A stretch of DNA of 52,470 nt from contig JABXKS010000081.1 of assembly GCA_013619125.1 (NCBI GenBank), forward strand, positions 20,189 through 72,658, read 5' to 3'. Numbering within the stretch: position 1 is the first letter of the stretch; the number at the start of each line of letters is the position of its first letter. The notes below the pieces were generated by a model that saw only the letters and a program-made list of their open reading frames with translations, was not told the origin of the DNA and did no database searches. The translations under genes and the position numbers were made by a program. This document shows, piece by piece, positions 1 to 52,470 of the stretch. The DNA is from Clostridiales bacterium (GTDB lineage Bacteria > Bacillota > Clostridia > Tissierellales > GPF-1).

Positions 1-32
1 GACACTCGCATTTATGAGTAGGAGGTACTTCA

Positions 33-731
33 ATGGATAACAAGAACCATGACCTTCTGAATAAGATTGAATTGGCGAAGAAAGATCGACAAGCACTAAA
101 CGCCCTTTTAAAGGAGCAGCGGGGGATTGTGGTTCGTGTGGTTGATCAATATCCAATTCCAAATCGTAGAGATGAACATATGCAGGTTGGGATGATCGCC
201 ATGCAAGAAGCGATTATCAAGTATGATGCATCGCGGGGGAAATTTTCTTCTTTTGCTTCACAGGTGGTTCGATCACGGCTGATTGATTATGAACGAACTG
301 TATTTCGTCAGACAAGAAATGAGTCCCTGGAATTGGTGGCGGGAGAAGAACAAGAATTGAGTTATTCGGAAATCCAGCAGGCGATGCAGCGCTATCAACG
401 AGATCAGGAACGAGAATTGATGCAGTTGGAAATTAGCGCGTACGGCCAGGAGTTGGAGGCGTGGGGATTGTCATTTACAGAACTGGTGAAAGTGTCTCCA
501 AAACAGGATCGTCTTCGGCATCGGTATTTTCGCGCGGTTCGGTTTGTTTTGGAATCTCCGGAATTGTTGGAATGGACCAATAGCCATCATAAATTGCCGA
601 TTCAGGCATTGATGGAAGGCATAGATGAAAAGAAACGAAATTTGGAACGAGGCAGGAAATATATCTTATCGATGATTGTTTTGATGCAAGGCGAGTATCC
701 ACGTTTAAAATCACGAATCACGGAGGTGTAG
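33..731 (+). CDS. sigI: RNA polymerase sigma factor SigI
   Basis: 232 aa, the usual length for SigI. The N-terminal half looks like a sigma-70 region 2: the stretch around residues 50-90 (MQVGMIAMQEAIIKYDASRG, then KFSSFASQVVRSRLIDYERT) is the typical core/-10 binding segment. The C-terminal half is the SigI-specific domain that replaces region 4. A good ribosome binding site (AGGAGG) precedes the ATG. In the SigI family this sigma factor is held inactive by the membrane anti-sigma factor RsgI, which is encoded 2 bases downstream, so the two genes form a translationally coupled pair. SigI regulons concern heat and envelope stress in Bacillus and polysaccharide sensing in cellulolytic clostridia; which applies here cannot be told. 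The promoter lies outside the window. Confidence 0.93.
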   Translation: MDNKNHDLLNKIELAKKDRQALNALLKEQRGIVVRVVDQYPIPNRRDEHMQVGMIAMQEAIIKYDASRGKFSSFASQVVRSRLIDYERTVFRQTRNESLELVAGEEQELSYSEIQQAMQRYQRDQERELMQLEISAYGQELEAWGLSFTELVKVSPKQDRLRHRYFRAVRFVLESPELLEWTNSHHKLPIQALMEGIDEKKRNLERGRKYILSMIVLMQGEYPRLKSRITEV

Positions 732-733
732 AG

Positions 734-1714
734 GTGAAGGGAACTATTGTGGAGCAAAAAAAGAAATTTTGGATCGTTCTCGATGAAAAGGGACGATTCC
801 GCAAAGTCTCCATCTACCACACCCTGGGACTTGAAGTCGGTGATCAGATGGAGATTGAGGCGAGTAAGCCGCGAATGAATTGGCGAGGTGCGACGGCGAT
901 TGCCGCAGCCATGGCGATACTATTCAGCGGGTGGCTGTATCAAGTACCATACGGTTTTATGGTGGTCGACATCAACCCGAGTACGGAATTGGTCTATAAT
1001 CGATTTCATCGTGTTCTGCGGGTCAATCCATTGAATGAAGATGCGGAAGGCTTGGTTCAAGTGCAATTGAAACACCGTTCTTTGGAGGACGCTGTCAAGG
1101 AAGTGGTGGCATCAGCCGAGGAAGCTGGATTTTTGAAAAAAGATGGATATGTTTTGTTAACCAATCAAGAGAAGAAAAATCGAATCGATGAAGAAGCCTT
1201 TGTTGAAGAATTGTATCAAGTGATGCTGAATGATGGTTTGGATTTAACCATTGCGGCTTTGGAAGTGACCCAAGCGGAGTATCAAAACGCCAAGGGGATC
1301 GGAGTCTCCCCCGGTAAAGAAATTTTGAGAGAGCAGATCATGTCTCAAAAGGGAGAGATCAAGGAAGCGGGCGGCAACGTTGGTGCATTAATTCGAGAGG
1401 TAAATCGAATCACTAAACCGACAAAAGAAGAGAAGGATGCGGCGCGACTGATTATGCAGGAACAAAAGCGTGAGAAAATCAACGCGGAAGAATCGAATGC
1501 TGGTCAGGGACAGGGACAAGCGGGCAAGAACGAGATGCCGCCAGGACAGGCAAAAAAGGAAGATAATTTGAGTACTGATGAGCCAGAGTCCGAGAAAGAA
1601 GATCAGACGAATGGCAAAGGAAGCCCCGGAGGCAATGAAAATTCCGGAGGTAGTGGAAATTCTGAAAGTAATGGAAATTCCGGAGGCAGTGGCTCGTCAG
1701 GTGGAAATAAATAA
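734..1714 (+). CDS. rsgI: Anti-sigma-I factor RsgI, with a Gly/Ser/Asn-rich C-terminal tail
   Basis: 326 aa, GTG start with GGAGGTG five bases upstream, two bases after sigI. Residues 1-48 are the cytoplasmic RsgI N-terminal (SigI-binding) domain, residues 52-70 form the single membrane helix, and the extracytoplasmic part begins with VPYGFMVVDINPSTELVYNR. The Asn81-Pro82 pair in DINPS matches the Asn-Pro at which RsgI proteins are known to self-cleave before regulated intramembrane proteolysis. After about residue 240 the protein becomes low-complexity: Gln/Gly-rich, acidic, then repeated GGNENSGGSGNS-like units to the end. Many clostridial RsgI proteins carry carbohydrate-binding modules there; none is visible, so polysaccharide sensing is not supported. 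A strong terminator follows. Confidence 0.9.
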   Translation: MKGTIVEQKKKFWIVLDEKGRFRKVSIYHTLGLEVGDQMEIEASKPRMNWRGATAIAAAMAILFSGWLYQVPYGFMVVDINPSTELVYNRFHRVLRVNPLNEDAEGLVQVQLKHRSLEDAVKEVVASAEEAGFLKKDGYVLLTNQEKKNRIDEEAFVEELYQVMLNDGLDLTIAALEVTQAEYQNAKGIGVSPGKEILREQIMSQKGEIKEAGGNVGALIREVNRITKPTKEEKDAARLIMQEQKREKINAEESNAGQGQGQAGKNEMPPGQAKKEDNLSTDEPESEKEDQTNGKGSPGGNENSGGSGNSESNGNSGGSGSSGGNK

Positions 1715-1726
1715 GAGCAAGAAGGA

Positions 1727-1767
1727 AAAGCACCTCCAAGATTGTAAATATTTGGAGGTGCTTTTTG
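1727..1767 (+). terminator. Intrinsic terminator after sigI-rsgI
   Basis: A near-perfect stem of about 13 bp (AAAGCACCTCCAA at 1727-1739 with TTGGAGGTGCTTT at 1752-1764) is followed by a short T run. It closes the sigI-rsgI operon. Confidence 0.85.
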
Positions 1768-1795
1768 TTGCGCTTTTTCCTCTCTTCGTTATAAT
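1768..1795 (+). promoter_or_regulatory. Probable sigma-A promoter of the MFS transporter
   Basis: TTGCGC at 1768-1773 and a perfect TATAAT at 1790-1795 are 16 bp apart, directly after the rsgI terminator and 18 bp before the next start codon. The -10 is convincing, the -35 only moderate. Confidence 0.55.
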
Positions 1796-1813
1796 AAAAG
1801 GAGAGGTGATGGG

Positions 1814-3037
1814 ATGAAAAGTAATCAGCGAGTGAATATGATCAATGGAATTTTTTTGGCACTTGCCTTGAATTTGACGAAGCCGTATAATGCGAAATTT
1901 GTATTGCGATTGGGCGGAAGCGATTATCATGTTGCCATGATTTCGTCGTTGCCAGCCATTGTTGCGGCATTGAGTTTGATTCCCATATCGATTTGGATTG
2001 AACAGGCGGAAGATCAACAAAAGCGCACGGCAATATTGATGTTTCTGCATAAATTGTTTTATTTAGGGATGGCGTTGTTGCCATTTTTCCATGGGGTCGA
2101 TCGAGCGGCGATCTTTGTATTGTGCGTCGGGTTTATGAATCTGCCTTTTGCGGCGGCGCAGTTGGGGCATCAATCCTATATCGGTGAGATCTTTTCTCCG
2201 ACGGAGCGTGGGGGTGCAATGAGCCTTCGCAATCGAGCATCGGATCTGGCGCGGCTTATGGTGATGATTGCAACGGGACAGTTGATGCTGTGGATTCCGA
2301 AGACCAACCAAGATTTTATTCAGCTCTATCAAATATTCTTTCTATTGGCATTTTTGATTGGACTCGGAGAAGTGATCAGCTTTATGCGGTTTCCTAAGAT
2401 TACCCCCGCTGAAAGGGTTGAAGGGCGCGGGTTGAAATTGGTACAAGAGGTTTTAAAGGGTCTGCCAAAGGAAAAGGGATTTTTATTGTATACGGCATGC
2501 GCCTTGGTTTTCTATTTTGGATGGCAGATGGGCTGGCCGCTGTTTAGTTTATATATGATTCAAAATTTGGGGGCGGATGAGTTTTGGCTGAGTGTGATTT
2601 CAGTATCCGCAAGTCTATTCAGTATTTTATCAGTGACCTTTTGGGCGAAGCTGGCGGATGAAAAGGGAAATCACACGGTCATTGTGATGACCACATTTTT
2701 GATGGCGTTAACGCCCATCGTATTTGCGTTTACCAAGAGTCTGCCGATGATGGCTTTACTTCAAATCATTCCAGGCACGGCGACCTCGGGGACTATTTTG
2801 GTTTTATTCAATAGCCTTTTGGAGGTGACACCGACAAAAAACCGCATGATCTATTTGGCATTTTTCACAACGGCCGTTAATATTTCAGCTAGTATTGCGC
2901 CTGTTTTCAGCGTTTGGATTAAGAGTCAAACTGCGATTGTGCCGGCCCTCCTGATTACTGGGGCTGTAAGGATGGCAGGATGTGCAGCATTGTATTTCAG
3001 AAGAAAAGTAAGTGTGGAAAGGATCCTTCCCGGGTAA
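1814..3037 (+). CDS. MFS-type transporter
   Basis: 407 aa, about 12 predicted hydrophobic helices in two halves, the usual size of a major facilitator superfamily permease. The helix 1 region is MINGIFLALALNLTKPYNAK. A loop near residue 130 (SPTERGGAMSLRNRASDLAR) resembles the helix 4-5 region of MFS drug or sugar efflux proteins, and the central loop between helices 6 and 7 is cytoplasmic and charged (about residues 195-220). The start follows GGAGAGGTGATGGG. It is a single-gene unit with its own promoter; msrB follows 21 bases later and may be cotranscribed. The substrate cannot be predicted. Confidence 0.75.
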   Translation: MKSNQRVNMINGIFLALALNLTKPYNAKFVLRLGGSDYHVAMISSLPAIVAALSLIPISIWIEQAEDQQKRTAILMFLHKLFYLGMALLPFFHGVDRAAIFVLCVGFMNLPFAAAQLGHQSYIGEIFSPTERGGAMSLRNRASDLARLMVMIATGQLMLWIPKTNQDFIQLYQIFFLLAFLIGLGEVISFMRFPKITPAERVEGRGLKLVQEVLKGLPKEKGFLLYTACALVFYFGWQMGWPLFSLYMIQNLGADEFWLSVISVSASLFSILSVTFWAKLADEKGNHTVIVMTTFLMALTPIVFAFTKSLPMMALLQIIPGTATSGTILVLFNSLLEVTPTKNRMIYLAFFTTAVNISASIAPVFSVWIKSQTAIVPALLITGAVRMAGCAALYFRRKVSVERILPG

Positions 3038-3058
3038 TAGTTTAAGGGAGGGATAAGC

Positions 3059-3514
3059 ATGAAAGATTTAAAGAAATATGAAGTGAAAAATCGAAAAGAT
3101 AGATTGAAGCACTTATCGGAGAGGCAGGTAGAAATTACGCAAAACTCCGGTACAGAGCATCCCTTTGACAATGAGTTTTGGGATGAGAAACGGGAGGGGA
3201 TCTATGTGGATTTACTCTCGGGAGAACCGCTTTTTTCTTCCTTGGACAAGTATGATGCCGGGTGTGGATGGCCAAGTTTTACCAAGCCGATTCATCGAGA
3301 GTTGATTATTGAAAAACGAGATTTTCATCATTTTATGGTGAGAACCGAGGTGCGAAGTCGATATGGCGATGCGCATTTGGGCCATGTTTTTCCCGATGGT
3401 CCTCAACCTGCGGGACTCAGATATTGTATCAACTCCACGTCCCTGCGTTTTATTCCGAAGGAAGAGATGGAAGTAAAAGGATATGGAGAGTACCTGCATC
3501 TCTTTCACACATAG
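3059..3514 (+). CDS. msrB: Peptide-methionine (R)-S-oxide reductase MsrB
   Basis: 151 aa, the typical single-domain length. It reduces the R-sulfoxide of methionine in proteins. The family blocks are all present: [20 protein letters not shown] (residues 56-74), [17 protein letters not shown] (about 99-115) and [11 protein letters not shown] (121-131). Cys123 is the catalytic cysteine (not selenocysteine here) and Cys69 in GCGWPSF is the likely resolving cysteine. The two CXXC zinc-binding pairs of many MsrB proteins are absent, as in the Bacillus-type enzymes. The start has GGGAGGGATAAGC upstream. A terminator follows immediately. Confidence 0.95.
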
Positions 3515-3515
3515 A

Positions 3516-3547
3516 AAATGCTGCGATTTCTCGCAGCATTTTTTTAT
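3516..3547. terminator. Bidirectional terminator between msrB and the convergent membrane-protein gene
   Basis: A perfect 10-bp stem (AATGCTGCGA at 3517-3526, TCGCAGCATT at 3531-3540) with a 4-base loop is followed by T7 on the + strand. It is flanked by A residues on the other side, so it can also serve the - strand gene ending at 3544. Confidence 0.85.
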
Positions 3548-4302
3548 TCATCGTCACGATGGATTTCTTTTGTGGAATAATGGATCTTGGGTTTACGTTT
3601 TTGTGGTTTTTCAGTGGTTGGTTCCTCTGGATCCGAGTCTTCTTCGGCGGGGAACTCTTGGCTGAAGGTCATGGTTTCGTCTTCTTCTCCTTGTTTCTTT
3701 TTATTTCCGGGCTGAAAAAGCAGATAAAAACCGATGATGACAAAGAGGATGGGAACGGCGCCAATCTTAAGCAGATTTTCAACTTCCGGTGTCATGATGT
3801 TCGCCGTGATAAAGAGGACAATACCAATCATCAAAATGATTATGCCTGCGCCGAGAAGGCGGTTGGATTGCAATCGCTCTTTCTCGAAAAGATAGGTCGT
3901 CATAAAACCGGCACCCAGCAGAATGAAAAACAATCCGTCAGAAGGAAGATCTGTCCATTCGGAAAGCAATTGATTGATGCCGATAATCGTTAAGACCATG
4001 CCGGGATAGATGTATCCGTTTCCTTTTTTTGTAAAATAGAGCAGGTAGAACAGTCCGCCCAAGATCAGCAGGATAAAACTCGAAGAGATGGACAGGTCCA
4101 AGATATTGTTGAGTCCCAAGCCCACAAGGAAGACGCCGATTAGAAGATTGAATGCTCCTTTGTTCGTGCCGTAGCTTGCAAGGAAAGCCCCTCCACAGGC
4201 AACTAAAAAGACCTCGGCACCAACGAAGTCATAGCGGATTAGCAATAAGGAAATCCCGAATAGGATTAAAAGCGTTGCAATAAAGACATTATTTTTATTC
4301 AT
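3544..4302 (-). CDS. Polytopic membrane protein with acidic C-terminal tail (LiaF/DUF5668-like membrane region)
   Basis: 252 aa from the ATG at 4302, chosen because AGGAGG lies just upstream on the - strand; the reading frame runs open to 4395 without another good start. Roughly residues 5-205 are eight short, closely spaced hydrophobic helices arranged as repeated pairs (ILFGISLLL, LLIGVFLVGLG, GMVLTIIGINQ, GAGIIILMIGIVLF), a pattern seen in LiaF-type and DUF5668 membrane regions. The last 45 residues are a charged cytoplasmic tail, first acidic (GEEDE, PAEEDSDPEEP), then basic (KPQKRKPKIH). It looks like an envelope protein of unknown role. A TATAAT-like -10 with TTGG before it lies at 4348-4353 on the - strand. 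Confidence 0.6.
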   Translation of the reverse strand: MNKNNVFIATLLILFGISLLLIRYDFVGAEVFLVACGGAFLASYGTNKGAFNLLIGVFLVGLGLNNILDLSISSSFILLILGGLFYLLYFTKKGNGYIYPGMVLTIIGINQLLSEWTDLPSDGLFFILLGAGFMTTYLFEKERLQSNRLLGAGIIILMIGIVLFITANIMTPEVENLLKIGAVPILFVIIGFYLLFQPGNKKKQGEEDETMTFSQEFPAEEDSDPEEPTTEKPQKRKPKIHYSTKEIHRDDE

Positions 4303-4409
4303 TTGAACCTCCTGATTTTGATTCTTATGTTCTGGGTTACTACTTTTATTATACCAAGATATGGTAGGTTCATTCGATATAATTGATAAATTCACAAAGA
4401 TTTTAAATA

Positions 4410-4475
4410 AAAATGAGCCATGGAGTCAATATCCTTAAAATAAATGTTTGAAAGGAGGACTCCATGGCTCATTTT
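4410..4475. terminator. 18-bp perfect inverted repeat, terminator of the hydrogenase operon
   Basis: AAAATGAGCCATGGAGTC at 4410-4427 is exactly complementary to 4458-4475, with a 30-base loop. On the - strand the stem is followed by a T-rich tract, so it should end the transcript of the hydrogenase operon whose last gene stops at 4479. An 18-bp perfect stem is unusually long for an intrinsic terminator. Confidence 0.75.
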
Positions 4476-4478
4476 CTT

Positions 4479-5924
4479 TTATTTATGTCGATGAAGGGAG
4501 ATTTTCTGTAAGTCAAATACGCGCAAGGCGTCTTGTTGATCTTCTTCCATGGCGAGTTTTCCATAGGTTGAGACTGCTTTTTTATCTTTCGGACCATGGT
4601 GCATAGTAACTGGTCCTTTGATGCAGCCGCCGACGCAGGCCATTCCTTCAATGAAGTTTGCTGTCTGTCGATTGAACTTCGTCAATTTTAAGGCCTTGTC
4701 GCATTCCTTGATACCATCGCAAGCCAGACTCTTGATCTCTAGTCCCAAATTCAATTGTTCTGCCGCATGTTTGACGGATTCTGTCAATCCACCGGTCGAA
4801 GCGAAAATTCGTCCATAATAGGAGGCATTGTTTAACGGGATTGGATCAAGCTCTTCCAAGGCAATTCCCTTCGCGTCGATCATGGCTGAAAGTTCTTCGA
4901 AGGTCAACACGTACTCCGTGTCTCCCAGAAGATCTGCCTGTTTCTTTTCGGATTTCTTTGCGACACAGGGTCCAATAAATACTGTAATTGCGTCTGGATC
5001 GACTTTTTTAATCAATCGAGAGGTCGCAATCATGGGAGAAACCGTTGTGGACACCAATTCTTTCAATTCTGGATACTCGTGATTGACATACTGGACAAAG
5101 GCAGGACAGCAAGAGCTTGTCATCACGGAATGAGACTGCAAATGAGTCACCAATTCCTTTGTTTCTTCTATGGAAACGAGATCTGCACCCAGGGCGACTT
5201 CGACTACATCTTTAAATCCAAGGGCCTTAATTCCGGCGATGATTTGTCCGAGTTCTGCTGAATTGTACTGGGTGGAGAAGGCGGGGGCAACCATGGCATA
5301 GACGGGTCGTTTTCCCTGTAGGCTTTCGATGATCTCTGTGATTTCTGACTTATCCTGAATGGCGCCGAAGGGACATTGATACACACAGGCACCGCATTCA
5401 ATGCATTTGTCGGGATTAATAACAGCCTTTTTATCTTCGTTGATTTCGATAGCTCCCGTTGGGCATGCCCGTCTGCAGGGTCTCATCACATCGGAGATGG
5501 CGTTGTAGGGACAAGCCTTCGCACAACGTCCGCATTCGATACACTTGCTATGATCCATAATCGCTTTTCCACCGATATACGTGATGGCGTCTACGGGACA
5601 GGCTTGCTCGCATCGATGTGCCAAGCAGCCTCGGCAGTTCTCATTGATGGTAAATCGTTGCACCGGACATTGGTCACAGGCGGAATCAAGTACCTCCACA
5701 ATCAATGGATTGGCGGTGTCGCCGCCTTCCGCCATGCGGATCCTTTCCTTTGTCACTTCGCGCTCATGATAGACACAGCAGCGGAATCTTGGCTCAGGGC
5801 CGGGGTTCAGGAGTAGGGGGATCACTTTCTTTCCTTTTTTTAAATTGTTTTCGAAGGAAAACTGCGCCACTTCACGCAGAACCTCGTACTTTACGAATTG
5901 CACTTGATTTTCAAATACTCTCAT
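4479..5924 (-). CDS. Monomeric [FeFe] hydrogenase, group B-like, with multi-cluster ferredoxin region
   Basis: 481 aa. The C-terminal two thirds are an H-cluster domain with all three signature loops: L1 TSSCCPAF (Cys272, Cys273), L2 GPCVAKK (Cys320) and L3 EGMACVGGCIKGP (Cys430, Cys434). Both the ligating cysteine and the preceding proton-relay cysteine of L1 are kept, so catalytic H2 turnover is plausible. The N-terminal 190 residues carry many cysteines in ferredoxin-like spacing: CDQC (83-86), C97/C100/C105/C109, C128/C131/C134/C138, C150/C154, C174/C177/C180/C184. This arrangement resembles the group B enzymes of anaerobic Firmicutes. It is the last gene of the four-gene operon and starts 10 bases after the phosphatase gene. 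Electron partner unknown; ferredoxin is likely. Confidence 0.88.
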   Translation of the reverse strand: MRVFENQVQFVKYEVLREVAQFSFENNLKKGKKVIPLLLNPGPEPRFRCCVYHEREVTKERIRMAEGGDTANPLIVEVLDSACDQCPVQRFTINENCRGCLAHRCEQACPVDAITYIGGKAIMDHSKCIECGRCAKACPYNAISDVMRPCRRACPTGAIEINEDKKAVINPDKCIECGACVYQCPFGAIQDKSEITEIIESLQGKRPVYAMVAPAFSTQYNSAELGQIIAGIKALGFKDVVEVALGADLVSIEETKELVTHLQSHSVMTSSCCPAFVQYVNHEYPELKELVSTTVSPMIATSRLIKKVDPDAITVFIGPCVAKKSEKKQADLLGDTEYVLTFEELSAMIDAKGIALEELDPIPLNNASYYGRIFASTGGLTESVKHAAEQLNLGLEIKSLACDGIKECDKALKLTKFNRQTANFIEGMACVGGCIKGPVTMHHGPKDKKAVSTYGKLAMEEDQQDALRVFDLQKISLHRHK

Positions 5925-5934
5925 GGGTCACCTC

Positions 5935-7089
5935 TTAAAATCTATGGACTTCGACTTCTTTACCGATTTTTTTCAATTCCTCGATCAAGGATTCTACCAC
6001 ATGCATCTTGATACTCAAGGCAGCGGGGAAGTCTGGATTCTGGTGGGCAGGGTTGATGGCCCGGCCGATAAAGAATTGAATATGGGTAGAGTCGTTGATA
6101 AGCAATTTTGCCAGACGGGTTGCACCGTCTTCGCGCGTTGGGTCATAGCCCGGCAGTTTCTGCCTAAAGGCTTCTAATCGATCGATTGTTTTTTGCAGGG
6201 TCAATACGCCTTCAGTGACCAGGTCGATCCCCCTGATCTTTGCAACGGGTGGAATCTCTGGATCCAAATAATCCAAGCATGTTTCAATATCCCGGTGGAG
6301 TTCCCGTCCAATAATATTGGCGGCTGTGCCGCCGCAGACAATCTTTTTGCCTTGCTGCTTGATAAACTTTTGAACAAGATATGAATCGTCATCTGGATCG
6401 ATGGGAGGGCCCGTAAACAGGCTGAGGGTCTCTGGCGCTCGCAGTTTAACCGTAACTGCCGTCGTATCATCACCTGGATGATAATTGTATAGTTTCGCGC
6501 AGGCATCGATCAGCCGCTGATTCAATTGATCCGCCGTCTTGACGGTTTGTCGCGATAGAAAGCTGGCGACGTGTTCCCATTCCCATCCGTGATTCAGTGT
6601 TTCACCCACGCCTGCATGGATGACGCCGTCGCTGCACAGAGTTAGGCTGTCGCCTTCTTGCAATTGAAAACTGGATCGTTGAACGATTTTGCCGTCAAAG
6701 GAGATTTCCCGTTTTTCAATCGGCAGGATTTTTCCTTTCCGGAGTACAAAGATCGGCGGATTGTCGTATTCCAGCATGACACAGGTGCCTTCTGGTTCAA
6801 TGGCGATGACACCAAAGGTGGAATAGGCGATCTTTCGTACTTGGCAGACCGGCAGAGTTTTCATTAGGGTATCCAGGGTTTCTTCAATTGATTCTCCCTT
6901 AATCAACATGGTCCCTGCGATTTTAGTGGTCATGGTGGCCAGGATGTTGGCTTTTACACCACTTCCCAGTCCGTCCGCTAAAACGATAACGGTCCGGTTG
7001 GTATCGCGAAACACCTCAACTTTGTCACCGCAGAGCTCCTCGCCGACTTTGTTTAGACTTTGGGTTGCGATATCAATGTAATAGCTCAT
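5935..7089 (-). CDS. SpoIIE/PP2C-type serine phosphatase of the hydrogenase operon
   Basis: 384 aa. Residues 1-215 form a PP2C-like phosphatase domain of the SpoIIE type, with the metal-binding aspartates in LADGLGSG (Asp39), CSDGV (Asp154) and HPGDDTT (Asp207/208). Residues 220-384 are a conserved but unassigned extension, so the protein is longer than a bare PP2C. No membrane segment is visible, so it is cytoplasmic. Its ATG overlaps the stop of the sensory hydrogenase gene by one base (TAATG), which indicates tight coupling. Phosphatase-linked group C hydrogenases are known as a genomic class, and the inferred role is to pass a hydrogen or redox signal to a phosphorylated protein. The target is unknown. 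Confidence 0.85.
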   Translation of the reverse strand: MSYYIDIATQSLNKVGEELCGDKVEVFRDTNRTVIVLADGLGSGVKANILATMTTKIAGTMLIKGESIEETLDTLMKTLPVCQVRKIAYSTFGVIAIEPEGTCVMLEYDNPPIFVLRKGKILPIEKREISFDGKIVQRSSFQLQEGDSLTLCSDGVIHAGVGETLNHGWEWEHVASFLSRQTVKTADQLNQRLIDACAKLYNYHPGDDTTAVTVKLRAPETLSLFTGPPIDPDDDSYLVQKFIKQQGKKIVCGGTAANIIGRELHRDIETCLDYLDPEIPPVAKIRGIDLVTEGVLTLQKTIDRLEAFRQKLPGYDPTREDGATRLAKLLINDSTHIQFFIGRAINPAHQNPDFPAALSIKMHVVESLIEELKKIGKEVEVHRF

Positions 7090-8816
7090 TAAAAATCTCC
7101 TTCGTCGGCCAAAACGATGTCTTTGAGATGGTTGAGATTGATTTTGGTGTCTGCGGTGGTTTCGCCAAGAAGGCTTGCGATTTCCTGAGCGACACGCATT
7201 TGTTTTTCAATAACGTTTTGACAGGTCATGATTGTTTCGCGTTTGACGCGCATCAATTCAACCTGGTTTTTTTCTGCCTGAGTGACATCGGCCAAGATGC
7301 CTAGAATCAGATTATCTTTTTCCAAGAATACGATGTTGACGATAAAGGTCTTATGAATCGATGGGAACGGAATCCGTTGCCCAAGGATATTTTCTTTGGT
7401 GTCCCGTACTTGTTGAAAGAGATCTTCATCTAAAAATGCTGCGATGGGGAAGTCCTTTACAGGGCTGCTTTCGGGATTAAAGGCTTGATCAAAGGCTGGA
7501 TTGACATCTCGGATCATCAAGTCGTGATCCAGAATGACAATGCTGTTTGGGGTTGAATCAAAGATCACCGATTGCATACTTTCCGCTTTTTGACGGAGAT
7601 ATGGCATGCACATCTGCCCATCGGAAATGCCCATAACAACTGCTTTTGCTTTTTCTCGGCAGGTATCGTACCCGCAAGCGCCGCAATTTAACTGATCCTG
7701 CTTGGTGTACTTGCCCATGCGGGTCAAAGCACTCTGGATATCCGCTTCTGTCGCAATATCGTAGCAGAGATTTTTTGCCTCAAAGGTTTTTGAAAGATCT
7801 AGATGATCGAAATCGAACTGATTCTTCTTTCTTGCCTCCTTGAGGGTCTTCTTTGTATCTACATATTGATGGAGACGCATTTCTCGCTCAAAATGGCAGG
7901 TGCCATCAGCGGGCATTCCGGGCCCGTTGATGCAGGAGCCGCTGCAGATGTTGATTTCGATGCAATATCGATCTAGGGCGCCTTTTCTCATGGCATCGAG
8001 AATATCCTTGCACTCCTCAATTCCATCAACGCGAACATATTTATATTGATGATTGATGCGTGTTCGAAAATCACTTTTGAATAAACTGCCTCCAAGGGGA
8101 TAGGCGCAGCCGCGCTTTGTTGAGACATGATCAAAAGGAGTGGGTGTTAGCTGAGACAAGGTCACTTTTTCTGAAGCAAACCAATCCCTTAGCTCTTCAA
8201 AGGTGATCACGGCATCGATAACTCCGCGATGTTGAAAGCCTTCGGCCTCCACTTTTTTTGCCATGCAGGGGCCGATAAAGACCACATAGGCGTTTTCGAA
8301 GCGCTCCTTCAATAATTTTCCATGCGCAATCATGGGAGAAACTACCGGCAACATAAACTTAATGGATTCCGGATAGTATTGCTCCACCAAATAGTTTGCG
8401 GAAGGACAGCTGGTTGTAATCAGATTTTTTTTATCGCCAACCTCAATAAAGGCTTCGTAGGCTTGAGAAACGACCTCGGCGCCAATCGCTGTTTCCTCGA
8501 CATGAGTAAAGCCCAGATATTTCAGAGCGGTTACAATCTGACTTGGATCATCCATGGGAAATGCGGATGCAAAGGAGGGTGCGATGGAAACAATCACACG
8601 GCGATCCGATCGGATTGCCAACTTGACCTTGTCTAGGTCTTGAGCAATTTTCAGGGCGCCCTGGGGACATACCACTTGGCATCTTCCGCACTTGATGCAA
8701 AGTTCATTGATAATCTCGCGGCGATCTCCCAGAAAGGCAATGGCTTTGGTTGGGCAGGTGCGCAAGCACTTATAGCATTCATCGCATTTTTCTTTGTCGA
8801 AATCGATGAAAGACAT
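7089..8816 (-). CDS. Sensory-type (group C) [FeFe] hydrogenase with PAS domain (HydS-like)
   Basis: 575 aa. Order of domains: two [4Fe-4S] ferredoxin motifs (Cys11/14/17/21 and Cys40/43/46/50), an H-cluster domain (about 70-310), a further Fe-S motif NCGACGYDTC (Cys378, 381, 386, with Cys403), a PAS domain (about 415-515), and a helical C-terminal segment. H-cluster ligands are present: Cys137 in L1, Cys184 in GPCMAKK, Cys291 and Cys295 in NICSGSCINGPG. L1 reads TTSCPS, so the proton-relay cysteine of catalytic enzymes is replaced by Ser136. Together with the PAS domain this points to a low-turnover H2/redox sensor. It is flanked by a [2Fe-2S] protein gene upstream and a phosphatase gene downstream in one operon. 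Confidence 0.88.
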   Translation of the reverse strand: MSFIDFDKEKCDECYKCLRTCPTKAIAFLGDRREIINELCIKCGRCQVVCPQGALKIAQDLDKVKLAIRSDRRVIVSIAPSFASAFPMDDPSQIVTALKYLGFTHVEETAIGAEVVSQAYEAFIEVGDKKNLITTSCPSANYLVEQYYPESIKFMLPVVSPMIAHGKLLKERFENAYVVFIGPCMAKKVEAEGFQHRGVIDAVITFEELRDWFASEKVTLSQLTPTPFDHVSTKRGCAYPLGGSLFKSDFRTRINHQYKYVRVDGIEECKDILDAMRKGALDRYCIEINICSGSCINGPGMPADGTCHFEREMRLHQYVDTKKTLKEARKKNQFDFDHLDLSKTFEAKNLCYDIATEADIQSALTRMGKYTKQDQLNCGACGYDTCREKAKAVVMGISDGQMCMPYLRQKAESMQSVIFDSTPNSIVILDHDLMIRDVNPAFDQAFNPESSPVKDFPIAAFLDEDLFQQVRDTKENILGQRIPFPSIHKTFIVNIVFLEKDNLILGILADVTQAEKNQVELMRVKRETIMTCQNVIEKQMRVAQEIASLLGETTADTKINLNHLKDIVLADEGDF

Positions 8817-9059
8817 TTAGAGTCTTCCTTTGATTGAGGCGGCAAAGAATTCGTCAACTGTCTCTGGCGACACCGAATAGACCGGCTCATCGTCAATCTT
8901 TACTGATACAGCTTGGGCGCATTGACCCAGACAGAAAGAAGACTTCAGTAGAACTTGATCCTCCAAAGCGTCCTCTGCAATTTTTCCCTTCAGCTTCTGA
9001 ATTACCTCATAAGATCCTTTTAAATGGCAAGCACTGCCGATACAAACTTGAACAACCAT
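8817..9059 (-). CDS. Small [2Fe-2S] thioredoxin-like ferredoxin (NuoE/HydC-like)
   Basis: 80 aa from the ATG at 9059, preferred over an upstream in-frame ATG at 9110 because GGGAGG sits eight bases before it. Cys6 and Cys11 (CIGSAC) with Cys43 and Cys47 (CLGQC) have the spacing of the thioredoxin-like [2Fe-2S] ferredoxins that form the C-terminal part of NuoE and the small subunits of electron-bifurcating hydrogenases. It is the first gene of the operon, and its stop codon abuts the start of the sensory hydrogenase. It probably exchanges electrons with one or both hydrogenases. Confidence 0.85.
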   Translation of the reverse strand: MVVQVCIGSACHLKGSYEVIQKLKGKIAEDALEDQVLLKSSFCLGQCAQAVSVKIDDEPVYSVSPETVDEFFAASIKGRL

Positions 9060-9092
9060 CTTTTCCTCCCGTTTTCCTAAATTTTCATCCTT

Positions 9093-9121
9093 ATAATATA
9101 TCATTGACAAAAAAATATCAA
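9093..9121 (-). promoter_or_regulatory. Promoter of the hydrogenase/phosphatase operon
   Basis: On the - strand TTGATA (9121-9116) and TATTAT (9098-9093) are exactly 17 bp apart, 34 bases before the first start codon. It is a good sigma-A-type match inside an AT-rich divergent intergenic region. Confidence 0.7.
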
Positions 9122-9214
9122 TAGTCTTTTTAATCTTATGTTAAAAATATAACAATAAGCGTTTTCCTTTCCGATTTTGATGCGTTAACTTTTTATGAAG
9201 AGACGCAAAAACTA

Positions 9215-9242
9215 TTGATTTTTTGCGGAATTCCTGTAAGAT
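9215..9242 (+). promoter_or_regulatory. Promoter of the lipoprotein gene
   Basis: TTGATT (9215-9220) and TAAGAT (9237-9242) with a 16-bp spacer, 37 bp before the start codon. It diverges from the hydrogenase operon promoter. Confidence 0.6.
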
Positions 9243-9279
9243 AGAGTAGACAGTAAAGTCAGTTCAAGGGGGAAAATTA

Positions 9280-9912
9280 ATGAGAAATTGGATAGCAGGA
9301 AGCCTACTAATCGTATTGGTAGTTGCATTGTTGAGTGGGTGTGCTCCGGCCGAACCAAAAATAGAGAATGGACCAGTTTCTTTTACTGAAGTCTATCTGG
9401 ATGAATTAGATGAAACGATGCAGGCAGCGGTGAAAGAAGCGGTACAAACCCCAGGGATTTATCGTTTTGACGATGTCGATGTCGTTTTAATCGTAAAAGA
9501 CATGGAAGTGAACGAAGATCAAGTCTTGGCTGTGAAGCGTGCAAATTATTTGGACGGTTCGGTTGAGTTGATTGTCGGTCTTGGAGACATGGGAGATCCT
9601 AGCGGATTAGAATCAGATTATGCCTTTGCCCTTGCGCAGATCGGAATGCCGATGCTGGAGAAGGAATTGACGATCCAGGATGAAGAGACATATCTTGCGG
9701 CGAATCGTAAAGAGATTGTTGGAACGTATGAAAGCAGAAAAGATGAAACTCATATCCTTGTGAATACCGGGGAAGAGACGATCACCTTAGACAGTTCCAT
9801 CGTGAATCCGATTCTCGAATTTATTCAAGAGGGACAAGAGGTTCGCGTCATTTATGAAATTCAAGTGGATGGCAAGGCTTTGATGATGGACATTAGCAGC
9901 GTAACGAAGTAG
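9280..9912 (+). CDS. Putative secreted lipoprotein of unknown function
   Basis: 210 aa. The N-terminus is a lipoprotein signal peptide: RNW, a hydrophobic stretch, and the lipobox LSGC with Cys at residue 21, so it should be lipid-anchored outside the membrane. Residues 30-150 are an unassigned domain, VDVVLIVKDMEVNEDQVLAV and following. The last 60 residues (from GTYESRKDETHILV) look like a small beta-barrel, OB-like module. The start follows AAGGGGGAAAATTA. It is a single-gene unit with its own promoter and terminator. I do not recognise the family. Confidence 0.75.
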   Translation: MRNWIAGSLLIVLVVALLSGCAPAEPKIENGPVSFTEVYLDELDETMQAAVKEAVQTPGIYRFDDVDVVLIVKDMEVNEDQVLAVKRANYLDGSVELIVGLGDMGDPSGLESDYAFALAQIGMPMLEKELTIQDEETYLAANRKEIVGTYESRKDETHILVNTGEETITLDSSIVNPILEFIQEGQEVRVIYEIQVDGKALMMDISSVTK

Positions 9913-9915
9913 AGG

Positions 9916-9937
9916 ACCGGCGAAAGCCGGTTTTTTG
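9916..9937 (+). terminator. Intrinsic terminator of the lipoprotein gene
   Basis: ACCGGC (9916-9921), loop GAAA, GCCGGT (9926-9931) and a T6 run. A GAAA tetraloop caps the stem. Confidence 0.9.
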
Positions 9938-9971
9938 TTGGTGAAAGCCGATTTATATTTGGGAGGAAGAG

Positions 9972-10484
9972 ATGGGAGAACGTGTTTTATTAGAAGAGAA
10001 GGAATATCTGTTGGAGCGATGTGAATCTGGGCAATGCGAAATGGAGATGCCGGTCTTTCTTTCTGAGGATTTGACTTGGGGTATTGGGACGGTATTGTTT
10101 CTTCAAAAAGAGATTCATATTCAGCATATTTCTATGGATTTGGATCTGGAGGTATTGGCTTCCGGTTTGCGGCAGGTGGATTATGGCGCGCGATTGGAAG
10201 AAAACGAAGACGAAGAAACCGTGAACCTATTGATCGATTTCTGGCTGGAAGGGAAAGATCTGGCGATAACGCCGGAATGGGACATTCCAGGAGGAATCAA
10301 TTTATCGGTGCAGAAGATGTGGCTTGAAAAAATGAAAAAAGCGGGAAAATTGATTTTTTGGTTTATGGATGAGGCGCGTGAGCTTCAGTATCGATTAGTC
10401 TTGGATTGGGATTCCAGTCGCTTGGAGACAACGATTAAAGAACTTTCACAGTTTGATCATGCAATTTCAGAACCCTTGCAATAA
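9972..10484 (+). CDS. Hypothetical acidic cytoplasmic protein
   Basis: 170 aa with a GGGAGG site seven bases before the ATG. No signal peptide or membrane segment. The composition is acidic and rich in Glu, Leu and Trp (for example LEENEDEETVNLLIDFWLEG). Two cysteines lie close together near the N-terminus (RCESGQCEME). No domain is recognised. It lies between the lipoprotein terminator and a convergent terminator, so it is probably transcribed alone. Confidence 0.6.
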   Translation: MGERVLLEEKEYLLERCESGQCEMEMPVFLSEDLTWGIGTVLFLQKEIHIQHISMDLDLEVLASGLRQVDYGARLEENEDEETVNLLIDFWLEGKDLAITPEWDIPGGINLSVQKMWLEKMKKAGKLIFWFMDEARELQYRLVLDWDSSRLETTIKELSQFDHAISEPLQ

Positions 10485-10487
10485 AAA

Positions 10488-10532
10488 TATAGGTGCTAGC
10501 ATTCAACCTACTGGTTGTCACTTACACCTATA
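10488..10532. other. Structured intergenic element (nested hairpin)
   Basis: Outer arms TATAGGTG (10488-10495) and CACCTATA (10525-10532) are perfect complements. They enclose a second perfect hairpin, CAACC (10504-10508) with GGTTG (10513-10517). No T run follows, so it is not an ordinary terminator. It starts 4 bases after the stop codon. Confidence 0.5.
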
Positions 10533-10543
10533 TCGTACAAAAA

Positions 10544-10583
10544 GCGCCGCCACCGAATGGATTTTCGTTGGCGGCTTCTTTTG
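10544..10583. terminator. Bidirectional terminator between convergent genes
   Basis: GCCGCCA (10546-10552) pairs with TGGCGGC (10569-10575). T-rich tracts follow on both strands (TTCTTTTGTTTG on +, GCTTTTTG on -), so it can serve both neighbours. Confidence 0.75.
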
Positions 10584-10589
10584 TTTGTT

Positions 10590-10931
10590 TTAGTTGGCGC
10601 AGCCGTAGACCTTCGCAACCGGCATTACAAACATAATGGCTTTTCCTTCTTCTCTAAAGTGATCGAAGACTTCTTCTTCTAGACGAGATGTGATTTCATC
10701 AAGGAGAATATCGTCTTGAATGATACTGAAGATGGTCTTGTTGTAGGGTTGTCCTTCTTTAAAGATGCGATCAAATCGTCCTACAAATGGAATCGGTTCA
10801 TGGTGTCGTTCCAATGTAGACCGCATGCCGGTTGTGTCCATTGTGGTTGCGCCGACATGGAGTTCATAGAAGATGTCCATTACTTCGTCGTAACGGGTCA
10901 AATCATTAAGTACGATAAACAGTGCATTCAT
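10590..10931 (-). CDS. PII-like small protein
   Basis: 113 aa, the length of PII signalling proteins. The pattern resembles divergent PII-like proteins of Firmicutes: an N-terminal strand MNALFIVLN, a helix (RYDEVMDIFYELHV), the segment GATTMDTTGMRS that corresponds to the PII GATxxxxxG turn, a variable T-loop-like region, and the C-terminal FVMPVAKVYG strand. The usual T-loop Tyr and nucleotide-binding signatures are not clear, so the ligand is unknown. The gene has its own promoter on the - strand and is not next to an ammonium transporter or glnA. AAGGTTAACA precedes the ATG. Confidence 0.6.
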   Translation of the reverse strand: MNALFIVLNDLTRYDEVMDIFYELHVGATTMDTTGMRSTLERHHEPIPFVGRFDRIFKEGQPYNKTIFSIIQDDILLDEITSRLEEEVFDHFREEGKAIMFVMPVAKVYGCAN

Positions 10932-10963
10932 TGTTAACCTTCTTTCTTATGATTAATGAGTTC

Positions 10964-10992
10964 ATAATACGCCTCTTGCGTGATTCTTGCAA
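10964..10992 (-). promoter_or_regulatory. Promoter of the PII-like gene
   Basis: On the - strand TTGCAA (10992-10987) and TATTAT (10969-10964) are separated by 17 bp, 33 bases before the start codon. Strong sigma-A-type match. Confidence 0.7.
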
Positions 10993-11083
10993 TCAAAAAC
11001 TTTCATGCGATTGTCACAAGATCGACACAGAGGGAGCTTATTATAAGGGTGTAGAACAAAACAACGAAAATAGGAGGAAGAAA

Positions 11084-11602
11084 ATGAAAAAGATTGGTTT
11101 GTTACTTTTGGTAGGATTTATGGTATTTGGTTCTGTTGTCTTTGCGGCGGAAGGTTCAACGCCAGCGGATATTTATGCGAATCTAACGGGGAAGACAACA
11201 GAAGAGGCTTGGCAGATGAGAGGCCAGGGAAGATTCGGCGCATTAGCCGCTGAAGAAGGCGTAAGCGAAGCCTTCGTCGCACAGATGTTGGAAGCCAAGA
11301 AAGCGGAAATTCAAGCTCGAGTCGGCGATCAGTTAACTCAGGAAGAAGCGGATGCGTACATTGAGGCTTTAGAAGCGCAGATCTTGAATTGTGACGGAAC
11401 TCAGCAACAGGCTCAATTGTTGCAGGGCTTGAATATGCGTTTTGGAAACGGTCAGGGAATGGGCGTAGGCAATGAAAATGCTCAAGGCAAAGGTCTTGGT
11501 TACGGAGAGAGCCAAGGAAATGGTCAGGGAAATGCGAATAACCGAGGCGGAAATCGCGGAAACGCGCGAGGCGCCCAAGACGGTACTTGCGTAGTAGAGT
11601 AG
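11084..11602 (+). CDS. Secreted protein with Gly/Gln/Asn-rich C-terminus (possibly DUF2680-like)
   Basis: 172 aa from the ATG at 11084, which follows AGGAGG; the open frame upstream is not supported by a ribosome binding site. Residues 1-20 are a signal peptide (KKIGLLLLVGFMVFGSVVFA, cut after AAE). Residues 25-110 are helical and Glu/Ala-rich, containing LTGKTTEEAWQM and a later QLTQEEADAYIEAL, a layout seen in small secreted DUF2680-type proteins. From about residue 120 the sequence is low-complexity (GNGQGMGVGNENAQGKGLG and similar) and ends in TCVVE with one Cys. It lies directly upstream of a two-component system, which may sense or regulate it. Confidence 0.65.
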   Translation: MKKIGLLLLVGFMVFGSVVFAAEGSTPADIYANLTGKTTEEAWQMRGQGRFGALAAEEGVSEAFVAQMLEAKKAEIQARVGDQLTQEEADAYIEALEAQILNCDGTQQQAQLLQGLNMRFGNGQGMGVGNENAQGKGLGYGESQGNGQGNANNRGGNRGNARGAQDGTCVVE

Positions 11603-11626
11603 AAATAAGGGAAAAGGTAGCCTATG

Positions 11627-11672
11627 CATCGAATCGGATGTACATCGAATTGGATGTGCATCCGATTTTTTT
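11627..11672 (+). terminator. Terminator with an internal 16-bp tandem repeat
   Basis: AATCGGATG (11632-11640) pairs with CATCCGATT (11659-11667), followed by a T run. The region also contains two adjacent 16-bp units (11627-11642 and 11643-11658) that differ at two positions. Confidence 0.75.
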
Positions 11673-11700
11673 GTTATAATAAGGAAAAGGGGGGAGATCG

Positions 11701-12378
11701 ATGAATGGATTGCGTGTTTTGATTGCGGAGGATGAAGAACGGCTTCGAAAGATTATACGGACTTATTTGCAACGCGATGGTTATGAGGTGATTGAAGCGA
11801 AAAATGGGCAGGAAGCGATCGACCTTTTGGACGAAAATGTGGTAGATTTGGTGATCTTGGATGTGATGATGCCGGAAGTGGATGGCTGGTCTGTTTTGCG
11901 ACATTTGCGCAACGAGTCCGATCTTCCAGTAATTATGTTGACTGCCCGCGGCGATGAAGAAGACAAGTTGTTTGGATTTGAATTGGGCGCAGAGGATTAT
12001 ATGACGAAACCCTTCAGTCCGCGGGAGTTGATGGCGAGGGTTCGCGTTGTTATGAAGCGGCGCGAGAAGCGAGCGGCGGAATCTTTTGTAGAAATGGGGA
12101 AAATCGTTTTATCGCCTCAATCTCATCAGGTTCGGGCGGATGGAAGTGAAATCATCCTGTCTCCGAAGGAATATGAGTTGCTTTTTTATTTTGTTAACAA
12201 TGCCCATCGGGTTTTGACGAGAGAAATGATTCTTGACCGTGTATGGGGATACGATTACTTTGGGGACGATCGCACGGTCGACACCCATATCAAACGATTG
12301 AGAAAAAAACTGGGCGTTGCTGGAAAGCAAATTGTAACGGTGCGAGGCGCGGGATATCGGTTTGAGGAGGATGTATGA
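11701..12378 (+). CDS. OmpR/PhoB-family response regulator
   Basis: 225 aa, standard length. The receiver domain (about 1-120) has the acidic pair in AEDEE (Glu9-Asp11), the phospho-acceptor Asp54 in VILDVMMPE, Thr81 in MLTARG and Lys103 in TKPF. The C-terminal winged-helix DNA-binding domain (about 130-223) contains LSPKEYELLFYF and the recognition-helix region RTVDTHIKRLRKKLG. GGGGGGAGATCG precedes the ATG. It overlaps the histidine kinase gene by four bases, so they are one operon. Confidence 0.95.
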   Translation: MNGLRVLIAEDEERLRKIIRTYLQRDGYEVIEAKNGQEAIDLLDENVVDLVILDVMMPEVDGWSVLRHLRNESDLPVIMLTARGDEEDKLFGFELGAEDYMTKPFSPRELMARVRVVMKRREKRAAESFVEMGKIVLSPQSHQVRADGSEIILSPKEYELLFYFVNNAHRVLTREMILDRVWGYDYFGDDRTVDTHIKRLRKKLGVAGKQIVTVRGAGYRFEEDV

Positions 12379-13784
12379 GACTAAAAATTCGAGAGCGCAT
12401 GCTGCTGATCATCGTAGGACTTTTTTTATTGGTCTTCTCCATCGGTTATCTCTATGGATCTCAAGCCTTTCCCGCCTATTATCAAAAAGTGGAACTCCAG
12501 CGGCTGACTGAGTTGATGGTGGAGTTTGAGCGAGTTGAGCTTGCCTCTTCCGAGGTGCCTTTGACGGAGTGGGAGGCATTGGCACTTCAAAGCGATGCTT
12601 TGGTGCAAATCGTCGATGCAAACGGAGAGTTGATTTATTGGAAGGGAACCTCCGGCCAAGGCATGCAGGGAATGCGCGGTCAGGGACGCGGAAAATGGGA
12701 TCAAGATGGAATGAGCAACGAATATAACGGGATTACTACCCTAAATAATCAACCCGGAGAGTGGCTGGTAAATCGCCACGAAACTGTTGAGGGATCGACG
12801 ATTCTATTGCAACGCCCTATGGGCGAGGTGGAAGCTGCGGTTTCTTCATTTCTGACTTTTTTGAAACGGATCTTTTTATTGGGATTAATAATAGGGGTTA
12901 TCGCGGCCTGGTTTGCCGCACGGAATTTGAGCCGTCCTATTGCCCGCTTGAACAGTCAGGCGAAAGCGATGGCAAAATTGGATTTTCGGGAGCGATTTTC
13001 TGAGGAACGGTCGGATGAAATCGGAGAATTGGGTACCAGTATCAATGAATTGTCGCAGCAATTGTCCGATACCATTGAACAGTTACAAAACGAGTTGGCT
13101 AAGGAAAAAATTCTGGAAGCCATGCGAAAAAGCTTTGTTGCCAAAGTTTCCCATGAATTACAGACGCCTTTGGCAGTTATTCAAGGATATGTAGAGGGCT
13201 TGGAAGATGAACTTCCGGCCAATGAGGCGGAACGCCATGAGTATTACCAAGTGATTGAAGAAGAGATCCAATTTTTGAGCCGAATGGCCAGGGATTTGAC
13301 GGATCTGTCTCAGTTGGAGTCGGGCGCTTTTCAAATGAAGAAAGAAAAGATTGAAGTACGAACCTGGATGGAAGGGGTCGTAGAGCGTTTCCGGAGAATG
13401 GCGGATACTGAACAGATTGAATTCCAATACGAAATCGAAGATTCTGAGTTGAACCTTTGGGCAGATCGTCAGCGATTGTCTCAGGCGGTATTTAATTTGT
13501 TGAATAATGCCCGGGGTCATACCGGCGAGAAGGGATTGATTCGTTTTACAATTTCTTCGGATCTTTTTCATGTATGGATTCGGGTTTGGAATCGAGGAGA
13601 AAGGATTGACTCGGAGGAAATCGCTGAATTGTGGAAGGGCTTTTATCGAGGCCGAAAGGAAGAGTCTCGCGGCATGGGTTTGGGTCTGGCGATCGTCGAT
13701 CAAATTGTTAAAGCTCATCACGGAGAACGCGGAGTGGAAAATCAGGAAAATGGTGTTTTATTCACCCTGAAATTCCCACGATAA
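12375..13784 (+). CDS. Membrane sensor histidine kinase
   Basis: 469 aa. A first membrane helix lies at about 10-30 and a second at about 160-182; between them is an extracytoplasmic sensor domain with a Gly/Gln/Arg-rich stretch (GQGMQGMRGQGRGKWDQDG, near residue 95). A HAMP domain follows (ARNLSRPIARL onward), then the dimerisation helix with His260 in SHELQTPLAV, where the usual Arg of SHELRTP is Gln. The ATP-binding domain has the N-box VFNLLNNARGHT and the G-box GMGLGLAIVDQIVKAH. It partners with the response regulator upstream. The signal is unknown; the Gly-rich sensor insert recalls the low-complexity tail of the secreted protein encoded just upstream. Confidence 0.93.
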   Translation: MRLKIRERMLLIIVGLFLLVFSIGYLYGSQAFPAYYQKVELQRLTELMVEFERVELASSEVPLTEWEALALQSDALVQIVDANGELIYWKGTSGQGMQGMRGQGRGKWDQDGMSNEYNGITTLNNQPGEWLVNRHETVEGSTILLQRPMGEVEAAVSSFLTFLKRIFLLGLIIGVIAAWFAARNLSRPIARLNSQAKAMAKLDFRERFSEERSDEIGELGTSINELSQQLSDTIEQLQNELAKEKILEAMRKSFVAKVSHELQTPLAVIQGYVEGLEDELPANEAERHEYYQVIEEEIQFLSRMARDLTDLSQLESGAFQMKKEKIEVRTWMEGVVERFRRMADTEQIEFQYEIEDSELNLWADRQRLSQAVFNLLNNARGHTGEKGLIRFTISSDLFHVWIRVWNRGERIDSEEIAELWKGFYRGRKEESRGMGLGLAIVDQIVKAHHGERGVENQENGVLFTLKFPR

Positions 13785-13787
13785 GAA

Positions 13788-13815
13788 AGATGCGAGAATT
13801 CGTGTCTTTTTTCTT
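13788..13815 (+). terminator. Terminator of the two-component operon
   Basis: AGATGCGA (13788-13795) pairs with TCGTGTCT (13800-13807) including two G-T wobbles, loop GAAT, then a T-rich run. Confidence 0.7.
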
Positions 13816-13842
13816 GCGTAGGGAGAATGTATTCAGTATACT
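13814..13842 (+). promoter_or_regulatory. Promoter of the MATE/adenine deaminase operon
   Basis: TTGCGT (13814-13819) and TATACT (13837-13842) with a 17-bp spacer, 27 bp before the MATE start codon. Confidence 0.65.
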
Positions 13843-13868
13843 ACTAGCAATACTCAGGAGGAATTGCT

Positions 13869-15248
13869 ATGGAGACACAAAGATTAACAACAGATGAGAA
13901 CCAGCAATTTTATCGCACGATGATGACGATCGCAGCGCCAATCGCCTTGCAGTCTTTGATCGGTACTTCTTTAAATATGGTGGATACCATGATGATTGGT
14001 TCTCTAGGGGCGGAGTCTATTGCGGCTGTCGGGATTGCGAATCGAATTTTCTTTTTGTTTATCCTCTTTGTTTTTGGCGGTTTTAGCGGCATGTCGATTT
14101 TCACCTCGCAATTTTGGGGAAAAAAAGATCTGAAAAACATTCATCGGGTTCAGGGTATTATGTTGAGCTTTGGTTTTCTTGTCAGTGGGTTGTTTATGAT
14201 TTTGGCCCTGGTTTTTCCGCGACAGATCATGCGAATTTTTATTGACGATCCTGAGGTGGTGAGGCTTGGGGTTTCCTATTTGCGGATTATCGCTTGGAGT
14301 TACCCGCTGACAGCGATTACATTTGCCTACAGCTACTCGTCTCGAAGTGTGCATCGAACTAAACTTCCGATGGCGGCGAGCGTGGTTGCTTTATCGATGA
14401 ACACTCTCTTGAATTATGCGTTAATATACGGGAATTTTGGATTTCCACGTTGGGGTGTTGCGGGTGCCGCGACGGCAACCGTGATTTCCCGCGCCATTGA
14501 AATGGCGATTCTGGTCGGTATTATCTATCTTCGAAAAGGTCATCCTTTGGCGGCGAGTCGAAAGGAGATGCGAGATTACGATCTTCCCATGGTGAAGAGG
14601 GTGATACAAACAGCCGCTCCCGTATTTATTAATGAGGCAACCTGGGCATTGGGGGTAACAGTATATTATATTGCCTATGGCTTTTTGGGAACGGAAGCGG
14701 TTGCGGTTGTGCAGATTTGTTATGTTGTGTCCGATTTTTTTCAATCTTTGTTTATGGGGATTGGGAATGCCGCCGCTGTCATGATTGGCAATCAAATTGG
14801 CGCAAACAAGGAATCAAACGCATATGAATATGGCGTGAAGTACCTGCGTATGTCGTTTGTGCTAGCGATTGTGATTGGTGCGGCTTTGTATGTCAGTCGG
14901 TCTTGGATTGTTCAATTCTACTCGCTGGATGCCGAAACCATGAACAGCCTGATGAAGGCATTGGCTGTTGTCGCGGCTTTTCAATTGCCTAAGATGTTTA
15001 CATTTGTGATGATCGTCGGGGTTTTACGTAGTGGCGGGGATACGCGGTATTGTATGATTGTGGACTTGATTGGCGTATGGGCAATCGGGGTGCCTCTTGC
15101 TTTCGTATCCACCCTTGTTTGGCACTTGCCTGTGCACTGGGTTTTGGCTTGCGTATTTTTTGAGGAAATTTTAAAGAGTTTTATTACAATCCCGCGTTTT
15201 AAAAGCAAGCGGTGGGTGAATAATGTGATTCGTGAAGGCTTTGAATAG
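13869..15248 (+). CDS. MATE family multidrug/metabolite exporter
   Basis: 459 aa with about 12 hydrophobic helices, the usual size of multi-antimicrobial extrusion (MATE) proteins. Typical features are APIALQSLIGTSLNMVDTMM in helix 1-2, the motif SLGAESIAAVGIANR, and the repeat of the same fold after residue 245 (TAAPVFINEATWALGVTVYY). These Na+- or H+-driven antiporters export cationic drugs, flavins or purine-like compounds. AGGAGGAATTGCT precedes the ATG. The next gene, adenine deaminase, begins 10 bases after this stop codon, so cotranscription is likely and a purine-related substrate is conceivable, but that is inference. Confidence 0.9.
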   Translation: METQRLTTDENQQFYRTMMTIAAPIALQSLIGTSLNMVDTMMIGSLGAESIAAVGIANRIFFLFILFVFGGFSGMSIFTSQFWGKKDLKNIHRVQGIMLSFGFLVSGLFMILALVFPRQIMRIFIDDPEVVRLGVSYLRIIAWSYPLTAITFAYSYSSRSVHRTKLPMAASVVALSMNTLLNYALIYGNFGFPRWGVAGAATATVISRAIEMAILVGIIYLRKGHPLAASRKEMRDYDLPMVKRVIQTAAPVFINEATWALGVTVYYIAYGFLGTEAVAVVQICYVVSDFFQSLFMGIGNAAAVMIGNQIGANKESNAYEYGVKYLRMSFVLAIVIGAALYVSRSWIVQFYSLDAETMNSLMKALAVVAAFQLPKMFTFVMIVGVLRSGGDTRYCMIVDLIGVWAIGVPLAFVSTLVWHLPVHWVLACVFFEEILKSFITIPRFKSKRWVNNVIREGFE

Positions 15249-15258
15249 GAGGAAATCG

Positions 15259-17040
15259 ATGAGAATGGAACCGAAGAATCGAAGAGCATTGGTGGAAGCC
15301 GTCTTAGGCGAGCACCCCTTTGACTTGGTGATTAAAAACGTGCAATTGGTGAATGTGTTTACAGGGGAAATATATCCAGCTGAGGTGGGCATTTATGATG
15401 GATTTATTGCCCACGTGGAAGCCAATCCGGATCAGGAAGATCGCGAAAAAATTAGTCTGAATGCGACGGAAGTTTTTGACGGACAGGGTCAATTTTTAGC
15501 GCCTGGTTTTGTCGATAGCCATGTCCATGTGGAGAGTGGTATGATGACGCCTGCGCATTACTCAGAGGTCGTGGTTCCTCACGGAACAACAACGATTATC
15601 TCGGATCCCCATGAGATTGCCAATGTTTTGGGAATCGAAGGGGTGGAGTATATGCATGAAGCGAGTTACGGAGTTCCTTTGCGGCACTATTTGCTGGCAC
15701 CTTCTTGCGTGCCTGCGGTGCCGGAATTGGAGGGTGCGGGCGCAGTATTTGGTGTTAAAGAGGTTGAGCATCTTTTGAATTTGGAACGGGTCATTGGGAT
15801 CGGCGAGGTGATGGATTATCCAGGGGTGATCAACGGGAGCAAGCGCATGCAAGAAATATTGGCCTTAGCCCTAGAGCGCGACGTGTTTGTTCAGGGACAT
15901 GCCCCAGCAGTGAGAGGGTTAGAATTGTCCGCCTATCTTTGCGCGGGGATAGAATCCTGCCATGAAACGCGAATCGGGTTTAATGCGCGGGAAAAATTGC
16001 GCGTGGGCTTGGTTGTTGATGCGCGGGAGAGTTCCATGAGTCAAAATGCCGCGGACATTGTAAAAGAGACGGTAGAATTTGATTCTCCTTTGAATTTGAC
16101 CTTTTGCACCGATGACCGGGAGCCGAAGGATTTAATTGAGAAGGGGCATGTCTCTCACGGTGTTCGAAAAGCAGTGGCTGGGGGGATGGATCCGGTGCGT
16201 GCGATTCGCCATGCGACCTTATACGCGGCAAAAGAAGTTGCGATTAAAAATTTGGGCGCAATTGCTCCGGGGTATACGGCTGATTTGCAGTTGTTACCAA
16301 ACTTGAAAGATTTCCGGCCAACGGCAGTCTTTTTGGAAGGCGCTTTAGTGGCTGAAAATGGCGTATGTATTGCCTCGATTGAGAAGCAGGAGTTTGATGT
16401 TGAATCACGAAATACGATGAAGTTGCAGCCGTTGAAAGCCTCGGAGCTTCAGATCCATGTGCAAGGGGAAAAAGCCAAATGCCATGTGATCGAATACCAA
16501 AGTTTAAATGGAGCACGAACGAAACTTGTGGATGAATGGATCCCGATTCAAGATGGTGTATTGGACCTGTCTCAGACGGATTTATACTATGTCGCCGTTG
16601 TCAATCGCTATGGCACAGGTGATTTTGCCATTGGTCTGGTTCGGGGATTCGGATTGGAAACGGGTTCGGTTGGTTCGACGGTGGCGCATGATTGTCATAA
16701 TCTTTCGTTGGTCTATCGTGACCCGGAGGAAGCGGTTCAAATCGCGGAAACGTTGCAGAAATGTGGTGGTGGAATCGCCTATGCGAAGGATCGCAGTATA
16801 CAAGCGGTTTTAGAATTGCCGATTGCGGGAATTTTATCCGCTCATTCAGGTGAAAATGTGAGAAAGGAAATTGAGATTGTCTCTTCTGGAATTCGGGCGC
16901 TGGGGGTCAATAATCAAGCCCCTCACTTGCGGGCTGCGTCTATTGCTCTGCCTGTTATTCCGGATGTGAAGATGAGTGATCTTGGGATGATTGATGTCGT
17001 AAAACAGACATTTATTCCAGTTGTTGTTACTGTAGAGTAG
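15259..17040 (+). CDS. ade: Adenine deaminase
   Basis: 593 aa from the ATG at 15259, chosen because AGGAGG lies seven bases upstream; an in-frame ATG at 15232 overlaps the MATE gene. It converts adenine to hypoxanthine and ammonia for purine salvage. The amidohydrolase metal site is visible in PGFVDSHVHVESGM (about residue 90), with VVPHGTTTIISDPHEI, QGHAPAV and FCTDDREP further on. The C-terminal third carries the family-specific domain (TGSVGSTVAHDCHNL and GGGIAY). Length and motifs fit the Bacillus AdeC type rather than the eukaryotic adenosine-deaminase-like type. A terminator follows immediately. Confidence 0.95.
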   Translation: MRMEPKNRRALVEAVLGEHPFDLVIKNVQLVNVFTGEIYPAEVGIYDGFIAHVEANPDQEDREKISLNATEVFDGQGQFLAPGFVDSHVHVESGMMTPAHYSEVVVPHGTTTIISDPHEIANVLGIEGVEYMHEASYGVPLRHYLLAPSCVPAVPELEGAGAVFGVKEVEHLLNLERVIGIGEVMDYPGVINGSKRMQEILALALERDVFVQGHAPAVRGLELSAYLCAGIESCHETRIGFNAREKLRVGLVVDARESSMSQNAADIVKETVEFDSPLNLTFCTDDREPKDLIEKGHVSHGVRKAVAGGMDPVRAIRHATLYAAKEVAIKNLGAIAPGYTADLQLLPNLKDFRPTAVFLEGALVAENGVCIASIEKQEFDVESRNTMKLQPLKASELQIHVQGEKAKCHVIEYQSLNGARTKLVDEWIPIQDGVLDLSQTDLYYVAVVNRYGTGDFAIGLVRGFGLETGSVGSTVAHDCHNLSLVYRDPEEAVQIAETLQKCGGGIAYAKDRSIQAVLELPIAGILSAHSGENVRKEIEIVSSGIRALGVNNQAPHLRAASIALPVIPDVKMSDLGMIDVVKQTFIPVVVTVE

Positions 17041-17069
17041 AGAAGGAATTTTCCTTCTCTATTTTTTTG
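17039..17069 (+). terminator. Terminator after adenine deaminase
   Basis: AGAAGGAA (17041-17048), 2-base loop and TTCCTTCT (17051-17058), then a run of T residues. It begins right at the stop codon. Confidence 0.85.
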
Positions 17070-17135
17070 TGCAAATATGGAAGGGCATGCAAGAAAAGGG
17101 GTAATTAAGTAAAGACGGAAAAAGGGAGGTAACAT

Positions 17136-17948
17136 ATGCAATGGTTTTCGGAACAAGTACCGATACTTCAAGCGCTTATGGGGACTTTATTCACGTGGGG
17201 TCTTACAGCACTTGGAGCGGCGATGGTATTTTTCTTTGTAACAATAAAAAAGAGAACCCTCGATGGCATGCTGGGTTTTGCTGCTGGGGTTATGATTGCG
17301 GCATCATTTTGGTCGCTGCTGAGCCCTGCGATTGATTTGGCAGAGAGGCTTGGACAAAATGCCGTCATGACGGCAACAGCAGGGTTCTTGACAGGAGGTT
17401 TGTTTCTGTTTCTGGTGGATAAATTTTTACCACATCTGCATTTGGATTCGGAAGGTCATGAACATCGGGAAGGGGTGGAAAGTAGTTGGCAGCGGAGCTT
17501 GCTTCTTGTGTTGGCTATTACAATCCATAACATCCCGGAAGGTTTAGCTGTTGGCGTTGCCTTTGGCGCTTTGGGATCGGAACACCCGGTTGCCACGTTG
17601 GGTGGCGCGATTTCCTTGGCCATCGGGATTGGGATTCAGAATTTTCCGGAGGGGGCAGCTGTTTCAATTCCGTTGCGTCGGGAAGGATTTTCGAGAAAGA
17701 AAGCTTTCATGTACGGTCAATTTTCTGGAATGGTAGAACCGATCGCCGGTGTACTGGGTGCTTTTTTGGTTTTGTCGATGAAAGCTGTGTTGCCGTTTGC
17801 TCTTGCATTTGCTGCCGGGGCGATGATCTATGTGGTGGCGGAGGAATTGATTCCGGAAGCGCATTTTGAAAAGAACGGACATATTGCAACCTGGGGTGTG
17901 ATGTTTGGTTTCGCGATCATGATGTTTTTGGATGTTGCCCTGGGGTAA
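17136..17948 (+). CDS. ZIP-family metal transporter
   Basis: 270 aa with eight predicted helices. The ZIP metal-binding motifs in helices 4 and 5 are clear: HNIPEGLAVGVAFGAL and QNFPEGAAVSIPLRREG, where the second motif starts with Gln in place of His, as in the bacterial ZupT/GufA-like group. A His-rich loop (HLHLDSEGHEHREG) lies between helices 3 and 4, as is common in metal transporters. It would move zinc or another divalent metal into the cytoplasm. AAAGGGAGG precedes the ATG. No metal-responsive operator was recognised. Confidence 0.9.
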   Translation: MQWFSEQVPILQALMGTLFTWGLTALGAAMVFFFVTIKKRTLDGMLGFAAGVMIAASFWSLLSPAIDLAERLGQNAVMTATAGFLTGGLFLFLVDKFLPHLHLDSEGHEHREGVESSWQRSLLLVLAITIHNIPEGLAVGVAFGALGSEHPVATLGGAISLAIGIGIQNFPEGAAVSIPLRREGFSRKKAFMYGQFSGMVEPIAGVLGAFLVLSMKAVLPFALAFAAGAMIYVVAEELIPEAHFEKNGHIATWGVMFGFAIMMFLDVALG

Positions 17949-17990
17949 GAAACGGAAGTTTTTCTGTTCTTTGATAAAAAAATATCTAAG

Positions 17991-18020
17991 TTGACAGTGG
18001 TTTCTTTTGTATGAAACAAT
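17991..18020 (+). promoter_or_regulatory. Possible promoter of glpP
   Basis: A perfect TTGACA (17991-17996) is followed after 18 bp by AACAAT (18015-18020). The -35 is ideal, the -10 weak. An imperfect hairpin at 17947-17971 upstream may end the ZIP transcript but lacks a T run. Confidence 0.4.
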
Positions 18021-18068
18021 GACAAAGCAAACGGTATCAGTCAAAATGAGAGAAAGAGTAGGTGTAAT

Positions 18069-18641
18069 ATGAGGAGCAATCATCCATTTTTTGAAAAAAT
18101 TGGAATCAACCCGATCATTGCAGCAATCAACGATCATAACATGATTGACGAGGCGATTGCTTCCCCATGTGAAATCATCTTTTTGCTAAAAGGGAATATT
18201 TTAAATTTAGCGGAAGTATCCAAACGCTTGAAGGATTCTGGAAAATTGGTATTCGTGCATATGGATTTGATGGAAGGTTTGACCAAAGAGGCAGTCGCCT
18301 TGGAGTATGTGTCAAAGACCTGTCATCTCGATGGCGTGATTACAACACGAATAAGTCTCTTGAAAAAGGCGAAAGAATTGAATCTGTTTACGATTCAGCG
18401 TTTGTTTCTATTAGATTCTTTGTCTTTGGAACGAGGGATTCATTCTGTGAAGAATATTCGTCCCGATGCCGTTGAGATCTTGCCAGGGATTATTCCAAAA
18501 ATGACGCGGCTTCTCAAAAAAGAATTGAATGTTCCCATTATCACGGGCGGGCTGATCAAAGACAAGGAAGATGTAATTGAAAGTCTGCAGGCAGGTGCTG
18601 TGGGAATTTCTACGAGCCGAAAAGAAATTTGGTATCTATAA
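18069..18641 (+). CDS. glpP: Glycerol-3-phosphate responsive antiterminator GlpP
   Basis: 190 aa, family length. GlpP is a cytoplasmic RNA-binding protein that, when bound to glycerol-3-phosphate, prevents termination in glp leader transcripts. The TIM-barrel-like pattern of the family is present: NPIIAAINDHNMIDEAI at the N-terminus, IIFLLKGNI, LVFVHMDLMEGLTKE, DGVITTRISLLKKAK, PDAVEILPGIIPKM and the C-terminal phosphate-binding-like VPIITGGLIKDKEDV with AGAVGISTS. It stands directly upstream of glpK, whose leader contains a terminator hairpin at 18790-18840, and a second hairpin sits before the GlpA-like gene. These are the probable targets. Confidence 0.95.
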   Translation: MRSNHPFFEKIGINPIIAAINDHNMIDEAIASPCEIIFLLKGNILNLAEVSKRLKDSGKLVFVHMDLMEGLTKEAVALEYVSKTCHLDGVITTRISLLKKAKELNLFTIQRLFLLDSLSLERGIHSVKNIRPDAVEILPGIIPKMTRLLKKELNVPIITGGLIKDKEDVIESLQAGAVGISTSRKEIWYL

Positions 18642-18726
18642 ACGAAACAAATCAAATTTTGCATAGGTATTCGCCATGGAAGTATGTAAAATTTCGGATC
18701 ATGTTGCAAATAATTGCAGAAAAACG

Positions 18727-18755
18727 TTTACATAACTAGGATGAAATGGTAGTAT
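18727..18755 (+). promoter_or_regulatory. Promoter of the glpK operon, overlapped by an AAACGTTT palindrome
   Basis: TTTACA (18727-18732) and TAGTAT (18750-18755) have a 17-bp spacer. The palindrome AAACGTTT (18722-18729) overlaps the -35. The surrounding GAAAAACGTTTACA resembles a catabolite-responsive element (cre) with two mismatches, so CcpA-type repression is possible. Confidence 0.55.
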
Positions 18756-18784
18756 AAATATAGAGTTGATAGTGATGGAGACGA

Positions 18785-18841
18785 TGGAGATCACACGGGA
18801 AGGCAGCCTATGCAATAGGTCTGTTTCCGTGTGATTTTTTC
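18785..18841 (+). terminator. Leader terminator (attenuator) of glpK, likely GlpP target
   Basis: ATCACACGG (18790-18798, extended by GAA) pairs with CCGTGTGAT (18827-18835, preceded by TTT), with an inner CCTA/TAGG stem. A T6 run follows. It lies downstream of the promoter and about 90 bases before the glpK start, as expected for a GlpP-controlled leader. Confidence 0.8.
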
Positions 18842-18852
18842 GTCCCGAAAGA

Positions 18853-18871
18853 AAACGTTTGCTAAACGTTT
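18853..18871 (+). repeat. Two AAACGTTT palindromes one helical turn apart
   Basis: AAACGTTT at 18853-18860 and at 18864-18871, both followed by G, with an 11-bp period. A third copy lies over the -35 at 18722-18729. They are possible binding sites for a repressor in the glpK leader. Confidence 0.5.
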
Positions 18872-18892
18872 GATGACGAACCTAGGAGATGA

Positions 18893-20450
<1,558 letters not shown>

Positions 20451-20549
20451 AGCTATCAATAATTAACTAGGGCAATGTTTTTTATTATTAAAGATTATTA
20501 TTTTCTATTCTAGGGCAAAAATAAAAAGGAAAACAGGAGGGAATACTAA

Positions 20550-21377
20550 ATGACAATTTACATGATTATGGCGGCATTCGGTGGTGGACTTTTCGGCGCA
20601 TTGATTGGTGCGTTACCAGCATTTATCTTTACAGGTTTTTCTGGCTTAATCGGGGTTGGTCTAATAATGGCAGGATCTGACTTTGACTGGCTGGGCACAA
20701 TAACATTCGGTTATTTGTTTGGACCGCATATTGCCTTTGCAGGCGGTGTTGCAGCAGCGGCATTCGCGGCAAACAAGAAAAAGGTATTGGGAAACGGCGC
20801 TGATATTTTGACTAGTTTGAACAAATTCACTGATCCTACGATTTTAATCGTCGGTGGTGTATTTGGTGTTGTTGGTTTTTTGATTAATTATTTACTAGGC
20901 AGTGTGTGGGGTACTCCTACAGATACCGTTGCGATGACAGTTTGGATATCAGGCGTGATCGTTCGATTGGTATTCGGCAAGTCTGGATTTACTGGCAACA
21001 AAGTGGAAGGCCGTAAGTATATGCCAACTGGAAAAGCGATTGTGTATGATATCCTTTTGGGCGTTTCTTTGGGTGCGGTTATCGGTTTCTTGGCTCAATG
21101 GTCAGGTGTTGCAGCAATTGGTTTCTGTATTTCAGCCGCGACGTTGATCTTTGCACAAACCGGATTCGATACTCCGGCAACTCATCATATTACTTTGTTG
21201 GCCGGCGTTGCAGCCTTGGCAACCGGCAGCATTTGGATGGCGATGGTCTTCGCGTCAATTTCAGCAATTATTGGCGATGTCGGAGTAACAGCATTGAACT
21301 CTGAGTGTGACTCGCATATTGACCCGCCAGCATTTGCAATCTTTATTGTAACTACGATGGTTCTATTGATCTTCTAA
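20550..21377 (+). CDS. Integral membrane protein in the glycerol operon; candidate glycerol/G3P permease (unrecognised family)
   Basis: 275 aa with a good ribosome binding site (ACAGGAGGGAATACTAA). About eight to nine hydrophobic helices, very rich in Gly and Ala (FGGGLFGALIGALPAFIFTG near the N-terminus; GFLAQWSGVAAIGFCISAAT in the middle). The C-terminal part has a conserved-looking polar segment, ALNSECDSHIDPPAF, followed by a last helix. It lacks the NPA boxes of aquaglyceroporin GlpF and has no GlpT or PTS features. Its position between glpK and the dehydrogenase genes suggests transport of glycerol or glycerol-3-phosphate, which is inference only. Like glpK it uses few rare codons, as in highly expressed genes. 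I do not recognise the family. Confidence 0.75.
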   Translation: MTIYMIMAAFGGGLFGALIGALPAFIFTGFSGLIGVGLIMAGSDFDWLGTITFGYLFGPHIAFAGGVAAAAFAANKKKVLGNGADILTSLNKFTDPTILIVGGVFGVVGFLINYLLGSVWGTPTDTVAMTVWISGVIVRLVFGKSGFTGNKVEGRKYMPTGKAIVYDILLGVSLGAVIGFLAQWSGVAAIGFCISAATLIFAQTGFDTPATHHITLLAGVAALATGSIWMAMVFASISAIIGDVGVTALNSECDSHIDPPAFAIFIVTTMVLLIF

Positions 21378-21413
21378 TTTCAAATGAAATTGGGTAACTA
21401 AATATTGCCAGGA

Positions 21414-21464
21414 TAAATGGAGAAGGTCACAGGGGGTCAGAATTGGCGCACTGTGACCTTTTTA
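21414..21464 (+). terminator. Second attenuator-like terminator in the glp operon
   Basis: AAGGTCACAG (21423-21432) pairs perfectly with CTGTGACCTT (21451-21460), followed by TTT. The text just before and in the 5' arm (ATGGAGA...TCACA.GGG) resembles the glpK leader hairpin, so GlpP may act here as well. Confidence 0.7.
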
Positions 21465-21483
21465 CGTAAAGGAGGTTTGCGGA

Positions 21484-22935
21484 ATGTATGATGTTGCCAT
21501 TATCGGTGCTGGAGTCATTGGCACCGGGATTGCACGAGAATTGATGCGGTATCAGTTGAAGGTTATCATGTTGGAAAAGGAAAATGATGTGGCGGACGGA
21601 ACTACAAAGGCCAATAGCGCGATTGTGCATGCAGGATATGACGCGCCTTTCGGTTCGAATAAGGCTCGATTCAATGTAGAAGGAAACGCGATGTTCGATC
21701 AGGTTTGCAAGGATCTTGATGTGCATTTTAAACAAATTGGTTCCCTAGTGTTGGCTTTTGACGAGGAAGATCGGCCAACCTTGGAAGAACTGTTGGAAAA
21801 TGGGAAAAGGCTGGGTGTTCCGGGTCTTGAAATCATCGAAGCGGATCGGATTCGAGAAATTGAACCCAATGTTAGCCACACCGCGGTGGCAGCGCTATGG
21901 GCGCCGACAGCAGGGATTGTAGGACCGTGGGAATTGGCAATTTCCTATGCGGAAAATGCCATGGACAATGGGGCAGAACTCCGATTGAACACCGAAGTGA
22001 CAGCCATTGAGAAAAAAGAGAACAAATTTGTGTTGACGACTTCGACAGGAGATGTGGAAGCCAAATTGGTTGTTAATGCGTCCGGGCTCCATGCGGATGA
22101 CATCTACAATATGGTTGCCGAATCGGAATTCACCATTAATCCGAGAAGGGGCGAGTATTTCCTACTGGACAACGAGGTGAGTGATCTAGTGAATACAGTT
22201 GTCTTTCAATGTCCAACAAAGATGGGCAAAGGCGTTTTGGTATCGCCGACGGTAGATGGCAATATTATCGTAGGGCCTAACGCGGAAGACGTTGAAACCA
22301 AGGATGAGATTAACACAACTGCTGAAGGGCTGGCTTTTGTGCGTGAAAAGGCGAAACTTACCATTGAAGAGTTGCCTTTCCATATGACGATCACCAATTT
22401 TTCGGGATTGCGCGCTGAGCCTTCTACGGGAGATTTCATCGTGGAGGAATCGAAACAAGTGCTTGGATTTGTTAATGTTGCGGGGATCAAGTCTCCTGGT
22501 TTGTCATCCGCGCCAGCCATTGCGGTTTATGTGGCGGAAACGATTTGTGTTGGGATTTTGGGAGCTGATGCGAAAAAGAATCCGGCTTTCAATCCGAAAA
22601 CAAGAAAGAAACTTCGCTTTGAGGGACTAAGCGATGAAAAAAAAGAAGATTTGATCCGTGTAGAACCTTCGTTTGCGCGAATTATTTGTCGTTGTGAAAC
22701 GATTACCGAAGGGGAAATCGTGGATGCGATTCATCGAAATGCGGGTGCGCGGACGATTAATGGTGTCAAGCGGCGATGCCGACCTGGTGCGGGTCGTTGC
22801 CAAGGGGGCTTCTGTGGTCCACGGGTTGTTGAGATTTTGGCAAGGGAATTAAAGATCAGTCCGATGGAAGTGGAATTAGAAGGAAAGGATTCCCATATTC
22901 TCGTTGGAGAAACCAAAGGGGGTGCTGGTGAATGA
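21484..22935 (+). CDS. GlpA-like FAD-dependent glycerol-3-phosphate dehydrogenase with C-terminal [2Fe-2S] domain
   Basis: 483 aa. An FAD-binding Rossmann motif opens the protein (YDVAIIGAGVIGTGIARELM), followed by a DAO-type oxidoreductase domain to about residue 375 with TTKANSAIVHAGYDA and the C-terminal flavin motif NVAGIKSPGLSSAPAIA. Residues 395-465 are a BFD-like [2Fe-2S] domain with cysteines in IICRCETIT and CRPGAGRCQGGFC. This layout is that of GlpA of anaerobic G3P dehydrogenases and of the Thermotoga-type three-gene set. It should oxidise glycerol-3-phosphate to dihydroxyacetone phosphate. The stop overlaps the next start by four bases (ATGA). AAAGGAGGTTTGCGG precedes the ATG. Confidence 0.9.
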   Translation: MYDVAIIGAGVIGTGIARELMRYQLKVIMLEKENDVADGTTKANSAIVHAGYDAPFGSNKARFNVEGNAMFDQVCKDLDVHFKQIGSLVLAFDEEDRPTLEELLENGKRLGVPGLEIIEADRIREIEPNVSHTAVAALWAPTAGIVGPWELAISYAENAMDNGAELRLNTEVTAIEKKENKFVLTTSTGDVEAKLVVNASGLHADDIYNMVAESEFTINPRRGEYFLLDNEVSDLVNTVVFQCPTKMGKGVLVSPTVDGNIIVGPNAEDVETKDEINTTAEGLAFVREKAKLTIEELPFHMTITNFSGLRAEPSTGDFIVEESKQVLGFVNVAGIKSPGLSSAPAIAVYVAETICVGILGADAKKNPAFNPKTRKKLRFEGLSDEKKEDLIRVEPSFARIICRCETITEGEIVDAIHRNAGARTINGVKRRCRPGAGRCQGGFCGPRVVEILARELKISPMEVELEGKDSHILVGETKGGAGE

Positions 22936-24191
22936 AAGCATATGATTTAATTGTTGTAGGTGGTGGGCCTGCGGGACTCGCGGCAGCGGTAGAAGCAAGA
23001 AAAGACGGAGTTGAAGATATTCTGGTTTTAGAGAGAGACCGCGAGCTTGGTGGAATTCTGCAGCAATGTATTCATAATGGGTTCGGGTTGCATGTCTTTA
23101 AAGAAGAACTGACAGGGCCGGAATACGCGGAACGCTTTATTGATGAATTGAAAGAGTTGGGGATCGAGTATCGATTGGATACCATGGTCTTGGACATCAA
23201 TGATGAGCGGATCATTCATGCCATTAGCAAAGCAGAAGGATTTGTGACCCTAGAAGCGAAAGCGATCATTCTGGCAATGGGTTGCCGTGAGCGTACCCGC
23301 GGTGCGTTGGCGATTCCTGGATATCGTCCTGCCGGTATATTTACGGCGGGCACGGCGCAGCGCTATTTGAATATGGAAGGATATATGGTTGGTAAGAAGG
23401 TGCTGATCCTGGGTTCCGGCGATATTGGCTTGATTATGGCGCGCCGGATGACTTTGGAGGGAGCGAAGGTTTTGGGTTGCGTGGAGTTGATGCCGTTTTC
23501 CGGTGGGTTGACTCGAAATATTGTGCAATGCCTCAACGATTATGACATCCCTTTGATGTTGAGCCATACGGTAACCGATATCCAAGGGAAAGACCGGGTG
23601 CAAGGAGTAACGGTCATGAAGGTGGATGAAAATCGCCAGCCGATTTCAGGGACGGAGATTCAGTTTGATGTGGATACCCTCTTGTTATCAGTTGGGTTGA
23701 TTCCGGAGAATGAATTGTCCAAGGGTGCCGGGGTGCAATTGGATATGAGAACCCGCGGTGCAATCGTCAATGAATCGATGGAAACCAGTGTGCCGGGAAT
23801 TTTCGCCTGTGGAAATGTTTTGCATGTGCATGACTTGGTGGATTGGGTAACGGATGAATCGCGGCGAGCAGGCAAATTTGCAGCGAAGTTTATTAAGGAA
23901 TCGGAAATAATTGAGGAAACTTCAATTGAGACGGTGCCGGGTCAAGGCATTGGATATATTGTGCCGCAAAGGGTTCGCCCATCCCAAGTGAATCAAGTTC
24001 TAGAACTCTTTATGCGGGTACGGGACATCTATGTGGGACAAACTATTGTGGTTCGTGTTGATGGGAAGGAAGTACAAGCCAAGCGACGCGGGCATATGGC
24101 TCCTGGCGAGATGGAACGTGTAAAAGTGCCAGTTTCATTATTTGATGGTCCCGGGGTGAAAAAAATTACTATTGATGTGGAAGACCGTTAA
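22932..24191 (+). CDS. NAD(P)/FAD-dependent oxidoreductase, GlpB/HcnB-like partner of the G3P dehydrogenase
   Basis: 419 aa. N-terminal FAD motif IVVGGGPAGLAAAVEA, a second dinucleotide-binding motif ILGSGDIGLIMARRM near residue 160, and the late FAD motif GIFACGNVLHVHDLVDWVTD near residue 290. It belongs to the pyridine-nucleotide disulfide oxidoreductase-like flavoproteins without the redox-active cysteine pair. In clostridial and Thermotoga glp clusters this protein accompanies the GlpA-like and DUF1667 proteins and probably passes electrons to an acceptor (NAD+ or another carrier, not determined). Four-base overlap with the preceding gene. Confidence 0.87.
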   Translation: MKAYDLIVVGGGPAGLAAAVEARKDGVEDILVLERDRELGGILQQCIHNGFGLHVFKEELTGPEYAERFIDELKELGIEYRLDTMVLDINDERIIHAISKAEGFVTLEAKAIILAMGCRERTRGALAIPGYRPAGIFTAGTAQRYLNMEGYMVGKKVLILGSGDIGLIMARRMTLEGAKVLGCVELMPFSGGLTRNIVQCLNDYDIPLMLSHTVTDIQGKDRVQGVTVMKVDENRQPISGTEIQFDVDTLLLSVGLIPENELSKGAGVQLDMRTRGAIVNESMETSVPGIFACGNVLHVHDLVDWVTDESRRAGKFAAKFIKESEIIEETSIETVPGQGIGYIVPQRVRPSQVNQVLELFMRVRDIYVGQTIVVRVDGKEVQAKRRGHMAPGEMERVKVPVSLFDGPGVKKITIDVEDR

Positions 24192-24202
24192 GGAGGATCG
24201 AG

Positions 24203-24568
24203 ATGGAAGAAAGAAAAATGATTTGTATCAGTTGTCCAATCGGTTGTCATTTGACGGTAACCGAGGAAAATGGAGAATATGTGGTAGAGGGGAATCAATG
24301 CAAGCGCGGTGAGGTCTATGGTAAAAAAGAGATGACGGATCCAACGCGGGTTGTGCCAACTACGGTCAAGATACGCGGTGCCAGATTGCGTCGGTTGCCT
24401 GTGAAAACTCATATACCGCTGTCAAAACCCTTGATCTTTGAGGCGATGAAACTGATCAATATGGTTGAGGTGGAAGCGCCGGTGAAAGTGGGGGATATTG
24501 TGATCGAAAACATCCTTGATACAGGTGTGAATATTGTAGCCACAAGAAGTATGAAACGAGTAGAATAG
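24203..24568 (+). CDS. DUF1667 small cysteine protein of the G3P dehydrogenase complex
   Basis: 121 aa, family length. The N-terminus has CISCPIGCHLTV with a further Cys in GNQCKRGEVYG, an arrangement that suggests a metal or Fe-S site. The rest (RVVPTTVKIRG, RLPVKTHIPLSK, GVNIVATRSMKRVE) is the typical DUF1667 body. It starts 11 bases after the GlpB-like gene, behind GGAGG, and is the last gene of the operon. Its place in the set suggests an electron-transfer subunit. Confidence 0.88.
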   Translation: MEERKMICISCPIGCHLTVTEENGEYVVEGNQCKRGEVYGKKEMTDPTRVVPTTVKIRGARLRRLPVKTHIPLSKPLIFEAMKLINMVEVEAPVKVGDIVIENILDTGVNIVATRSMKRVE

Positions 24569-24569
24569 A

Positions 24570-24618
24570 AAAACCGGCATGTTGGCTGATGATGATCGGC
24601 CAGCATGCCGGTTTTTTA
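24570..24618 (+). terminator. Strong terminator of the glp operon
   Basis: AACCGGCATGTTGGC (24572-24586) pairs with GCCAGCATGCCGGTT (24599-24613), one G-T wobble in 15 bp, followed by T6. Confidence 0.92.
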
Positions 24619-24716
24619 CTTCCATTGGACCTTAGAGGTTTGAAAATCATGACATTTATTTTACTTGCGCATCCAAGAAAAGCCACGTAGAATGAGAAAG
24701 ATAAGGAGGTGCGCCT

Positions 24717-25574
24717 ATGTTTCAGCGACAACAGAATCGATGGGTTCGCGCATTTTGGGATTATTTGTTTATTACGGTTGGCTGTGGATCAATCGCGTGG
24801 GCCGTTGTCGGTTTCTTTCAAGTAAACACGATCGCACCCGGCGGTGTATCCGGGGTGTCGGTCCTTTTATACAAGCTGTTTCAATTGCCGGTCGAGGTAT
24901 CGTACTTGGCCATTAATATCCCATTGTTTTTATTGGGGATTTTATTGTTGGGAAAGAGTTTCGGATTTAAAACATTCTATGGAACGGTTGTAATTTCGAT
25001 ATTTTTACGGTTGATTCCCCATGTATCCATGACGAATAATGTCTTGCTTGCCGCCTTGATTGGTGGCGGTTTGACCGGTTTGGGACTTGGACTTGTGTTT
25101 ACCCGCGGGGCAACCACGGGAGGCACCGATCTCTTGGCAGCGATTCTCAATCGCTTTTTCCCATCTATGAAGACCCAGCATCTTTTGCTCATGATTGACG
25201 GGGTGGTTGTTGTCTCCTCTGGGATTGTGAATCAGCAGGTCGAAACGGCACTCTTGTCGGTAATCGCCTTAGTGACAATCGTCCGCATGGTGGACGCTGT
25301 GTTGGACGGTTTTTTAGCGGCAAAAGCATTTTGGATTATTACGGATTTTCCGGATCGGGTAAGCGGTCGAATTTTAGAGGAATTGGATCGCGGTGCAACC
25401 ATGATGAAGGGAAAGGGTGCGTACACCCAGGGGGACAAAGGAGTCTTGCTCTGCGTGGTGGAGCGGTACGAGATTGTCAAAATGAGACGCATCATGCGAG
25501 AGGTGGATCCGCAAGCCTTTATGATTGTTGCAGATGTTCATGAAGTATATGGAGAAGGATTTACTGCCCAGTAA
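24717..25574 (+). CDS. YitT family membrane protein (DUF161 + DUF2179)
   Basis: 285 aa, the usual YitT length. Five to six N-terminal helices include VNTIAPGGVSGVSVLLYKL and GLVFTRGATTGGTDLLAAIL, both diagnostic for the family, and a soluble C-terminal DUF2179 domain (about 205-280: GRILEELDRGATMMKGKGAY, then KGVLLCVVERYEIVKM). The function of YitT proteins is not established. ATAAGGAGGTGCGCCT precedes the ATG. The stop codon lies inside the terminator stem. Confidence 0.93.
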   Translation: MFQRQQNRWVRAFWDYLFITVGCGSIAWAVVGFFQVNTIAPGGVSGVSVLLYKLFQLPVEVSYLAINIPLFLLGILLLGKSFGFKTFYGTVVISIFLRLIPHVSMTNNVLLAALIGGGLTGLGLGLVFTRGATTGGTDLLAAILNRFFPSMKTQHLLLMIDGVVVVSSGIVNQQVETALLSVIALVTIVRMVDAVLDGFLAAKAFWIITDFPDRVSGRILEELDRGATMMKGKGAYTQGDKGVLLCVVERYEIVKMRRIMREVDPQAFMIVADVHEVYGEGFTAQ

Positions 25575-25585
25575 ATCCTTCTTTT
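25554..25585 (+). terminator. Terminator overlapping the yitT stop codon
   Basis: GAAGGATTTA (25554-25563) and TAAATCCTTC (25572-25581) are perfect complements, followed by TTTT. The stop codon TAA is the first three bases of the 3' arm, so coding sequence forms half of the stem. A TATAAT at 25590-25595 just after it may be the -10 of the next gene. Confidence 0.8.
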
Positions 25586-25616
25586 CGTTTATAATAAAGA
25601 AAAAGGGGGAGATAAG

Positions 25617-26780
25617 ATGCGAATAATAGTCTATAACAAGCTTGTACGAAACGATATTCCAAGAGTGATTGAAGAAAATCAAAAAATAGCAAAGACAAGA
25701 ACGGTTTCGGATATGGCATTTCGTCAAGCCTTGGAAGCAAAGTTGATGGAAGAACTCAAGGAGTGGCAAGAGTCATACGACCCAGAAGAACTGGCAGATC
25801 TTTTTGAGGTGGTTTACGCCATGGCAGAAGAGTCCGGGCATTCTATCGAAGAGATTCAGTGCCTTGCAAAGGACAAAAGAAAGCAAAAAGGCGGTTTTTC
25901 AGAAGGGATTTGGCTAGATCAGGTCGAAGAGGAAAGTGAAATTGCAAAAGACAAAGAGATTATTGGAACGGGACTACGCGCGTATAACCGTTCAAAGATT
26001 GGAGAAAAAACCTTTCCATCCCTTTTGATTGAAATCCAAGAGGATAAACAGAAACGAATGGGTGCGATTGCTGGAAAGATCAGTTGGGATTATTTTGAGA
26101 TCATTGGGTTTTATGTAGAACCTGAATATCGGGGAGTAGGAATTGGAAAAGCCTTGATCAACGCGGCAGCCTTTGAAATTAGAAAGCGGTTTGGCGCTCC
26201 GAAAATGGAGTTTGTGACCAGTTTTCCGGAACTGAAGTCGTATCTATCCCATACGGGGTGGAAGCAGCAAGCGGAACTTGTCGATATGCCTAAAGGGTTT
26301 CAAAATGGATTTTTCTATCTGACAACCGATGACATCTCGCCAGCGGAGGATGGTTTGCAAGTCAAAGGTTCTTTAGTGATGCAAGAGAGTCTGGAGGGGG
26401 AAACGGTGGACTGGCTGCAGGAGAAGAATGAAGAGCTGTACAAGCAATATGGGATTGATCAAACCCGAGAGGAGAAAACCGTCTTGATGTTGAATGCCGA
26501 TCAGGAGGTGCTGGGGGGCGTGTATGGATATATTGAGCGGGAATGGCTCTATATCAGCTTACTTTGGGTCGGGAAGTCAGCAAGAGGGCTTGGTGTGGGG
26601 AATCGAGTGATGGAGAAAATTGAATCGTGGGCGGAAGAAAAGGGAATTCGGAATTTCTATGTAGGAACAGCGGAGTTTCAAGCTCGCCCCTTCTATGAAA
26701 AACGGGGATATCGCGTGATCAATACCTGTGTGGATCAGCCCATTGGATTCGAGTGCTATACCTTAATCAAAGAGAGATAA
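25617..26780 (+). CDS. Fusion of a MazG-like NTP pyrophosphohydrolase domain with two GNAT acetyltransferase domains
   Basis: 387 aa. Residues 1-105 match the phosphoribosyl-ATP pyrophosphohydrolase-like (MazG-type) proteins: VYNKLVRNDIPRVIEE, then KLMEELKEWQESYDPEELAD with the acidic metal-binding residues, DLFEVVYAMAEESGHS and KGGFSEGIWL. Residues 115-235 are a GNAT domain with the acetyl-CoA signature VEPEYRGVGIGKALI. Residues 240-387 are a second GNAT domain with SARGLGVGNRVMEKIE and FYEKRGYRVINT. Each domain alone is common; the triple fusion is unusual. Substrates are unknown; house-cleaning of a modified nucleotide plus acetylation is one idea. GGGGGAGATAAG precedes the ATG. Confidence 0.8.
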   Translation: MRIIVYNKLVRNDIPRVIEENQKIAKTRTVSDMAFRQALEAKLMEELKEWQESYDPEELADLFEVVYAMAEESGHSIEEIQCLAKDKRKQKGGFSEGIWLDQVEEESEIAKDKEIIGTGLRAYNRSKIGEKTFPSLLIEIQEDKQKRMGAIAGKISWDYFEIIGFYVEPEYRGVGIGKALINAAAFEIRKRFGAPKMEFVTSFPELKSYLSHTGWKQQAELVDMPKGFQNGFFYLTTDDISPAEDGLQVKGSLVMQESLEGETVDWLQEKNEELYKQYGIDQTREEKTVLMLNADQEVLGGVYGYIEREWLYISLLWVGKSARGLGVGNRVMEKIESWAEEKGIRNFYVGTAEFQARPFYEKRGYRVINTCVDQPIGFECYTLIKER

Positions 26781-26784
26781 CAAA

Positions 26785-26820
26785 GCCCCCATGTTGAACT
26801 GAGTGGTTCAACATGGGGGC
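26785..26820. repeat. 15-bp perfect hairpin after the fusion gene
   Basis: GCCCCCATGTTGAAC (26785-26799) and its exact complement (26806-26820) surround a 6-base loop. It ends in GGC followed by the same 24-base stretch that follows the next hairpin. It could end the + strand transcript, but no T run follows on +. Confidence 0.6.
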
Positions 26821-26908
26821 AAGCAACCAGCTACGAAGATAAACGCCTCCAAAATTGGAGGCAAGCAACCAGCTACGAAGATAAACGCCTCCAAAATTGG
26901 AGGCGTTT
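26819..26908. repeat. 42-bp tandem repeat containing hairpins; last copy is the DUF308 gene terminator
   Basis: Two exact 42-base units (26819-26860 and 26861-26902). Each holds an invariant 24-base linker and the short hairpin GCCTCC-AAAATT-GGAGGC. The last hairpin extends to a 12-bp stem, AAACGCCTCCAA with TTGGAGGCGTTT (26883-26908), which would end the - strand transcript of the gene stopping at 26913. Confidence 0.75.
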
Positions 26909-26912
26909 AGGA

Positions 26913-27473
26913 TTACTCCTTGGTGATATCTTTTGCAGAAGAGGCCCTTCGTATCATTTCTTCTTTGGAAATGGTTGAGTGGCTTTCTTTTTTTGGCTTT
27001 TGTATGATCATGTAAATCCCTAAGACGAAGAGAGCGATGCCGAGGATCAAAACGAGCAATCCCAACGACTGCATCGGACGAAGTAGGGCATAGATGCCAC
27101 TAATGATTAGAATGGCGGCGATGATCAAATGGCGATTTTGATAAGCCGGGCCGGTGCTTTGTCGTTTGCTTACCTGATAGGCGCCGCTTGCGATTAAGCC
27201 GAGTCCGATGACAATGGAAGCGATGCCTGGAAAAATAAGCAGGATGATTCCGGTCAGAATGGGAATGACTGAAAATCCACGGCTGATCCCGCGAAATAAT
27301 GAAAGGGAAATAAAGAGTCCCAGCACCCCAAGGGTAATCAAGCCGACACCCAGAAGGCCAACAACCAGAGACCCGATAAATTGAGGGGCAATAATTAAGA
27401 GTAAACCGCTCAAACTAGTGATGATTCCGACAGAGCGTGTGTGTTTTGGATCAGAAATATGGATTTGTACCAT
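26913..27473 (-). CDS. DUF308/HdeD-like membrane protein
   Basis: 186 aa. Six short helices in three pairs (IITSLSGLLLIIAPQFIGSL, LLGVGLITLGVLGLFISL, VIPILTGIILLIFPGIASIV, then AAILIISGIYALLRPMQSLG, LVLILGIALFVLGIYMII). The repeated G-x-x-L-I-x-x-P pattern is that of DUF308 (HdeD) proteins. The N-terminus is short and cytoplasmic, and the C-terminal 30 residues are charged (KPKKESHSTISKEEMIRR). HdeD is linked to acid resistance in enteric bacteria; the role here is unknown. AAGGAGGACATC precedes the ATG. Confidence 0.82.
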   Translation of the reverse strand: MVQIHISDPKHTRSVGIITSLSGLLLIIAPQFIGSLVVGLLGVGLITLGVLGLFISLSLFRGISRGFSVIPILTGIILLIFPGIASIVIGLGLIASGAYQVSKRQSTGPAYQNRHLIIAAILIISGIYALLRPMQSLGLLVLILGIALFVLGIYMIIQKPKKESHSTISKEEMIRRASSAKDITKE

Positions 27474-27547
27474 GATGTCCTCCTTTTCTGGTGGGAAATT
27501 AATCTATGATACTATTGTACCCAATTATTGGATTTTTGAGTAGGTAC

Positions 27548-27576
27548 TTGGTGAAAGTTTCACAATTTGTTAAAAT
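27548..27576 (+). promoter_or_regulatory. Promoter of the surE operon with a palindrome in the spacer
   Basis: TTGGTG (27548-27553) and TAAAAT (27571-27576) are 17 bp apart. GTGAAA-G-TTTCAC (27551-27563) is a perfect odd palindrome overlapping the -35 and spacer and could be an operator. Confidence 0.5.
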
Positions 27577-27602
27577 AGAAGAAAGACGAATGGAGGAAAA
27601 TC

Positions 27603-28316
27603 ATGAATATATTATTGACCAATGACGACGGAATAGAATCAAAGGCGATTTGGAGCCTAAAAGAAGCCCTGGAAAAGAAAGCGCATCAAGTATATATGAT
27701 GGCCCCAATGGAGAACAACAGTGCCTGCAGTATGCGATTATCTCTTTTTCTTCCCTTTGAAATGGAGGAGCGGGAAGATCGGGTGTTTGCCTTGTCGGGT
27801 ACACCCGTGGATTGTGTGATCCTAGGCACCAAGTTGATGGAAAAGCAATATGAGACAAATATTGACTTGGTGGTAACAGGAATTAACAACGGTCTTAATC
27901 TTGGAACCGATGTCTATTATTCAGGGACAGTAGGTGCTGCTCGGCAAGGGCAGATTCAAGGGATCAATGCCATTGCCTTCTCCTACGAGGGTTTTCGTCC
28001 AACGGAGGAAGAAAATCGTCGCAGCGCGGAAGTGGCGGCGGAATTGGTAGATCGGTATTTCGTGGATAAAACACGAGTGGAAGAGTTGATCAGTGTGAAC
28101 TTGCCGAAGGCGATCATGGAAGGATTTCCAGAGATTTCGGAAACCTTTATTGGAAAACGAATGCACCAGGGCGGGACACTGATGAAGCGAGAGGATGGTC
28201 GATACTATATCGATATGACTGATTCGACTTTTTTGGAGGATCATCGAGAAGGATGTGATTCCAAAGCGGTTGCAGAAGGGCGGATCTCTGTAACCAGAAT
28301 TCCATACGGATGCTAA
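27603..28316 (+). CDS. surE: 5'/3'-nucleotidase SurE
   Basis: 237 aa, family length. SurE is a cytoplasmic metal-dependent nucleotidase that removes phosphate from nucleoside monophosphates. The metal site is in MNILLTNDDG (Asp8, Asp9), with the family motifs APMENNSACSMRL, ALSGTPVDCVILG, VTGINNGLNLGTDVYYSGTV and GAARQG. The C-terminal domain is slightly shorter than in enteric SurE. The start has GGAGGAAAATC upstream. It is first in a three-gene run with a nitroreductase (start 11 bases after this stop codon) and a UPF0173 hydrolase. Confidence 0.94.
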   Translation: MNILLTNDDGIESKAIWSLKEALEKKAHQVYMMAPMENNSACSMRLSLFLPFEMEEREDRVFALSGTPVDCVILGTKLMEKQYETNIDLVVTGINNGLNLGTDVYYSGTVGAARQGQIQGINAIAFSYEGFRPTEEENRRSAEVAAELVDRYFVDKTRVEELISVNLPKAIMEGFPEISETFIGKRMHQGGTLMKREDGRYYIDMTDSTFLEDHREGCDSKAVAEGRISVTRIPYGC

Positions 28317-28327
28317 AGGAGGCAAAT

Positions 28328-29086
28328 ATGAATCCAATTTTGGAAGCAATTGAGAAGCGGCAGTCTTTGCGGAACTTTGGCGGCCCTGCTGTAACGGATG
28401 GAGAGCGAAAACAAATTCTTCATGCCGCTATGCGGGCGCCGACGGCGGGAAATATGATGATGTATTCCGTGATCCAAATCCGCTCGAAGGAAACCTTACA
28501 AACCCTGGCGGAGACTTGCGATCATCAACCCTTTATCGGGAAGGCGAGTTTTGGGTTGCTCTTTCTTGCTGATCTGCAAAAATGGCATGATTATTTTTGT
28601 GCGGTCGGATTGGAAAAAGAATTTACGGCTGAGGAATTGGCACCGAAGGCTTCAGATTTGCTCTTGGGGATCAACGATGCCGTGATCGCGGCGCAAACAG
28701 CGGTGATTGCAGCGGAATCCCTCGGTGTGGGATCCTGCTATATCGGAGATATTATGGAGCAAAAGGAAATCCATCAAAAATTATTTTCCTTGCCACGGTG
28801 GGTATTCCCGGCGGCGTTTCTTGTTTTTGGAAAGGCGCCTGAGGGATCGAGTCGGCCGATGACGCCGCGGTTTGATGAGAAGTATGTAGTTTTTGACGAA
28901 ACCTATCAGACCCTTGGATCTGACGATTTTGACGAGATGTTTGCACGATATACGGAAAAGGAAAAAGAATGGGGCGTCAGCTTTGGAGAAAAACTCTTTA
29001 AGCGGAAGATGGTGTCTGATTTTGCCATGGAAATGGATCGATCGGTTCGCGCATATTGGCGGGAATGGATGGGGGAGGAAGAATAA
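28328..29086 (+). CDS. Nitroreductase family protein (FMN-dependent)
   Basis: 252 aa from the ATG at 28328 with AAGGAGGCAAAT before it. The nitroreductase fold is evident from EAIEKRQSLRNFGGPAV and MRAPTAGNMMMYSVIQIRS (FMN phosphate binding), and from AAESLGVGSCYIGDIM with PAAFLVFGKAPE at about residue 180. It is NfsA/FRP-like in length. Likely an NAD(P)H-dependent flavin oxidoreductase acting on nitro or quinone compounds; substrate unknown. Its stop codon overlaps the next ATG by one base. Confidence 0.88.
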   Translation: MNPILEAIEKRQSLRNFGGPAVTDGERKQILHAAMRAPTAGNMMMYSVIQIRSKETLQTLAETCDHQPFIGKASFGLLFLADLQKWHDYFCAVGLEKEFTAEELAPKASDLLLGINDAVIAAQTAVIAAESLGVGSCYIGDIMEQKEIHQKLFSLPRWVFPAAFLVFGKAPEGSSRPMTPRFDEKYVVFDETYQTLGSDDFDEMFARYTEKEKEWGVSFGEKLFKRKMVSDFAMEMDRSVRAYWREWMGEEE

Positions 29087-29766
29087 TGAAAATCATTGCA
29101 CATGGACATTCCTGCATCGAAATTCGGGGCCGTGAGCATCGATTGCTCATCGATCCTTTTTTTACTGAAGCGCAGCAATTACAAGGATTGGTGGATATCG
29201 ATTATATTTTGCTGACCCATGCTCATGGGGATCATACGGCGGGCGTGTTGGAGTTGGCAATGCAAACGAAAGCTAAAGTGATTGGTATTTATGAATTGAC
29301 GGCGCATCTGAATCATTTGGGGGTGGAAGTAGAACCCCTTGGAATCGGAGGCACCCTGGATCTTGGAGAGACAAAGATCACCATGGTGCCAGCGGTGCAC
29401 TCCTCCTCCATTTTTCATGATGAACCTTTCTCCGTGGAGTATATGGGTGCTGCGGTTGGATTTATTGTCGAAATGGATGGAAAACGGGTTTACCATGCGG
29501 GGGACACCGCAATTTTTTCCGACATGAAGCTTTGGGCATCGCTCTATCCCTTGGATGCCGCCATTTTGCCTATTGGGGGAGTTTATACCATGGATATGCG
29601 TCAGGCGGCCATGGCTGCTGAGCTGCTGCAAGTCGATCAAGTGGTTCCAATCCATTATAATACCTTTCCTGCCATTGAGATTGAGCCGAAAAAATTTGAA
29701 GACCTTCTAAAAAAAGACGAACGAAAAGCGTGGTTTCTTGGGATAGGCGAGGCGTTTGTTCTCTAA
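29086..29766 (+). CDS. UPF0173 metal-dependent hydrolase (YtkL-like)
   Basis: 226 aa from the ATG at 29086, which shares one base with the nitroreductase stop (TAATG). Metallo-beta-lactamase fold: HGHSCIEI at residue 5, LLTHAHGDHTAG (metal ligands), VYHAGDTAIFSDM and VPIHYNTFPAIEI near the end. These are the UPF0173 signatures. Substrate unknown in the family. GGGAGGAAGA upstream supports this start. Confidence 0.9.
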   Translation: MKIIAHGHSCIEIRGREHRLLIDPFFTEAQQLQGLVDIDYILLTHAHGDHTAGVLELAMQTKAKVIGIYELTAHLNHLGVEVEPLGIGGTLDLGETKITMVPAVHSSSIFHDEPFSVEYMGAAVGFIVEMDGKRVYHAGDTAIFSDMKLWASLYPLDAAILPIGGVYTMDMRQAAMAAELLQVDQVVPIHYNTFPAIEIEPKKFEDLLKKDERKAWFLGIGEAFVL

Positions 29767-29773
29767 AAATTCA

Positions 29774-29802
29774 TCGATTTTTTTTGTCTTCTATGGTAAA
29801 AT
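29774..29802 (+). promoter_or_regulatory. Probable promoter of the nitronate monooxygenase-like gene
   Basis: TCGATT (29774-29779) and TAAAAT (29797-29802), 17-bp spacer. The -35 is weak. It is followed at once by a palindrome at 29810-29832. Confidence 0.4.
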
Positions 29803-29809
29803 CATAGTG

Positions 29810-29832
29810 AATACTTAGACAGACTAAGTATT
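29810..29832. promoter_or_regulatory. Operator-like palindrome
   Basis: Perfect 9-bp arms AATACTTAG and CTAAGTATT with a 5-base centre (ACAGA), placed just downstream of the predicted -10, where a repressor would block transcription. The regulator is unknown. Confidence 0.55.
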
Positions 29833-29870
29833 AGACACTCAAAAGAGATTGAAGAAAGGAAACGATAAAA

Positions 29871-30908
29871 TTGAAAATAGGAAAGAAGGTAATGAAATTC
29901 CCCGTGATTCAAGGTGGTATGGGGATTGGTGTATCGTTAGGTCGATTGTCGGGAAGCGTTGCGGCATGCGGCGGCGCGGGTACCATCTCGGCGGTAGGTA
30001 TTGGCTATCGTCAGGCCGATCATTTTAAGGCTTTTTTAGAATCTAATTTGCGAGCGATGGAAGAGGAATTCCAAAAAGCACGCAGCTTATCTGCAGATGG
30101 TGTTGTGGGTTTCAATATTATGACGGTGATCACGGATTATGTGACTTATGTGAAAAAAGCAGTTGCCCTGAAAGCGGACTTTATTGTTTCGGGAGCGGGT
30201 CTGCCCCTTGAATTGCCCAAATATGTCAAGGGAACAGAGACTCAGGCGGTGCCGATTGTTTCCAGCGCAAAAGCGGCGAAAATTATTCTCCGAACATGGA
30301 AAAAGAAGTGGGAATATATTCCTCAACTGATTATCATTGAAGGACCGGAAGCCGGCGGACACCTTGGATTCAAAGCCTCTTACTTTGAAAAAGGAGAGAA
30401 GGAATCCCTGAAGGATTTGCTGATGTCGGTACGAGAAGTAATTGCGCCATTTGAAGAGCAACTCAAAGAGAAGATTCAATTGGTGGTTGCTGGCGGTATT
30501 GTGACACCGGAAGATGTAAAGGCTGCCCTGGATATGGGTGCGGACGGCGTGCAAATGGGAACTCGGTTTCTCGCAACAGAAGAGTGTGACGCGGATCCGC
30601 GTTACAAGCAAAAGTATGTGGAAGCGACGGAAGAAGATGTGATAATTATTCAGAGTCCGGTTGGATTGCCTGGCCGAGCCTTGAAAAATCCATTTACACT
30701 TGAAGGGGCGAAAGATCGTATGCGATGTCGAAATTGTTTAACACCTTGCGATCCTGCAACAACCATTTATTGCATTGCAGATGCCTTAGAGCGTGCAGTG
30801 CGAGGCGATGTAGACAATGGACTCCTATTTACCGGGAGCCAGGTCGGAAAGATTCACTCGCTTAAAAAAGTGAAGGAAATTTTTGCAGAGTTTGAAGCAA
30901 TTTTATAA
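29871..30908 (+). CDS. Nitronate monooxygenase / FabK-like flavoprotein
   Basis: 345 aa with a TTG start; AAAGGA lies upstream and no better ATG precedes the conserved N-terminus. The FMN-dependent TIM-barrel pattern is clear: FPVIQGGMGIGVSLGRL at the N-terminus, IIIEGPEAGGHLGF (the conserved His of the family), VVAGGIVTPEDVKAALDMGADGVQMGTRF at residues 205-233. A cysteine-containing C-terminal segment, CRNCLTPCDP with YCI, is typical of the clostridial subgroup and may hold a metal. It could be a nitronate monooxygenase or act as a FabK-type enoyl-ACP reductase; the lack of neighbouring fab genes favours the former. Confidence 0.85.
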   Translation: MKIGKKVMKFPVIQGGMGIGVSLGRLSGSVAACGGAGTISAVGIGYRQADHFKAFLESNLRAMEEEFQKARSLSADGVVGFNIMTVITDYVTYVKKAVALKADFIVSGAGLPLELPKYVKGTETQAVPIVSSAKAAKIILRTWKKKWEYIPQLIIIEGPEAGGHLGFKASYFEKGEKESLKDLLMSVREVIAPFEEQLKEKIQLVVAGGIVTPEDVKAALDMGADGVQMGTRFLATEECDADPRYKQKYVEATEEDVIIIQSPVGLPGRALKNPFTLEGAKDRMRCRNCLTPCDPATTIYCIADALERAVRGDVDNGLLFTGSQVGKIHSLKKVKEIFAEFEAIL

Positions 30909-30919
30909 AGGACGTAGAG

Positions 30920-30952
30920 AAAGGAGAAGGTTAATCCCTCTCCTTTTTTTTA
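30920..30952. terminator. Bidirectional terminator between convergent genes
   Basis: AAAGGAGA (30920-30927) pairs with TCTCCTTT (30939-30946), with T7 on + and a matching T-rich tract on -. It overlaps the stop region of the E3 gene. Confidence 0.8.
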
Positions 30953-32328
30953 TACAAATGAATGGGTCTGTCAATTCCGCCATGGGCGGCCTCCATAACC
31001 GCTTCCGATATAGTAGGATGCGGATGAATAGCATGCGCCAAATCTTGCAAGGTGCCTTCCAATTCCATGGTGGTAACGGCTTGTGCAATCATATCCGTTG
31101 CATTGGGAGCCACGATATGGATGCCGATTATTTCGTCATAGCTTTCTGTATCGGCAATCAACTTGACAAATCCGGTTGTATTTCCCTCTGCTAAAGCCTT
31201 GCCGTTTGCGGCAAGGGGGAAGGTGCCGATCCGAATCGAAATTCCTTCTTTTTTTGCTTCTTCTTCCGTGTAGCCGACGGAACCAACCTCTGGAAAAGAG
31301 TAGATGCAGGCCGGTGCTTTGCGATAATTTAGGGGCCGCGAAGTTCCTAGTACGGCATTTTCAGCTGCAATGATCCCTTCTGCGCTTGCAACATGTGCCA
31401 GCATCGCTTTACCATTCATATCTCCGATGGCGTAAATCGTGGGGATACTGGTCTCCATGGCATCTGATACGAAAATCTTATCATGCTCCATCTTTAAATC
31501 CAGTGCTTCAATTCCTTTCGTGTTGGCTTTTCGACCGATACTAAACAGAATTTTATCTGCCGAGAAGGTGGCCGAATCTCCGCTTGTTTCTCCTGTGAGG
31601 GTGTTTTGATTAACGGCGTGAATCTTGGTGTGGTAGATAATTGTAATCCCGGAAGCCTTCAATGTTTTTTCCATTAGCACCCGTACATCGTAATCTTGTT
31701 TTGATAGAATCTGATCGGAGTGTTGCAAAATAGTAACCTGGGTTCCAATCGATTGGTACAGGGTGGCGAACTCGATGCCAACGACACCTCCTCCAATAAT
31801 AATCAGTGATTTCGGGATCTCTTTCAGGTCTAAGAGCTCGCGGCTCGTCGTTACATATCCAGCATCATAGGACTCTTTCAGCCCTGGAATTTCAGGTAAA
31901 TAGGTGTGCGAGCCCAGAGCGAGAATAATGTTTTTGGTTTCCAAGGTTTCTTCGTTTACGCGGACGGTCCCTTTGCCCAGCACTTCGCCGAATCCTTTAT
32001 ACAGGGTAACGCCATTTTTCTTCAATAAGGTACGAACGCCGCCGGTTAGTTGTTTAACGACCTGATTCTTTCGTTTTTGTATGGCGGTCCAATCCAAATG
32101 GATCTTTGTTTTATCATCAAGAATGACCCCGAAGTCTTCTGCATGAAGGAGTTCTTGATATACTTTGGCGCTCTTCAGAAGGGTTTTGGTGGGGATACAG
32201 CCCCAATTGAGGCAGACGCCGCCATAGGCCTCCTTTTCGATTAGGGCGACATTGGCGCCAAGTTGAGCCGCTTTGATGGCAGCAACATATCCGCCGGGTC
32301 CCGCCCCGATTACAATGATGTCATACAT
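30931..32328 (-). CDS. lpdA: Dihydrolipoyl dehydrogenase (E3)
   Basis: 465 aa. FAD motif IVIGAGPGGYVAAIKAAQLG, the redox-active disulfide in GGVCLNWGCIPTK (Cys42/Cys47), the NAD motif IIIGGGVVGIEFATLY, the second FAD motif TIYAIGDMNGKAMLAHVA, and the C-terminal His-Glu pair in HAIHPHPTISE. It reoxidises the lipoyl group of the E2 protein and makes NADH. There is no N-terminal lipoyl domain, unlike some Firmicute E3 proteins. It is the last gene of the four-gene 2-oxoacid dehydrogenase operon, 13 bases after E2. Confidence 0.96.
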   Translation of the reverse strand: MYDIIVIGAGPGGYVAAIKAAQLGANVALIEKEAYGGVCLNWGCIPTKTLLKSAKVYQELLHAEDFGVILDDKTKIHLDWTAIQKRKNQVVKQLTGGVRTLLKKNGVTLYKGFGEVLGKGTVRVNEETLETKNIILALGSHTYLPEIPGLKESYDAGYVTTSRELLDLKEIPKSLIIIGGGVVGIEFATLYQSIGTQVTILQHSDQILSKQDYDVRVLMEKTLKASGITIIYHTKIHAVNQNTLTGETSGDSATFSADKILFSIGRKANTKGIEALDLKMEHDKIFVSDAMETSIPTIYAIGDMNGKAMLAHVASAEGIIAAENAVLGTSRPLNYRKAPACIYSFPEVGSVGYTEEEAKKEGISIRIGTFPLAANGKALAEGNTTGFVKLIADTESYDEIIGIHIVAPNATDMIAQAVTTMELEGTLQDLAHAIHPHPTISEAVMEAAHGGIDRPIHLYKKKERD

Positions 32329-32341
32329 GAAGATCTCCTTT

Positions 32342-33604
32342 CTACCGCATCAACAATTCCATGGGATTTTCCAGGGATTTGCGCAAGGTTGCTGACAAAC
32401 GGCCTGCATCAGCGCCATCAAGCGCACGATGATCAATGCTGATGGTGATGGGAAGCTGATATCGAGGTACAATTTGTCCTTCAAACACACTGGGTTTTTC
32501 CTGTATGCGACCAATGCCGAGGATGGCTACTTGTCCAACTGGAATGACTGGAATGCCTACGCTGGTTCCCACGGCGCCATAATTGGTGATGGTAAAGGTG
32601 GCACCCTTCATTTCTTCCAGAGTAAGGGTTCTGGCTCTTGCTTTCTCTGCTAGTGATTGAATCTCTTGAGCCAATTGTAGAATTCCTTTTTGATTTGCAT
32701 TTCGAATGACCGGAACGATCAATCCATCGGATGTATCAACGGCAATGCCAATGTGAATGCCAGTATGAAGAAGGAGTTGATTTCCTTCAAGATCGAGAGT
32801 GGCATTCATATGGGGATGTTCTGTTAATCCGTGAGCCAATGCCTTGATGATAAAAGGCAAATACGTGAGTTTGATTCCCTGAGATTGTATGGACTCTTTT
32901 TGAGACTTTCGAAACGCGACGAGATTTGTTACATCCAGCTCATCCATGGATACCGCATGAGGGATGGTTTGTTTCGATAATGTCATGTTTCTTGCGATCG
33001 CCTTTCTGAGTTGAGAAAGAGGGCGAGCGATATCGGATGATGATTTGGTTACTGATTGGTTGTTTACCGGTTCTGCTGCTTGAGCAGGTGTTGTCGATAC
33101 TAGATCGGCAGCGGCGTGGATATCAGACTTCATCACACGATTGTTTGGTCCGCTTCCTTGAATGGATTGAATATCAATATTCAGGTCCTTGGCCATTTTT
33201 CGCGCTACTGGCGTGGCAAGCACCTTTCGATTGTCCTTCGGCTGAGATACTTGTGCAACTGCGGGAATCACCTCGTTGGAAACCTCTAGCTCACCAACAA
33301 CGCCAACCGAATCGTCTCCCTCTGCCAGGGGTTCTGATTTTGCTGTTACATCCGGTTTGAGGGACTCGGTACCATCATCGATGACTACCATCAAATCCCC
33401 AACATGGATGGTATCTCCTACTTCATGGTTTCGTTCTTGAATTGTTCCGGATGCAGGGGATGGAATATCGGCCGTGACTTTATCCGTTTCTACCAGAAAG
33501 AGGGGTTCTCCCTCTTGAATGGAATCGCCAGACTCGACATACCATTTTAACAATTGTCCTTCATGGAGGCCTTCTCCAATATCGGCAAATCGAAAATCAA
33601 ACAT
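32342..33604 (-). CDS. Dihydrolipoamide acyltransferase (E2) of a 2-oxoacid dehydrogenase complex
   Basis: 420 aa. One N-terminal lipoyl domain (about 1-80) with the lipoylated Lys in VETDKVTADIPSP (Lys43), a linker, a peripheral-subunit binding domain (ATPVARKMAKDLNIDIQ, then GPNNRVMKSDI, about 130-165), a Ser/Gln-rich linker, and the catalytic domain (about 195-420) ending in ISIDHRALDGADAGRL with the catalytic His. It transfers the acyl group to CoA and forms the complex core. E1 genes lie upstream and E3 downstream. The acyl group cannot be told for certain; acetyl is the first guess. Confidence 0.94.
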   Translation of the reverse strand: MFDFRFADIGEGLHEGQLLKWYVESGDSIQEGEPLFLVETDKVTADIPSPASGTIQERNHEVGDTIHVGDLMVVIDDGTESLKPDVTAKSEPLAEGDDSVGVVGELEVSNEVIPAVAQVSQPKDNRKVLATPVARKMAKDLNIDIQSIQGSGPNNRVMKSDIHAAADLVSTTPAQAAEPVNNQSVTKSSSDIARPLSQLRKAIARNMTLSKQTIPHAVSMDELDVTNLVAFRKSQKESIQSQGIKLTYLPFIIKALAHGLTEHPHMNATLDLEGNQLLLHTGIHIGIAVDTSDGLIVPVIRNANQKGILQLAQEIQSLAEKARARTLTLEEMKGATFTITNYGAVGTSVGIPVIPVGQVAILGIGRIQEKPSVFEGQIVPRYQLPITISIDHRALDGADAGRLSATLRKSLENPMELLMR

Positions 33605-33616
33605 TTTCTCACCTCC

Positions 33617-34603
33617 TTAGTATGCGATTAATCGTTTGATTTCTGAAACGATTTTCTTTGGTGTGATCATAAAATGGTGCTCCCCTTTTGGGAGGGGAAC
33701 GGGGATGTCGTATCCTGCCAATCGAGTTGGTGGGGCTTCCAGAGAAAGGAAGGCTTCTTCTGTAATCAAGCTGATCAATTCTGCGCCAGGACCAAAACTG
33801 GATACGGCTTCATGAACCACCAAAAACCGTCCGGTTTTTTTCACTGATTGAATGAGTGTATCTCGATCAATAGGAGAGATGGTGCGCAGATCGATCAGTT
33901 CGACGGATATTTCGGTATCCGCTAAAAGATCAATGGCTTTTTGTGCTTCGCGAACCATTGCACCCCACGCGACCAAAGTTAAATCGGACCCGGGTTGAAC
34001 AATCCTTGCTTTTCCAATTTCAACCGTATAGGATTCTTCGGGAACTTCTTGTTTGAAGGCGCGATAGATCCGCTTGGGTTCCATAAAAATCACGGGATCG
34101 GGGTCTCGAATTGCTGCAATCATCAAGCCCTTTGTATCATACGGAGTCGATGGGATGACGACCTTCAATCCGGGGATATGAGCGAATAAAGCTTCGATAC
34201 TCTCGGAATGATGTTCGAGGGCGCGAATGCCTCCGCCATATGGCATGCGAATGACCATCGACAATGGATATTTGCCACGAGTTCGATTTCGATAGCGCGC
34301 GGCATGCGCGACGATCTCATTGAAAGCGGGTAATACAAATCCAGAGAACTGGATTTCGACCACCGGTTTTAGTCCATAAATTGCCATACCAATGGCGGAA
34401 CCAACAATTCCAGCCTCGGCTAAGGGCGTATCAAAGCATCTTTTCTTTCCATATTTTTCTTGTAGTCCTTTGGTTGCTCGAAATACGCCGCCTTCGAAGC
34501 CGGCGTCTTCTCCATAAAGTACAACGCGAGGGTCGAGCTCCATCTCTTGGTCAAAAGCTTGAGTCAGAGCGCCAATATTATTCAGTAGAGCCACTTTATT
34601 CAC
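33617..34603 (-). CDS. 2-oxoacid dehydrogenase E1 component, beta subunit
   Basis: 328 aa, the normal length of PdhB-like proteins. Features: LYGEDAGFEGGVFRATKGL at residue 29, FDTPLAEAGIVGSAIGMA, HHSESIEALFAHIPGLKVV, and the C-terminal transketolase domain with VELIDLRTISPIDRDT and VVHEAVSSFGPGAEL. It pairs with the alpha subunit encoded upstream; the two genes overlap by eight bases. Together they bind thiamine diphosphate and decarboxylate the 2-oxoacid. Confidence 0.94.
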   Translation of the reverse strand: MNKVALLNNIGALTQAFDQEMELDPRVVLYGEDAGFEGGVFRATKGLQEKYGKKRCFDTPLAEAGIVGSAIGMAIYGLKPVVEIQFSGFVLPAFNEIVAHAARYRNRTRGKYPLSMVIRMPYGGGIRALEHHSESIEALFAHIPGLKVVIPSTPYDTKGLMIAAIRDPDPVIFMEPKRIYRAFKQEVPEESYTVEIGKARIVQPGSDLTLVAWGAMVREAQKAIDLLADTEISVELIDLRTISPIDRDTLIQSVKKTGRFLVVHEAVSSFGPGAELISLITEEAFLSLEAPPTRLAGYDIPVPLPKGEHHFMITPKKIVSEIKRLIAY

Positions 34604-35678
34604 CTCCTCCTAAAAATTGTTTTGCAGTTTCCAATTGTTTTTTCAGAGTGGGGGTCAGGGAATCGTAGGTATAGGAAAAAACTTCCTCAAGATCTGGCGA
34701 TTCGCTGCTCTCAACTTGTGAAAAAATAACGTTGATTTCTTCTTCAAAATCCTTATATAATTGTTGATCCTCTTCTTCGCTGAGTGCTTTTTTTGAAAGT
34801 AAATATCGCTTTAGTCGAAGAATGGGATCCTTTTCTTTCCATGCTTCCACCTCTTCGTCGCTTCTATAAATGCTGGGATCATCGGAGGTCGTGTGAGGTC
34901 CAAGACGATAGGTGACAGCTTCAATTAAAGTAGGGCCTTCTCCGGCACGGGCTCTCGCCACCGCTTCTTGGGTGGCAGCGACCATGGCAAATAGATCATT
35001 GCCATCGACTTGAATCCCCGGGATTCCATAAGCGACTGCCTTTTGAGCAAGAGTTTCTGACCGTGTCTGATCTCTTCTGGACACTGAAATTGCGAATTGA
35101 TTGTTTTGGATGACAAAGATGACTGGGGCTTGAAAGACACCTGCAAAGTTCAAGGCTTCATGGAACTCACCCTGGCTGGTTCCTCCGTCTCCACAAAAGG
35201 CAAGTACCACTTCATCCTTTTCTTCATAACGAATGGCCATGCCCAACCCAACGGCATGGGTGAATTGGGAGGCGATGGGAACTGAAATGGGGAGCATGCG
35301 GACAGAAGCTGGCAATAGAGAGCCGGCTTCGTTGCCATACCAATATAAGAATAGTTTTTCCAATGGAGCGCCTTTATGGAGCCAGGCAGCCAATTCTCGA
35401 AAAGCAGGTACCAACCAATCGCGTTCTTCTGTAGCAACAACAGCGCCAAGGCTGGCAGCTTCTTGTCCTATGCTGGGTGCATAGGTGAGCATTCGTCCTT
35501 GCCTTTGGTATTGGAGCGCTTTTTGATCAGCAACACGAGCAAAAACCATCGTTTCATACCATTTTCGAATGGTTTCAAGTTCTATTTTTGGCATTAGATT
35601 CGGTTTCGTCACCTTTCCTTCCGGAGAAAGGATTTCGAGTCTTTTTTTCTTTAATGGATCATAGGTTTTGCTTAGCAT
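34596..35678 (-). CDS. 2-oxoacid (probably pyruvate) dehydrogenase E1 component, alpha subunit
   Basis: 360 aa. The thiamine diphosphate motif GDGGTSQGEFHEALNFAG (about 168-185) continues to FVIQNNQFAIS, with the substrate-channel block QYQRQGRMLTYAPSIGQEAA and the phosphorylation-loop-like TYRLGPHTTSDDPSIYR. The Y-R-x-G-x-H-T-T-S-D-D-P text and the overall length fit Bacillus-type PdhA, with the branched-chain enzyme as the alternative. First gene of the operon; a promoter lies on the - strand at about 35712-35739. The last residues overlap the beta-subunit start. Confidence 0.92.
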   Translation of the reverse strand: MLSKTYDPLKKKRLEILSPEGKVTKPNLMPKIELETIRKWYETMVFARVADQKALQYQRQGRMLTYAPSIGQEAASLGAVVATEERDWLVPAFRELAAWLHKGAPLEKLFLYWYGNEAGSLLPASVRMLPISVPIASQFTHAVGLGMAIRYEEKDEVVLAFCGDGGTSQGEFHEALNFAGVFQAPVIFVIQNNQFAISVSRRDQTRSETLAQKAVAYGIPGIQVDGNDLFAMVAATQEAVARARAGEGPTLIEAVTYRLGPHTTSDDPSIYRSDEEVEAWKEKDPILRLKRYLLSKKALSEEEDQQLYKDFEEEINVIFSQVESSESPDLEEVFSYTYDSLTPTLKKQLETAKQFLGGGE

Positions 35679-35711
35679 GGATTCCTCCTTTTTTTACTAC
35701 TTGTCGTATTT

Positions 35712-35739
35712 CATATATATCCATTATTCACTTAATCAA
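35712..35739 (-). promoter_or_regulatory. Possible promoter of the 2-oxoacid dehydrogenase operon
   Basis: On the - strand TTGATT (35739-35734) and TATATG (35717-35712) with a 16-bp spacer, 34 bases before the E1alpha start. Confidence 0.45.
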
Positions 35740-35798
35740 GCAAACCCCCACGGGGTATTTAAATGTGAAATGAAAGAGGGCAAATTGATCGGGATGGA

Positions 35799-35826
35799 TT
35801 GCACTTTTGAGGGTTTCCGTTATAAT
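35799..35826 (+). promoter_or_regulatory. Promoter of the yybS-gdpP-rplI-dnaB operon
   Basis: TTGCAC (35799-35804) and a perfect TATAAT (35821-35826), 16-bp spacer, 51 bp before the yybS start. Confidence 0.7.
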
Positions 35827-35876
35827 AGAAGAGTATATGTTGGGAAGAACTGCTTAGAATTGAGAGGGGTTAGGGA

Positions 35877-36830
35877 ATGGAAAATCAAAATCGATCAAGA
35901 ATGATGACCGAAGGCGCCATGATGGTTGGGCTTGCTGCGGTTCTTGGATATTTGGGACAGATGTTATTTACACCATTGTTATTTTTATATCCATTGCCAT
36001 TTTTGGTCTTGGGATTTCGCCAGGGAGTGAAAACGACAGTCATTGCAGTTTTGGCGAGTCTAGGCGTTTGTTCGCTTCTGTTTATGCCGATTGCGGCGTT
36101 GTCCATGACCATGAGTCTGGGACTTCCTGCGATTGCAATCGTTTGGGGAATTCATAGAGCCAGAAGTTTTGGCGAGATCGTTATTATGGGGGGGCTTGCA
36201 GCCTTAGTTGGTTTTGCCGGAGCAGCTGTTCTTTTTCAATTGGTTAGCGGAATGGATATGGTGGAGTATGTGCGCGTTCTCACCGATGAGATGCAAACGG
36301 TGATAGAAACGACGGTAGCTGCTCAAGCTAATTTGGATGCGGCTCAAGCGGAGACGATGATTGCACAGTTTACAGCAATGATCGCAATGGTGAAGCGAAC
36401 TTTGCCAGCAAGCTTATTGATTACATCCATGCTGATCGCATATATCAATATGCGATTGATGGTTGTGGTTTTAAAACGAATTAAAATGCCGGTGCCTGAA
36501 GCGCCTAGGCTAAAGTTATTCGTCTTGCCGCGGGGCATAGTGTTTGGGATACTTGGCATGTATGTGGCGGCGTTATTCTTAGAATATAGACACTTTTTTG
36601 AGCCTGGAATCCTGACACAAAATATCATGATTTTGGGAATGTCAGCGTTTTTGGTGCAAGGGTGGGCTGTTGTGGCGTATCTGATAGAGCAACGGACAAA
36701 AAATAAAACTGTGATTGTTCTGATTTTTGTTATGAGTTTGATGTTTGCAATCGTTCAGTATGCGGTGTTAATGCTGGGAATGATGGATCGATTCTTAAAT
36801 TTCCGCCGATTGCCAGGTTCAGGACGCTAA
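35877..36830 (+). CDS. YybS-like membrane protein (DUF2232)
   Basis: 317 aa, about eight helices, the DUF2232 layout: MMTEGAMMVGLAAVLGYLG at the N-terminus, FLVLGFRQGVKTTVIAVLAS, and helices near the C-terminus (YVAALFLEYRHFFEPG, ILGMSAFLVQGWAVVAYLIE). In Bacillus and Clostridia this gene precedes gdpP, rplI and dnaB/dnaC, the order seen here. A transport role similar to ECF S components has been suggested for related proteins; it is not proven. GAGAGGGGTTAGGGA precedes the ATG. Confidence 0.88.
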   Translation: MENQNRSRMMTEGAMMVGLAAVLGYLGQMLFTPLLFLYPLPFLVLGFRQGVKTTVIAVLASLGVCSLLFMPIAALSMTMSLGLPAIAIVWGIHRARSFGEIVIMGGLAALVGFAGAAVLFQLVSGMDMVEYVRVLTDEMQTVIETTVAAQANLDAAQAETMIAQFTAMIAMVKRTLPASLLITSMLIAYINMRLMVVVLKRIKMPVPEAPRLKLFVLPRGIVFGILGMYVAALFLEYRHFFEPGILTQNIMILGMSAFLVQGWAVVAYLIEQRTKNKTVIVLIFVMSLMFAIVQYAVLMLGMMDRFLNFRRLPGSGR

Positions 36831-36840
36831 GGAGACAGAT

Positions 36841-38889
36841 ATGAAATTGAAACGTTGGATGCGTATCATCAAAAAGAATCGAAAAAATCGTTTGGAAAAA
36901 GAAGAAAAAAAGATTCAGCGCGTTGTGAAAAAGGCGTGGTTTGAACAGCGACAGCTTTTAATTGGTGTTGGTTTGTTGGCTTGTGTGGTGGCGATTATTG
37001 ATCTAACGCTGGGACTATTGCTTGGGTTTCTATTTTTCTATGGATTTTCCTATTATTTGATTCGGAAAAATGGAAACAAGCATCAATGGATGCGGCTCGA
37101 GGAGGGCATGGCCGGGGAAATGGACCTTGTGACAAGGGATCTGATCTTTAATCTTCCGATACCCTTTTCTCTTGTATCAGAGAATGGTTCCATCCTCTGG
37201 TATAATGAAGTATTCCAGACAACCATGGAGAGCCAGGAGTGGATTGGCGAGAGTATGGGCCGGATCATTCCCAATTTTTCTTTTTCTCTATTTGATAAGG
37301 AAACGGTTATGGTTTCTTTGGGTGAGCAAACGTATCAGGTATTGTGCAACGTGATTGAACCCAAAGATGAGAAGAGCTCACGTCTCGCGATGCTGTATTG
37401 GATCAGTCGAACGGAGCTAACGGGTCTTAAGGAACGTTTGGAGATGAGTCAGCCATGCATTGCCATGATTCAGATCGATAATTATGAAGAATTGGGATCC
37501 CTCGGAGAAGAGTTTAAGATGTCTGAGATTGATGCGGCTGTTCATCGAATTTTGGATGGATATGCGGTACGTACGAGCGCGGCTCTGCGGGAATATGACG
37601 CCGGCAAGTATATGATGGTGTTGAATTATCGCCAATTGAATTGGTTGGTGGATCGTAAATTTGAGCTCTTGGATGAGATTCGAGAGATTGATGTCGGTAA
37701 TTCGATGCCGGTAACCCTCAGTATGGGGATTGGAGCGGGAAACGATTCATTTACGAAGGTGTATGAATTTGCGGGAGTTGCCATGGAAATTGCCTTGGGA
37801 AGAGGCGGGGATCAAGCCGTTGTGAAACAGGCGGATACCTTGAATTTTTATGGAGGAAAATCGAAGACCCTGGAGAAACGAAATCGTGTCAAGGCGCGGG
37901 TGATCGCCCATGCCTTAAAAGAATTGGTTGCGGAAAGTGAACGCGTCTTTGTTATGGGGCATAAGGTGCCGGATATGGATTCCTTGGGTGCGGCAGTGGG
38001 TTTCTTGGCCATCGCGCAAAACCTAGATAAAAAAGGATATATTGTTTTTAATGAGAGCAATCCCTCCGTTGACAATATGATGCGAAGATTGCGGGAGGAA
38101 GACGAGGAATATAGTACAAACTTTTTGACTCCTGCGCAAGCGGAGGAACTTTTTCAGCCCAACGATCTTTTAGTCATCGTCGACAATCACCGTCCGGAGT
38201 CGGCGGAAGCGCCGAAACTGATTCTGAAGGCGAAAAAAATGATTCTGTTTGATCATCATCGCCGAACGGCATCCTTTATTGAGCCGGTGACATTGATGTA
38301 TATGGAACCCTATGCGTCTTCAACTTGCGAATTGATCGCAGAGGTCATCAGTTATATGGGGGACGCTATGAAGCTCTTGCCTTATGAGGCAGACGCTTTA
38401 TTGGCTGGAATTACAGTGGATACGAAGAACTTCACCTATAAAACCGGGGTGAGAACCTTTGAGGCAGCATCTTATTTGAAACGTGCGGGCGCCGATACCA
38501 TGGAGGTTCGAAAGTTTTTCAAGGATGATTTGTCGATTTTGATTCAAAAAGCTTCTGTAATGAAAGAAACGGAAATCTACAAGACCTGTTTTGCCTTGTC
38601 TCAATTTGATCAGGATTCGGATATTTCTATTCTGGTGGCGGCGCAATCGGCGGATGAATTATTGAAAGTCCGCGGTGTTCGGGCCTCCTTCGTTGTTACC
38701 AACTACGGAGGGCGGATTCATATCTCCGGCCGATCGATGGATGAAATCAATGTGCAAATGATTATGGAGAAATTAGGGGGAGGCGGTCATATGAATTCAG
38801 CTGCAACCCAAATCGATACCAGCCTTGCCTTGGCGAAGAATATGCTAAAGCAGGCGATCGATGAATATATTGAAGAGGAGAAGGAATAA
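36841..38889 (+). CDS. gdpP: Cyclic-di-AMP phosphodiesterase GdpP (DHH family)
   Basis: 682 aa, close to Bacillus GdpP. Two N-terminal helices (about 38-73), a PAS-like sensory domain (about 90-175), a degenerate GGDEF domain (about 180-320, with YDAGKYMMVL in place of GGDEF), then the DHH domain (MGHKVPDMDSLGAA near residue 375, VDNHRPES, LFDHHRRTA) and DHHA1 with GGGGHMNSAATQI near the end. It hydrolyses c-di-AMP to pApA and so tunes potassium and cell-wall homeostasis. It starts ten bases after yybS and is separated by one base from rplI. Confidence 0.96.
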   Translation: MKLKRWMRIIKKNRKNRLEKEEKKIQRVVKKAWFEQRQLLIGVGLLACVVAIIDLTLGLLLGFLFFYGFSYYLIRKNGNKHQWMRLEEGMAGEMDLVTRDLIFNLPIPFSLVSENGSILWYNEVFQTTMESQEWIGESMGRIIPNFSFSLFDKETVMVSLGEQTYQVLCNVIEPKDEKSSRLAMLYWISRTELTGLKERLEMSQPCIAMIQIDNYEELGSLGEEFKMSEIDAAVHRILDGYAVRTSAALREYDAGKYMMVLNYRQLNWLVDRKFELLDEIREIDVGNSMPVTLSMGIGAGNDSFTKVYEFAGVAMEIALGRGGDQAVVKQADTLNFYGGKSKTLEKRNRVKARVIAHALKELVAESERVFVMGHKVPDMDSLGAAVGFLAIAQNLDKKGYIVFNESNPSVDNMMRRLREEDEEYSTNFLTPAQAEELFQPNDLLVIVDNHRPESAEAPKLILKAKKMILFDHHRRTASFIEPVTLMYMEPYASSTCELIAEVISYMGDAMKLLPYEADALLAGITVDTKNFTYKTGVRTFEAASYLKRAGADTMEVRKFFKDDLSILIQKASVMKETEIYKTCFALSQFDQDSDISILVAAQSADELLKVRGVRASFVVTNYGGRIHISGRSMDEINVQMIMEKLGGGGHMNSAATQIDTSLALAKNMLKQAIDEYIEEEKE

Positions 38890-38890
38890 G

Positions 38891-39340
38891 ATGAAGGTAG
38901 TATTATTGAAAGATGTAAAAGACATTGGAAACAAAGGTGACGTGATCAACGCGAAGGAAGGCTATGCGCGCAACTACTTGCTACCTAAGGGGTATGCGGC
39001 GGAAGCGACGAGCGGAAAGCTAAAAGAAGTGGAAGAGCGAAATCGTGGAAAAGTAATTCGTGCCGAGGAAATCTTGGAGGAAGCGCGTAAAGTCAAGGAA
39101 GCCATTGAAAATGAGAAAATTGTAATCAAGAGCAAATCAGGTTCTGGAAGCAAATTATTTGGATCCATCACCATTAAAGAGATTGCTCAAGTTTTAACTT
39201 CCAAGGGATATGAGATCGACCGCAAGAAGATGAAGTTAAAGGGTGGAAAGATCAACATGTTGGGACGATTCCCAGTTGAGATTAAATTGCATCCGAAGGT
39301 GAAGGCAGAAATTACGATAGAAGTTGTTGATCAAGACTAG
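38891..39340 (+). CDS. rplI: 50S ribosomal protein L9
   Basis: 149 aa from the ATG at 38891, one base after the gdpP stop, with GGAGAAGGAAT upstream. The N-terminal L9 signature MKVVLLKDVKDIGNKGDVIN and GYARNYLLPKGYA is followed by the long connecting helix and the C-terminal domain with KLFGSITIKEIAQVL. It binds 23S rRNA near the L1 stalk and helps limit frameshifting. Middle gene of the conserved gdpP-rplI-dnaB order. Confidence 0.97.
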   Translation: MKVVLLKDVKDIGNKGDVINAKEGYARNYLLPKGYAAEATSGKLKEVEERNRGKVIRAEEILEEARKVKEAIENEKIVIKSKSGSGSKLFGSITIKEIAQVLTSKGYEIDRKKMKLKGGKINMLGRFPVEIKLHPKVKAEITIEVVDQD

Positions 39341-39355
39341 ATAAGGAGAACCGTG

Positions 39356-40681
39356 ATGGAAGAACTATTCAGCAAGATTCCACCGCATAATATAGAAGCG
39401 GAACAATCGGCCTTGGCAGCCATGCTTTTGGATCGAGACGCGATTGTGACGGCTTCAGAAATTCTTCATCCGGAAGATTTTTACCGTAAGGGGAATGAAT
39501 TGGTTTTTGAAGCGATGATGGAGCTGTACAACACCAATGAACCTGTCGATTTGATTACCCTTTCCGAGGTACTGAAGAAAAAGGATATGCTGGAAGCCAT
39601 TGGCGGAGAAGCGTATTTGATCGGAATTACCGATGCCTTGGCAACAACGGCGAATATTCGTACTTATTGTGAAATCATTGAAGAGAAAGCAGTCTTGCGT
39701 CGTTTGATAAAAACTTCCAATGAGATTATGGCGGAGAGTTATCGGGATCAGCGCAAGGTAACCGATATTTTGGCGCAGGCGGAAACTACGATTTTCCAAA
39801 TCGCGCAGAGTAAGAATACGGGTAGCATTACTTCTATGCGGGAGATCTTGTCGACAACTTTGGATCAGATAGAAGAGATGTCGAAAAATGCGGGTAAGTT
39901 GACGGGTATTACCACGGGATTCAATAGTCTGGATGCCAAGCTAAATGGCTTACAGCGTTCGGATTTGGTTTTGGTGGCGGCACGTCCTGCCATGGGAAAA
40001 TCGGCACTGGCCATGAACTTTGCAGAAAATGCGGCGATTCATGCCGATGCGACGGTTGTTGTTTTTTCTCTGGAGATGGCAAAAGAGCAGCTGGCGCAGC
40101 GGATGCTGGCCTCTATGTCAAACATTGAATTGACCCGAATACGATCCGGTGACTTGGATAATGAAGCCTGGGCGATGTTGATTGCAGCCATGCAAAAACT
40201 GGCGGAGAAGAAGATCTTTATCGATGACACTCCTGGCGTGACTCTTAATGATATTCGAGCAAAATGCCGACGGATGAAAGCAGAACGGGGACTCGACATG
40301 ATTGTGATTGACTACCTGCAATTGATGGCTTCGGATGGAAAAACCGAAAATCGTCAACAGGAGGTATCACAGATCTCGCGGGGCTTGAAATTGATGGCCC
40401 GGGAGTTGGATTGTCCAGTAGTAACTTTGTCTCAATTGTCTCGTGCTCCAGAGCAGCGGGCGGATCATCGACCGATTATGTCGGATTTACGTGAATCTGG
40501 CGCCATCGAGCAGGATGCCGATGTGGTAATTATGTTGTATCGGGATGACTATTATGATGAAGAGTCTGAGGATCAAGGTTTGGCAGAAATTATTATCACC
40601 AAGCAGAGAAACGGTCCAACGGGAACTGTGAAATTGGCATTCCGTGGAGAATACACGAAATTTATGTCGATAGAATCATAA
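39356..40681 (+). CDS. dnaB: Replicative DNA helicase DnaB (DnaC in Bacillus naming)
   Basis: 441 aa. The ATG at 39356 lies seven bases after AAGGAG; an in-frame GTG three bases earlier is less well placed. N-terminal DnaB domain (IPPHNIEAEQSALAAMLLD, DFYRKGNELVFEAM) and the RecA-like motor with Walker A ARPAMGKSALAMN near residue 205, MIVIDYLQLMAS (Walker B) and QLSRAPEQRADHRPIMSDLR (sensor loop). It is the ring helicase that unwinds the replication fork. Last gene of the operon; no ordinary terminator follows, but a repeat region and a DnaA-box cluster do. Confidence 0.97.
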   Translation: MEELFSKIPPHNIEAEQSALAAMLLDRDAIVTASEILHPEDFYRKGNELVFEAMMELYNTNEPVDLITLSEVLKKKDMLEAIGGEAYLIGITDALATTANIRTYCEIIEEKAVLRRLIKTSNEIMAESYRDQRKVTDILAQAETTIFQIAQSKNTGSITSMREILSTTLDQIEEMSKNAGKLTGITTGFNSLDAKLNGLQRSDLVLVAARPAMGKSALAMNFAENAAIHADATVVVFSLEMAKEQLAQRMLASMSNIELTRIRSGDLDNEAWAMLIAAMQKLAEKKIFIDDTPGVTLNDIRAKCRRMKAERGLDMIVIDYLQLMASDGKTENRQQEVSQISRGLKLMARELDCPVVTLSQLSRAPEQRADHRPIMSDLRESGAIEQDADVVIMLYRDDYYDEESEDQGLAEIIITKQRNGPTGTVKLAFRGEYTKFMSIES

Positions 40682-40973
40682 AGCGATGAACGAGGGGAGG
40701 CGAAAATCTACATCCTCACGCAAAGAGAATGAATGTATTCATTCTCACTGCGCGAGGGGGAGATCATGCTTTCCCTTTTTGGGGGAAAGCAATCAGCCAC
40801 CTCCCCTCGTTCTGGAGAAGGAGCAAGCAACTTCCCGAAGGGAATTATGGGGCGTACAGCGAATTCTCCTTTTTGGGGGAAAGCAATCAGCCACCTCCCC
40901 TCGTTCTGGAGAAGGAGCAGACAGATTTTCACAAAATGAGCCATAAACACGAAGAATAAGGCGGCACAGGCTC
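40682..40973. repeat. Complex intergenic repeat region (REP/MITE-like) after dnaB
   Basis: Non-coding region with several nested symmetries. A 52-bp exact direct repeat occurs at 40774-40825 and 40868-40919 (period 94). GAACGAGGGGAGG (40689-40701) is the exact reverse complement of CCTCCCCTCGTTC inside each copy. A long hairpin at 40714-40757 pairs CCTCACGCA and GAGAATGAA with TTCATTCTC and TGCGCGAGG. TGCTTTCCC pairs with GGGAAAGCA at the start of the first copy. Open frames here are shadows of the repeats. It looks like a dispersed repeat family of the genome. Confidence 0.7.
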
Positions 40974-40980
40974 TCATCAT

Positions 40981-41112
40981 TGTGGAAAAGGGGATGAACT
41001 GTGGATGGAGTAGGGGCATTATTCAGGTTTTGGGGATAATCCACAAGATATTCACAGAACGCCTGTGCATAAGTCTGTGGATACTGTGGATAATGTGGGA
41101 AAACCGTCCACA
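40981..41112. promoter_or_regulatory. Cluster of DnaA boxes
   Basis: Consensus TTATNCACA (reverse TGTGNATAA). Perfect: TGTGGATAA 41085-41093 and TGTGCATAA 41064-41072. One mismatch: TGTGGATAC 41076-41084, TAATCCACA 41037-41045, ATATTCACA 41048-41056, TGTGGAAAA 40981-40989. Two mismatches: TGTGGATGG 41000-41008, TGTGGGAAA 41094-41102. Three boxes touch end to end. This density strongly suggests a DnaA-binding region. Confidence 0.8.
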
Positions 41113-41243
41113 ATATCTTGTGTTAAGCGAATGTCAATCGCTGAATCTAGGGATTTTCAAAAGTTTCAAACAATGATTGCAAAGAAATATTGAATATAAT
41201 CCGTATGATTTTGACGATTCTTTGTAAAAGGTACGGATTTCCA

Positions 41244-41272
41244 TTGCATCGAGCAACACTTTCTGGTAGAAT
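41244..41272 (+). promoter_or_regulatory. Promoter of purA
   Basis: TTGCAT (41244-41249) and TAGAAT (41267-41272) with a 17-bp spacer, about 50 bp before the purA start. The stretch 41113-41243 between DnaA cluster and promoter is AT-rich and holds no gene. Confidence 0.65.
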
Positions 41273-41322
41273 AAGCACGGTCGAGAGACCCATAAATTAT
41301 AGAGAAATGTGAGGTATGAATC

Positions 41323-42609
41323 ATGTCAACCTATACAGTACTTGGCGCCCAATGGGGTGATGAAGGAAAAGGAAAAATTACGGACTATTTGGCGGAAAAA
41401 GCAGATTTAGTGGTTCGCTATCAAGGTGGAAACAACGCGGGTCATACAGTAGTGATCGGTGAAAATACCTACAAATTGCATTTGATTCCGTCCGGAATCT
41501 TCTATTCTGACAAACTGGCAGTGATTGCCAACGGTGTTGTGGTCAATCCATTTGCATTGTTGGAAGAGATTCAATACTTGAGTGATAAGGGCATAACAAC
41601 AGATAATCTACGCATCAGCGATCGTGCACATATCATTCTACCAACGCATCTGAAATTGGATGCCTTGAAAGAAGAGAAACGCGGAAAAGCGAAGATCGGT
41701 ACAACCATTAAGGGGATCGGTCCAGCGTATGTGGATAAGATGGAACGAAGCGGTTTGCGATTTGCAGATATCTTCTATCCGGAAGTATTTGAAAAAATCC
41801 TTCGCAAGAACATTGAAGACAAAAATGAATTGATCGAGATCTTCTACGGAGAGGAACCTTTCGATGTGGATCAAACAGTTAAAGAAGTAATGGCTGCCTT
41901 GGAAACATTGAAGCCTTACGTTGTGGATACAGTTGAGCTTTTGCAGGAAGCCAATCAAGCGGACAAGAAGATCTTATTGGAAGGGGCGCAAGGCACCCTT
42001 TTAGATATCGATTTTGGTACCTATCCCTATGTAACGAGTTCGCATCCGACAACCGGTGGTGTATCGATTGGAACAGGTCTGTCGCCATTTGATCTGGATG
42101 GAGCCATTGGTGTGGTGAAAGCTTATTTAACACGAGTCGGCAAGGGACCTTTCCCGACAGAATTGGAAAATGAGACTGGCGAATGGATTCGAGAAAAGGG
42201 ATTTGAGTTCGGAACCACAACAGGCCGCCCGCGACGTTGCGGTTGGTTGGATACCGTGATGCTTCGCTATACAGCACAGATCAATGGATTGACTTCCTTG
42301 GTCGTAACCAAGCTGGATACCTTGGGTGGATTGGAAGAATTGGAAATCTGCTCCGGTTATAAACTAAACGGGAAGCTTGTTAAAACCTTTCCGGCATCGT
42401 TGCAAACTTTGGCGCTTTGCGAGCCTGTTTATGAAACACATCCAGGCTGGAGTGTCGAGAGCATGCAGGGAATTAAAACCTATGAAGATCTGCCTGAAAC
42501 GGCGAAAAAATACCTGGCACGGATTGAGGAATTAACTGGGGTATCGGTGGATATGTTCTCCATTGGACCGAAGCGATCCGAAACCATCATGAGAAAAGAA
42601 ATCTTTTAA
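41323..42609 (+). CDS. purA: Adenylosuccinate synthase
   Basis: 428 aa, standard length. It joins IMP and aspartate using GTP in AMP synthesis. Signature blocks: LGAQWGDEGKGKITDYLAE (catalytic Asp and P-loop), QGGNNAGHTVV with the catalytic His, GTTIKGIGPAYVDK, LLEGAQGTLLDIDFGTYPYV, TSSHPTTGGVSIGTGL, and TTTGRPRRCGWLDTVML. The start has GAGGTATGAATC upstream. The position after dnaB matches Firmicute gene order. A terminator follows. Confidence 0.98.
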   Translation: MSTYTVLGAQWGDEGKGKITDYLAEKADLVVRYQGGNNAGHTVVIGENTYKLHLIPSGIFYSDKLAVIANGVVVNPFALLEEIQYLSDKGITTDNLRISDRAHIILPTHLKLDALKEEKRGKAKIGTTIKGIGPAYVDKMERSGLRFADIFYPEVFEKILRKNIEDKNELIEIFYGEEPFDVDQTVKEVMAALETLKPYVVDTVELLQEANQADKKILLEGAQGTLLDIDFGTYPYVTSSHPTTGGVSIGTGLSPFDLDGAIGVVKAYLTRVGKGPFPTELENETGEWIREKGFEFGTTTGRPRRCGWLDTVMLRYTAQINGLTSLVVTKLDTLGGLEELEICSGYKLNGKLVKTFPASLQTLALCEPVYETHPGWSVESMQGIKTYEDLPETAKKYLARIEELTGVSVDMFSIGPKRSETIMRKEIF

Positions 42610-42620
42610 GAATAAACAAA

Positions 42621-42648
42621 AACTGGATGGAGACATCCAGTTTTTTTA
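42621..42648 (+). terminator. Terminator of purA
   Basis: AACTGGATG (42621-42629), loop GAGA, CATCCAGTT (42634-42642), then T7. Confidence 0.92.
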
Positions 42649-42691
42649 TGGAAAGAATATGGTAAAATAGGGAAAAAAGGGAGGCTGAAAT

Positions 42692-44059
42692 ATGGAAAAT
42701 TGGTCAATAGAAACAAAAGAGATGATTCAGGACTTGCAAACCTTGATTCGCATTCGAAGCGTGGAGGGAGAAGCGGAACCGGGGATGCCTTTTGGTTCTG
42801 GACCGGCCGCAGCATTGGAAGAAGCTTTACGAATCTGCGATCGATTGGGATTTCGAACGGAAAATATGGACGGCTATGCAGGCTTCGCTGAATTTGGTGA
42901 AGGGGAGGAAGTTGTAGGCATCTTGGCGCACTTGGATGTTGTGCCGGAAGGCGATGGTTGGGAATTTGCCCCTTATGAAGCGCATATATCAGACGGCAAG
43001 ATCTTTGGACGCGGGACCATCGATGATAAGGGACCAGCAGTGGCTGCGCTGTATGGCATGAAGCGAGTTTTGGATTCTGGAATTTCATTAAATCGGCGGG
43101 TGCGTATGATCTTCGGCACCAATGAAGAAACTGGCTGGGGTGGAATCAATTATTATGTCGAAAAAGAGGGCGGCGTGACCTGTGGATTTACACCGGATGG
43201 CGCATTCCCACTTATCCATGGAGAAAAGGGAATCATGGATGTGAAGTTCAGCCAAACTTTTCCACAGAGGGAAATGGGAATCGAGATTCTGTCATTGGAT
43301 GGCGGCAACGCGGTAAACATGGTGCCGGATGCGGCGACAGCGATACTTGGCGGCGACGGTGTTGAAGCCTGGATTCAGGCGATTCAAAAAGAGGTAGGGG
43401 AAGATTCTCCATTTAAGCTGGAAAGCCAAGGGGAAGTTTGGTCGATCAAGAGAATTGGGAAATCTGCCCATGGCTCCACGCCGGAAGTTGGCGAGAATGC
43501 CATCTCGCATTTGATTGATTTTCTCGTTCAACACGGGATTCAAGATCCATGTTTAAACTCTTACATGGAATTGATTGGACTGGAAACAGACGGCGATTCC
43601 TTCGGTTGCAAGATGAGCGACGCGTATGGTGCCCTAACATTTAATGTTGGTCTTCTTCACTACGAAAAGAGCGAAGCGAGCTTCTGTGTGAATATCCGAT
43701 ATCCCATTAGCGTAAGCGAAGAATTGGTTTGGCAAGTGATGCAGTCGCATGCCAGTGTGGAAAAGGGCTGGGAAGCGGAGAAATACAGTCATTTGGCACC
43801 GATCTATCGAGAAAAGAACGATCCTTTGGTACAAACCTTGATGGACGTTTACAGAGAAGTAACCGGGGATGTGGAGAGTGAGCCTTTTACCATTGGTGGC
43901 GGAACTTATGCCCGCGCCATGGACAATGTGGTTGCCTTTGGACCGGGACTGATGGGTTCAGACAAATTGGCGCATCAACCCAATGAGTATATTGCCATTG
44001 AGGAAATGATCGCTCTTGCGGAGATTTATGAAAAGGCCATTACAAAATTGGCGAAATAA
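42692..44059 (+). CDS. pepV: Dipeptidase PepV-like, M20 family
   Basis: 455 aa, family length. The zinc-binding M20 residues are in GILAHLDVVPEGDGW (His and Asp), GRGTIDDKGPAVAALYGMK, and FGTNEETGWGGINYYVE (Glu pair), with the lid domain in the middle and TIGGGTYARAMDNVVAFG at the C-terminus. It cleaves dipeptides to free amino acids in the cytoplasm. GGGAGGCTGAAAT precedes the ATG. It appears to be a single-gene unit. Confidence 0.93.
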   Translation: MENWSIETKEMIQDLQTLIRIRSVEGEAEPGMPFGSGPAAALEEALRICDRLGFRTENMDGYAGFAEFGEGEEVVGILAHLDVVPEGDGWEFAPYEAHISDGKIFGRGTIDDKGPAVAALYGMKRVLDSGISLNRRVRMIFGTNEETGWGGINYYVEKEGGVTCGFTPDGAFPLIHGEKGIMDVKFSQTFPQREMGIEILSLDGGNAVNMVPDAATAILGGDGVEAWIQAIQKEVGEDSPFKLESQGEVWSIKRIGKSAHGSTPEVGENAISHLIDFLVQHGIQDPCLNSYMELIGLETDGDSFGCKMSDAYGALTFNVGLLHYEKSEASFCVNIRYPISVSEELVWQVMQSHASVEKGWEAEKYSHLAPIYREKNDPLVQTLMDVYREVTGDVESEPFTIGGGTYARAMDNVVAFGPGLMGSDKLAHQPNEYIAIEEMIALAEIYEKAITKLAK

Positions 44060-44085
44060 AAATAATCTGACTATTTTTCAAGCTA

Positions 44086-44114
44086 TTGAAAATTTCCCCG
44101 CTCTACGGTACAAT
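44086..44114 (+). promoter_or_regulatory. Promoter of the tRNA gene
   Basis: TTGAAA (44086-44091) and TACAAT (44109-44114) with a 17-bp spacer, 13 bp upstream of the tRNA. Confidence 0.75.
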
Positions 44115-44127
44115 AAGGCTAGCGTGA

Positions 44128-44203
44128 GGGCGCTTAGCTCAGTTGGGAGAGCACTAGCTCGACAAGCTAGGGGTCGCTGGTTCGAGCCCAGTAGTGCCCA
44201 CCA
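44128..44203 (+). tRNA. tRNA-Val, anticodon GAC, CCA encoded
   Basis: 76 bases with a complete cloverleaf: acceptor GGGCGCT/AGTGCCC (one G-T), D-arm GCTC/GAGC, anticodon stem CTAGC/GCTAG, variable loop GGGTC, T-arm GCTGG/CCAGT with loop TTCGAGC, discriminator A and encoded CCA. The anticodon loop reads TCGACAA, giving GAC (44161-44163) for valine codons GTC/GTT. Position 33 is C (44160) where nearly all tRNAs have T. A terminator follows. Confidence 0.93.
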
Positions 44204-44208
44204 CATGA

Positions 44209-44238
44209 AGACAATCCTTTTGGATTGTCTTTTTTTTG
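44209..44238 (+). terminator. Terminator of the tRNA-Val gene
   Basis: AGACAATCC (44209-44217), loop TTTT, GGATTGTCT (44222-44230), then T7. Confidence 0.92.
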
Positions 44239-44291
44239 CATTGAACGCAAACACCTTGGGTAAATAAGCCATAGAAAGGCGGTGTGAAAAG

Positions 44292-45053
44292 ATGAAAGAA
44301 AAAAATCTACCTTTATGGACAGGCATCAATGGAGCGGGAATGGCGGTGTGGTGGGTTGCCTTTGCAAGCCTTTGGACAGGTCGATTTGGGGAATCCCTGA
44401 TGGATCTCTATGGTCGTGTGGAAACCTATGTAACACCGACAGAGATTACCTTTTGGGTGTGGCCGGTTGTGATTCTGACCTCAGCGATCTCCTTTGTCAT
44501 GATCCATCAAAAAGGTCAATCTGATATTGCGGGAACCCTGGGTGTGCCTTATTTGCTTGGACAGGGATTTGCAACTGGGTGGGCGTATGCGACAGGGACT
44601 GGACGACTGGGCTGGGCTGCCGTATTGATCAGTATTTCGGTTCTCTTTTTTGGCATTGCCTACCATCGATTGAATGAAAAAGAGGCACCGCTTCGAATGA
44701 CTTTTGGGTTGAGCATTGCTCTGGCGTGGATGAGTGCCAGCACCGTTCTGGCTTGGGCAGTCTATTTGCGTGAAGTGGGATGGGAACCATTTATTTTTGA
44801 GCCAAAGCAATACGCCTTGATCGTGATCATTGCCGCGCTTTATATCGCGTCGATCCTGATCTTTCAAAAACGAGATTGGATCTTTTCGTTGGTTGTGGTC
44901 TGGGGCATGGAGGGAATTTCGGAAGTCACAACAGACGTGGGTTATCGAATGGTGATTGTGATGTCCATGACCCTGTTGATTGTTTTTATCCTCACCATGT
45001 TTACTTGGCGGGTACGGGGACATAGCCGTACATCCGACAGTTATTTAAATTAA
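44292..45053 (+). CDS. Tryptophan-rich membrane protein of unknown function (TspO-like at most)
   Basis: 253 aa with about seven helices. It has many Trp residues, especially in the first half (LWTGINGAGMAVWWVAF, FWVWPVVIL), and Gly-rich segments such as LLGQGFATGWAYATGTGRLG. Composition and helix size recall TspO/MBR tryptophan-rich sensory proteins, but the length and the lack of clear TspO motifs leave this open. GGCGGTGTGAAAAG precedes the ATG. No partner gene is evident. Confidence 0.6.
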   Translation: MKEKNLPLWTGINGAGMAVWWVAFASLWTGRFGESLMDLYGRVETYVTPTEITFWVWPVVILTSAISFVMIHQKGQSDIAGTLGVPYLLGQGFATGWAYATGTGRLGWAAVLISISVLFFGIAYHRLNEKEAPLRMTFGLSIALAWMSASTVLAWAVYLREVGWEPFIFEPKQYALIVIIAALYIASILIFQKRDWIFSLVVVWGMEGISEVTTDVGYRMVIVMSMTLLIVFILTMFTWRVRGHSRTSDSYLN

Positions 45054-45145
45054 GTCGATTCTGTGAAAAAATTATGACAAAAGATTAACGAATTCGCTGT
45101 CTCAAAGCCGTCAATTCTGTGTATCATTATATTGAGGTGAACAAT

Positions 45146-45265
45146 ATGATGACAATTATTATTACATTCGCAATTGCCGGTTTTCTTGCCTTGATTTGGG
45201 CGAATCCGATCAGTATTGAAGAAAAAAATTACGAAACCTTGATCCATGATATCTTACAGCGCTAA
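45146..45265 (+). CDS. 39-aa membrane microprotein
   Basis: A short open frame with a good ribosome binding site (GAGGTGAACAAT before the ATG) and a strong terminator five bases after the stop, so it looks like a complete transcription unit. The product starts MMTIIITFAIAGFLALIWA, one membrane helix, then NPISIEEKNYETLIHDILQR, an amphipathic charged tail probably in the cytoplasm. Too short for family recognition. Such single-helix peptides are often regulators of membrane proteins or type I toxins; neither is shown. The intergenic stretch 45054-45145 before it holds no other feature I can support. Confidence 0.6.
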   Translation: MMTIIITFAIAGFLALIWANPISIEEKNYETLIHDILQR

Positions 45266-45269
45266 TTGA

Positions 45270-45298
45270 GCCCCCCGCTTTGCGGGGGATTTTTTTTG
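45270..45298 (+). terminator. Terminator of the microprotein gene
   Basis: CCCCCGC (45272-45278), loop TTT, GCGGGGG (45282-45288), A and T8. Confidence 0.92.
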
Positions 45299-45311
45299 AC
45301 AAAGCGAAGCC

Positions 45312-45431
45312 ATGGGTTTGGCATGTGCTTGTGGCACCGCCAATGCCTTGGAGGAAAAGACAGGATGGATTGAGTTGAAAAAAATTGATCAAATATTGAA
45401 AAATATGATCGTTTCAGTGAAAAAGGCTTGA
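45312..45431 (+). other. Second short open frame (39 codons), possible remnant
   Basis: An open frame starting MGLACACGTANALEEKTGWI and ending in a Lys-rich tail lies between the terminator and the HAD gene. The text looks protein-like, but no ribosome binding site precedes it, so it is either a decayed C-terminal remnant or untranslated. GTGC-TTGTG-GCAC within it can also form a small hairpin flanked by GGCAT and ATGCC. Confidence 0.2.
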
Positions 45432-45477
45432 TTCTTGAGAGCATACTGGATACGCTTTCGATGAAGGAGTGATGACG

Positions 45478-46206
45478 TTGAATCATTTATCATTGGAAGA
45501 AACGCTAAAGCAACTCCCAAAACGTCCGGTTCCGAAGGTTGTTATTTTTGATCGGGATGGAGTTTTATACGATACCATGCAGGGACACCAGGACGCCTGG
45601 GCTGCAATTTATTTGAAGCATTATCAGGTGACGTTGAATCTGGATGAGATTTTTTTAGAAGAGGGACGCCCGAACGATGAGACCATCGATCGTGTATCGA
45701 CGAAGTATGGGATCCCCATTCTACCGGAAGCAGAAAAACAACAGATGGTACTGGAAAAGGAAGCGGTCTTCAGCACCTATGATGTGGATCACCTCTTTTC
45801 TGATACCATCGTCATGTTGGATGCTGTGATTGCGACGGGGCAAGTGCCGATGATTGCCACAGGCGGTTATTATAAAGGGATAAAAGAGAAGCTGCTGGTT
45901 GAGCTGGAAGGCCGAATTGATCTTGCCCATATGGTAACGCGTGTGGATTATGGGAAGGGTAAGCCGAATCCAGAACCCTACTTGCGCGCCATGGAGATTG
46001 CAGGGGTACAGCCACTTGAGGCAATTGTTGTTGAAAATGCGCCTTTGGGTGTGCGTTCAGCGGTTGAAGCGGGTGCCTTGGTCTTTGCCATCAACACTGG
46101 AGTGTTGCCGGATCAGATCCTTTATGACGAAGGTGCGGTGTGGGTCTTTGATTCCCATCAAGAATTGATCGAAGCCTGGAGCCTGATTATGGCACAATGG
46201 AAATAA
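45478..46206 (+). CDS. HAD superfamily hydrolase (beta-phosphoglucomutase/phosphatase-like)
   Basis: 242 aa from a TTG at 45478, preferred because AAGGAG (45464-45469) is eight bases upstream; the ATG at 45472 is too close to it. HAD motifs: I FDRDGVLYDT (nucleophile Asp about residue 28, acid two later), II ATGGYYKG, III GKGKPNPEPYL, IV VVENAPLGVRSAVEAGA. An alpha-helical cap follows motif I. The arrangement is that of small-sugar phosphatases or phosphomutases; substrate unknown. A terminator follows at 46214-46243. Confidence 0.87.
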   Translation: MNHLSLEETLKQLPKRPVPKVVIFDRDGVLYDTMQGHQDAWAAIYLKHYQVTLNLDEIFLEEGRPNDETIDRVSTKYGIPILPEAEKQQMVLEKEAVFSTYDVDHLFSDTIVMLDAVIATGQVPMIATGGYYKGIKEKLLVELEGRIDLAHMVTRVDYGKGKPNPEPYLRAMEIAGVQPLEAIVVENAPLGVRSAVEAGALVFAINTGVLPDQILYDEGAVWVFDSHQELIEAWSLIMAQWK

Positions 46207-46213
46207 AAACCAG

Positions 46214-46244
46214 AAATCACCTTGTTTAGCAAGGTGATTTTTTC
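46214..46244 (+). terminator. Terminator of the HAD gene
   Basis: AAATCACCTT (46214-46223), 7-base loop, AAGGTGATTT (46231-46240), then TTTC. Confidence 0.88.
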
Positions 46245-46307
46245 TATATCTGATGTATTTATGATATGATAGAGTTGAATTATACACAGAGAGAGGGAGG
46301 TAAGCGG

Positions 46308-47147
46308 ATGCACTATAAGATCGTTGGAGATAGCAGTTGCGATATTACCAAGGAAATGGAAAATGAGATGAACATTGAATTGGCACCCTTGACATTCACC
46401 TTGAATGGTGAAGAGTTTGTGGATGATGAAACCTTGGATTTAAATGATTATTTAAAGAAGATAGATGAGAGCGATGAGGTGCCAAAGAGTGCTTGTCCGT
46501 CGATTCAGACCTATTTGGAGAAATTTGAAGGACCGCATGATTGGTTGTTCGGTGTGACCCTGTCATCAGAATTAAGTGGCAGTTACAACAGTGCCGTTAA
46601 TGCGATGCGCATGTTTTTGGAAAAGTTCCCTGAAAAAAAAGCGCATATTTTCAATTCTAAATCCGCAGCCAGCAAGGAAGTATTGATTGCATTAAAGATT
46701 GATGAGCTGGCAAAAATCGGCAAGAAATTCGAACAGATTGTAGAAGAAGTGGAACAATATATCGAGCAAACAAAAACCTTGTTTGTCTTGGACAAAGTCG
46801 ACACCTTGGAGAAAAACGGTCGTTTATCGAAGATGAAAGCGACGATCATTCGAGTATTGAATTTGAAATTAATTTTGACGACGGACAAGGATGGCGCCAT
46901 TATCTCCGCAACACAGGCTCGTGGCAGCAAAAAGGCGTTGAAAAAATTGGTGGATGAAATGCCGGAATACGGAACCATCTCCAAAGATAATTTAGTGGCG
47001 ATTGCGCATTGCAATGCACCGGAGCGGGCACAGTATGTGAAGGAATTAATCGAAAACGTGTACGAGTTTCGCGATGTGATCATTGTGAAAACCCGGGGAC
47101 TCAGCTCAACCTACGCCAATGAAGGCGGCGTGATTGTATCATATTAA
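46308..47147 (+). CDS. DegV family fatty-acid-binding protein (FakB-like)
   Basis: 279 aa from the ATG at 46308 with GAGGGAGGTAAGCGG before it. DegV pattern: YKIVGDSSCDITKEMENEM, IELAPLTFTLNGEEFVDDE, SACPSIQTYLEKF, VTLSSELSGSYNSAVNA (lipid carboxylate-binding region), IFNSKSAASKEVLIALKI, VDTLEKNGRLSKM, and ATQARGSKKALKKLV. DegV/FakB proteins hold a fatty acid for the kinase FakA; no fakA gene is in this window. Confidence 0.93.
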   Translation: MHYKIVGDSSCDITKEMENEMNIELAPLTFTLNGEEFVDDETLDLNDYLKKIDESDEVPKSACPSIQTYLEKFEGPHDWLFGVTLSSELSGSYNSAVNAMRMFLEKFPEKKAHIFNSKSAASKEVLIALKIDELAKIGKKFEQIVEEVEQYIEQTKTLFVLDKVDTLEKNGRLSKMKATIIRVLNLKLILTTDKDGAIISATQARGSKKALKKLVDEMPEYGTISKDNLVAIAHCNAPERAQYVKELIENVYEFRDVIIVKTRGLSSTYANEGGVIVSY

Positions 47148-47151
47148 AGCG

Positions 47152-47178
47152 AAAGGACTGTCTATGACAGTCCTTTTA
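47152..47178 (+). terminator. Terminator of the DegV gene
   Basis: AAAGGACTGTC (47152-47162), loop TAT, GACAGTCCTTT (47166-47176), then T-rich. The stretch 47179-47364 up to the nagB promoter holds nothing I can support. Confidence 0.85.
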
Positions 47179-47364
47179 TTGTGGCTCAAAAGAAATGTCA
47201 CAATGCATGCAATGGCTTATATTTATTCAACGGCAAGAAAATAGGAATGATCTTCACCCAACAGCCTGATTCCAAATAAGGCGAGAAGAAACAGTAGAAC
47301 AAAATTGTTAGAATTTGGATCTTAATGTTTATTTAAATCGGATAAGCTATTTGTGCTTTGAGGA

Positions 47365-47393
47365 TTGACAAGGGGAGTGAGTTTCGGTAAAAT
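47365..47393 (+). promoter_or_regulatory. Promoter of nagB
   Basis: A perfect TTGACA (47365-47370) and TAAAAT (47388-47393), 17-bp spacer. Strong sigma-A promoter. Confidence 0.8.
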
Positions 47394-47413
47394 TGGTATA
47401 TACATTATACCAA
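47393..47413. promoter_or_regulatory. NagR-like operator palindrome
   Basis: Perfect 8-bp arms TTGGTATA and TATACCAA with a 5-base centre, starting at the last base of the -10. The half-site TTGGTATA resembles the GntR/HutC-type NagR (YvoA) sites that control aminosugar genes. Confidence 0.65.
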
Positions 47414-47427
47414 GAAGGAGTAAAGAG

Positions 47428-48159
47428 ATGAAGATAATCGTAACTAAAAATTATGAGGAATTGAGCCGCAAGGCAGGGAATTTATTTGCAAGCCAATTGA
47501 TCTTGAAAACCAATGCAGTGATTGGATTGGCAACCGGCAGCAGCCCGGTGGGCATGTACAAGGAATTGGTTCGGATCTATCAAGCCGGCGATATTGACTT
47601 TGACGAGGTGGTATCCTTCAACTTGGATGAGTATATCGGAATTTCCCCGGACAATGAACAAAGCTATCATTATTTTATGAAAGAGAACCTATTTAACCAT
47701 ATTAATATTCGGCCGGAAAATATTCATATCCCAAGCGGGATTGCGGTGGATATGACAGTTGCAGCCTCGAGCTATGACAAGATGATTGAAGAAGCCGGTA
47801 TGATTGACATACAGATTTTGGGCATTGGTAACAATGGACATATTGGATTTAACGAACCCGATGTGAAGTTTGAGGCTCGAACCCATATTGTGGAATTGGA
47901 ACAAGAGACCATTGAGGCCAATTCGCGTTTTTTTGATTCTATTGAAGAAGTGCCGACCCAAGCGATCAGCATGGGAATCAAGAATATTATGCAGTCTCGA
48001 AAGATCGTATTGATTGCGAGTGGAGAAGGCAAAGCTAAAGTCGTTCAACAGATGATTGAAGGACCGATCACACCGGAATTGCCTGCATCTGTTTTGCAAT
48101 TGCACCCAGATGTTACCGTTATTCTCGATGAAGAAGCAGCTAGTCTTTTGACTCGATAG
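47428..48159 (+). CDS. nagB: Glucosamine-6-phosphate deaminase
   Basis: 243 aa from the ATG at 47428 (AAGGAGTAAAGAG upstream), standard for the short Gram-positive NagB. It converts glucosamine-6-phosphate to fructose-6-phosphate and ammonia. Signature blocks: IGLATGSSPVGMYKELV, SFNLDEYIGISPDNEQSYHYFM, ILGIGNNGHIGFNEP with the catalytic His, and TQAISMGIKNIM. nagA is not adjacent in the window. A NagR-like operator overlaps the promoter region, so induction by aminosugars is likely. Confidence 0.96.
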   Translation: MKIIVTKNYEELSRKAGNLFASQLILKTNAVIGLATGSSPVGMYKELVRIYQAGDIDFDEVVSFNLDEYIGISPDNEQSYHYFMKENLFNHINIRPENIHIPSGIAVDMTVAASSYDKMIEEAGMIDIQILGIGNNGHIGFNEPDVKFEARTHIVELEQETIEANSRFFDSIEEVPTQAISMGIKNIMQSRKIVLIASGEGKAKVVQQMIEGPITPELPASVLQLHPDVTVILDEEAASLLTR

Positions 48160-48165
48160 CAACAG

Positions 48166-48231
48166 AATCTGAAAACCACCTCTAGATGATCGAAGGATCT
48201 ATTGTTTGGGGTGAGTTTCGGATTTTTTTTT
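48166..48231 (+). terminator. Terminator of nagB
   Basis: An imperfect 17-bp stem (48166-48182 with 48208-48224; two wobbles, two mismatches) is followed by a run of T residues. Confidence 0.6.
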
Positions 48232-48355
48232 GGAAAAGTAAATTCTTGCCTGAGTGGTATCGGAAGTTTTCTAATATATTGACAGGGATCGGGAAATCAA
48301 CGAAGATAAGATAGAATAAGAAAAAACAAGAAGAAACAAGAATGGAGGAAATGCG

Positions 48356-49030
48356 ATGTTAATCATGTTGGATACAGCGGATCATCAAACGATTCGAGAA
48401 GGTTTTGAGTTTTTCCCTTTGGCGGGAGTAACCACAAACCCATCAATTGTAGCAAAGGCAAAGGGAGATTTCTGGACGATTCAAGAGGGAATTCGAGACT
48501 TGATCGGAGCGAAGTCCTTGTTGTTTGCACAGGTTATTGGTGAAACAGCGGAGGAGATGTTGGCGGAGGCCAAGTTGCTTCAAGATCGCTTGGGCGAAAA
48601 TACCTATGCCAAGGTGCCCGTAACCAAAGAGGGTTTGAAGGCAATGACGATGATCAAAAAAGAGGGAATCGGCGTTTTGGCAACCGCGATTTTTACACCG
48701 ATGCAGGCTTTATTGGCGGCACGGGCTGGTGCGGATTGGGTTGCTCCTTACGTCAACCGCATTGACAATATCTCGGGAGACGGCGTTGGCGTAATTGCAG
48801 CCATTCGAGACATCTATGATCAAGCGGGGATTGAGACCAAGATTATTGCGGCAAGCTTCAAGAACGTGCAACAAGTGTTGGAATGCGCGAAGTTGGGCGC
48901 GGAAGCCGTAACGGTTCCCGGCGATATTTTGGAGAAGATGTTGGAACATTTGATGACGGATTGGTCAATGGATCAGTTTAACAAAGACTGGAAAGCGCAA
49001 TATGGAAACCGAACAATCTCACAGTTGTAA
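48356..49030 (+). CDS. fsa: Fructose-6-phosphate aldolase (transaldolase-like)
   Basis: 224 aa, the short TalC/FSA class. The N-terminus MLIMLDTADHQTIREGFEFF and PLAGVTTNPSI are diagnostic. The Schiff-base Lys is Lys86 in YAKVPVT. Gln59 in FAQVIG and Tyr132 in VAPYVNRID match the residues that mark true fructose-6-phosphate aldolases (Gln59 and Tyr131 in E. coli FSA), where transaldolases usually have Glu and Phe. It would split fructose-6-phosphate into dihydroxyacetone and glyceraldehyde-3-phosphate. Fructose-6-phosphate is also the NagB product made by the preceding gene. GGAGGAAATGCG precedes the ATG. Confidence 0.9.
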   Translation: MLIMLDTADHQTIREGFEFFPLAGVTTNPSIVAKAKGDFWTIQEGIRDLIGAKSLLFAQVIGETAEEMLAEAKLLQDRLGENTYAKVPVTKEGLKAMTMIKKEGIGVLATAIFTPMQALLAARAGADWVAPYVNRIDNISGDGVGVIAAIRDIYDQAGIETKIIAASFKNVQQVLECAKLGAEAVTVPGDILEKMLEHLMTDWSMDQFNKDWKAQYGNRTISQL

Positions 49031-49044
49031 GTCTATTCCTATGG

Positions 49045-49050
49045 TATAAT
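49045..49050 (+). promoter_or_regulatory. -10 element of the SLH protein gene, within a small palindrome
   Basis: A perfect TATAAT at 49045-49050. It sits between TTCCTA (49037-49042) and TAGGAA (49049-49055 region), which form a near palindrome around it. No good -35 is visible. Confidence 0.4.
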
Positions 49051-49083
49051 AGGAAGAGAATGTCAACGAGGAGGCTAAACGGG

Positions 49084-50988
49084 ATGAAGCGATTGATGAT
49101 GATTGGTTTGATCGTGATACTCTGCATGCAGCCTGTGTTTGCGGGATCCTTTCAGGATGTGGCGGGCACCGATTATGCATGGGCAGAAGAGTATATCGAC
49201 GCGATGAATGGAAAGGGAATCTTAAAAGGGTATGAAGGCGGTGTCTTTAAGCCTGGGGATTCAGTTACCTATGAACAAGCCCTTGTAATGGCGGGACGAT
49301 TGTTTCAATACTCGGCAGATGAGGTGACCCAGGCGAGCAAGGCGTATCAAACTACCTTGGTAACCTTGGGAGCGGCCAATTGGGCCAAAGCGGATATTGC
49401 GATTGCTTTGAATGAAGGATTGGTCTCGGTTTCAGAATTGACGGCAATCTATGACAAGGATCGCGCGCAGGACGTGAACAAGGGAGAAATTACTCGAATT
49501 CTGGCAAGAGCTTTGGGATTGGAGCAGGCCGCAAATAATGTCTTGATCTATCAAGAGGTTGAAAAATTTACGGATTTTGCGAGCAAGAAGAGCAATATGA
49601 ATTGGGCGTACGTGGAAGTGATGGTAGGTGAGGGAATCATCAATGGATTGACGGATCCTCAGACCGGTCAGCTTATATTTCAGCCTGATTCCAAAGTGAG
49701 CCGTGCAGTTATGGCTACGCTTCTGTCCAGAACCTATACAAAGATGGAAGCGAAAGGGTTGGTTCATACGGGTACTCAAACCCCGGCAACATCGACTCAA
49801 ACATTAACCACTACGATTTCAAATTTGATTCCAACAGGAAGTAATCATTTTGTTCAATTGCAGGAGACGGGAGAGTGGTATCGTGTTGGAACTGATGCGG
49901 GATTGACGAGAAATGGTCAATCGACCGTTCTGGAGAGCTTTTCCAAGGGGGAATCTGTTGTAGCAACTTACGCAACAGATGATCAGCCGGCGAATAACAC
50001 GTATAAACTCTTGTCGATGACCGTTGGGGCGACGGCAACAAATCCGCCAGTGTCACCAGTGGGCACGGTGGTGTATGAGGGCATGGTTACGCAGCGCTCC
50101 GAGAGCAACGGCATGATTACCATTGTGCAAGATAGTTTTGAAAATGGAATGAAGGCTTACAAAACATGGACGGTTAATAAGACCCTTCCAATGACCCTTG
50201 GTTTTGAACCGACGACAGCCTCTTCATTGATGCGAAATCAATTTGCTCAGGTGACGGCAAAGGATGGTCAGGTTGTTTCCATTGCCCTTTGGTCGGCGAC
50301 GACAACGATCAACGGAACCTTCAAGGGTGTTGTTTTTGGAGAACAAAACAGGGTGAAGATTCTAGCCAATGGTGTGAATCGGGAACTGGTATTGGGAAAA
50401 TCGGTTTATGTGATGAAAAACGGCAAACAGATTCTGGTCACGGAGTTGGCGGTCGGTGATTCGGTTACCATGACCTTAAGCTATCAGGAAGTTTCTGCAA
50501 TTATGGGAACGGCAACGACGGCTCAGACCATTCAGGGAGAAGTTGTTTCTGTTACAATTTCTGGAACGACAGAACTGAGAGTGAAGACTTCTAATGGCGT
50601 GGAATCAACCTATTCCGTTACTTCTGCCACACCGGTATATAAAGGGAATGGACAGATCCAGATTTATGATCTGCGTCCTGGCAACCAGATCACCCTTTAT
50701 GTGATGGGAGATCAAATCCTGAATATTTCGGTCCAGACGCAAACGGGATCTGCAGCATTTGTTGGAAAGTTGCTTTTATCGGATTATGGCCTTCAGTTGA
50801 TGATGGTCGAAAAATCTGACGGCACGCAAATGAATGTGTATTATGACAATCAGACGAATTTTATCAACTCATCGGGACAATCGACTTCCTACGGGCAATT
50901 GACCTTAAGCAGTCAAATATCGATCGCGGGTGAGTATAACAGTGAAGGCAAATTGATGGCCAAGACTGTGATGATTCTAACGCAATAG
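49084..50988 (+). CDS. Secreted S-layer homology (SLH) domain protein
   Basis: 634 aa from the ATG at 49084, seven bases after GAGGAGG. Signal peptide about 1-22 (RLMMIGLIVILCMQPVFA). Three SLH repeats follow: 24-70 (FQDVAGTDYAWAEEYIDAM, GILKGYEGGVFKPGDSVTYEQ), about 85-145 (more diverged) and about 160-215 (WAYVEVMVGEGIINGL, FQPDSKVSRAVMATLLSR). They should anchor the protein to pyruvylated wall polymers. After a Thr-rich linker, residues 240-634 are several beta-rich, OB-like repeats (for example VVYEGMVTQRSESNGMITIV, INGTFKGVVFGEQNRVKIL). No catalytic motif is seen; it is probably a structural or scaffold surface protein. Confidence 0.88.
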   Translation: MKRLMMIGLIVILCMQPVFAGSFQDVAGTDYAWAEEYIDAMNGKGILKGYEGGVFKPGDSVTYEQALVMAGRLFQYSADEVTQASKAYQTTLVTLGAANWAKADIAIALNEGLVSVSELTAIYDKDRAQDVNKGEITRILARALGLEQAANNVLIYQEVEKFTDFASKKSNMNWAYVEVMVGEGIINGLTDPQTGQLIFQPDSKVSRAVMATLLSRTYTKMEAKGLVHTGTQTPATSTQTLTTTISNLIPTGSNHFVQLQETGEWYRVGTDAGLTRNGQSTVLESFSKGESVVATYATDDQPANNTYKLLSMTVGATATNPPVSPVGTVVYEGMVTQRSESNGMITIVQDSFENGMKAYKTWTVNKTLPMTLGFEPTTASSLMRNQFAQVTAKDGQVVSIALWSATTTINGTFKGVVFGEQNRVKILANGVNRELVLGKSVYVMKNGKQILVTELAVGDSVTMTLSYQEVSAIMGTATTAQTIQGEVVSVTISGTTELRVKTSNGVESTYSVTSATPVYKGNGQIQIYDLRPGNQITLYVMGDQILNISVQTQTGSAAFVGKLLLSDYGLQLMMVEKSDGTQMNVYYDNQTNFINSSGQSTSYGQLTLSSQISIAGEYNSEGKLMAKTVMILTQ

Positions 50989-50997
50989 AACAAAGGT

Positions 50998-51036
50998 CTC
51001 CGTTTCATCTTGGATGAAACGGAGCTTTTTTATTTT
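50998..51036 (+). terminator. Terminator of the SLH protein gene
   Basis: CTCCGTTTCATC (50998-51009), loop TTG, GATGAAACGGAG (51013-51024), then T-rich. Perfect 12-bp stem. Confidence 0.93.
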
Positions 51037-51098
51037 TGGAAGAGATGGTGTACAATGAGAAGAGAAATTAATGAGAATTTGGAACAAAAGGAGTTGCT

Positions 51099-52196
51099 AT
51101 GAAACGAGTTTTGGGGATTGTGATAGCAAGTATGTTGATCGTTACGGGATGTCAACCACCCCTTGAAATGACGGAAGAGCCCTACGTGCCCGTCGAAATT
51201 GAAATGGTGCAAACTATGGATCTGGAACAACGAGCGGCGCTTTCTGGTGTATTGACGGCAAATCGGGAAGCGGTGATTATGGTGCCTTTGGCGGCGATTG
51301 TTGAACGCGTTGATGTGCGATTGGGGGAATGGGTTGAGAAAGACGAGCCCCTTTTTCTTTTGGATGCGGAAGCCATTGAGGATCAAGTGGAGCAAGCTGC
51401 GGCAGCCTTTGATCAAGCGAGGGCTGGATACGAGAGCAATCTGGAGCAATTGCAATTGGCTCAAACCACGGCTGAACGATTGAAGCGGCTATATGAGGCT
51501 GGTGCGGTATCGAAGAGCGAATGGGAGCAGGCGGAGCTTGCGGCATCCCCAGAGATGATTGCGGCACTGTCTGCAGGTTTTCAGCAGGCGAAAACCATGT
51601 ATGATCAAGCGACATCCATGATGAGTGATTTGGAGGTTCGGGCACCTATTTCTGGTAAGATTTCTTTTCTTGGTGTATCGGAGCAGGGATATGCGGCGCC
51701 AGGTCAACCGGCAGCTGTGATTTCAGATGCGTCCATCATGAAGGTGGCTGTGAATTTGCCCTCGAAGTTGATTTCTTCGATTTCAGTCGGTGATTCGGTT
51801 TCTCTTGAGATCCCCGCGATTCAAGCGCAGGCGGTTGGCGAGATTCTGGCCATCGGTTCTGCGGTGGATCAGCAGACCTTTTTGTATCCCGTAGAAATCA
51901 ATCTCGAGAATCCGGAGGGGAAAATGCTGCCGGGCATGTTTGCGAAGGTATATCTGGTTACAGATCGGCGAGTAGGCGTAGTATCGGTCCCTATTGAAGC
52001 GGTTGTTGAAAAGCTGGGGCGGCAAAAGGTGTTTGTTCAAGAGGGAGATCGCGCGGTGGAACGCGTGGTGGAAACGGGATTGGATGACGGCACCTATGTT
52101 GAAATTATAGCGGGGGTTTCCGCGGGGGAATCGCTGATTGTCAAAGGACAAAACTTTTTGGATGATGGGTCTTTGATCTTGGTTGTGAAAGAGTAG
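51099..52196 (+). CDS. RND efflux adaptor (membrane fusion protein), lipid-anchored
   Basis: 365 aa. Lipoprotein signal peptide with lipobox VTGC (Cys18). The HlyD/AcrA layout is present: a lipoyl-like half (VPLAAIVERVDVRLGEWVEKDEPLFLLD), a helical hairpin (about 95-165, coiled-coil heptads in DQVEQAAAAFDQARAGYESN), the second lipoyl half (VRAPISGKISFLGVSEQGYA), and a beta-barrel and membrane-proximal domain to the C-terminus. AAAGGAGTTGCT precedes the ATG. The pump gene starts nine bases after the stop. Confidence 0.92.
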   Translation: MKRVLGIVIASMLIVTGCQPPLEMTEEPYVPVEIEMVQTMDLEQRAALSGVLTANREAVIMVPLAAIVERVDVRLGEWVEKDEPLFLLDAEAIEDQVEQAAAAFDQARAGYESNLEQLQLAQTTAERLKRLYEAGAVSKSEWEQAELAASPEMIAALSAGFQQAKTMYDQATSMMSDLEVRAPISGKISFLGVSEQGYAAPGQPAAVISDASIMKVAVNLPSKLISSISVGDSVSLEIPAIQAQAVGEILAIGSAVDQQTFLYPVEINLENPEGKMLPGMFAKVYLVTDRRVGVVSVPIEAVVEKLGRQKVFVQEGDRAVERVVETGLDDGTYVEIIAGVSAGESLIVKGQNFLDDGSLILVVKE

Positions 52197-52205
52197 GAGG
52201 GCGAA

Positions 52206-52470
52206 ATGTTATCAAAGTTTGCAGTTGGTCGTCCCACAACCATTGTGATGATGACCCTGGTCCTTTTGCTATTGGGGATCATTTCATTTTTGAATATTCC
52301 GGTTGATTTATTTCCGGAAATTGAAATACCCGTCTTGATTGTCTTGTCGGAATACGAAGGCGTATCACCGACAGAAATTGAAAAACTGGTTACGCGGCCA
52401 TTGGAAGGAGCTGCCGCCGCCGTAGAGGGGCTTGTGGATTTGCAGTCCATCTCATCGGAAGGGCGTTCTT
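52206..52470 (+). CDS. RND efflux pump permease, N-terminal part (cut by the window edge)
   Basis: 88 codons visible, open to the end. It starts MLSKFAVGRPTTIVMMTLVL, a typical first helix of AcrB/SwrC-type pumps, followed by the conserved NIPVDLFPEIEIPVLIVL, then YEGVSPTEIEKLVTRPLEGA of the porter domain. AGGAGGGCGAA precedes the ATG. It forms a pair with the adaptor upstream, as in Gram-positive SwrC-like systems that export hydrophobic compounds. Confidence 0.92.
   Translation, partial: MLSKFAVGRPTTIVMMTLVLLLLGIISFLNIPVDLFPEIEIPVLIVLSEYEGVSPTEIEKLVTRPLEGAAAAVEGLVDLQSISSEGRS

Follow-up and report, generated by a model that had tools for sequence, protein, structure and literature searches.

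A hydrogenase-phosphatase operon of the hfsABCD type as a candidate H2 sensor in Clostridia, accompanied in one clade by a TnpB-like protein and a structured RNA

Four tightly packed open reading frames occupy positions 4479-9059, on the minus strand, of the window, by which we mean the whole 52,470-nucleotide stretch of Clostridiales DNA that was analysed. Read 5' to 3' on that strand, they encode an hfsA-like small [2Fe-2S] protein of 80 aa (8817-9059), an hfsB/hydS-like group C [FeFe] hydrogenase of 575 aa, hereafter the sensor (7089-8816), an hfsC-like SpoIIE/PP2C phosphatase of 384 aa (5935-7089) and an hfsD-like group B1 monomeric [FeFe] hydrogenase of 481 aa (4479-5924). The sensor stop codon and the phosphatase ATG have base 7089 in common, so that these two genes overlap by one base, and the remaining junctions measure 0 bases ([2Fe-2S] protein/sensor) and 10 bases (phosphatase/group B1). 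This is the order and the overlap that a sequence-only reading of the same DNA had described. Ahead of the operon lie a promoter-like TTGATA-17-TATTAT (9093-9121, minus strand; 10/12 in a motif scan), in a region where such sites are about as frequent as in shuffled sequence (9 found vs. a mean of 7.4, sd 2.9), and a Rex-box-like site, TTGTTATATTTTTAACAT (9138-9155, minus strand), with two mismatches to TTGTTAANNNNTTAACAA, which we take to be the Rex-box consensus. On the 3' side of the last gene, at about 4408-4473 of the minus strand, an inverted repeat whose 16-base arms pair perfectly, with a T-rich stretch behind it, resembles a terminator when read by eye; its loop is 30 bases long, and the terminator scan, which covers loops of 3-8 bases only, does not report it.

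The small protein matches PF01257 (E 1.8e-10) over profile positions 67-141 of 145 only, its four-cysteine spacing is kept in 73 of 74 relatives, and it is predicted to correspond to the C-terminal lobe of the thioredoxin-like ferredoxin fold known from NuoE/HydC. The sensor matches PF02906 with 186.7 bits and PF04060 with an E-value of 5.5e-9 at residues 375-405, and is made up of two 4Fe-4S parts, the H-domain, a C-terminal four-cysteine FeS motif, a PAS-like region and a C-terminal helix. Its PAS matches are weak, both falling below the Pfam cut-offs (PAS_4, E 0.002 and 18.8 bits; PAS_8, E 0.0029 and 17.9 bits). The H-cluster ligands in motifs L1, L2 and L3 (Cys 137, 184, 291 and 295) are present in the window sensor and in 81/81 relatives, and all 81 sensors carry the C-terminal FeS motif as Cx2Cx4Cx(14-18)C, the literature form being Cx2Cx4Cx16C. 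In the stretch MRVAQEIASLLGETTAETK, conservation reaches 95% or more at 15 of the 19 positions; the C-terminal helix is strongly conserved in the alignment of relatives.

The phosphatase matches PF07228 (SpoIIE) with 73.8 bits against a cut-off of 25. Among the best 80 loci listed, the motifs DG[ML]G[SA]G and SDG occur in 80/80 and GDD[ST]T in 63/80, and the metal-binding aspartates D39, D154, D207 and D208 are invariant in an alignment of 21 sequences. The structural model (pLDDT 87) most resembles the SpoIIE phosphatase domain 5ucg_A (Z 23.2), in a fold search that effectively covered residues 1-219 only. The remainder, residues 217-384 (5938-6441, minus strand), forms an alpha/beta domain that is conserved across relatives and modelled with a pLDDT of 92, and for which the profile search returned no Pfam match. 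We claim no family for this domain: the best Foldseek E-value was 1.8e-3, the PDB matches were weak and mixed, and VIA-align scored a subunit of complex I highest (Z 9.4; 121 residues at 3.6 A). The mixture of matches to the predicted structure may reflect a common alpha/beta arrangement. The fourth gene product reaches 569.6 bits with TIGR04105 (group B1; cut-off 450), and the TS(S)CCP motif is found in 35/35 full-length group B1 relatives. Thus the family names given by the sequence-only reading to the sensor, the phosphatase and the group B1 enzyme agree with the profile matches.

To place the operon among its relatives we used 80 named loci, the best 80 of a longer list that was collected via the phosphatase. 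In 80/80 of these best loci listed, the sensor gene immediately precedes the phosphatase gene, an adjacency that is not due to chance. The [2Fe-2S] gene precedes the sensor in 73/80, with two of the seven misses at contig ends. The order is conserved across Clostridia, with sensor and phosphatase together also in one Paenibacillus and one Izimaplasma locus, and so extends beyond close relatives, a point on which the sequence-only reading had made its interpretation depend. The fourth slot varies: among the best 80 loci listed, a group B1 gene adjoins in 35, a bifurcating-hydrogenase subunit occurs within the examined flanks in 18, adhE is present in 6, and 25, some of which end at contig ends, have none of the scored partners. 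Since it adjoins in only 35 of the 80, the group B1 hydrogenase would seem to be one of several partners rather than part of the core. The earlier proposal that the second hydrogenase acts on H2 can be made more precise, as group B enzymes are described as making H2 from reduced ferredoxin (PMC12578642). In L037 and L038, near relatives within the nine-row clade of the window (SH-aLRT 99), adhE ends 9 and 3 bases, respectively, ahead of the [2Fe-2S] gene, its family being profile-confirmed for L037, and thus belongs to the same gene string. The Rex-box-like site (at most two mismatches) recurs ahead of the operon in 22/71 relatives, where about one would be expected, and ahead of other genes in a comparison set in 29/629; a Rex-type gene (PF06971 and PF02629) lies within the examined flanks of 3 loci.

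Based on gene content and order, and with the Thermoanaerobacterium genes compared by description, we assign the window operon to the hfsABCD type; here and below, statements on published systems draw on the portions of the cited papers that were available. The hfsABCD operon of T. saccharolyticum and T. thermosaccharolyticum has the gene order of the window: hfsA comes first, then hfsB for an [FeFe] hydrogenase with a PAS domain, which in the window sensor is matched only weakly, then hfsC, whose product is homologous to serine phosphatases, and hfsD for a ferredoxin-linked hydrogenase (PMC5707799, PMC11837493). HfsA is said in the 2025 paper to align poorly to known proteins (PMC11837493), whereas the first window gene matches the NuoE-like [2Fe-2S] C-terminal lobe, and the placement of adhE directly ahead of the operon in some window relatives is unlike the Thermoanaerobacterium arrangement. 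In T. saccharolyticum, where single-gene deletions of hfsABCD were made, loss of hfsA or hfsB raised the adhE transcript two- to threefold together with the ethanol yield, loss of hfsC or hfsD raised neither, loss of hfsB led to higher total hydrogenase activity, and rex expression went up, not down, with ethanol yield (PMC5707799). In T. thermosaccharolyticum, expressing hfsD alone in a strain deleted for the whole operon gave the high-ethanol phenotype (PMC11837493), so that this phenotype does not depend on the phosphatase relay. HydDB names its class C3 'phosphatase-linked', for group C hydrogenases encoded next to a Ser/Thr phosphatase, as in the window, where the two genes overlap by one base; C3 is a class description and not a four-gene order as found here (PMC5037454). 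The hydS-hydA2 cluster of Ruminococcus albus likewise joins a sensory hydrogenase, a phosphatase and a ferredoxin hydrogenase, but its ferredoxin hydrogenase belongs to group A1, not B1, and it includes an alcohol/aldehyde dehydrogenase where the window operon is without adhE; it is 111-fold down in co-culture with a partner, and Greening et al. see H2 levels as the main factor in its regulation (PMC6776011). The earlier interpretation is thus supported in part, but the operon has been explored further than it assumed, given the named HydDB class, whose role is listed there as undetermined (PMC5037454), and the published single-gene deletions (PMC5707799). The operon type is already known, including its published order, its HydDB class and knockout genetics in Thermoanaerobacterium.

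Whether fermenting bacteria form H2 with acetate, or instead ethanol with lactate, depends in part on the pressure of H2, a choice that bears on H2 in the gut, methane from the rumen and strains for biofuel production. As judged from its sequence, the window operon is a candidate H2 sensor, and fermenting bacteria probably use operons of this type to sense hydrogen and adjust electron disposal. Starting from the observed gene content, order and tight packing, the conserved H-cluster ligands and the Rex-box-like site upstream, we consider it fairly likely, though by no means certain, that the hfsABCD-type operon forms an H2/redox relay from HydS through the phosphatase to electron disposal. HydS/HfsB would report H2 or the redox state of ferredoxin, with the [2Fe-2S] protein as its probable electron partner, and the signal could pass through the C-terminal FeS cluster, the PAS-like region and the conserved C-terminal helix to the adjacent phosphatase, which would then dephosphorylate a putative Ser/Thr phosphoprotein. 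The output would be the balance between H2 formation from ferredoxin by the group B1 enzyme and NADH-consuming ethanol formation by AdhE, and Rex probably adds control by NADH/NAD+ over the whole operon. The published work considered, as far as it was available, demonstrates neither the phosphoprotein nor a kinase nor H2-dependent phosphatase activity. For such work the comparison yields a conserved core, the sensor and the phosphatase, along with candidate functional elements in the sensor C-terminal helix, the extra domain of the phosphatase and the Rex-box-like site.

In an alternative reading, the second hydrogenase is the direct partner, in electron transfer or in a complex, of both the [2Fe-2S] protein and HydS, which would throttle its H2 production and leave the phosphatase a side role. 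In favour of it, hfsD is the gene on whose presence the effect depends and suffices without A, B and C (PMC11837493), and total hydrogenase activity rises upon hfsB deletion (PMC5707799). We hold this to be unlikely, as the constant partner of the sensor is the phosphatase (80/80, vs. 35/80 for group B1, among the best loci listed), keeping in mind that a set found via the phosphatase is uninformative on sensors without one. It is also quite improbable, in our estimate, that HydS is a slow catalytic hydrogenase whose PAS/phosphatase part senses overall redox state and not H2. While HydS of T. maritima both oxidises and produces H2 (PMC10055695), a cysteine at the position of window Ser136 is missing in 31/81 sensors, the group A/B1 methionine position beside the third ligand motif holds Asn in 51/81 and Ser in 23/81, and the regulation attributed mainly to H2 levels in R. 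albus (PMC6776011) argues in the same direction.

The SpoIIE-type catalytic domain (PF07228, 5ucg_A) raises a further reading, in which the phosphatase takes part in a partner switch and its substrate is a STAS anti-anti-sigma factor or a protein on which an RsbW-like kinase acts. A search for candidate partners, covering STAS and HATPase_c_2 in the window's own genome only, found one stand-alone STAS protein, encoded next to an RsbW-like protein and a sigma factor, as well as further HATPase_c_2 matches. In L095, L101 and L112, a reading frame for a histidine-kinase-like ATPase of 185-196 aa, with hydrogenase genes next to it, is found in the neighbourhood of the operon, and the two of these that were scanned matched PF02518. 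However, the STAS pair is arranged as in the sporulation spoIIA operon, and no STAS protein was recognised by eye among the recurrent operon neighbours, and we give this reading little credence compared with the relay from HydS through the phosphatase to electron disposal.

In one clade of 17 loci, the operon also carries a TnpB/Cas12f-like protein followed by a conserved structured RNA; the window shows the module in a form that lacks this pair. In the three TnpB-like proteins scanned, NF040570 matched with E-values of 5.4e-12 to 1.2e-8, below its 100-bit cut-off, and PF07282 matched in the five scanned (E 7e-6 to 4e-3), two of which reached the cut-off; a profile of seven of the proteins matched solved Cas12f structures with an E-value of 1.3e-11. 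In an alignment with ordinary TnpBs, the RuvC-I aspartate is replaced in 17/17 and the RuvC-II glutamate is kept in 4/17, and on this basis the protein is predicted to be nuclease-inactive. Only the RuvC-I loss holds across all 17; loss of the third catalytic aspartate in all of them was rejected, since D or E is kept in 16/17.

The RNA adjoins the TnpB-like gene in 17/17 loci and shows covariation. Its model matched at E <=0.01 in 33 genomes, and the strong matches occur only together with the TnpB-like protein. In 21 of these genomes the matches are weak only (E 1.2e-5 and above) and were not accepted, the one inspected (L153) being surrounded by glycolysis genes only; five further weak matches (E 0.041 to 0.82) among 81 sources were set aside. 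In an Rfam search of 8 loci, gathering scores were reached by tRNAs only, with sub-threshold matches near the RNA in L134. A guide target of the RNA 3' tail within the same locus was not supported, as matches of 8 to 11 bases fell within shuffled-tail counts over the 17 loci (ten-base, 7 vs. a mean of 5.35, maximum 16; eight-base, 135 vs. 92.65, maximum 151). Across genome G110, with up to two mismatches, the tail matched 29 places vs. 14 for a reversed control, 27 of them inexactly, and the sole exact 15-base match outside the locus came from a further copy of the 3' end of this RNA, located at the edge of a contig; in G082, only the RNA itself was matched.

Like the TldR nuclease-dead TnpB repressors, the clade pair combines an inactivated RuvC with a structured RNA directly downstream and is tied to non-transposon genes, but the TldRs described are linked to flagellin and csrA (PMC13418256) rather than to an H2-sensor operon, and the clade pair yielded no guide target; in the open part of PMC we found no title joining TnpB with hydrogenase sensing, and some of the papers listed there contain both terms (e.g. 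PMC11728337, PMC13192273, PMC12607003 and PMC11742911). We tentatively suggest, rating it somewhat below an even chance, that in this clade a domesticated TnpB/Cas12f-like protein, dead as a nuclease, has been taken up together with its RNA as an output of the H2-sensor/phosphatase module, by which H2/redox state would act through an RNA-protein regulator on fermentation genes such as adhE or the hydrogenases. The pair, if functional, would connect central anaerobic metabolism with regulation that depends on RNA. In 291 class genomes, none of the 12 full-length copies of the TnpB-like protein is more than 5 kb away from the phosphatase gene.

As called in the window, the operon occupies 9059-4479 of the minus strand and encodes in order a [2Fe-2S] protein (80 aa), a group C [FeFe] hydrogenase (575 aa), a SpoIIE/PP2C phosphatase (384 aa) and a group B1 hydrogenase (481 aa); the first two genes abut, the second and third overlap by one base at 7089, and 10 bases separate the last two. 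Gene calls and family matches confirm these four genes as they were originally observed. A promoter-like pair (9121-9093) and a Rex-box-like site (9155-9138) lie upstream on the same strand, and a terminator-like inverted repeat was read by eye downstream. PF02906 matches at five places in this genome, two of them being the operon's hydrogenases. Elsewhere in the window (33-1714) a sigma-70 region 2 protein is followed by an RsgI-like anti-sigma factor (PF12791, PF23750).

The sequence-only reading proposed that the group C hydrogenase, here the sensor, senses H2, that the phosphatase passes the signal on and that the second hydrogenase acts on H2; this is right in outline and largely published already. 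HydDB, in the entries available, defines group C3 as phosphatase-linked and lists its role as undetermined (PMC5037454). The accessible text on single-gene deletions of hfsABCD describes raised ethanol yield and adhE transcript without hfsA or hfsB, and no such rise without hfsC or hfsD (PMC5707799). Following deletion of the whole operon in T. thermosaccharolyticum, hfsD alone suffices for the ethanol phenotype with hydAB present, according to the excerpt of PMC11837493. In R. albus a cluster of this type was down 111-fold in co-culture with Wolinella, which the portion consulted ascribes to H2 sensing (PMC6776011), and group B enzymes are described, in an extract of PMC12578642, as making H2 and reoxidising ferredoxin. 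The window operon is thus another case of a known type. Useful additions to the published work are the core module, the Rex link and the C-terminal elements.

The core module emerged from a scan of GTDB genomes, which gave at least 577 relatives among at least 590 matched stretches, the best 80 relatives being taken as named loci. Among these best 80, a group C hydrogenase lies directly upstream of the phosphatase in all 80 and a [2Fe-2S] gene precedes the sensor in 73; of the other seven, L075 and L079 are truncated by a contig end and L088 carries such a gene on the opposite strand. The partners vary within the same 80: 35 have an adjoining group B1 gene, the examined flanks hold the NADH-binding subunit of a bifurcating hydrogenase in 18, adhE in six and a TnpB-like gene in seven, and 25 have no scored partner, partly owing to contig ends. 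Because of these counts, we regard sensor and phosphatase, usually with the [2Fe-2S] protein, as the core and the hydrogenase as the variable part. In the near relatives L037 (3486-6068) and L038 (3470-6055) adhE stops 9 and 3 bases short of the [2Fe-2S] gene, and in L082 (3430-6036) and L110 (3424-6048) 14 and 12 bases short of it; the gap is 182 bases in L091, and the called frames overlap in L100. Pfam confirmed AdhE in L037, L082, L134, L135 and L136, and PFL in L134, calls at the remaining loci being by similarity to these. Further, two Clostridium species carry a second HydS-like gene just 5' of the operon (L047, 4203-5939; L050, 4207-5937), and the group B1 hydrogenase of L053 (9192-10649) is in two frames and may be broken, or reflect a sequencing error.

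Every one of the 81 aligned sensors (>500 aa, >300 bits) has the four H-cluster cysteines and a C-terminal four-Cys motif. Where group A enzymes have the proton-transfer cysteine, the residue varies (Cys in 50, Ala in 12, Ser in 11, Phe in 6, Asn and Tyr in one each), the window sensor having Ser136. At another position, where the aligned group A and B1 proteins have Met, 51 of the 81 sensors carry Asn (Asn289 in the window) and 23 carry Ser; this position would correspond to Ser267 of T. maritima HydS, a sequence outside our alignment, which tunes the cluster potential according to the available part of PMC10055695. The PAS-like region is followed by MRVAQEIASLLGETTAETK, in which 15 of 19 positions show at least 95% conservation in the 81 sensors, and because of this strong conservation this helix may be the best candidate for contact with the phosphatase.

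Of the 291 class genomes, 88 have a match to the phosphatase at E <= 1e-10; in G009 and G195 it covers only residues 3-216, within frames of 819 and 765 aa, and these two look like SpoIIE itself. In the best 80 of at least 577 relatives, DG[ML]G[SA]G and SDG occur in all phosphatases and GDD[ST]T in 63, while the C-terminal domain carries CGGT in 71, N[PL]AHQN in 70 and TEG in 79. This domain has 16 invariant columns in 73 sequences, and its predicted model (pLDDT 92) gave no clear fold relative in structure comparisons. Near the operon and hydrogenase genes of L095 (1286-1843), L101 (1382-1972) and L112 (1333-1890), a histidine-kinase-like ATPase frame of 185-196 aa is a possible kinase partner.

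For the Rex link we used TTGTTAANNNNTTAACAA as the Rex-box consensus. Sites with at most two mismatches lie 5' of the [2Fe-2S] gene in 22 of 71 usable loci, as against 0.9 expected from first-order resampling and 1.05 from random windows, keeping in mind that the loci are related, the sites non-independent and a few of them 250-300 bases upstream. Before other genes of the same loci the count is 29/629, a conservative control because adhE, hydrogenase and even HydS frames are among the 29. A Rex-type gene occurs in the examined flanks of L072 (871-1536), L106 (985-1623) and L085 (13894-14577). Rex binds 5' of other hydrogenase genes in C. thermocellum, as stated in an excerpt of PMC8457756. 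In T. saccharolyticum rex expression rose with ethanol, by the accessible text of PMC5707799, which speaks against a simple Rex model.

The surprising part, which is outside the window, is a TnpB/Cas12f-related protein with a structured RNA in one clade of relatives. The protein (464-539 aa, operon strand) occurs in seven of the best 80 of at least 577 relatives and in ten further genomes (L063, L071, L074, L088, L094, L113, L114 and L129-L140, where L129 is the same place as L113 and L130 as L074); the window's genome has no match. Its gene is directly 3' of the phosphatase in 14/17 (gaps -14 to 109 bases) and follows adhE in L134-L136 (2825-3257 bases). On the phosphatase tree (91 sequences) one change accounts for the trait, covering 17 rows with branch support 76. 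L113 is titled Calditrichales bacterium MX18-03; its phosphatase groups with Clostridia, and the name may be wrong. Kinship to TnpB/Cas12f rests mainly on the C-terminal part: all five proteins scanned reach PF07282 (E 7e-6 to 4e-3), three scanned hit both Cas12f models and NF040570, the latter under its cut-off, and a profile built from seven finds solved Cas12f structures at E 1.3e-11. In all 17 proteins another residue takes the place of the first RuvC aspartate, the RuvC-II glutamate is retained in 4/17 and the third acidic position is D/E in 16/17, a pattern that predicts a nuclease-dead protein. The 291 class genomes gave 13 matches at E <= 1e-15, of which 12, full length or nearly (E < 1e-125), all have the phosphatase gene on the same contig less than 5 kb away; the thirteenth (G134, L128) is an ordinary TnpB. 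No full-length match was found in 398 phylum genomes, where 18 weaker places in 10 genomes (best E 3.7e-21) nearly all cover the C-terminal part; the two inspected (L172, L177) keep the RuvC-I aspartate and are TnpB-like frames of the ordinary kind.

All 17 genes are followed by a conserved RNA-like sequence, whose start lies between a point shortly upstream of the stop codon and about 110 bases past it. Its elements are two hairpins, GGUGC...GCACC and CUUAC AGA GUAAG, and the long-range pairing GCUGC/GCAGC; the sequence ends in GCUAUCU in 16/17 (L094 differs), mostly with a terminator-like hairpin next, by eye. The alignment has 16 rows, 15 of them distinct, with L063 omitted because of an insertion and L129 and L135 trimmed; in it 88.5% of the cells form pairs and 10/19 pairs change on both sides. 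The covariation score was 0.300 vs at most 0.120 for slid versions, and 35/500 shuffles reached the number of further pair types and at most 1/500 the other measures, values biased towards the structure, as it was drawn from the very sequences scored. A covariance model matched the seven protein-carrying loci among 81 sources and nothing else, the window included, below E 0.04; in the 291 genomes its hits at E <= 4.4e-13 fall in exactly the 12 that have the protein, the next hit being at 1.2e-5. Since training included all 12 genome matches and six of the seven loci, L063 (E 4.3e-6) being the sole independent one, this shows specificity, not sensitivity. Tested on eight loci, Rfam gave no match at gathering scores, tRNAs apart. 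In position and pairing the RNA resembles omegaRNA; RNA binding, guiding and regulation are putative. No guide target was found in the 17 loci or genomes G082 and G110. In G110 a contig end (C520, 4301-4330; L207) repeats the RNA's 3' end next to another neighbour, which may reflect strain variation within the assembly.
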